Source: Spartobacteria bacterium (GTDB lineage Bacteria; Verrucomicrobiota; Verrucomicrobiia; Chthoniobacterales; UBA6821). Taken from it: a DNA stretch of 33,762 nucleotides. The translations under genes and the position numbers were made by a program. Position 1 is the first letter of the stretch. Every line of letters begins with the position of its first letter. This document shows, piece after piece, positions 1-33,762 of the stretch. The stretch is taken from the NCBI GenBank assembly GCA_947482345.1, contig CANKJN010000017.1, positions 1 to 33,762 of the forward strand, written 5' to 3'. A model generated the notes under the pieces. The model was not told the DNA's origin. It saw only the letters and a list, made by a program, of their open reading frames with translations, and searched no databases.

Positions 1-3000
1 TCCCTCCGCTTGCGGTCAGGAAGTTGTACTTCTGGCCGAACTGGAGCCCTCCGCTGCCAAAGGTCGTGATGTTCATGGTTCCATTGAGGATCGCGCTTCC
101 AGTGACCACTACCCGGTCGTAGACCGAGGCACTGTAGATCTGCTGATCCCAGACGGAGGAGGCTCCCATGACGAGATTGCCTCCGCTCACAAAGAAGGTG
201 CCGGGGCTGTTGCCGGGGGCGAAGGTGCCGTTGACGGTCAGGTTCCCTCCGGTGAGGGAGAGTGTGCCCACGCCCATGAGGGTCGATCCTTGGTCGATCG
301 TCAGGCTGGGTGTCGTCAACACCCCGTTTAGGATCACCATGCTGTTGTTACTTACGGTCATCGCCGAAGTGATCGTGAGGTTACCGCTCGGAGTGATGTT
401 CAGCGTCGAGTAGGGATCAAAAATAACGGAAGGGAATGCTATCGTATTACTCACTACCGCAGTTTGGTTGGTTGAGCAGATCAGCACGGGGTTGGATGCC
501 CATAGGGCGTTGTTGATCACTGCGAGTTCGTAGTACCTGACTCCGCTGAGAGCAAATTGATTGGTGGTCAATCCATTGGTGCCGAAGTTAAAGAGTTCCA
601 CCGGTTTTGTGGAAAGGGTCACGCCGGTGAGATCGAACGTGTTAGTCCCCGATCCAGTCAAGGTGATTGAGTTGGTAACCGTCAGGTAGTTACCCGAGGT
701 GACGCCAGGAAGAGCGATCAGTGCAGCACTGTCCCAAATAAGCGAGTTGATCGTGATGTTTGTAGCCAAGGAGAGGCTGCCCCCAGAGAGTGCCACCAAA
801 CTGGCCCCCAAAGCATGTGCGCCGGAGGCAACCAAGGTGCCGGCTGAAACGGTTGTTGTCCCGGTGTAGCTGTTGGAATTGGAGAGTTCGAGTTTGCCAG
901 CTCCTGTCTTGGTAAGCGCACCTAGCCCGCTAATGACACCCGGCGTGGTAAACGAGAATCCGCTACCAATCTCGAATGTCCCCGTGCCTCCCCCCATGAT
1001 CACGAAGTTGTTGGTCACCGTGACGTTTGTCAGGGCACTCACGGTGCTATTGAAAGCAAAGGTGACAGTGCCCGAACCGAAGGCGGCATTATTGCTGATG
1101 GCCAGAGTTCCCGCATTGAGGATGGTGCCCCCGATGTAGGTGTTGGACTGAGTAAGTTTGAGTGTTCCCGCTCCGTTCTTGGTCAATGATCCGATGCCAC
1201 TCATGATCCCGGCGTAGGTTCCTGATGCAGTCTGATTAAAGACAACGGAGGAATTATTACTGATCGGTCCCTGTAGGCTGGTGCTGTTCCCTGCCAAGGT
1301 TCCTTCACTGACATGTGTTCCGCCGCTGTAGGAGTTCGAACCGCTGAGGATGAGTGTTCCTGTACCCGTCTTGGCGAGAATACCAGCCCCGCCGATGATG
1401 CCTGAATTGGTAAACGCAAGCGAAGTGCCGACATCAAAGGTGCCGGTGACGCTGTTGGAAATCCTGTAAGCATTAGAAACAGTGAGGTTGCGCAGCGCCA
1501 TGACCAAGCTGTCGGAGGCAAAGGTAACAGTGCCCGAACCGAAGGCGGCATTATTGCTGATGGCCAGAGTTCCCGTGTTAAGGGTTGTGCCACCAGTGTA
1601 GCTATTGCTACCCGTCAGGGTCGTCGTGCCTGTGCCAGCCTGCCTCAACCATCCGCGTCCGTTAATCACACTGGAGACCGTGAGCGTATCCGCCTGATTA
1701 AAGCTAAGCGTTCCGCCACTGCGACTGAGGGTGATCGTCCCGATTCCAAGAGTGATGTTCGTATCGTTGCCGCCTTGAGCACCGATCTGCACTGTGCCGA
1801 CAGCGCTATCTCCCCATGAAATGTAAAGGTTTCCGACATCAAGGGTGGAGTCGGATCGCAGAACGACAGTCCCAGTCCCCGAACCGAGGTAGCCGGCCTG
1901 CTGACTCGAGTAGCCGTAGCCGATCGTCATGTTCGTGGCCGATATCACGCCGTAGTTGGTCAGCGCACCAAAACCACCGTAGCCAACCGAGAAATCAAGG
2001 GCCGTCACAGTGCCGCTTCCCCCGTTGATGATTGTCCCATTCCCGTAGAAAGGGGACCCGGCATTGGTCTGGGAATTGGCGAAGCCAACCGAGATGTTGG
2101 TTGCAAAAATGGTTCCCGCATTGGTCAGGTAGCCGGCTCCGCCCATGAAGCCGACCGAAAGGTTGTAGGCGCTGATCGAGCCACTACCGTTGTTAACCAA
2201 CGTTCCGTTTCCGATCTGGCCGACATTGGTGGCCCCGGTTCCGACGAAGAGATTACTGGAGACATTCAGGCTGCCGGCATTGGTCAACCCTCCTCCTCCC
2301 CCGGCGATTCCGAGATAGACATTGGAGGCGGTTAGTGTGCCAGCTCCACTGATGGATAGGCCGCCGTTGGATCCGTTGGTCACGCCGACATAGAGAGTAT
2401 TGACCGCATTGGAATTAGTGACCGCCGCCCAACCGTCATTGATCGTGGCGGTGTCAGAGCCTGATGGAACCGCATTGGAGATCCAGTTGGCGGCAACACT
2501 CCATGAACCTCCCGAGGAGTTCGACCAGACAGATCCCCAATCGTCTGGCGTCGCAGGATTGGTCGGCGTCGGATTGGTCCCGAGAAGCTCAATCGAGATG
2601 GAGTTATTGTTAGTATAAAGTGAGTATTTCGTGTATCCGAGAATTCCTAAATTTAAATGTCCGTTAGAGGGCTGTGCATTAGTTATAACAAGATTTGTGG
2701 AACTCAGCAGAGTATAAGTAACACCATATGAAAGAACGGTGTTGGATAGGTTAAAATAATAGCCGCTATCCGGAGGCCCGGCGTTAGTACCCAATAGCGA
2801 GATAGTCGCCGCGCCACTCACTGTCAGAAACCCGCTGGAATCCGTAAGCTGCGGCAACGCGATCTGCCCATTGAAGGAAGTCCAACTCAGGGTTCCAACA
2901 CTCAGGCTGTTGGAGAGCATGAGAGTGCCCCCAGAAAGATTCACCGTTGCGGCAGCCCCGAATGCATTGGTGGAATCTGCCACGATCGTACCGATTGAAT

Positions 3001-5593
3001 TGGGGCGACTCCAGTTAACCCCCCAATTAGAGATTGAATTACTGCCTGAAAACACGGTCGTCCCTGCTCCATACTGATAAAAATTGCCTTGAATAGTATT
3101 TGTGGAAAAAGGAACCAGCGCGCTGCTCAGCGTGAATGTGTCCGATTGATTGAAATTCACTTGGCCAATGCTTCCTAAAGAAATCGTACCAGAACCGACG
3201 TTCAGCTGAATGTTCGTGTCCGTTCCTCCATAAGCCCCGATATTGATGTTAAGCGATCCACTTGCTCCCAGTGGGTTGGTTGCGATTGAAAGATTGCTTG
3301 CATTCAAGGAACTCCCTCCCAACAGTGTTAAATTCGTTGAAGCTCCGGAAGGCCCCGATGCCTCTACATCCAAGGTCTGCATATTGATGGTTCCGGAATT
3401 CACCAAGGTTCCCGAACCCAAGGCACCTCCGATCGTCATGCGGGCGACATTCAATATGCCGGCATTGGTCAAGAAGCCGATGCTTCCAGCCCCAACACCG
3501 AGCGTCAAATTGGTCGCCATAATCTTTCCAGCATTGCTGACATCACCGGATCCCCCATTTCCGACTTGAAGCGTCTCGAACGTTGCCGTCCCTGTTCCAT
3601 TGTTCACAAGCATTCCGCCTCCTCCCAAAATACCGAGATAAGCGTTCGTTACCGAAAGAGTCCCGGCATTGGTGATGGATCCCAGAGCCTGAGGAGTCCC
3701 AGCCGAGCTTCCGGTACCCGCTCCCAGAATTACGTAGTCTGCGCTCAGGCTCCCGTTCGTTGCGATGGAGACACCGCCGGTCATGTTGCTTTGCCCCTGA
3801 ATCTGAAGTCCTACCCAGAGCGTGCCTGCAGACTGCGCGCTGGTAATAGAGACCCAACCGGTATTGATGACCCCTTGCGTGGAACTGCTGGGCACAATGC
3901 CGTTGGACCAGTTGGAAGAAGTATTCCAAGGGCCACCACTGCTCCCCCCCCAGAATGCGGCTTCGCTGGAATTGGTGGGAGCGGTAATCAGATCGGGACT
4001 GCCTACCAAAATCGACACAATGTCGTTGGAGGCGAAGGTGAGCAGGATGGGATTCGTATTGGCCGTAAATCTGTCAGAGTACGCCCATCCGTATGCCGTC
4101 CCATCGGAATTATTGTAAAAATAGGCACTGTAGGGATCATAATTATTTGTATTGGCCTGAACCTGATCGAACTGAGGTGCACTTTTCAGCATCCACCACC
4201 ATCCGCTGTCGTTGGTGGCCATGGTATACGAATTTGTCCCATCCGTAATCACATTCGTCGATCCGGCTACGCCCATCATGACGGAAGCATAGAGATCCCC
4301 AATGTAATTACCCTGAATTTCCGGGGCAATAGATTGAATGTTACTGGTGTATCCCGAAGCAGTGATATAGCCGATAATGCTCGTGATCATGTTAGAATAA
4401 TTCGAGTTCAGTTGCAGCCCCACCTGGCCGGGATTGAGATAATTCGTAGGTTGTGCAGCTAGGCGCATATCATTATTGATCTGATCGGCAGTGCCCTGAT
4501 TGATCAACGCAACATTGGTAAATGTTTGCGCAATAAAAGGATTGCTAGCTGTGTTGGTTCCTCCCCAGAAGCCGATCGAGATCGAACCACTGCCAAGGTA
4601 AAATCCGAGATTTCCATTGGTCAGCGCCAACCCACCGTAAGAAACAGCCGGATTGGACACCATCTGCCCCTGAAAATCTCCGTAAAGAACCATTGTTTGA
4701 TAATTCGTCCCATTGACCTCAAATCCATGGTTAGATCCACTTGGATCTGTATTGGCATAGGTCTTGAATGAGTTTGTTAATGCCGCTGAATTTGGAATCT
4801 GAGTGTCGGCATAGCTTAGCCCGATTTTGATCGGATTCGTTGCCGTATAGCCAATCAATTGGTTAAAGTAGTTGGTCATCAGGGGATACTGCGGCGGAGT
4901 CAGCATTGAGCCATTGCCCAGAACCGAGGCGGTCCCGATCGCCTGCCGGCCTCCCACATAAAGGATCGTCGGAATGAAATTCGCCGCTCCAGGAGCCGAG
5001 ATCGATTTGAGGTAACTCGTTACCTGCTTGGCATTGTTTGTAATGCCCACCCTTTGACCAGTCGTCGAATTTGAGGCAATATAGGTAAAGCTATAGGCAT
5101 CAATGTAGGTGATATCCAAATTACCCGCTGCTGCCTTTTGCTTAGCGTTTGTTCCAATATTCGCTTCCAAGAATTGGAAAGGGTTCGTTGATCCAAATGT
5201 CCCACTCATCCGACCAGGTGTGGTTGTCCCCGCATATTGACCGTAAGTAAGGAGAATATGTCCCGCAGTAAGATTGCTTACATCGACACCGGTTATCGAT
5301 CCGAGACTAACTTGATTAGTGCTTATGCTACCTCCAGCAGTTCGAAACGAGTTTGTCTGAATTCCTTGGGCATTCGTCCAAGTATAAGTTGCCTGGACAT
5401 AAGGATCTCCGGTAAAATAAATATAATAATCATTCAGATTCGCACTGAAGATATTGGTGAACTGCAAGGTGACTGCCTGAGCCTTGGGGAGCGGGATCGG
5501 AATCATCGCGAAAAATAGTGCCAGCACCGCTGCCCTTAGAGGGCGTGTTGTCAAGATTCCGGCGGCCGGTAGTCTCTTTGAGAATTTTTTCAT
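1..5593 (-). CDS. Giant secreted repeat protein with autotransporter-associated beta-strand-type repeats; start at 5593, continues beyond the left edge (>=1864 aa in window)
   Basis: Manual minus-strand translation from ATG at 5593..5591 gives MKKFSKRLPAAGILTTRPLRAAVLALFFAMIPIPLPKAQAVTLQFTN (signal-peptide-like), then Asn/Thr/Ser/Gly-rich sequence with motifs such as SNTYIGGTILNAGTLAISNNAAFGSGTVTFA, SNSYSGGTHVSEGTLAGNS and SNSYTGTTTVSAGTLVASG. The frame (first base = 1 mod 3) matches at 5593 and at 1141. No ORF in the track uses this frame in this region, consistent with one uninterrupted ORF. Confidence 0.9.
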   Translation of the reverse strand, partial: MKKFSKRLPAAGILTTRPLRAAVLALFFAMIPIPLPKAQAVTLQFTNIFSANLNDYYIYFTGDPYVQATYTWTNAQGIQTNSFRTAGGSISTNQVSLGSITGVDVSNLTAGHILLTYGQYAGTTTPGRMSGTFGSTNPFQFLEANIGTNAKQKAAAGNLDITYIDAYSFTYIASNSTTGQRVGITNNAKQVTSYLKSISAPGAANFIPTILYVGGRQAIGTASVLGNGSMLTPPQYPLMTNYFNQLIGYTATNPIKIGLSYADTQIPNSAALTNSFKTYANTDPSGSNHGFEVNGTNYQTMVLYGDFQGQMVSNPAVSYGGLALTNGNLGFYLGSGSISIGFWGGTNTASNPFIAQTFTNVALINQGTADQINNDMRLAAQPTNYLNPGQVGLQLNSNYSNMITSIIGYITASGYTSNIQSIAPEIQGNYIGDLYASVMMGVAGSTNVITDGTNSYTMATNDSGWWWMLKSAPQFDQVQANTNNYDPYSAYFYNNSDGTAYGWAYSDRFTANTNPILLTFASNDIVSILVGSPDLITAPTNSSEAAFWGGSSGGPWNTSSNWSNGIVPSSSTQGVINTGWVSITSAQSAGTLWVGLQIQGQSNMTGGVSIATNGSLSADYVILGAGTGSSAGTPQALGSITNAGTLSVTNAYLGILGGGGMLVNNGTGTATFETLQVGNGGSGDVSNAGKIMATNLTLGVGAGSIGFLTNAGILNVARMTIGGALGSGTLVNSGTINMQTLDVEASGPSGASTNLTLLGGSSLNASNLSIATNPLGASGSLNINIGAYGGTDTNIQLNVGSGTISLGSIGQVNFNQSDTFTLSSALVPFSTNTIQGNFYQYGAGTTVFSGSNSISNWGVNWSRPNSIGTIVADSTNAFGAAATVNLSGGTLMLSNSLSVGTLSWTSFNGQIALPQLTDSSGFLTVSGAATISLLGTNAGPPDSGYYFNLSNTVLSYGVTYTLLSSTNLVITNAQPSNGHLNLGILGYTKYSLYTNNNSISIELLGTNPTPTNPATPDDWGSVWSNSSGGSWSVAANWISNAVPSGSDTATINDGWAAVTNSNAVNTLYVGVTNGSNGGLSISGAGTLTASNVYLGIAGGGGGLTNAGSLNVSSNLFVGTGATNVGQIGNGTLVNNGSGSISAYNLSVGFMGGAGYLTNAGTIFATNISVGFANSQTNAGSPFYGNGTIINGGSGTVTALDFSVGYGGFGALTNYGVISATNMTIGYGYSSQQAGYLGSGTGTVVLRSDSTLDVGNLYISWGDSAVGTVQIGAQGGNDTNITLGIGTITLSRSGGTLSFNQADTLTVSSVINGRGWLRQAGTGTTTLTGSNSYTGGTTLNTGTLAISNNAAFGSGTVTFASDSLVMALRNLTVSNAYRISNSVTGTFDVGTSLAFTNSGIIGGAGILAKTGTGTLILSGSNSYSGGTHVSEGTLAGNSTSLQGPISNNSSVVFNQTASGTYAGIMSGIGSLTKNGAGTLKLTQSNTYIGGTILNAGTLAISNNAAFGSGTVTFAFNSTVSALTNVTVTNNFVIMGGGTGTFEIGSGFSFTTPGVISGLGALTKTGAGKLELSNSNSYTGTTTVSAGTLVASGAHALGASLVALSGGSLSLATNITINSLIWDSAALIALPGVTSGNYLTVTNSITLTGSGTNTFDLTGVTLSTKPVELFNFGTNGLTTNQFALSGVRYYELAVINNALWASNPVLICSTNQTAVVSNTIAFPSVIFDPYSTLNITPSGNLTITSAMTVSNNSMVILNGVLTTPSLTIDQGSTLMGVGTLSLTGGNLTVNGTFAPGNSPGTFFVSGGNLVMGASSVWDQQIYSASVYDRVVVTGSAILNGTMNITTFGSGGLQFGQKYNFLTASGG
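1056..1113 (-). repeat. Intragenic direct repeat, copy A (58 bp)
   Basis: gcaaaggtgacagtgcccgaaccgaaggcggcattattgctgatggccagagttcccg; same as 1518..1575 except for one visible mismatch. Encodes GTLAISNNAAFGSGTVTFA. Confidence 0.9.
1518..1575 (-). repeat. Intragenic direct repeat, copy B (58 bp)
   Basis: gcaaaggtaacagtgcccgaaccgaaggcggcattattgctgatggccagagttcccg; 462 bp (154 codons) from copy A, in frame. Confidence 0.9.
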
Positions 5594-5655
5594 GGTTTTT
5601 TCTTTTGGGTTCTGGGTTATGGACTGGCCGGTGAAGAAATTTTACTGACACACCC

Positions 5656-5980
5656 TCAGCGTCCCTTCACAAACTGACGGGTGATCTCCGCAATCCTGCG
5701 GCCATAGAGTTCGGCCGTCTCCAAGTCACCCTGAGCCGGAGCATCCGTTGGAATGACCTGAAAACTGGCAGCCCTGGGGCCGATGAATGAGCCCACACGG
5801 TTATGGGCATCGGGTCCCATCGAGCTCGTCCAACCGAGACGCAGCCACTTTCGTCGTGTAGATTGTCGAAGTGACATCACCGGCCTCCTGGTCTCCACGC
5901 ATCACGGAATCCGCCCGACGCTTTGTGTGGCCATGGGTGTCGTGGTAAACAACAGCGACGGTGATTTCATGAATAAATAG
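5656..5980 (-). pseudogene. Flavodoxin/NAD(P)H-dependent FMN reductase (WrbA-like) relic: N- and C-terminal parts joined in different frames, middle missing
   Basis: One minus frame reads HEITVAVVYHDTHGHTKRRADSVMRGDQEAGDVTSTIYTTKVAASRLDELDGT (flavodoxin-like N-terminus). A second frame (ORF 5656..5898) ends GSFIGPRAASFQVIPTDAPAQGDLETAELYGRRIAEITRQFVKGR (WrbA-like C-terminus). The core is absent, and the N-terminal frame has an upstream stop without a convincing ATG. Confidence 0.65.
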
Positions 5981-6035
5981 GCTGCCCTAGAGAGTGAATC
6001 GGAGGATGGTTGAAATTCTGGCGTTCTTGCAATGT

Positions 6036-6395
6036 CTATCTAAACATCGCGCACTCCAGAATCAAAAGACATTTCGAGCCCTTTCTTTTCTCCTGACGGA
6101 TGCCCTTGGGGCGCTCTGTGTTGTTGTTCCCTGCGGCGGCGTTGTAGAAGAAGGAGGTGCTCCACCTCTTGGCGAACTCCACGGTGGAGCCGACTCCCGT
6201 GTAGAGGAAGTCCCGGATCGGGGTGGAGCTCCAGTTCGAGAACGTCAGGCTGGTTCCCTCCAGATTGCCGCTGATGGCGTAGGGGTTCTGCATGAACTCA
6301 TGCTGCAAAAACAGATGCACCTGATGTACGACTGCCGCATTCCTACTCGCATTCCAGTTTCTTCTCTCCGTGATCCCTCCTTTTATCAAGGTCAC
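6036..6395 (-). pseudogene. Fragment resembling the C-terminal part of an autotransporter/outer-membrane beta-barrel domain
   Basis: VHLFLQHEFMQNPYAISGNLEGTSLTFSNWSSTPIRDFLYTGVGSTVEFAKRWSTSFFYNAAAGNNN looks like alternating beta-barrel strands. The sequence after NNN (TERPKGIRQEKRKGSKCL) no longer looks barrel-like, and no N-terminal passenger or complete barrel is present. Confidence 0.45.
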
Positions 6396-6745
6396 TGAGC
6401 GTTATTTTTAAAAAAAAAGCCGTTACTATGATCCAGCAGCTCAAAGTGAATATGCCAAGCACGGCCATGATATCCCATATATGTAATTTCATAATTATGA
6501 TCTTCTATATTGAAGCATTGAGTTTTTGTATACAACTATTTTTTTGAAACTTGCCAATGGCATCTAAGAGTTAACTTAATCAGAACGTAGCGCTATATCC
6601 TGATTCTTAAACATAATTGAATAACTTTATAATCAATATAATCTCTTTATCCATACTTTTTATGAGATATGGTTTTCTGTTTATTGAGATATATTCTCTG
6701 GTGAAGTGTTTTTTTCACTTGCCCAAGTAAGTATATTAGTATTCC

Positions 6746-7906
6746 TTGAGTCTCATGGGTCCCCGCAAAAAAGTCATCCTCCACATCAACCCCTCTGACT
6801 ACTGCGGACGCCATCTTCTTCGGGGAGTGGCTATCTACCAGCGAGAACAACCTCTTTGGAACATTACCCTCGTCCACGAAGGACCCTTGCCGGAACAGTA
6901 CTTTTCATCAGAGCCTCCCGATGGAGTCATCAGCAGGTTTCCTATGGGAGCCGAGATGCAAACGCTGATTAAGCAGGGGGTGCACGTCATCGGTGTGGAC
7001 TACTATGATGAAAACAGCGAGATCCCCTTCCTTGGAACCAACCAGCATGCCGTTGGAGTCATGGCTGCCAACCACCTTACCGAAAAGGGATTGGTAAATT
7101 TTGGCTTCTTCGGTTATGCGGAAACCGATTGGTCAAAAAAAAGATTACATGGGTTTCGCTTATTCCATGAGCAATTCGGACGCAATGTCGGCGTTCTCGA
7201 AGTCCCGTGGAGGAACCCCAATGAAAGCACGACGGAGGACAATCAGGAGTCTATCTCGCGTTGGATCCATGAACTCCCCAAGCCTGTTGGAATAATGGCT
7301 GCCAATGACTTCCTTGCGCTTCAACTGATCCAGGCATGCAGCAACATGGGAACGCTTGTTCCGGGAAAGGTGGCCGTTGTCGGGGTCGATAATGAGGAGC
7401 ATTTGTGCATACTGTCATCCCCGACTCTTTCCAGCATCTGTCAAGACATGGTCAAAATCGGCTATGAGGCGGCGATGGTTCTCGAGCAACTCATGGATGG
7501 CAAAAAGCATGATCGCACCAGACATCTATTCCCTCCCTCCCACGTCGTGATGAGAGAGTCCACCGATCTTCTTATCATCAAGGACCCCTTGCTCGACGAA
7601 ATTGTCCAATACATCTGCCAAAACGCCCTGACAGGTTGCCGCGTCATGGATGTCGCCGAGAAATTCGGCGTCTCGCGCGCAATTCTTGAGACTCGCTTCC
7701 GTAAGGAACTGAAGAAGTCGCCGAACGACTTCATCCGAGAGTATCAAGTTAAGCACGTCAAGAAGCTCCTTACCGAGACGGATCTCAAGCTTGATAGAAT
7801 CGCTCATCTCACGGGATTTACGCACCCGGAGTACATGAGCGTCCTTTTCAAGAGAGTAGTGGGCATCACGCCAGGGGCTTACAGGGAAGCGAATACACTG
7901 ACTTAA
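6746..7906 (+). CDS. XylR-like transcriptional regulator (LacI-type ligand-binding domain plus C-terminal AraC HTH)
   Basis: 386 aa. Periplasmic-binding-like N-terminus (KKVILHINPSDYCGRHLLRGVAIYQRE, VAVVGVDNEEHLCILSSPTLSSI) and AraC HTH C-terminus (IREYQVKHVKKLLTETDLKLDRIAHLTGFTHPEYMSVLFKRVVGITPGAYR). Confidence 0.9.
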   Translation: MSLMGPRKKVILHINPSDYCGRHLLRGVAIYQREQPLWNITLVHEGPLPEQYFSSEPPDGVISRFPMGAEMQTLIKQGVHVIGVDYYDENSEIPFLGTNQHAVGVMAANHLTEKGLVNFGFFGYAETDWSKKRLHGFRLFHEQFGRNVGVLEVPWRNPNESTTEDNQESISRWIHELPKPVGIMAANDFLALQLIQACSNMGTLVPGKVAVVGVDNEEHLCILSSPTLSSICQDMVKIGYEAAMVLEQLMDGKKHDRTRHLFPPSHVVMRESTDLLIIKDPLLDEIVQYICQNALTGCRVMDVAEKFGVSRAILETRFRKELKKSPNDFIREYQVKHVKKLLTETDLKLDRIAHLTGFTHPEYMSVLFKRVVGITPGAYREANTLT

Positions 7907-7915
7907 CACTTGCTA

Positions 7916-8193
7916 AGGAAGCGCTGATCAAATCCCATGAAGGTCACTGAAGAGCATTTGCTGATTTTTGAAGGCGCGAGCGCTGGGCGATACCCGCAGC
8001 GGTCTCGCCCGAGCGAGCAACGCCGCAAAAATCGACAAATGGTTTCAGCCCTACGGGTTGCGGAGATAACCGGCCGGGGGCTGTGTTGGCTTGGCGCTTA
8101 GAGCCCTCTGCGGGGATGCTCGCGCCAAGCCGCCTTGCCTGTGCGGCCAATTCTTTCCGCTACGGCCTCAATGAGATTTAATCAGCTGTTCCC
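7916..8193. mobile_element. MITE-like element, copy 1 (278 bp), flanked by TA at 7914-7915 and 8194-8195
   Basis: Terminal inverted repeats AGGAAGCGCTGATCAAATC and (right end, reverse complement) GGGAACAGCTGATTAAATC. Colinear and highly similar over its length to 15529..15804. Contains a perfect 10-bp stem GGCTTGGCGC/GCGCCAAGCC. Confidence 0.8.
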
Positions 8194-8656
8194 TAGGTTC
8201 TCACTGACCTAGTGACAGCGCCCCCTCCCTCAACCCGGCGGGAGACCTGTGTCGTTGGGAGCGGGCATCCCACTCCGGATCACTCCCATCGCATAATGAT
8301 GAATGTGCAGGCAGGGGATATGAAGCTTTGATTGCACGTGATAGTGCTGCTGCAATGGACCGCGTTCGTCGTCGGGTACCGCGAATCCGTGGAACTGCCA
8401 ATGATATTGGTCCGCGGAACAGTTGCCCAGATGAACAAAACCTACCAACGGGTTCACCCCCGCCGGAAAGTTGATGCGAAAAGAGTGGATAGGATCTTCG
8501 ACCATCTCCACTCTTATTCCGGTAGAAGTAGCTGGTTCTTTCGGCGATGGGCGTTGTTATCATCACTTGTATCTTCAGACAAAAGGGGATTCCAGCCCTT
8601 GTAACCCCATGCACCCCCTGGTGGATCTTTGCCGGAAAACAGTCTAAAACGTCTCC

Positions 8657-9067
8657 ATGGCAAACCACTGGCTCGTCAAATCCGAACCCTCCGCCTACTC
8701 GTGGGCCGACCTCATCAGGGAGAAGCAGACCGCATGGACAGGTGTCCGTAACTTCCAGGCCCGGAATAATCTCCGCGCCATGAAGAAGGGGGATCTCGTC
8801 CTCTTCTACCAGAGCGTCACCGATCCCTCCGTGCGCGGCATCACCAAGGTCGTCAAGGAAGCCTATCCTGATCCGACCGCCAAGGAGGGTGACTGGAGTT
8901 GCGTCGATCTGGCCGCCGTGAAACCCCTCCCCTCACCCGTCACCCTTCAGGAGATCAAGGGGGAGAAGTCCCTCGCGGAGATCTCTCTCATCAAGCAGTC
9001 GCGCCTCAGCGTCATGCCGATCGCTCCCGGGGAATACGAGCGGATCCTCGGGATGGGTGGAATCTGA
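8657..9067 (+). CDS. EVE domain-containing protein
   Basis: 136 aa MANHWLVKSEPSAYSWADLIREKQTAWTGVRNFQARNNLRAMKKGDLVLFYQS...; characteristic EVE/thymocyte nuclear protein 1-like N-terminus. Confidence 0.92.
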   Translation: MANHWLVKSEPSAYSWADLIREKQTAWTGVRNFQARNNLRAMKKGDLVLFYQSVTDPSVRGITKVVKEAYPDPTAKEGDWSCVDLAAVKPLPSPVTLQEIKGEKSLAEISLIKQSRLSVMPIAPGEYERILGMGGI

Positions 9068-9162
9068 AGGTAAGTGAGGAAGGTTCTAAAGTTACAGGGC
9101 TACTGAATCTCTTCCCTTAAGAAACTCCTTTTCATTTTTCATTCCCCCTTTTTCCTTTCCCG

Positions 9163-10188
9163 ATGACCTCATCCAAACTCCGCTGGGGCATTCTCAGCAC
9201 CGGAAAGATCGCCCATTGCTTTGCGGAGGCACTCTCCAAATCCTCGACCGGGCAACTTTTGGCCGTGGCGAGCCGAACCTCGGAGGATGCCGCCAAGTTT
9301 GCCGAACAGCACTGTGTTCCCCACGCCCATGCCGACTACGCAGCCCTTCTGGAAAACCCCGAGGTCGACGCTGTCTACATCGCGCCACCCCATCCGATGC
9401 ACCGGGAGTGGGCCGTCCGTTGCGCCGAGGCGGGCAAGCACATCCTCTGCGAGAAGCCGGCAGGCATGAACCGTGCCGAGGTGGAGGAGATGATCGGCGC
9501 GGCGCGAAAGTACGGGGTCTTCTTCATGGAGGCCTTCATGTACCGCTGCCATCCGCAGACAGAGACCCTGCGCAAACTGATCCGCTCCGACGAGATCGGA
9601 CCGATCCGCATGATCCATGCAACCTTCAGTTACTATCTCGGGGAGAATGATCCGAGTCACCGGTTGGTCGCCCGCGCTCTCGGGGGAGGATCGATCCTGG
9701 ATATCGGTTGCTACGGGGTCTCGATGGCCAGGATGGTGGCCGGCGAAGTCTTGGGGAAACGCCACGCCGAACCGGAGGAGGTCCGTGGATTTGCCCGACT
9801 GGAGCCCGGAGAGAAGACCGATCTCACCGCCGCCGCGATCCTGAGATTCCCCGGTGGGCTCATCGCCATGATCCAGAGCGGGACTCAACTCCACGGAACC
9901 AATGAAGTCCGTCTGGAAGGGGAACTGGGATCGATCACCCTGAACCGACCCTGGGGCGTTTATCCCGAGGAGGCCGAGATCCGGATCCACCACCACAAGG
10001 GGGGTGAGAAGCGGACACTGCGGAGCGGGACCCCCGACCACGATCTCTACGGATTCGAGATCGATGCGGTGGCCCGTGCCGTTGCCGAGGGGAGTCAGCA
10101 AACCCCGGAGATGGACTGGGAGGATTCGCTCGGCAACGCCGCTGTCCTTGATGCCTGGCTGGCCGAGGCGGGCGTCAACTACTGCTGA
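9163..10188 (+). CDS. Gfo/Idh/MocA family oxidoreductase
   Basis: 341 aa; WGILSTGKIAHCFAEAL, VYIAPPHPMHREWAVRCAEAGKHILCEKPAGMN, FMEAFMYRCHPQ, LDIGCYGVSMARM. Confidence 0.93.
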   Translation: MTSSKLRWGILSTGKIAHCFAEALSKSSTGQLLAVASRTSEDAAKFAEQHCVPHAHADYAALLENPEVDAVYIAPPHPMHREWAVRCAEAGKHILCEKPAGMNRAEVEEMIGAARKYGVFFMEAFMYRCHPQTETLRKLIRSDEIGPIRMIHATFSYYLGENDPSHRLVARALGGGSILDIGCYGVSMARMVAGEVLGKRHAEPEEVRGFARLEPGEKTDLTAAAILRFPGGLIAMIQSGTQLHGTNEVRLEGELGSITLNRPWGVYPEEAEIRIHHHKGGEKRTLRSGTPDHDLYGFEIDAVARAVAEGSQQTPEMDWEDSLGNAAVLDAWLAEAGVNYC

Positions 10189-10257
10189 AGGCGGTTCCGC
10201 GCTACTTGCAGCGGGCAACCGAGAGAAGCGGGCATTGCTCTCGAAAAAATCAGCAGG

Positions 10258-11109
10258 TCACAGCATCCGTTCCAGGAACGCGGAGCGGTCGAAGAGCGCA
10301 AGGTCGGTTGCACCTTCACCCGTTCCGATGAAGCGCGGGGTAATGCCGGTTTCCCGGGCAATGGCCACGGCGACACCGCCCTTGCCCGAGCCATCCAATT
10401 TCGTGAGGATGAGCCCGGTGAGCGGGGTGGCCGCATGGAATTCCTTCGCCTGCACGACGGCGTTGCTGCCGGTCGTGGTGTCGGCCACAAGGAAGACCTC
10501 GTGGGGTGCCGAGGGATCGAGCTTTCCGAGGGAGCGTTTCACCTTGGCCAGCTCCTGCATGAGATTCGACTTGGTGTGGAGACGCCCGGCTGTGTCGCAG
10601 ATGAGAAAATCCACCTTCAGTCGCCTGGCCTTCGCAAGCGCGTCATGGCAGAGGGCGGCGGGATCCGCGCCGTATTCGCTGCTCACCACTTCGACGCCCA
10701 GTTTGTCGCCCCATGACTTGAGTTGTTCGACGGCGGCCGCGCGGAACGTGTCGGCGGCGCAGAGCAGGACCGAATGACCGCGGGCTTTCATGCGGGCGCC
10801 CAACTTTGCGCTGCTAGTGGTCTTGCCTGTGCCGTTGACGCCCACCATCAGGATGACGACGGGGCCGTCCGGGGAGGGGGTGAGTTCGGCGCCGCGTTCG
10901 GGAAGGTATCTGGCTGCCTCAGAGCGGGCTGTTTCGAGGACGTTCCCGGCATGCAGGGCGAGGCCCTTGGCCCGCAGTGATTCCAAGATCGCGGTGGCTG
11001 TCGGGGCGCCGAGATCGGACTGCCAGATCGCGGCCTCGACGTCATCCCAGTCAACCGCCTCATGGGCGCCGGTGATGCGCCCCAGGACACCTTGGAGCCA
11101 ACCCGCCAT
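10258..11109 (-). CDS. ftsY: Signal recognition particle receptor FtsY
   Basis: 283 aa; SRP-GTPase motifs GVNGTGKTTSSAKLG, AADTFRAAAVEQL, DTAGRLHTKSNLMQEL, TKLDGSGKGG. Start overlaps the nusB stop by 1 nt (TGATG). Confidence 0.95.
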   Translation of the reverse strand: MAGWLQGVLGRITGAHEAVDWDDVEAAIWQSDLGAPTATAILESLRAKGLALHAGNVLETARSEAARYLPERGAELTPSPDGPVVILMVGVNGTGKTTSSAKLGARMKARGHSVLLCAADTFRAAAVEQLKSWGDKLGVEVVSSEYGADPAALCHDALAKARRLKVDFLICDTAGRLHTKSNLMQELAKVKRSLGKLDPSAPHEVFLVADTTTGSNAVVQAKEFHAATPLTGLILTKLDGSGKGGVAVAIARETGITPRFIGTGEGATDLALFDRSAFLERML

Positions 11110-11573
11110 CAGTCTTGGGGAGTGGCGGGCGCGGCGTGTTCGGGCGACTTGGATGGCGTCCTGTCAGGCCGCTTGAGCGTCGCCTTGATCTTGTCGAGGA
11201 CGCCGTTGACGAAGCGCCCCGATTCCTCGGTGCCGTATTTCTTCGCAATGTCGATGGCCTCGTTGATCGAGACCACCGGCGGGATGTCATCGCAGAAAAG
11301 CATCTCGTGGACGGCGAGCCGCAGGATGTTCCGGTCGACGGCGGAGAGACGATCCAGTTCGTAGTTCTGGGTATGCTCCCGGAGCGCCACGTCGATGTCG
11401 GCCGTATGGTCGAGCAGGCCGCTCACCAGTCCTTCGCAGAAGCGGCGGGCCGAGGGGCTGAGGCCACGGAATGCATAGAACTCCTGCAGGTCGGAAACAC
11501 CGGCGCCGCCGCCGAGGTCGCGCTGGTAGAGAAACTGGATGGCGGCCTCGCGGCCTTCGCGTCGTACTCCCAT
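11109..11573 (-). CDS. nusB: Transcription antitermination factor NusB
   Basis: 154 aa; RREGREAAIQFLYQRD, DRNILRLAVHEMLF, VSINEAIDIAKKYGTEESGRFVNGVLDKI. Confidence 0.93.
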   Translation of the reverse strand: MGVRREGREAAIQFLYQRDLGGGAGVSDLQEFYAFRGLSPSARRFCEGLVSGLLDHTADIDVALREHTQNYELDRLSAVDRNILRLAVHEMLFCDDIPPVVSINEAIDIAKKYGTEESGRFVNGVLDKIKATLKRPDRTPSKSPEHAAPATPQD

Positions 11574-11588
11574 GGTTCGATGACTCTA

Positions 11589-12068
11589 TCAGCGGCCGGC
11601 CATGGCACGCGAGGCCCGAAGCACCTCGATCGCCGCGCGTGCCGCTTCCGTGCCGCGGTTGATTTCCTCTTCCAGGCATCGGGCGCGTGCCTGTTCCTTG
11701 TTGTCGAGCAGAAGGACCCCGTGAATGACCGGTGTCAGGGTCTCCACGGACATCCTGCAGAGGGTATCGCTGACCGAGGCAGCGATGAGATCGGCATGGC
11801 CGGTCTCCCCTTTGAAAATCACGCCGAGGCAGATGACGGCATCGGCTTTGAGGTGGTCGATGGCCTTCCGTGCCAGATGGGGGATCTCGAAGGAGCCGGG
11901 AGCATGGACCACCTGGGTCTTGGTGTGCGGTTCGATGAGGGTGATTTCAGAGAGTGCTTTCGCGACCATCGGCTCCACGAACTCCGCATTGTAGCGGCTG
12001 GCCACCACAACGATAAGGTTCGTCGCGGCCGTCGAAAGCCGTGGGCGGGTCGGGAGAGGGGTGATCAT
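11589..12068 (-). CDS. ribH: 6,7-dimethyl-8-ribityllumazine synthase
   Basis: 159 aa; VVASRYNAEFVEPMVAKAL, VHAPGSFEIPHLARKA, ADAVICLGVIFKGETGHADLIAASVSDTL, PVIHGVLLLDNKEQA. Confidence 0.94.
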   Translation of the reverse strand: MITPLPTRPRLSTAATNLIVVVASRYNAEFVEPMVAKALSEITLIEPHTKTQVVHAPGSFEIPHLARKAIDHLKADAVICLGVIFKGETGHADLIAASVSDTLCRMSVETLTPVIHGVLLLDNKEQARARCLEEEINRGTEAARAAIEVLRASRAMAGR

Positions 12069-12174
12069 TTGAGGAAGAAATGATGAACGATGAAGGATGA
12101 ATGATGAAGGGTTTTCGGAGGCGATAGGGTTGGTGGACTGTGGACCCCATCACCTATTACCGAGTCCCTATTAC

Positions 12175-13491
12175 CTAAAAGAGGTGACCGAGTTTCTTCT
12201 TCTTGGTCTTGAGGTAGGTGGCGTTGTGCCTGTTGGGTTCGGGACGGATGGGGACGCGCTCCACGATCTCCATGCCGTATCCCTCGAGTCCCACGACCTT
12301 CCGCGGGTTGTTGGTCAGGAGCCGGATTTTTCCGATCCCGAGATCGGCCAGGATCTGGGCGCCCGTGCCGTAGTCGCGGAGATCGGGGGGGAAGCCAAGG
12401 CGCTCGTTGGCTTCGACGGTGTCGAGGCCCTGTTCCTGGAGCTTGTAGGCGTGGATCTTGGCGGAGAGCCCGATGCCGCGCCCCTCCTGCCTCATGTAGA
12501 CGAGGACGCCGTGGCCGTTCTCGGCGATCTGCGCCAGCGCACGGTGAAGCTGGCTACCGCAGTCGCAGCGGCGCGATCCGAAGACATCCCCGGTGAGGCA
12601 CTCGCTGTGGACGCGCACGAGGGCGGGTTTGGAAGGGTCGATCGGCCCCTTCACGAGCGCGAGGTGGTGGTGGTTGTCCACGGCCGCCTTGTAGAGGACC
12701 ATCCTGAAATCGCCGTAGTCGGTGGGCATGTCGATCTCCTGCTCCCGATGGACGAGCTTCTCGCTCTTGCGGCGGTAGGCGATGAGATCCCTGATCGAGC
12801 AGATCTTGAGTCCGTGCTTTTTGCGGAACTTCAGCAGATCCGGGAGTCGGGCCATGGAGCCGTCCTCATTAAGGATCTCGCAGATGACGCCGGAGGGATC
12901 GAGACCGGCGAGGCGCGCCAGATCGACGCCGGCCTCGGTATGGCCCGCCCGGCGCAGCACACCACCCTGGGATGCCTGCAGCGGGAAGATGTGTCCCGGT
13001 TGGCGGAGATCCTTGGGGGATGCCTTCGGGTTGCTCAGGACCTTGATGGTGGCGGAGCGGTCCTTGGCGCTGATGCCGGTGGTCGTTCCGTGGGTGGCAT
13101 CGACGGAAACAGTGAAGTCGGTGGCGTGAAGCTCGCGGTTGTGGGCGACCATCCGTTGGAGTCCCAGATGGGAGGCGCGCTCCTCGGTCACCGGAACGCA
13201 GATGAGGCCCCTCCCGTGGGTGGCCATGAAATTCACGGCCTGCGGCGTGACCTTGGAAGCCGCCATCACGAGATCTCCCTCGTTTTCCCTGTCCTCGTCA
13301 TCGGTGACGATCACCATGCCGCCGCGACGGATCTCCTCGATGACAGCGGGGATCGGATCGAATGAGGAGCTGTTCCCCCGGGATTTCCCCGTGGATTTCC
13401 CCGTGGATTTCCCGGAGGGCTTTCCCGAGGACTTGGACCCTGTGGATTTGGCCATCGCGGGTGATTTGCTTCGGGAGATCTTTTTCTTCAT
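12175..13491 (-). CDS. ribBA: 3,4-dihydroxy-2-butanone 4-phosphate synthase / GTP cyclohydrolase II
   Basis: RibB motif [10 protein letters not shown] and GCHII motifs [29 protein letters not shown]. The track ORF extends to 13548; start MKKKISRS at 13491 is preferred because it gives an ATGA overlap with the mnmA stop. KST/GKS low-complexity N-terminal extension. Confidence 0.93.
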
Positions 13492-14621
13492 GCGAGCGCG
13501 GCTTCGGAAGTGGACTGCGCGGCCGCGAGCGTGCGGCGGGCGATCCATCCGCCGCCGATGATCCGGTCGCCGTCATAGAAGACCGCGGCCTGACCCGGGG
13601 TGACTGCCCGCAGCGGCTCCAAGGGACGGACGATCGCCGTGTCGTCGGGGCCGACGGTGACCTCGGCGGGGTCGCCGGTATGGCCGTGGCGGACCTTGAC
13701 GGTGATCCTGCGTTTGCCGGAAGGAGGTTGGTCGTGCCAGTTGACCCGGCCGACGGAGAATTCCCCGCAGAGCAGGTCCTCCTCGCCGCCGAGGATGACA
13801 CGTCCGGAGGAGGCATCGATATCAACCACATAGCGGGGTGTGCCGGCGCCTCCGGGCAGCCCTTTGCGCTGGCCGATGGTGAAAAGCTCGATGCCGTCGT
13901 GATCACCGAGATGGTTCCCCTGCAGGTCGTAGAAGCCGCCCGCTTGGAAGGTCTCTCCGCGGTCGCGGAGGAAGGCCTTGTAGTCCTTGCCAGGCACGAA
14001 GCAGATCTCCTGGCTGTCCTCCTTGTCGGCAACCTTGAGGCCGAGCTTGCGGGCGATGCCGCGGATCTCCTCCTTGGTCAGGGATCCGAGCGGGAAGAGG
14101 GCGCGGGCAAGCTGCCCTCCGCGCAGGCTGAAGAGGAAGTAGGATTGGTCTTTCTTGGGATCAAGGCCCTTGCGCAGGATGGGAGAGCCCTCCGTCGGGT
14201 GCTCCACGATCGCGTAATGACCCGTCGCGATGTAAGCGGCACCGAGCGCGGTCGCCTTGTCCCAGAGATTGCCGAATTTCAGCTTCTCGTTGCACATGAC
14301 GCAGGGGTTGGGGGTCCTGCCCGCCTTGTACTCCTCGGCGAAGTAATCGATCACGAGGCGCTCGAAGGGCACGGCCTCGTCGATCACATAGTGGGGGACT
14401 CCCAGCGCGTGAGCCACGCTGCGGGCATCGGCGATCGCCTGGGGACCGCAGCATTTGTCCTCGGCACGGCTCATGCAGTCCTGGGGCCAAAGTTTCATGG
14501 TGACACCGATCACCTCCCAGCCCTGCTCCTTCAGAAGCCAGGCTGCCACGCTCGAGTCGACGCCGCCGCTCATCCCCACGACGACGCGTCGGGAATCGGG
14601 CGATGGGGATGGTGTGCTCAT
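13488..14621 (-). CDS. mnmA: tRNA 2-thiouridine(34) synthase MnmA
   Basis: 377 aa; [82 protein letters not shown]. Confidence 0.95.
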
Positions 14622-14751
14622 GGAAAGGCTGCGCAGCGGGAGCTTAAGCTACTTCGTCAGGGCTGGTGCGTCAACGAAGTGGTTGGAATGGAGGGAGTCC
14701 CTTTGCCAAAGAATAAAAAGACAAAAGGTGAGTGGGAACGCAACTTAGTCA

Positions 14752-14776
14752 TACGAACCGCTGAAAGCGGTTCGTA
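14752..14776. other. Perfect 10-bp stem hairpin upstream of mnmA
   Basis: TACGAACCGC-TGAAA-GCGGTTCGTA; no adjacent T-run, so not an obvious intrinsic terminator. Confidence 0.6.
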
Positions 14777-14822
14777 GTCCGAATAGGAGATGAGGATGGC
14801 TGGTTCGGGAGAACCGTCAGAC

Positions 14823-14853
14823 AAAAAAAGGCCCCGGAGTTTCCTCCGGGGCC
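14823..14853 (-). terminator. Rho-independent terminator downstream of the 14880..15404 gene
   Basis: Minus strand reads GGCCCCGGAG-GAAA-CTCCGGGGCC-TTTTTTT; perfect 10-bp GC-rich stem with GAAA tetraloop and T-run. Confidence 0.93.
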
Positions 14854-14879
14854 TTCTTAAATGCTAGCTTCTAAGATTC

Positions 14880-15404
14880 TTAGAAGATGAAGCGGAGACC
14901 GGCACGGGTAAGAGTCTCGTTGAGACCGTTGTTGCCGTAGATGTAACGGGAATCGGCGAAGAGACCGATGCCGCGGTTGATGCGGTACTCGAGTCCGCCA
15001 CCAACGTTGCCGTTACCCTGGCTCTGGGTGCCCCAGGTCGCGCCGCCGCCGACAAGGGCGTAGGGAGCGAGGTGCCAGCTCTCGATAGGATAACGAGCGA
15101 TGATGTCAGCCTGCGTGCTGTTGTAGACATGGCCGTTGCCGTTGAGGCTGGTGAGGGTGTTATCGATGCCGAGACCGAAGTACTTCGTGAAGAAGTAGCT
15201 GAGGCCGAGACCGCCGCCGAAGCCGTTGACGGATCCGCCATTGTAGTTACCGGCTGCACCGGCTGCGAAGACGTCGAGCTGGACTTCACCGGCGCGGAAG
15301 AGATCCTGCTGGGGAGCCACGACGACTTTCTTGGAGGACTGACCAGCGAACGAGGTCGCTGCAGTGGCCAGAACGACTGCGAGGAGTGTGAGTGTTTTGT
15401 TCAT
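14880..15404 (-). CDS. Outer-membrane beta-barrel protein
   Basis: 174 aa with signal peptide MNKTLTLLAVVLATAATSFA; alternating barrel-like strands ending LTRAGLRFIF (terminal aromatic). Confidence 0.85.
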   Translation of the reverse strand: MNKTLTLLAVVLATAATSFAGQSSKKVVVAPQQDLFRAGEVQLDVFAAGAAGNYNGGSVNGFGGGLGLSYFFTKYFGLGIDNTLTSLNGNGHVYNSTQADIIARYPIESWHLAPYALVGGGATWGTQSQGNGNVGGGLEYRINRGIGLFADSRYIYGNNGLNETLTRAGLRFIF

Positions 15405-15528
15405 GTATGTTGGTTTGTGGTTGGACTGACGATGTCGTGATTAGGCGATCAGGGAAAAGGTGTCAACGGAAAATGTACGCATTTTTTCGCGTGATGCAGG
15501 GGATCTTAAGAGATAAGCGGACTGCTTA

Positions 15529-15804
15529 GGGAAGCGCTGATTAAATCCCATGAAGGCCGCTGAAGAGCATTTGCTGATTTTTGAAGGCGCGAGTGCTGGG
15601 CGATACCCGCAGCGGTCTCACCCGAGCGAGCAACGCCACAAAAATCGAAAAATGGCTTCAGCCCTTTGGGTTGCGGGGATAACAGGCCGGGGGCTGCGTT
15701 GGCTTGGCACTTACAGCCCACTGCGGGGATGCTCGTGCCAAGCCGCCTTGCCCGCGGCCCATTCTTCCCGCAACGGCCTCTATGCGATTTAATCAGCGCT
15801 TCCT
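15529..15804. mobile_element. MITE-like element, copy 2 (276 bp), flanked by TA at 15527-15528 and 15805-15806
   Basis: Terminal inverted repeats GGGAAGCGCTGATTAAATC and (right end, reverse complement) AGGAAGCGCTGATTAAATC, 18/19 identical. Colinear with 7916..8193. Confidence 0.85.
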
Positions 15805-15901
15805 TAGTGGTGGCAGGCGACAAGAGCGGCGCGCAAACATGGCAGGTTTCCAACATTCTCCCTTGAAGAGCCCGGGCGAACTGCTACTCTTCGCGACCAG
15901 C

Positions 15902-15973
15902 GCCAGTATAGCTCAGCGGTAGAGTAGGGGACTCATAAGCCCTTGGTCGCAGGTTCGAATCCTGCTACTGGCA
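15902..15973 (+). tRNA. tRNA with CAT anticodon (probably tRNA-Met)
   Basis: GCCAGTA/TACTGGC acceptor stem, GCTC..GAGT D-stem, CTCATAA anticodon loop, GCAGG-TTCGAAT-CCTGC T-arm, discriminator A, CCA not encoded. Proximal anticodon-stem pair looks like A-G. CAT alone cannot separate Met from tRNA-Ile2. Confidence 0.9.
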
Positions 15974-16023
15974 CATTCCGATCATCCACAGAATCAAGCA
16001 AGAACACCCAGACCCCTTTTCCT

Positions 16024-16383
16024 ATGGCAACCTCCAAAGCACCCGCAAAGAAGAGCAACTCCGAACTCAAGCGCAAGCGCCAGGCCGTCAAGCGCCAGGC
16101 CCGCAACACCAGCGTCCTCAGCCGACTGAAGACCGAGGAGAAGAAGCTGCGCGCAGCCCTCGAGTCCGGTGTCAGCGAGGTCAAGGATCTCTATAAGAAT
16201 TTCACCTCGGCACTCGACAAGGCCGCCAAGAGCGGAGTCATCCACAAGAACGCCGCCGCCCGCAAGAAGAGCCGCCTGAATACGCGCGTCTCCGGTCCAG
16301 CCAAGCCGGTCGCCGAGGCCAAGCCGAAGAAGGCCGCCGCCAAGAAGGCTACTCCCAAGGCCAAGGCTGCCAAGAAGAAGTAA
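16024..16383 (+). CDS. rpsT: 30S ribosomal protein S20
   Basis: 119 aa; MATSKAPAKKSNSELKRKRQAVKRQARNTSVLSRLKTEEKKL, GVIHKNAAARKKSRLNTRV; Lys/Ala-rich C-terminal extension. Confidence 0.93.
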   Translation: MATSKAPAKKSNSELKRKRQAVKRQARNTSVLSRLKTEEKKLRAALESGVSEVKDLYKNFTSALDKAAKSGVIHKNAAARKKSRLNTRVSGPAKPVAEAKPKKAAAKKATPKAKAAKKK

Positions 16384-16403
16384 CCATACTCCTTTCCCAA
16401 CCC

Positions 16404-16440
16404 AAAGCCCCTCAGCATCAACTGAGGGGCTTTTGTTTTG
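16404..16440 (+). terminator. Rho-independent terminator after rpsT
   Basis: AAAGCCCCTCAG-CATCAA-CTGAGGGGCTTT followed by TGTTTTG. Confidence 0.92.
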
Positions 16441-16458
16441 GAGCGATTTGCCCGACTC

Positions 16459-17283
16459 TTACCGCATCGTTGAAGGAGAGTAGCCGAAAAGTCGACTGAA
16501 GGAGCGGCTGAATGTGCAGACGTCTGGATAACCTGCACGCTCCGAAACGCATTTCACGCTAAGTCCCTCCTCTTTGATCCAGCTCGCCGCACGGCGCAGG
16601 CGCGTTTCACGCAAATAGCGACCGATGCTCAATCCAGCTTCCTCCCTGAAGCGGGATCGTAGGTGGCTTTCACTCATGGAGAGTCTTCGGGCCAGTTCCG
16701 CAAGCCTGATGCCGGGGTGGTTCAACTGCAGTGCGTGAACAGACCCGATAAGGTTCACCGAGTGGTCGGTCTCCTTGGGATCATGAATGGGATAAAGCGC
16801 CCTCAGCAACCGATAGAGGCGCGAGGAAAGCAGGAGCCCATCCCGCGCCGGTCGGATCCATTCCTGAATGAAAGATGAAAGAAGGATCCGTGCATCTGGG
16901 CCGAGACGACGGACTCCCCTCCAAGCCACGCTGGAAACCGTATGCTGCGGCCAGTCGAAGGTGACGAAAGCCCAGTTCAGACTTTTTGCAATCTTTGCGT
17001 AGGAATGAAGATGCAGCGGAGGAATGAGTAGGGTTTCAGCCGGGCCGAGTGATTCGCACGAGCAGTCGATCTTAACGTTGCCGCGACCACGCAGTGAAAT
17101 GATGAGAACCCAACGTTGGTGAAGATCGGGCGATATTATCCCGGGGGAAAGAATCCCGCGGTCGTTCCGTGAGAAGAGAAGAATGTTGTCCGGAAGCATT
17201 TCCCGGGGCCGGGAGACACCCTTGAAGTAGTCGTCCGCCCCCCCGACTTCATGAAGCAGATCAATAAGATTCTGATTATTCAT
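16459..17283 (-). CDS. AraC family transcriptional regulator
   Basis: 274 aa; C-terminal double HTH: IRLAELARRLSMSESHLRSRFREEAGLSIGRYLRETRLRRAASWIKEEGLSVKCVSERAGYPDVCTFSRSFSRLFGYSPS. Confidence 0.9.
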   Translation of the reverse strand: MNNQNLIDLLHEVGGADDYFKGVSRPREMLPDNILLFSRNDRGILSPGIISPDLHQRWVLIISLRGRGNVKIDCSCESLGPAETLLIPPLHLHSYAKIAKSLNWAFVTFDWPQHTVSSVAWRGVRRLGPDARILLSSFIQEWIRPARDGLLLSSRLYRLLRALYPIHDPKETDHSVNLIGSVHALQLNHPGIRLAELARRLSMSESHLRSRFREEAGLSIGRYLRETRLRRAASWIKEEGLSVKCVSERAGYPDVCTFSRSFSRLFGYSPSTMR

Positions 17284-17647
17284 TAAGGATCAACCCCGAT
17301 CTCAGCCCCAATGCCTTCATGTAGGAACGGACAACAGCAAAGTCGATCGAATCTAATTCGGCTACCGTTTTGAGTTCCACGACAAGCCGGTGATACACCA
17401 AAAGATCCAGACGATGTTCCCCAATAGGTTGCCCCTTATAGTCAATGAGTATGGTTTTTTGCCTCTCGTAGGGGATTTTCTTTTCAGTCAGCTCAATACC
17501 CAGTGCTTCTTCGTAAAAAGACTCAAGAAAGCCTGGCCCAAAAGCTTTGTGGACCTGAATCGCCGATTCAATAACCCTAGTACTTAGTTCACGGTCAGCA
17601 AAATCATCACCTTTTCCTGATTTCCTGATTTCCTGATTATTCATCAT
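17276..17647 (-). CDS. GxxExxY family protein
   Basis: IESAIQVHKAFGPGFLESFYEEALGIELTEKKIPYERQKTILIDYKGQPIGEHRLDLLVYHRLVVELKTV contains GPGFLESFY. Start taken at MMNNQ (17647) rather than the track start 17785; 8-nt overlap with the araC-type gene. Confidence 0.88.
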   Translation of the reverse strand: MMNNQEIRKSGKGDDFADRELSTRVIESAIQVHKAFGPGFLESFYEEALGIELTEKKIPYERQKTILIDYKGQPIGEHRLDLLVYHRLVVELKTVAELDSIDFAVVRSYMKALGLRSGLILNE

Positions 17648-17663
17648 CAGTGCCCGCTTTTCT

Positions 17664-18845
17664 TCAAACTCCCGCTCGATCCAAGAGGGACTTGAGTACT
17701 TTTTCCGCCTCGAAGACCTCGCGCGCGATCGCAAGCGCGGCGCGGCTGTGCTTCTTGTAGTCGGCACGGATCGATGCGACGGCACCGGTAATCTCCTCCA
17801 TGCTGGAGAAGGAGAGGAGCCCCTCTTTCCCTCCGTAATGGGAAGTGAATCCGGTCTCCTGCGTGATCACGGGACGACCGGCCGCAAGGTAGCATGCGGT
17901 GCGGTCGCTGAACCAACCTGTGTCCAGACGGATGTACTGGTCCTTCGCGCAGGTGAACTCTCCCCTGGAGTTGCGGATGTAGTCGCGGTAGCCGTTCCAA
18001 TCCACACTCAGGTCGTGCGGAAGGACGAGCTTCCAGTCGTTCTTCTCAAAGAGAGCCCTTTCCTCCTCCTTCTTGATGTCGGTCGCCATCTCGAACGACT
18101 CCCCGGAACGCTTCGGCGCCTCCACGAACCGGAGAAACTCCAGCGACTTACTCCAGAGGTAATTCGAGCCGCGCCATTCGATGTCCTTCTTGCCGCTGGT
18201 CGACCAGTTGCAGATCGTCGTGAACAGGGCGGCGGAATCGGGCGCGGGTGCCTCGGCCGTGGGGCACCAGAGATCGGTGACCACGGGTTGACGGGTCGGT
18301 AGCCAGTTGAATCCGTGGGTGGGAACGGCGAAGGCAGGCATGCCGATATTCTCGCCAAAGGTGAAGAGGTGCCGGTGCTCCTTGAGATAATCGATGGTGG
18401 CGGACTCATCCTTGTCGATCTTGATCTGCTCCACGCCGGGATCACTCTCGACGTAGATCAGATGCCGGATCGAACGAAGATCGTCGTTCATGTCGTGTGA
18501 CCCGCAGATATTCAGGGCGCAGTCGGCCTCCCTGTAGAGGGTCTTGAGTTGGGAAAGCGACATTCCGGCGCTCTCCATCGGATCCTTGTAGCGGGCGCAG
18601 TAGGCCCAGCGTCCCTGGAAGCCGTGCTCCTCGGCCAGTCGTCCCAGCGTCTGAGCGGCGTAGGAGTAATCGTCGGAGACATTGAAAGCGACCGGATCGT
18701 ACGGGTAGTTCAGCGTGTCCTCGACGTAGTAAACCTCGTGGCCCAGCCGCTGCAGGCCGACGATGTAATGGATGTGCTGCCAGATGACTCCGGCGATGGG
18801 CATGCCACCCATGAATCCAAGCACGATGATTTTTTTGCGTTTCAT
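17664..18845 (-). CDS. Glycosyltransferase-like protein
   Basis: 393 aa; KKIIVLGFMGGMPIAGVIWQHIHYIVGLQRLGHEVYYVED, C-terminal DRTACYLAAGRPVITQETGF and LLSFSSMEEITGAVASI resemble GT-B donor-side features. 4-nt overlap with the upstream ABC exporter. Confidence 0.7.
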   Translation of the reverse strand: MKRKKIIVLGFMGGMPIAGVIWQHIHYIVGLQRLGHEVYYVEDTLNYPYDPVAFNVSDDYSYAAQTLGRLAEEHGFQGRWAYCARYKDPMESAGMSLSQLKTLYREADCALNICGSHDMNDDLRSIRHLIYVESDPGVEQIKIDKDESATIDYLKEHRHLFTFGENIGMPAFAVPTHGFNWLPTRQPVVTDLWCPTAEAPAPDSAALFTTICNWSTSGKKDIEWRGSNYLWSKSLEFLRFVEAPKRSGESFEMATDIKKEEERALFEKNDWKLVLPHDLSVDWNGYRDYIRNSRGEFTCAKDQYIRLDTGWFSDRTACYLAAGRPVITQETGFTSHYGGKEGLLSFSSMEEITGAVASIRADYKKHSRAALAIAREVFEAEKVLKSLLDRAGV

Positions 18846-20638
18846 GATTCTTTCTTTTCTCCGGCGTGGTGGCCGGCTGCGTGATAAAGCTTCGCGTAGG
18901 ATCCACCCGCGGCGAGAAGCTCGGGCCCGGTCCCCTGCTCGGCAATGCGTCCGTGCTCCAGCAGAACCACGCGGCCGAGATGATGCACCGTCGAGAGCCG
19001 ATGGGTGATGATCAGCGTGGTGCGGCCACGCATCAGTTCAGCGATCGTCTCCATGATCGCCTTCTCCGTGGAGGGATCGAGCGCGGAAGTCGGCTCATCA
19101 AGGAGGAGGATCGGGGCGTTCTTGAGGAAGGCCCGTGCGATCCCGATGCGCTGGCGCTGGCCGACGCTGAGATGTCCTCCCCTCTCCCCGACCGGCGTGT
19201 CGAAACCCTGAGGTTGGGCCATGATGAAATCGTAAGCCTGCGCACGCTTCGCCGCCTCGATGATCTCGGCCTCCGTAGCCCCCTCGCGCCCGTAGGCGAT
19301 GTTCTCCCGGATGCTGGTGGAGAAGAGCAGGGTGTCCTGAAGGACCATGCCGATCTGGGAACGGAGCGAGGCCTTGGTCAGTGACTTGAGATCATGCCCG
19401 TCGATGCGGACCACGCCCGCCGTGGGATCGTAGAAACGCGGAACCAAGGAGAGCAGCGTGCTCTTGCCCGCGCCGGTCCCCCCGACAAAGGCAACCGTTT
19501 CCCCGGGAGCAATCACGAGGTCGACACCGGCAAGCACGGGTGCCTTGGGGTCGTAATTGAAGGCGACCCCTGCGAAGGTGATCCCCCCCGTGGCGACACC
19601 AAGAGGAACGGCACCGGGAGAATCCTTTGTCTCCTCCTCGCGGTCGAGCACCTCGAAGCAGCGCTGCGCGCCTGCGGCCGCCCCCTCCAGGGCCCATGCG
19701 GTGTAGGTCAGTTGTTCGATCGGTTGGTAGAGGGTCGCCAGGTAGGCGACGAAGACCAGCATGTCACCGAGGCTGAGATTGGCTTTCATCACCTGCAGCG
19801 ATCCGGCCCCGTACATGACCGCGGATCCCAGCGCCATGAGCGTTCCTACCACGAGCGCACTGCGGCTGGAGGTCATGTTCAGGCGGAAGTTCGCCTCGAG
19901 GCTGCGCGTCGCGTGGGCAAGGAACTGCTGCACCTCGTGGGATTCCCGGCCGAAGGCCTGCACCATGCGGATCGAGCCGAGTCCCTCCTGCACGGTGGCG
20001 AGCAGGTCGCTCTCCCTCTCCTGGATCGTCGTCGATTCCCGGCGGATCCGGTCACCGTAGTAGCGGATCGACCAGACCACCGGGGGTAGCACCGCGAGGG
20101 AGACCACGGTCAATTGCCAGTTCATCCGCAGCATGATCACCAGCGCGCTCACGAGCGTGACCACGGCACCGAAGATCGTGGCGAAGCCCTTGTTGTAGAT
20201 GGTCTGGATCGACTGCGAATCGTAGGCGACGCGGAAGGAGGAGTCGCTGCTGCGCCGGGCATCGTGGAACTGCAGCGGAAGAGCCTGCAGGCAGGTGTAG
20301 AGCTGGGTGCGAAGATGAAGCAGCGCCTTCAGCCCGATGCGGATCAGCAGGACGTTGGAGAGGAGATTCACCAGACCGGAGAGCAGGGCGATCGCGGCCA
20401 TGGCGACGCAGAGAGCGATCACCGCCCCGTATCCGTCGGTCCATCCGAACCACTGCTTCACGAAAGCACGCGCCTCGGCCGTGCCGTGTGAGGTATCGAG
20501 GATCCCGTCGACGATGTACTTGAAGGGCCACGGCTTCAGGAGATTGAAGCCGATGCCTATAGTCATCAGAGCCACCGCAAGCAGGGTCTGGCCTGTGAAA
20601 GCCCGGAAATAGCGGAGCGTGCGGAGATAGATCGACAT
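18842..20638 (-). CDS. ABC transporter, fused permease/ATPase (MsbA-like exporter)
   Basis: 598 aa; Walker A GGTGAGKSTLLSLV, signature LSVGQRQRIGIARA, Walker B ILLLDEPTSALD, H-loop ITHRLSTV, N-terminal transmembrane domain. Confidence 0.94.
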   Translation of the reverse strand: MSIYLRTLRYFRAFTGQTLLAVALMTIGIGFNLLKPWPFKYIVDGILDTSHGTAEARAFVKQWFGWTDGYGAVIALCVAMAAIALLSGLVNLLSNVLLIRIGLKALLHLRTQLYTCLQALPLQFHDARRSSDSSFRVAYDSQSIQTIYNKGFATIFGAVVTLVSALVIMLRMNWQLTVVSLAVLPPVVWSIRYYGDRIRRESTTIQERESDLLATVQEGLGSIRMVQAFGRESHEVQQFLAHATRSLEANFRLNMTSSRSALVVGTLMALGSAVMYGAGSLQVMKANLSLGDMLVFVAYLATLYQPIEQLTYTAWALEGAAAGAQRCFEVLDREEETKDSPGAVPLGVATGGITFAGVAFNYDPKAPVLAGVDLVIAPGETVAFVGGTGAGKSTLLSLVPRFYDPTAGVVRIDGHDLKSLTKASLRSQIGMVLQDTLLFSTSIRENIAYGREGATEAEIIEAAKRAQAYDFIMAQPQGFDTPVGERGGHLSVGQRQRIGIARAFLKNAPILLLDEPTSALDPSTEKAIMETIAELMRGRTTLIITHRLSTVHHLGRVVLLEHGRIAEQGTGPELLAAGGSYAKLYHAAGHHAGEKKES

Positions 20639-20732
20639 GCCTACTCCTTGGGTACGTCAAAAAAGCCCCCGAGGAAAGGATCTATGACGGGCGGTCATCC
20701 GGCACGGCGGGACCGGCAACCCTTTCCACTCT

Positions 20733-21860
20733 TTAACCGGGACGGAGTCCTCCCTCTTCCAGACGGTGCACCACGGAACCGGAGGGCAGGGTGATGCCTG
20801 CAAGATCCGCCGTGGTCAGGAGGGCCTGGGAATCGGCGGGCATCCCCGCGAGCAGGGCATCTCGTCTCGATGGGTCGAGTTCGCCGAAGATATCGTCGAG
20901 AAGCAAAAGCGGGGCGGCTCCGTTTTCCCTGGTAAGGAGGTCGGCAACCGCCAACTTGAGGGCTAGCGCCACTGTGCGCCGCTGACCCTCGGAGGCGAAG
21001 GATCCCGCAGGGATGCCATTGAGTTGAACGGCGACATCATCCCTCTGCGGTCCCACCCTTGTCTGTCGAAGACGGATCTCCTCGGAGCGACTCGCCTCGA
21101 GAGCATCCCTCATCGGGAGGTCGGCACCGGGGGAGTAGGAGAGCTCCAGCTTCTCCCCCGAGATCGAGGCACAAGCAGAAGCGGCAAGGGGCGCCAATGC
21201 ATCGACCAAACTGCGGCGAGCCATGATCAGCCTCTCCCCGGTCTCCGACAGGGGAATGTCGTACGCCTCGATCTGGGCGCGCGGCTTTCCTTCACGTAGC
21301 AGGAGATTCCGTGAACGGAGCGCCCGATCGTAACTCTTCAGATCGCGCCCGTAGGTCGCTCCGAGTCCCGAGCCCCCGAGTTGAAGACCGGCGCTGTCGA
21401 GGAGCTTCCTGCGGCGTTCCGCGGGTCCGTTGACCAGTGAGAGATCCTCGCTGCCGAACCAGACAATCCTTCCCTGCGACAGATAATCAGCCGTGGAGGA
21501 CTGGGGCACTCCATCCAGTTTGAGGAGGCGTGAAGGGGGAGTGCATGTGAGGGAGAGGCGGGTGGCTGCCTCACGGGCCTGGGCCTCGACCAACCCCTCC
21601 AGTGCGAAGGCACTCCCACCGAAGCGGACCATCTCCCGGTTTTCGGTAGTCCTGGGCGAACGGAGCCGGAGCAGCATGCAGACGGCCTCCAGGATGGAGG
21701 TCTTCCCCCGGGCATTCGGCCCGGTGAGGAAACTGAGACGGGTCCCCGGTTCATACTCCAGTGACTCGAAGCAGCGGAATCCCGCAAGCCTGATGCTCCG
21801 GAGCGTCGCCTGCGGAGCCCTCCCCGCGATACCCGCTTCCTTTGCCGCGATGTGCGGCAT
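20733..21860 (-). CDS. recF: DNA replication and repair protein RecF
   Basis: FRCFESLEYEPGTRLSFLTGPNARGKTSILEAVCMLLRLRSPR, SEGQRRTVALALKLAVADLL, PLLLLDDIFGELDPSRR. Start MPHIAAKEAG at 21860 preferred over the track start 21938. Confidence 0.9.
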   Translation of the reverse strand: MPHIAAKEAGIAGRAPQATLRSIRLAGFRCFESLEYEPGTRLSFLTGPNARGKTSILEAVCMLLRLRSPRTTENREMVRFGGSAFALEGLVEAQAREAATRLSLTCTPPSRLLKLDGVPQSSTADYLSQGRIVWFGSEDLSLVNGPAERRRKLLDSAGLQLGGSGLGATYGRDLKSYDRALRSRNLLLREGKPRAQIEAYDIPLSETGERLIMARRSLVDALAPLAASACASISGEKLELSYSPGADLPMRDALEASRSEEIRLRQTRVGPQRDDVAVQLNGIPAGSFASEGQRRTVALALKLAVADLLTRENGAAPLLLLDDIFGELDPSRRDALLAGMPADSQALLTTADLAGITLPSGSVVHRLEEGGLRPG

Positions 21861-21862
21861 AC

Positions 21863-22825
21863 TCAGAGTCCGAGCAGAAAATTGAAGGCTCGATCGCCGA
21901 ATCCTGGCAATCCCTCGTGTCCGAAGTCGGGATAGCACACTGCCTCCTTGGGGCTGCGGATCGCGTTGTAGACGGCGAACTGGGTCGAGGGAGGGCAGAT
22001 GTTATCCATCAGCGAGAGGGCCATGAGGACCTTCGCCCCGATGCGGGGGGCGAGGTGCTGCACGTCGATGTAGCCGAGGCGGGTGAAGATCTCCTCCTCC
22101 CGCTCGTGTCGCGGGTCAAAGTGACGAAAGAAGGCCCTTAGTTCGGCATAGGCGTCCTTGGCCAGATCCATTTCCCAGACCCTTTGGTAATCGGAGAGGA
22201 AGGGGTAGATCGAGACGCAGCGGCTGATGCGGGGTTCGAGGGCGGCGCAGGCGATCGAGAGGGCGCCACCCTGCGAGCCTCCGGTCGTACCGATGCGAGC
22301 AGGATCAATTTCCGGGAATGACATCACGACCCTCGCGAGTTGCACGGTATCGAGGAAGATGCTGCGGAAGAGGAGTTTCTCCGGAGCATCGTCGAGTCCC
22401 CGGATGAAATGGCCGTTGAGGGTGTTCCCCCGCACGGGAGTGTTGTCCTCGCTCTGCCCACCCTGACCGCGGCAGTCCATCGCGGCCACCGCGATCCCCT
22501 GCCCCGTCCAGGCCAGCTTGTCATGCCAGTCGCCGCTGTTTCCCGAATAGCCATGGAACTGCAGTAGAGCAGGGATGGCCTCCGTGCTTTTTTTCGGGCG
22601 GGCATACTTGGCATGAATGCGGGCCCCTCCTACTCCGCGGAACCAGAGATCAAACACCTCGGCATAGGGCGGATCGATCTCCGAGCTTGGAACGAGTTCA
22701 GGATCAGGATCCGTCGCGTCGAGTTCGCGCAGGGCGGCAGCCCAGTAGTCGTCGAAATCCCCGGGCCGGGGATTGATCCCCCGGTACTTCTCCAGTTCGG
22801 CCAGAGGCTTGTCGAGAGCCGGCAT
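21863..22825 (-). CDS. Acetylxylan esterase / cephalosporin-C deacetylase family (CE7)
   Basis: 320 aa; FHGYSGNSGDW, AAMDCRGQGGQSEDNTP, GTTGGSQGGALSIACAAL (GGSQGG nucleophile elbow), DNICPPSTQFAVYNAI, YPDFGHEGLPGF. Confidence 0.92.
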   Translation of the reverse strand: MPALDKPLAELEKYRGINPRPGDFDDYWAAALRELDATDPDPELVPSSEIDPPYAEVFDLWFRGVGGARIHAKYARPKKSTEAIPALLQFHGYSGNSGDWHDKLAWTGQGIAVAAMDCRGQGGQSEDNTPVRGNTLNGHFIRGLDDAPEKLLFRSIFLDTVQLARVVMSFPEIDPARIGTTGGSQGGALSIACAALEPRISRCVSIYPFLSDYQRVWEMDLAKDAYAELRAFFRHFDPRHEREEEIFTRLGYIDVQHLAPRIGAKVLMALSLMDNICPPSTQFAVYNAIRSPKEAVCYPDFGHEGLPGFGDRAFNFLLGL

Positions 22826-22839
22826 GGGAAATTAGGGGA

Positions 22840-24282
22840 TCAGCGCAGCGCGGAAAGGAGCGGCGCCGGGTAGATGCCGAAGGCGAGGATTCCGGCTCCG
22901 AGCAGCGCAATGAGGAGCTTCACCGTGAAGGTGACGCGGATTGGCGTCTCCTCGGCGGGTTGCTGCCAGTACATGGCGCGGATCACCTTGAAGTAGTAGT
23001 AGAAGCCGGCGGCAACGGTGACGCAACCGAGTGCCACGAGCCCGTAGTGGCCCTGATTGATGGCGACCTCGAAGATGAGCAGCTTGCCGATGAATCCAGC
23101 GGTGAAAGGAATGCCGGCCAGGGAGGCGCTGGCAAGCAGCATGGCACCCGCGAGGAGCGGGGAACGGCGGCCCAGGCCGTTGAAGCGGGAGATCTCGTCG
23201 CCACCCGTCACCTCGGAGACGACGGTCAGGACCACGAAGGCCAGCATGGTCATGGCCAGATACCCGGCGAGGTAGAATCCGATGGCGGGGATCGCCATCT
23301 TCGAGCCGAGACTGGCCACCGCCATGAGCAGGTAACCGGCGTGGGCGACGCTCGAATATCCGAGCAGGCGCTTCATGTTGGTCTGCGGGATCGCGGCGAA
23401 GTTTCCGAATATCAGGGTCAGGGCCGCCAGCAGGGTGATCACCGCATGGAGCTTGTGCGAGATCACGGGAACCGTCCCGAGCACAACCAGCAGGCGGATG
23501 AGGACGACAAAACCCGCAGCCTTCGAGGCAACGGAGAGATAGGAGGTTACCGGCGTCGGGGCACCCTGATAGACATCGGGAACCCAGAACTGGAATGGGA
23601 AGGCGGAGATCTTGAAGCTCAAGGCCACGAGGACCATCGCGATCCCGAAGAGCAGGGGCGTAAGCGCGCTCTCGGGAAGCCGCTGGATGGCGGCGGGAAG
23701 GGCGAGCAGATTGGTGGTGCCGGTCGTCCCGAAGATCCAGGAGATGCCGTAGACGATGAATCCCGTGGAGAGAGCCCCAAGGATCAGGAACTTGGTGCCG
23801 GCCTCCAGCGAGGCTGCGTTCTGCCGGAGGTAGGTCGCCAGGATGTAGAGGGTGATCGTCGCGAGCTCCAGCGAGACGAAGATCATGATGAAGTCGATGG
23901 AGGAGACCATCCACATCAGTCCGGCGCAGACAAAGAGGGGAAGGATGGCGAACTCGCCGACACCTCCGCCCGCCCGTTCGGCGGGAAGGTAACGCTCCAG
24001 CACGGGGCGGTAGCCCGGGATCATGAGCAGGGTGACGATCGTGGCGATCAGGGTGAAACGTACAAAGAAGACCGAGAGGACATCGTGGGTGATGAAGGCG
24101 GCCGAGGGGGATCCTGCTGCCGGGGCGTGCATCGGGAAGAAGCTCAGGACGAGCACGCCGAAGAGGCCGGCCGCACCGGTGTAGGCAAGGTAGTTCTTGT
24201 TGGCGCGGTTCGAGTAGGCCTCCACAAGGAGGAGCACGATGCCGAGGACGACGACTGCGATTTCGAGGAGAAGCGTATTCAC
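22840..24282 (-). CDS. nuoN: NADH-quinone oxidoreductase subunit N
   Basis: 480 aa polytopic protein; FKISAFPFQFWVPDVYQGAPTPVTSYLSVASKAAGF, MKRLLGYSSVAHAGYLLM. Confidence 0.94.
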   Translation of the reverse strand: MNTLLLEIAVVVLGIVLLLVEAYSNRANKNYLAYTGAAGLFGVLVLSFFPMHAPAAGSPSAAFITHDVLSVFFVRFTLIATIVTLLMIPGYRPVLERYLPAERAGGGVGEFAILPLFVCAGLMWMVSSIDFIMIFVSLELATITLYILATYLRQNAASLEAGTKFLILGALSTGFIVYGISWIFGTTGTTNLLALPAAIQRLPESALTPLLFGIAMVLVALSFKISAFPFQFWVPDVYQGAPTPVTSYLSVASKAAGFVVLIRLLVVLGTVPVISHKLHAVITLLAALTLIFGNFAAIPQTNMKRLLGYSSVAHAGYLLMAVASLGSKMAIPAIGFYLAGYLAMTMLAFVVLTVVSEVTGGDEISRFNGLGRRSPLLAGAMLLASASLAGIPFTAGFIGKLLIFEVAINQGHYGLVALGCVTVAAGFYYYFKVIRAMYWQQPAEETPIRVTFTVKLLIALLGAGILAFGIYPAPLLSALR

Positions 24283-24306
24283 GGGAAGCAGGTCAACGGG
24301 TGGCTG

Positions 24307-25752
24307 TTATCGGGGAAGGGCGGTGCCAACCATCTTCAGGATGAGCTGGGGATAGAATCCGGCGATCATGAGTGGCACGAGCAGGAGGATGACGCTCCAC
24401 TTGGCGCCCGTGCCGATGTCGGCGAGGCCCTCCCAACGCTGTGCGATGGGACCCCAGAAGATATTGCGGTAGGCGCGGAGCATGTAGATCGCCGAGATCA
24501 CGACACCCCAGACTCCGACGATGACCGGGATGATCATCGCTGGGCCGTAAGCCGTGGCTCCGAAAAATACGAGGATCTCTCCCGCAAAGTTAGCGAATCC
24601 GGGCAGACCGACCGAGGCCATCGCGGCGAAGCCGAAGAGGAGCCCGAGGACAGGCGTGGCCTTGGCCAGACCTCCGAGTTCCGCATAGTCTAGGGTTCCG
24701 GTGCGGCTGCGGATTTCGCCGCAGAGGGCGAAGGCCGCGGCCACCGAGAGGCCGTGGGCGAACATCAGGAGCGCCGCGCCGTTGATGCCGATCAGGTTCA
24801 GTGCTGCCAGACCAAGGAAGATGTACCCCATGTGCATGACGCTCGAGTAGCCGACGGTCCAGTCGAGCCGTTTCTGAGAGACGGTGACATATCCGATGTA
24901 GAGGATGTTTCCGACCACGAGGAGAAGAAGCAGGCCGTTGAGTTCGTGCATCGCCTCGGGGAAGATCGGAAGGGCGATGCGGATCAGGCCGTAGAGGCCG
25001 AACTTCTTGAGAACGCCGGCGTGAAGCATGGCCGCGGGGGCGGGAGCGCAGGCGTAGGCCGGGGGCGCCCAGGAATGGAACGGGAAGAGCGAGACCAGCG
25101 ACCCGAAACCGACGAGCAGGATCAGGTAGATCCAGGCGGAGGGATGGAAGGCGCCCGTTGCGGCCATCTGGTCGAGTTCGCGCAGGTCGAGGGTCCGGTG
25201 TCCCGCCGGGATACTGAGGTAGAGGGCGATCAATCCAATCAACAGGACGAAGCTTCCGAGACCGAGGTAGATGGTCGCCTTCCAGGCGGCGGCCTGGCGG
25301 TCACCCGATCCCCAGATGCCGATCATGAGGAAGGTCGGGATGAGGGCGAGTTCGTGGAAGGAGTAGAGGAAGAGGACATCGAGCGAGGCAAATGCCCCGA
25401 TCACCCCCGCCGAGATGAAGAGGAGGGAGATGTAGTAGAGGCCCTCGTGCTTGCCGACCTTGGGGGCGACCCAGAGGGCGGAGACCGTCACGAGCGTGGC
25501 AAGCAGGAGCATCGTCAGGGTGAGACCGTCGGCTCCGAGGGTCATGTTGATGCCGAGCTTGGGAAGGATCTTCCACTCGGAGAGGAACTGCCATCCGCCA
25601 TCAATCCTGTCGTATGCGAAGAAGAGGACGAGGGCCGCGGCGAGGTTTGCAACGGCGGCACCGAGCGCGGTGCGACGTGGGTCCGCCCCCACCATGATGA
25701 GGAGGGATGCCGCAAGCGGCAGAAGGATCGTGAGTATCAGGAGAAGGCTCAT
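24307..25752 (-). CDS. nuoM: NADH-quinone oxidoreductase subunit M
   Basis: 481 aa polytopic protein; FHELALIPTFLMIGIWGSG, FPFHSWAPPAYACAPAPAAMLHAGVLKKFGLYGLIRIALPIFPEA. Confidence 0.94.
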   Translation of the reverse strand: MSLLLILTILLPLAASLLIMVGADPRRTALGAAVANLAAALVLFFAYDRIDGGWQFLSEWKILPKLGINMTLGADGLTLTMLLLATLVTVSALWVAPKVGKHEGLYYISLLFISAGVIGAFASLDVLFLYSFHELALIPTFLMIGIWGSGDRQAAAWKATIYLGLGSFVLLIGLIALYLSIPAGHRTLDLRELDQMAATGAFHPSAWIYLILLVGFGSLVSLFPFHSWAPPAYACAPAPAAMLHAGVLKKFGLYGLIRIALPIFPEAMHELNGLLLLLVVGNILYIGYVTVSQKRLDWTVGYSSVMHMGYIFLGLAALNLIGINGAALLMFAHGLSVAAAFALCGEIRSRTGTLDYAELGGLAKATPVLGLLFGFAAMASVGLPGFANFAGEILVFFGATAYGPAMIIPVIVGVWGVVISAIYMLRAYRNIFWGPIAQRWEGLADIGTGAKWSVILLLVPLMIAGFYPQLILKMVGTALPR

Positions 25753-25770
25753 GTCAGGAAAGGGATGGTG

Positions 25771-27591
25771 CTATTTGACAGTGAGGAGGAGGTAGATGAG
25801 TCCGACCACACCCGCACCGAAGAAGAAGGCGTAGGCCTGGAGGTTTCCGACCTGCAGGAAGCGGAGGGCGAAGCCGAGCGTCCAGACGACCGTCGCGCTG
25901 CCGCGGACCAGGATGCCGTCGATGAACCAGCGGTCGATGAATGAGAAGATCCGGGCGATGCCACCCTGGATGACGCGGACGATCCAGAAGTAGAGGTCGT
26001 CGATGTAGAAGCGATGCTCGAGGAAGGGGATGCGGATCGGATCCTTCTCGCCGACGTTGCGGTAGATGAGCGCGGCGGCTGCGATACCGACGAAGAAGGC
26101 GGCGCCGAAGACGATCTCCACCCAATGCGGCACCTCCGGCTCGGCGAGGGTTCCGATCGAGTGGAAGAAGAAATGCTCGACGAAGGGATATCCGGCGCAG
26201 ACCGCCGGGATGGCGAGCAGGACGAGCGGGATGGTCATCACGGCCGGGGACTCGTGGGCCTTCTTCGCGTGCTCGCTGCGGGGCTTGCCGAAGAAGACGA
26301 CCAGCGCCTGACGGGTCATGTAGAAGGGGGTGAGCGCCGCGGCAACCACCAGCAGCCAGAAGACCGTGCGGTGATGCTCCCAAGAGCAGGCCATGATGAG
26401 ATCCTTGCTGTAGTGGCCGCTGAAGAAGAAGCAACCCGAGAGGGCCAGCATGCCGCAGCAGTAGGTCAGGAAGGTAACCGGCATCTTGTTCTTGAGGCCG
26501 CCCATCTTCCAGATGTTCTGCTCATGGTGCATCCCGAGGATCACGGAACCGGCCGTGAGGAAGAGGAGGCACTTGAAGAAGGCGTGCGTGAAGAGATGGA
26601 ACATCGGTAGGGCCGCCGAGACGGCGAGTCCCGCTCCGGCGACCATGTAGCCGAGTTGTGAGATGGTGGAGTAGGCGAGAATCCCCTTGATGTCATCCTG
26701 CTGGGTCGCAAGGATGCCGGCCCCGAGCGCGGTGATCGCACCGGTCACGGCAACGACCTCGCAGGCACCGGGCGAGGTGGAGAGGATCGGGAAGATGCGG
26801 ACCAGCAGGTAGACGCCGGCCGCGACCATCGTGGCGGCGTGGAGGAGGGAGGAGACCGGGGTCGGGCCCTCCATCGAGTTCGGAAGCCAGACATGGAGCG
26901 GGAACTGGGCGGACTTGCCTACCGTTCCGCAGAAGATCAGGACGCAGGCGATACCGAGGAGGATCGGGTTCTGGATGAAGACCGCGGAGGATTCGTTGAT
27001 TCCGCCGAAGGTGAACGTGCCGGTCGCGATCCAGAAGAGCAGGATGCCGAGCATGAAGCCGAAATCGCCGATCCTGTTGACCAGGAAGGCCTGCTTGGCG
27101 GCATCGGCGGCTGATTCCTTCCGGAAGTAGTGTCCGATCAGGATGTAGGAACTCACGCCGACGAGCTCCCAGAAGATGAACATCATCACCAGGTTATCGG
27201 CGAGGACGATGCCGAGCATCGAGAAGAGGAAGAGCGAGAGACCGGCAAAATAGCGCCAGTACCCCTCCTCCTCCTTCATGTAGCCGAGCGAGTAGATGAA
27301 GACGATCGGGGCGATGGTCGTCACCACGACAAGCATGGTGCGGCTCAGGGGATCAAGCGCCAGGGCGAAGGGGATCGAGAAGGCATGGTCGAAGTCGATC
27401 CAGTTGAATCCCTGGAAGGTCCCCTCGGCCCCGCCGAGGAAGAGAGTCCATCCGCCGACGCCGGTGATCAGCGCGGAGAGGATGGCGAGGCCGGCGGCGA
27501 AGGGCTTGCTTGTGCGGGTGACCAGAAGGATCAGGGCGGCGGCTACAAGAGGAACCGTGAGGGTAATCCAGGCAATGGTGGAGAGGTGCAT
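25771..27591 (-). CDS. nuoL: NADH-quinone oxidoreductase subunit L
   Basis: 606 aa; FWELVGVSSYILIGHYF, GKSAQFPLHVWLPNSMEGPTPVSSLLHAATMVAAGVYLLVR, DDIKGILAYSTISQLGYM. Confidence 0.95.
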   Translation of the reverse strand: MHLSTIAWITLTVPLVAAALILLVTRTSKPFAAGLAILSALITGVGGWTLFLGGAEGTFQGFNWIDFDHAFSIPFALALDPLSRTMLVVVTTIAPIVFIYSLGYMKEEEGYWRYFAGLSLFLFSMLGIVLADNLVMMFIFWELVGVSSYILIGHYFRKESAADAAKQAFLVNRIGDFGFMLGILLFWIATGTFTFGGINESSAVFIQNPILLGIACVLIFCGTVGKSAQFPLHVWLPNSMEGPTPVSSLLHAATMVAAGVYLLVRIFPILSTSPGACEVVAVTGAITALGAGILATQQDDIKGILAYSTISQLGYMVAGAGLAVSAALPMFHLFTHAFFKCLLFLTAGSVILGMHHEQNIWKMGGLKNKMPVTFLTYCCGMLALSGCFFFSGHYSKDLIMACSWEHHRTVFWLLVVAAALTPFYMTRQALVVFFGKPRSEHAKKAHESPAVMTIPLVLLAIPAVCAGYPFVEHFFFHSIGTLAEPEVPHWVEIVFGAAFFVGIAAAALIYRNVGEKDPIRIPFLEHRFYIDDLYFWIVRVIQGGIARIFSFIDRWFIDGILVRGSATVVWTLGFALRFLQVGNLQAYAFFFGAGVVGLIYLLLTVK

Positions 27592-27623
27592 CGGCGGAAA
27601 CGTTGGGGCGATCGTAGCTGGCG

Positions 27624-27941
27624 TCAGAATTTCAGGGTGTCGAGATCCTCGACATGGGTCGTCTGGCGGGCACGGTAGAGGGAGACGATGATCGCAAGGC
27701 CGACGGCCACCTCGGCGGCGGCGACGGTGATGATGAAGAAGACGAGTACCTGCACGTCGAAGTTCTGGTGACCCGAGACAAGCCCGTAGCGCGAGAAGGC
27801 GACCAGTGAGAGATTCGCGGCGCTGAGCATCAACTCAAGGCTCATGAAGATGATGATGATGCTGCGGCGGAGCATCACGCCGCCGAGTCCAATGGCGAAG
27901 AGGAGGCCGCTGGCGATCAGGTAGTTGGCGAGTGTCGGCAT
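27624..27941 (-). CDS. nuoK: NADH-quinone oxidoreductase subunit K
   Basis: 105 aa; [55 protein letters not shown]. Confidence 0.94.
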
Positions 27942-27959
27942 GGCGTGGAAGCTGTTCGT

Positions 27960-28463
27960 TTATCGGAGAGACTTGCGGCTGAGGACGATCACCCCGACGG
28001 TCGCCGAGAGAAGAAGGACGCCCACCACCTCGAAGGGAAGGCCGAAGGAATGGAAGAGGGTGAAGCCGATCATCTTCACATCCGTGGGCATCCCGGGGGG
28101 AAGGGCCGGAAGCGCCTTGGAGAGGGCGGGGTCGGCGTTGATGACCTGGACGAGGATCGAGAGGAATGCCGCCACCACGAGCGTCCCGCCCAGGGTTGCG
28201 CCGAAGTTCAGGCGGCGCGACTTCTCCGTGCGGAGATCGAGAAGCATGATGATGAAGAGGAAGAGGACCATCACCGCACCCGCGTAGACCAGCACCTGGA
28301 TGATGCCGATGAACGTGGCGTCGAGGGTCACGAAGAGGGCCGCAAGGCTGATGAAGCACATCACCAGCGACATCGCGCAGGAGACGGGATTGCGGAGCAG
28401 CACGACGCTCAATCCGAAGAGGATCATCAGCGAGGCGAAGAACCAGAAGGCGGTGAGGAGCAT
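27960..28463 (-). CDS. nuoJ: NADH-quinone oxidoreductase subunit J
   Basis: 167 aa; RNPVSCAMSLVMCFISLAALFVTLDATFIGIIQVLVYAGAVMVLFLFIIMLLD. Confidence 0.93.
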   Translation of the reverse strand: MLLTAFWFFASLMILFGLSVVLLRNPVSCAMSLVMCFISLAALFVTLDATFIGIIQVLVYAGAVMVLFLFIIMLLDLRTEKSRRLNFGATLGGTLVVAAFLSILVQVINADPALSKALPALPPGMPTDVKMIGFTLFHSFGLPFEVVGVLLLSATVGVIVLSRKSLR

Positions 28464-28642
28464 GGGTGGAAAATTAGAGAGAAGGATGAGACTTGAAACT
28501 TGAAACCTGAGTCAGAAGGAATTGAAGGAAGGAAGATCGGAAAGGATGGAGGATGAAAAGAGTGTCGTAAGGAGTTGGATGCTGACTTGGCCGGCTCTTT
28601 TTAACGTTTCAACTTTTTAACTTTTTAACCGGGGGATGGGGG

Positions 28643-29173
28643 TTACTTCAGCTCGTTCCACTTGAAGACGAGGCCCTCGCGGACGCCGCCCAACTTGTAG
28701 AGCGTCTCCTTGTCGTGGACCATCTCGGCGCGGTTGAGACCGGTGATGGAGTAATCCTTGCGGAGGTAGATGGCCTGCTCGGGGCAGACCTCCTCGCAGA
28801 GACCGCAGTAGATGCAGCGGGTCATGTCGATGTCGAACTCCTCGGGGCGCTTCTCGACCTTGCGCCACTTGTCCCCCTCGGGGATTTCCATCGGCTTGAT
28901 GGTGATCGCGCGGGGCGGGCAGATGAACTCGCAGAGTTGGCAGGCAACGCAGCGGTCCTTACCATGCTCGTCGGCAACCAGCGTCGGGGCGCCGCGGTAC
29001 CAGTCGGGCATGTTCGCGTCCCATTTCTCCTCGGGATACTGCATGGTCACGATCCCCTTGTTGAAGATAGCGCGCTTGAGATGCTTCCAGGTGATGGCGA
29101 GACCGGCCAGCACGGCGGGGAGATAGAACTTCTCCGCGAGGGTCAGCTTGGGACGTTCGACGACAATGGCCAT
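28643..29173 (-). CDS. nuoI: NADH-quinone oxidoreductase subunit I
   Basis: 176 aa; two 4Fe-4S motifs CVACQLCEFICP and CIYCGLCEEVCP. Confidence 0.94.
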   Translation of the reverse strand: MAIVVERPKLTLAEKFYLPAVLAGLAITWKHLKRAIFNKGIVTMQYPEEKWDANMPDWYRGAPTLVADEHGKDRCVACQLCEFICPPRAITIKPMEIPEGDKWRKVEKRPEEFDIDMTRCIYCGLCEEVCPEQAIYLRKDYSITGLNRAEMVHDKETLYKLGGVREGLVFKWNELK

Positions 29174-29192
29174 GGCGTGGTGTGGGTTGGGG

Positions 29193-30386
29193 TCAGTTGC
29201 GCACGAGGGCGAGGATGACGGCGGTGAGGAAGATATTGAAGAGGGCGATCGGGAAGAAGCCCAACCAGCCCAGCTTCATCAGCTGGTCGTAGCGGAAGCG
29301 GGGGAGCGTCCAGCGGACCCAGATCATGAAAAGAAGCAGGAGGGATACCTTCACGAAGAAGACCCCGATGTTGACCAGTCCCCAGAACCAGCCGTGGGAA
29401 CCGTCTGGGATCAGTGGGCAGCTCCAGCCGCCCAGGAAGAGGGAGACGATCGCGCCGGAACCGGCGAACATCGCCGCATACTCGCCCAGGAAGAAGAGGG
29501 CGAAGTTCATCGAGGCATACTCGGTGTGGTAGCCGCCGACGAGTTCCTGCTCAGCCTCGGGAAGATCGAAGGGGAGGCGGTTGGTCTCGGCGAAGATCGA
29601 GACCAGGAAGATCACGAAGGAGATCAGGAGCGGGATCCAGAGCAGCAGACGCTGGAGGCTCACCCCGGCCACAAAGGCATGGAGCGCGTCGGCGGGATGA
29701 AGCAGGGAGCCGACCGAGAAGCCCTTCGGCCAGAAGGGGGAGACCAGCCATCCGTTCACCACCTGCCAGTCGATGATCTCGTTGAGATTGAGCGAACCGC
29801 AGATCATGAAGACCGGGATGATTGAGAGGCCCATCGAGAGCTCGTAGGAGATCATCTGGGAGGAGGAGCGGATGCCACCCAGGAAGGGGAACTTCGAGTT
29901 CGAGGCCCAGCCGGCGAGCGTGATGCCGTAGACGCTCAGCGAGGCGATCGCGAAGATGTAGAGGACGCCGATGTTCAGGTTGGCGATCGTCATCTCCACC
30001 CCGAAGAGAGTGCTTCCGAAGGGAAGGACCGCGAGCACCAGGATAGGCGGGATCATCACGAGCTTCGGGGCGAGCCAGAAGTAGAACTTATTGACACCGC
30101 CGGGCACGAAATTCTCCTTGGTTAGGAGCTTGATCGGGTCTGCCACCATCTGCCCAAGACCGAAGAAGAAGGAATCCTTCTTGCCACCGATCAGGGTGAA
30201 CGGGATACCGACGCGGTTCGGGCCCACACGATCCTGAATGAAGGCACTGACCTTGCGCTCCGCAAAAACCGTGACCGAGACCACGATGATGGTGAGATTC
30301 AGGAAGATGAAAGACTTCAGGAACGTGGTCCAGAGGAGGAACACCCAGGGGATGTTCAGAAAGTAAAGGATCAGGTCGAGGTCCAT
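29193..30386 (-). CDS. nuoH: NADH-quinone oxidoreductase subunit H
   Basis: 397 aa; AERKVSAFIQDRVGPNRVGIP, QMVADPIKLLTKE, WASNSKFPFLGGIRSSSQMISYELSMGL, FAETNRLPFDLPEAEQELVGGYHTEYASM. Confidence 0.95.
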   Translation of the reverse strand: MDLDLILYFLNIPWVFLLWTTFLKSFIFLNLTIIVVSVTVFAERKVSAFIQDRVGPNRVGIPFTLIGGKKDSFFFGLGQMVADPIKLLTKENFVPGGVNKFYFWLAPKLVMIPPILVLAVLPFGSTLFGVEMTIANLNIGVLYIFAIASLSVYGITLAGWASNSKFPFLGGIRSSSQMISYELSMGLSIIPVFMICGSLNLNEIIDWQVVNGWLVSPFWPKGFSVGSLLHPADALHAFVAGVSLQRLLLWIPLLISFVIFLVSIFAETNRLPFDLPEAEQELVGGYHTEYASMNFALFFLGEYAAMFAGSGAIVSLFLGGWSCPLIPDGSHGWFWGLVNIGVFFVKVSLLLLFMIWVRWTLPRFRYDQLMKLGWLGFFPIALFNIFLTAVILALVRN

Positions 30387-30520
30387 GAGTCGGAAAAAGA
30401 AATCGAAGCCTTGATTTGGTATCCACCCAGCGCCCCGATGTCGAGACGCAATGGGGAAAATTTGGGGGAATCGGTCCCGCAGAGGCGCAGAGACGCGGAG
30501 ATTTTGAATCAGGAACTCAA

Positions 30521-30556
30521 CCGTAACGGCTGCGAAGCAACGGCCGGGCCAGCCAA
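30521..30556 (+). repeat. Inverted repeat, left arm
   Basis: CCGTAACGGCTGCGAAGCAACGGCCGGGCCAGCCAA; matches the reverse complement of 33561..33596 at 34/36 positions. Confidence 0.88.
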
Positions 30557-30625
30557 CTCAGGAAAGCCCCCTTGAGGGTACCTGAGAGGCACAGGGATTT
30601 TTATGGATTCATAAACTTAGCACAA

Positions 30626-30724
30626 GGGTTGGAAGTCGGGATGCCGCGCTAGGCGTGTGAGCGAAGCCGTAGTCATCCTACGGCGAGCGAGCAACAACAA
30701 CGCGCGGCGCCCGAATCCCAAACC
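30626..30724 (-). terminator. Long imperfect stem-loop just 3' of the Bax-inhibitor-like gene; possible terminator or structured repeat
   Basis: Outer arms GCCGCGC/GCGCGGC plus GGGAT/ATCCC; inner hairpin GCCGTAG-TCATC-CTACGGC (30666..30684). No clean T-run. Confidence 0.45.
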
Positions 30725-31459
30725 TTACCGGTTGTTGCCGGAGAGGTTGGAGAGCAACCGCAAAATCGAGATATAGAGCCAGACAACAGTCACGAGCAGT
30801 CCGAAGGCCCCGTACCACTCCATGTACCGCGGAGCAGTTCCGGAATCAGCCGACTGCTTGATGAACTCAAAGTCAATGATGAGGTTCAGGGCGGCGATCA
30901 CGACGACCGCGAGGCTGAAGATGATCCCGAGTTGGCCTCCGCCGAAGATTGGGAGGTTGATGTGGAAGAAGGAGAGGATGAAGCCGAGCAGGTAGGTCAG
31001 CATGATCCCGAGGGTCGCGCCGACCACCACCTTCACGAACATCGGGGTGGCCCGGAGGATGTTCCCCTGGAAGAGGAAGAGCATTCCGGCAAAGGTGCCG
31101 AAGGTCAGCATGACCGCCTGCAGGGTGATGCCGCCGGTCTTCGCCTCGTACATGGCGGAGATCCCGCCGATGAAGAGACCCTCGCAGAGCGCGTAGATCG
31201 GCGCGGTGACGGGAGCCCACGACTGCTTGAACACAGTGACAAGGGCCAGAATGAAGCCGGCGATCGCTCCCACCGCGGCGTATCCCATGCCGGCGGTGGA
31301 GTAGCCGTTACGCGTGGCAGACCAGGTGTAGGCGGCGCCGATAATCGTGAGGATCAGGAGGATGGCCGACTTATTGACGGTGCCCCGCAGGGTCATGGTG
31401 CCGGAGGTACCGGGGACGACTTCGAAATCTGCGCGCTCGAGGACGGGATTGGTTGCCAT
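30725..31459 (-). CDS. Bax inhibitor-1/YccA family membrane protein
   Basis: 244 aa, about seven hydrophobic segments; [67 protein letters not shown]. Confidence 0.9.
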
Positions 31460-31589
31460 ATTCTCTCAAAGTAAGCCGCCCGGAGCGCTTTGTCATCCGC
31501 AAACACGACGCTTTTTTCTTTTTTCTTTTTCCCTCCCCGCCCCGGCAATCTGGCTTGCGACCACTTCGGAAAAAACGCAAAATAAGGCC

Positions 31590-33443
31590 ATGAGCAACAC
31601 GACGCACGAAGCAGTGAGACCCGGCAGCAAACAACCCTCCATACCCGCCGTGGTGGAGTGGGTGAAGGAGGTTGCTGAAATCACGAAGCCCGAGGCCGTT
31701 TACTGGTGCGACGGCAGCGAAGCCGAGGACAAGGCGATGCGCGAACTGATGGTCTCCTCCGGTTCGGCCATCCGGCTCAACCCCGACAAGCGCCCCAACT
31801 CCCTGCTCGTCCGCAGCAACCCCAAGGACGTGGCCCGCGTCGAGGAGCGCACCTTCATCTGCAGCAAGACCCGGAAGGATGCCGGCCCCACCAATAACTG
31901 GTGCGACCCCGCCTCCATGAAGGCCACGATGAACGGCCTCTACGAAGGGTGCATGAAGGGCCGCACCATGTACGTCATCCCCTTCAGCATGGGGCCCGTC
32001 GGCTCCCCCATCTCCCAGTACGGCATCGAACTCTCCGACAGCCCCTATGTGGTCGCCAACATGCGCATCATGACCCGCATGGGGTCGGCGGTGTATCCCG
32101 AGATCGCCAGGACCGGACAGTACGTGAAGTGCATCCACTCGGTCGGCAAGCCGCTGGCCCCCGGCGAAAAGGACGTCGCCTGGCCGTGCGACCCCGAGAA
32201 CACCTACATCACCCACTTCCCGGAGGATCGCCTCATCATGAGCTACGGCTCCGGCTACGGCGGCAACGCCCTGCTTGGAAAGAAATGCTTTGCCTTGCGC
32301 ATCGCCTCGGCGATGGCCCGCGACGAGGGATGGATGGCCGAGCACATGCTCATCCTCGGCGTGAAGGATCCCACCGGGGCAAAGACCTACGTCACCGCGG
32401 CCTTCCCGAGCGCCTGTGGCAAGACGAACTTCGCCATGATCATCCCTCCCCAGCATCTCAAGGAAGAGGGCTGGGAGGTCTCCTGCGTCGGCGACGACAT
32501 CGCTTGGATCAAGCCCGGCACCGACGGCTGGCTCCGCGCCATCAACCCGGAAGCCGGATTCTTCGGCGTCGCACCCGGCACCTCCTACGAGAGCAACCCG
32601 ATGGCGATGGACTCCATCCGGCACGACACCATCTTCACCAACGTCGGCCTGACCGATGACGGCGACGTCTGGTGGGAAGGGATGACCAAGCAACCGCCCG
32701 CCCACCTCATCGACTGGAAGGGGAACGACTGGAAGCCCGGTCAACTCGACGCCGAGGGCAAGCCCGTCCTCTCAAGCCACCCGAACAGCCGCTTCACCGC
32801 GCCTGCAAGGAACTGCCCGATCATCGATCCTGAGTGGGAGAACCCCGACGGGGTGAAGATCAGCGCCATCGTTTTCGGAGGCCGACGCGCCACGACGATG
32901 CCCCTCATCTTCCAGTCCTTCAACTGGGTTCATGGAGTCTACCTGGGCGCCACTGTCGGCTCCGAGATGACCGCGGCCGCGGCCGGAACGGTCGGCCAGG
33001 TCCGCCGCGACCCGATGGCGATGCTCCCCTTCTGCGGCTATAACATGGGGGACTACTTCGCCCACTGGCTCGAGATGCGCCGCTTCGTGAAGCACCTGCC
33101 GCGCGTCTTCCACGTGAACTGGTTCCGCAAGAGCCCCGAGGGGAAATTCCTCTGGCCGGGCTTCGGCGACAACATGCGCGTGCTCAAGTGGATCGTCCAG
33201 CGCTGCCAGCAGGGCGCCCATGCGCTCGAGACATCCATCGGATGGGTTCCCGAGTACAAGGACCTCGATATGGTGGGACTCGAGGGAGTGAGCTCTCCGG
33301 AGGCCTTTGAGGAACTCCAGAAGATCGATCCGGCCGAGTGGCACAGGGAGCTGGTCCTCCAGGACGAGCTCTTCATGAAGCTCTACAGCCACCTGCCCAA
33401 GGAACTCGTCTTCCAGCGCGAACTCCTGATCTCCCGCCTCTAA
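31590..33443 (+). CDS. pckG: Phosphoenolpyruvate carboxykinase (GTP)
   Basis: [12 protein letters not shown]...; [37 protein letters not shown] (GTP-PEPCK nucleotide-binding motif), [36 protein letters not shown]. Start 31590 preferred over track start 31347, which overlaps the divergent upstream gene. Confidence 0.95.
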
Positions 33444-33560
33444 AAACAGGGATGGTGATGCATGGAAGTTTTTACAGGGATGAAGGGGATAAAAGGGATG
33501 CTCACTACCGAGTCCTTGTTCCCGAGAACTACCCGAGACAGCATTCATGGTTCACCCCCC

Positions 33561-33596
33561 TTGGCTAGCCCGGCCGTCGCTTCGCAGCCGTTACGG
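33561..33596 (-). repeat. Inverted repeat, right arm
   Basis: TTGGCTAGCCCGGCCGTCGCTTCGCAGCCGTTACGG; inverted partner of 30521..30556, adjacent to the transposase 3' end. Confidence 0.88.
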
Positions 33597-33607
33597 ATCC
33601 CTGTGCC

Positions 33608-33762
33608 TCAGGGCCTGTTAAGATAAAGGAGCGCATCGAAGATGAAGGCGATGTGGATGAAGGCGGTGAACATCACGTCGAGTTTTTCAAAGCGTGAGAA
33701 GATGCGGCGGAAGGCCTTGAGTCGACGGAACAGTCGCTCAACCTCATTACGCTTCTTGTAAA
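33608..33762 (-). CDS. IS5-like transposase, C-terminal end only (continues past the right edge)
   Basis: Minus-strand translation YKKRNEVERLFRRLKAFRRIFSRFEKLDVMFTAFIHIAFIFDALLYLNRP then TGA (33610..33608); matches the RNxVERxFxxLKxFRR pattern of IS5-type DDE transposases. Confidence 0.85.
   Translation of the reverse strand, partial: YKKRNEVERLFRRLKAFRRIFSRFEKLDVMFTAFIHIAFIFDALLYLNRP

Follow-up and report, generated by a model that had tools for sequence, protein, structure and literature searches.

The window, 33,762 nucleotides of Spartobacteria bacterium DNA (Chthoniobacterales, Verrucomicrobiota) taken at its full length, holds two copies of a repeat whose stems differ by apparently compensatory base changes. 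The earlier note had read two covarying pairs as a sign of selection on folding, as RNA or single-stranded DNA, and had suggested a structured RNA, a hairpin substrate or a regulatory module rather than plain debris; it did not name the element as a transposase-mobilised MITE. The locus raises the question of what the repeat is, whether its pairing is maintained, and in which nucleic acid.

Structure of the two copies

Both repeats are copies of a non-autonomous IS5-type MITE without genes. Each starts with GGAAGCGCTGAT(T/C)AAATC and carries an inverted copy of this start at the far end. The parts are as follows.

7917..8192, plus strand: MITE copy 1, 276 bp, more decayed; flanks CTAA (7913-7916) and CTAG (8193-8196)
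8057..8163, plus strand: hairpin arm 2 of copy 1, which the earlier note covered
8088..8131, plus strand: stem 1 with its loop in copy 1; covariation strongly supported
15530..15803, plus strand: MITE copy 2, 274 bp; duplicated target TTAG at 15526-15529 and 15804-15807
15530..15558, plus strand: left terminal inverted repeat (terminal stem) of copy 2; core GGAAGCGCTGATTAAATC at 15530-15547
15559..15662, minus strand: hairpin arm 1 of copy 2, homologous to arm 2 and inverted; the minus strand holds the conserved arm motif
15670..15774, plus strand: hairpin arm 2 of copy 2, containing stems 1 and 2
15701..15744, plus strand: stem 1 with its loop in copy 2; covariation strongly supported
15775..15803, minus strand: right terminal inverted repeat (terminal stem) of copy 2

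The motif of arm 2 reads CTGCGTT-stem-TTACA-tip-GGATGC-stem-CGCCTTGC. The sequences and coordinates previously given for stems 1 and 2 in both copies are correct, and stem 2 of copy 1 has in addition a T/T mismatch at 8059/8161 that had gone unmentioned. Comparison of folding energies against shuffled sequences yielded z values of -6.3 and -9.1 for the two window copies, with none of 200 shuffles equal. Between copy 1 and copy 2, 13 pairs differ: 2 are compensatory, 9 are unpaired only in copy 1 and 2 only in copy 2. Two copies alone are insufficient to establish selection on folding.

Mobility and a candidate IS5-family partner

In the genome of the window, about 45 places match copy 2 by BLAST, and the terminal repeat occurs 185 times at up to 3 mismatches (0 for the reversed control). 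The relatives that carry copies are Spartobacteria/Chthoniobacterales of the Verrucomicrobiota, all metagenome-assembled. YTAR tetramers flank both window copies (CTAA/CTAG and TTAG/TTAG). Identical 4-bp flanks were found in 36 of 80 genus elements bounded by terminal inverted repeats, and 34 of these 36 have the form YTAR, which is the target of IS5 (PMC10359306). When the flanks of copy 2 are joined without the element, they align end to end or nearly so with six sister genomes; five have a single TTAG at this empty site, and the sixth, also without the element, reads TTAA. The same test on copy 1 found no orthologue of its flanks in the genus sample.

A sister species carries a 1.23-kb element (L135) with the ends GGAAACGCTGATTTAATC ... 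GCTTTAATCAGCGGTTCC and TTAA flanks, which codes for a 325-aa IS5-family transposase (NF033581, E 1.7e-102) between ends matching the MITE. Decayed relatives with matching ends are present in two further genomes. The search of the draft genome of the window found no intact partner IS; its four PF01609 matches and a PF05598 fragment (at C10) lack matching ends and were rejected as the partner. The element belongs with the IS5-family MITEs by its terminal inverted repeats, common with an autonomous IS5-family element (of the sister species, not of its own genome), its YTAR duplication and its empty site. The matching ends suggest that the MITE is mobilised in trans by an IS5-family DDE transposase. 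Searches of plasmids and phages found no copy 2 element, two other element types were absent from plasmids, and viral contigs gave 0 matches to two strict arm patterns.

Among the 80 genus elements, 51 are 273-276 bp long and 4 are arm-less copies of 45-54 bp, a ratio biased because sampling began from the long form. Since the arm-less copies exist, the arms are not strictly required for movement. Single-arm forms bounded by terminal repeats were also observed (L178 in G065, and L076 at G000:C15:31466-31661, 196 bp), which indicates that one arm can be lost. Variants of 313-454 bp in the genome of the window (L066-L075, L080, L081) contain extra sequence in the arms, at least partly hairpin-forming, as if short modules had been added.

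Covariation within the genus

An alignment of 54 distinct full-length copies from the genus, with 77-100% identity to copy 2, was used to score about 37,000 column pairs by a G-test with average-product correction. The top three pairs, 181/206, 180/207 and 177/210, all lie in stem 1 and have E values of 0.02, 0.02 and 0.17 against a null in which substitutions are re-placed randomly on the tree. Only these three reach E < 0.2 under this all-pairs phylogenetic null; the remaining stems rest on pooled tests. The change from G-C (8096/8123) in copy 1 to A-T (15709/15736) in copy 2, claimed earlier as covariation in stem 1, falls at element positions 180/207 and ranks second of all pairs, with G-C in 31 copies, A-T in 22 and A.C in 1. 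Stem 1 occurs as TTGGCAC, TTCGCGG, TTGGCGC, TTCGCGC, TTTGCGC and other variants, and the partner side nearly always matches.

The second claimed change, A-T (8064/8156) to G-C (15677/15767) in stem 2, fared less well. At the corresponding positions 148/238, A.C is the commonest state in the genus (20 copies), followed by A-T (15), C-G (10), G-C (3) and others (6), leaving the pair unpaired in about half of the copies. However, relatives keep the pair: each of the 13 copies from another family of the order has T-A.

For the 101 pairs of a strand-neutral structure, compensatory changes number about 24 on internal branches and about 17 on tip branches, compared with random expectations of 1.1 and 3.3 (200 runs; maximum 5 and 10). 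Structures slid by 1-3 columns yield 0-4 compensatory changes per class. A constraint on folding is strongly supported by these data; the larger alignment upholds what had been suggested from two pairs.

A double hairpin conserved across Verrucomicrobiota

The interior of the element consists of two inverted homologous hairpins of about 105 nt each. Another family of the same order (f5) has the same 274-bp plan and a homologous interior with a different terminal repeat (AGTGTACCGTCTCCTAAAT or AGTGTCCTGTCCCCTAAAT). A covariance model with automatic structure (R1) performed poorly and was set aside. The arm-2 covariance model, built from the genus and f5 copies, matches 49 of 197 genomes of the order and 15 of 387 genomes in a phylum sample confined to Verrucomicrobiota, the 15 including the genome of the window and one sister. 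Its matches are full length, with E values, rough for this model, down to 1e-12 outside the order. In many elements the arm-2 model independently picks up arm 1 where it is expected, on the other strand; therefore, the two hairpins of the interior are homologous and inverted relative to each other. A clear terminal inverted repeat is present in 20 of the 23 elements examined, distant ones being identified as the best flanking inverted repeat; these 20 measure 256-285 bp, with about ten distinct sequences at their ends. In one complete genome of the phylum, the search for a partner with the same terminal repeat found a single element copy only and no transposase partner.

Thirty-one arms were aligned with MAFFT on sequence only, and RNAalifold predicted a structure of 20 pairs, 19 of which show changes on both sides. 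Of the cells, 90.0% are paired, compared with 65.0% after shuffling; the covariation score of 0.659 compares with 0.203, and none of 500 shuffles reaches either value. Slid structures score 0.10-0.15, a comparison that favours the predicted structure, as it was derived from the same alignment. A measure that does not rely on the RNAalifold structure is the complementarity between the outer 24 bases on either side, which is 78% when both sides come from one arm, 45% when they come from different genera and 35% after shuffling. The covarying stems are separated by near-invariant motifs that are unpaired or weakly paired, namely GCGTT (5' side), ATGC (behind the tip) and CGCCTTG (3' side). Across Verrucomicrobiota, compensatory changes have preserved the pairing of the stems, while unrelated terminal repeats have replaced one another. 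Covariation is thus present both in the genus and in the phylum-wide arms, and together they strongly support the earlier suggestion that the element is not plain debris.

Loss and maintenance of pairing

Changes in pairing were placed by parsimony on a tree of the repeat copies, which ignores recombination between them. On internal branches the arms show 25 breaks against 20 compensations and 33 restorations, whereas on tip branches 155 breaks stand against about 6 compensations and 26 restorations. The terminal stem has no such surplus, with 12 breaks, 3 compensations and 5 restorations on internal branches. Therefore, by this parsimony, copies lose pairing after landing, and only the lineages still multiplying keep it. 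Changes from Watson-Crick pairs to G.T and to A.C are about equal (52 versus 59 on tips, 8 versus 10 on internal branches), and hence give no sign of selection on one RNA strand.

Proposed mechanism and alternative explanations

We propose as the probable reading an IS5-type MITE with a conserved double-hairpin cassette, the hairpins of which act as folded DNA during spread. In this reading, a DDE transposase supplied in trans would cut at the GGAAGCGCTGATTAAATC ends and insert the element at YTAR sites. The two ends are equivalent units of terminal repeat plus hairpin, with one hairpin behind each end. The hairpins may function as DNA when replication or transposition leaves the element single-stranded or extruded, either aiding the processing of the two ends or serving recognition by a structure-specific factor. 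As the arm motif lies on opposite strands, each end presents the same unit, which a single-stranded RNA would not need. Folding as single-stranded DNA, one of the options offered earlier, is the reading that fits best, and DNA folding during spread is favoured over a host RNA gene. More tentatively, the double hairpin may be a phylum-wide DNA cassette, a mobile unit that borrows the terminal repeats of unrelated transposases and whose unpaired motifs (GCTGCGTT / CGCCTTGC, GGTYACA / ATGC) are recognised by a structure-specific factor promoting spread; we consider this extension possible but doubtful.

The pairing might also be kept without any selection on folding, if hairpin template switching, or mismatch repair acting from one side of an arm to the other, mechanically restores complementarity in a manner comparable to quasipalindrome correction. 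Both sides often change on one branch with no visible intermediate, and symmetric G.T and A.C errors are expected of a copying process; restoration coupled to transposition would also yield the contrast between tips and internal branches. However, restoration at a constant rate predicts more compensations on the longer tips, whereas in the arms about 20 fall on internal branches, which have a total length of 0.87, and about 6 on tips, which have a total length of 2.14. Mechanical restoration alone also leaves the conserved unpaired motifs and the near-constant length across the phylum unexplained, and we regard it as unlikely. A structured RNA, made from one strand and working in trans or on adjacent messages, is less likely still. 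The strong covariation and the conserved internal-loop sequences look RNA-like, and transcripts of NEMIS and related MITEs have been proposed to affect adjacent mRNAs (PMC2229807). Against this, G.U is not in excess of A.C, the inverted arms put the motif on both strands, pairing is lost after insertion, and gene orientation shows no preference. An Rfam search at gathering scores found no match to the element, only tRNA and a group II intron piece elsewhere in L191, and otherwise weak chance matches. None of the signals examined supports the proposal of a structured RNA or regulatory module. Strand energy was tried as a further RNA cue and rejected: the minus strand is lower in 58 of 61 copies in one genus and the plus strand in 13 of 16 in another family, a reversal that makes the bias uninformative.

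Copy 1 lies 10 bp past the stop codon of a XylR-like regulator gene, as might suit a module beneficial to the host, e.g. a bidirectional terminator kept at its sites. However, the 28 copies in the same genome include 3 in convergent, 10 in tandem and 5 in divergent positions and 9 inside an ORF call, copies decay, and the site of copy 2 is empty in sister species, i.e. there is no conserved orthologous insertion there. We consider such a host function very improbable.

Comparison with known systems

The element resembles bacterial IS5-family MITEs in its terminal inverted repeats, YTAR duplication, non-coding nature, dispersed copies and an autonomous relative with the same ends. However, instead of a deleted IS its interior is a covarying double hairpin, which it shares with elements that have unrelated ends. 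Similar to the Caulobacter CIR repeats (PMC2229807), it has two hairpin arms with a linker and a fold conserved between genera. CIR are distinguished by a GANTC motif and by arms without an end-to-end stem (PMC2229807), whereas the element here has paired ends, a target duplication and arms that are inverted homologues; no GANTC loop motif was seen in copy 2 when read by eye. Correia/NEMIS, ERIC and RPE are likewise small mobile repeats whose strands fold strongly, but they are described as a stem loop from pairing of the 5' and 3' ends, without two conserved arms (PMC2229807).

REP/REPIN sequences with RAYT transposases are also conserved DNA hairpins spread in trans (PMC3733652). REPs are palindromes of 20-40 bp with a GTAG/CGTC tag and a neighbouring RAYT gene, whereas the element here measures 256-285 bp and has DDE-type ends and a target duplication, so that size and architecture place it outside this group. 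Integron attC sites combine little sequence conservation with a conserved single-strand fold (PMC2727003). Unlike with these, no cassette array was seen for the element. The outer boxes of attC are RYYYAAC ... GTTRRRY; the arm base, GTTGCG ... CGCAAC as read by eye, has the opposite order, which argues against attC membership. A search of the open-access literature found no description of the element.

The interior of a MITE is usually regarded as filler; in this element it is the interior that is conserved and the ends that can be exchanged. This gives a direct route to asking why only some MITEs amplify, and raises the question whether folded DNA takes part in DDE transposition. The covariation is strong and of the kind by which structured RNAs are recognised, a warning that covariation screens for new bacterial RNAs can catch mobile DNA.

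Additional repeats in the window and flanks of the elements

A 36-bp hairpin module (CCGTAACGGCTGCGAAGCAACGGCCGGGC...) occurs in the window as two inverted copies (30521-30556 and 33561-33596), and a near-identical version sits in the stem-1 loop of 307-bp variants of the element (L028-L030). Positions 33590-33762 resemble the end of another IS5-like element (GGGCCTGTTAAGATAAAGG...), and a 129-nt direct repeat with 79% identity is found at 1017-1145 and 1479-1607. Elsewhere, three elements (L105 1409-1677, L108 1471-1744 and L079 213-257) lie at the centre of inverted flanks, of 12 bp in L079 and roughly 30-60 bp in L105 and L108, and would form the loop of another hairpin. Possible readings are a target preference for palindrome centres or nested elements.
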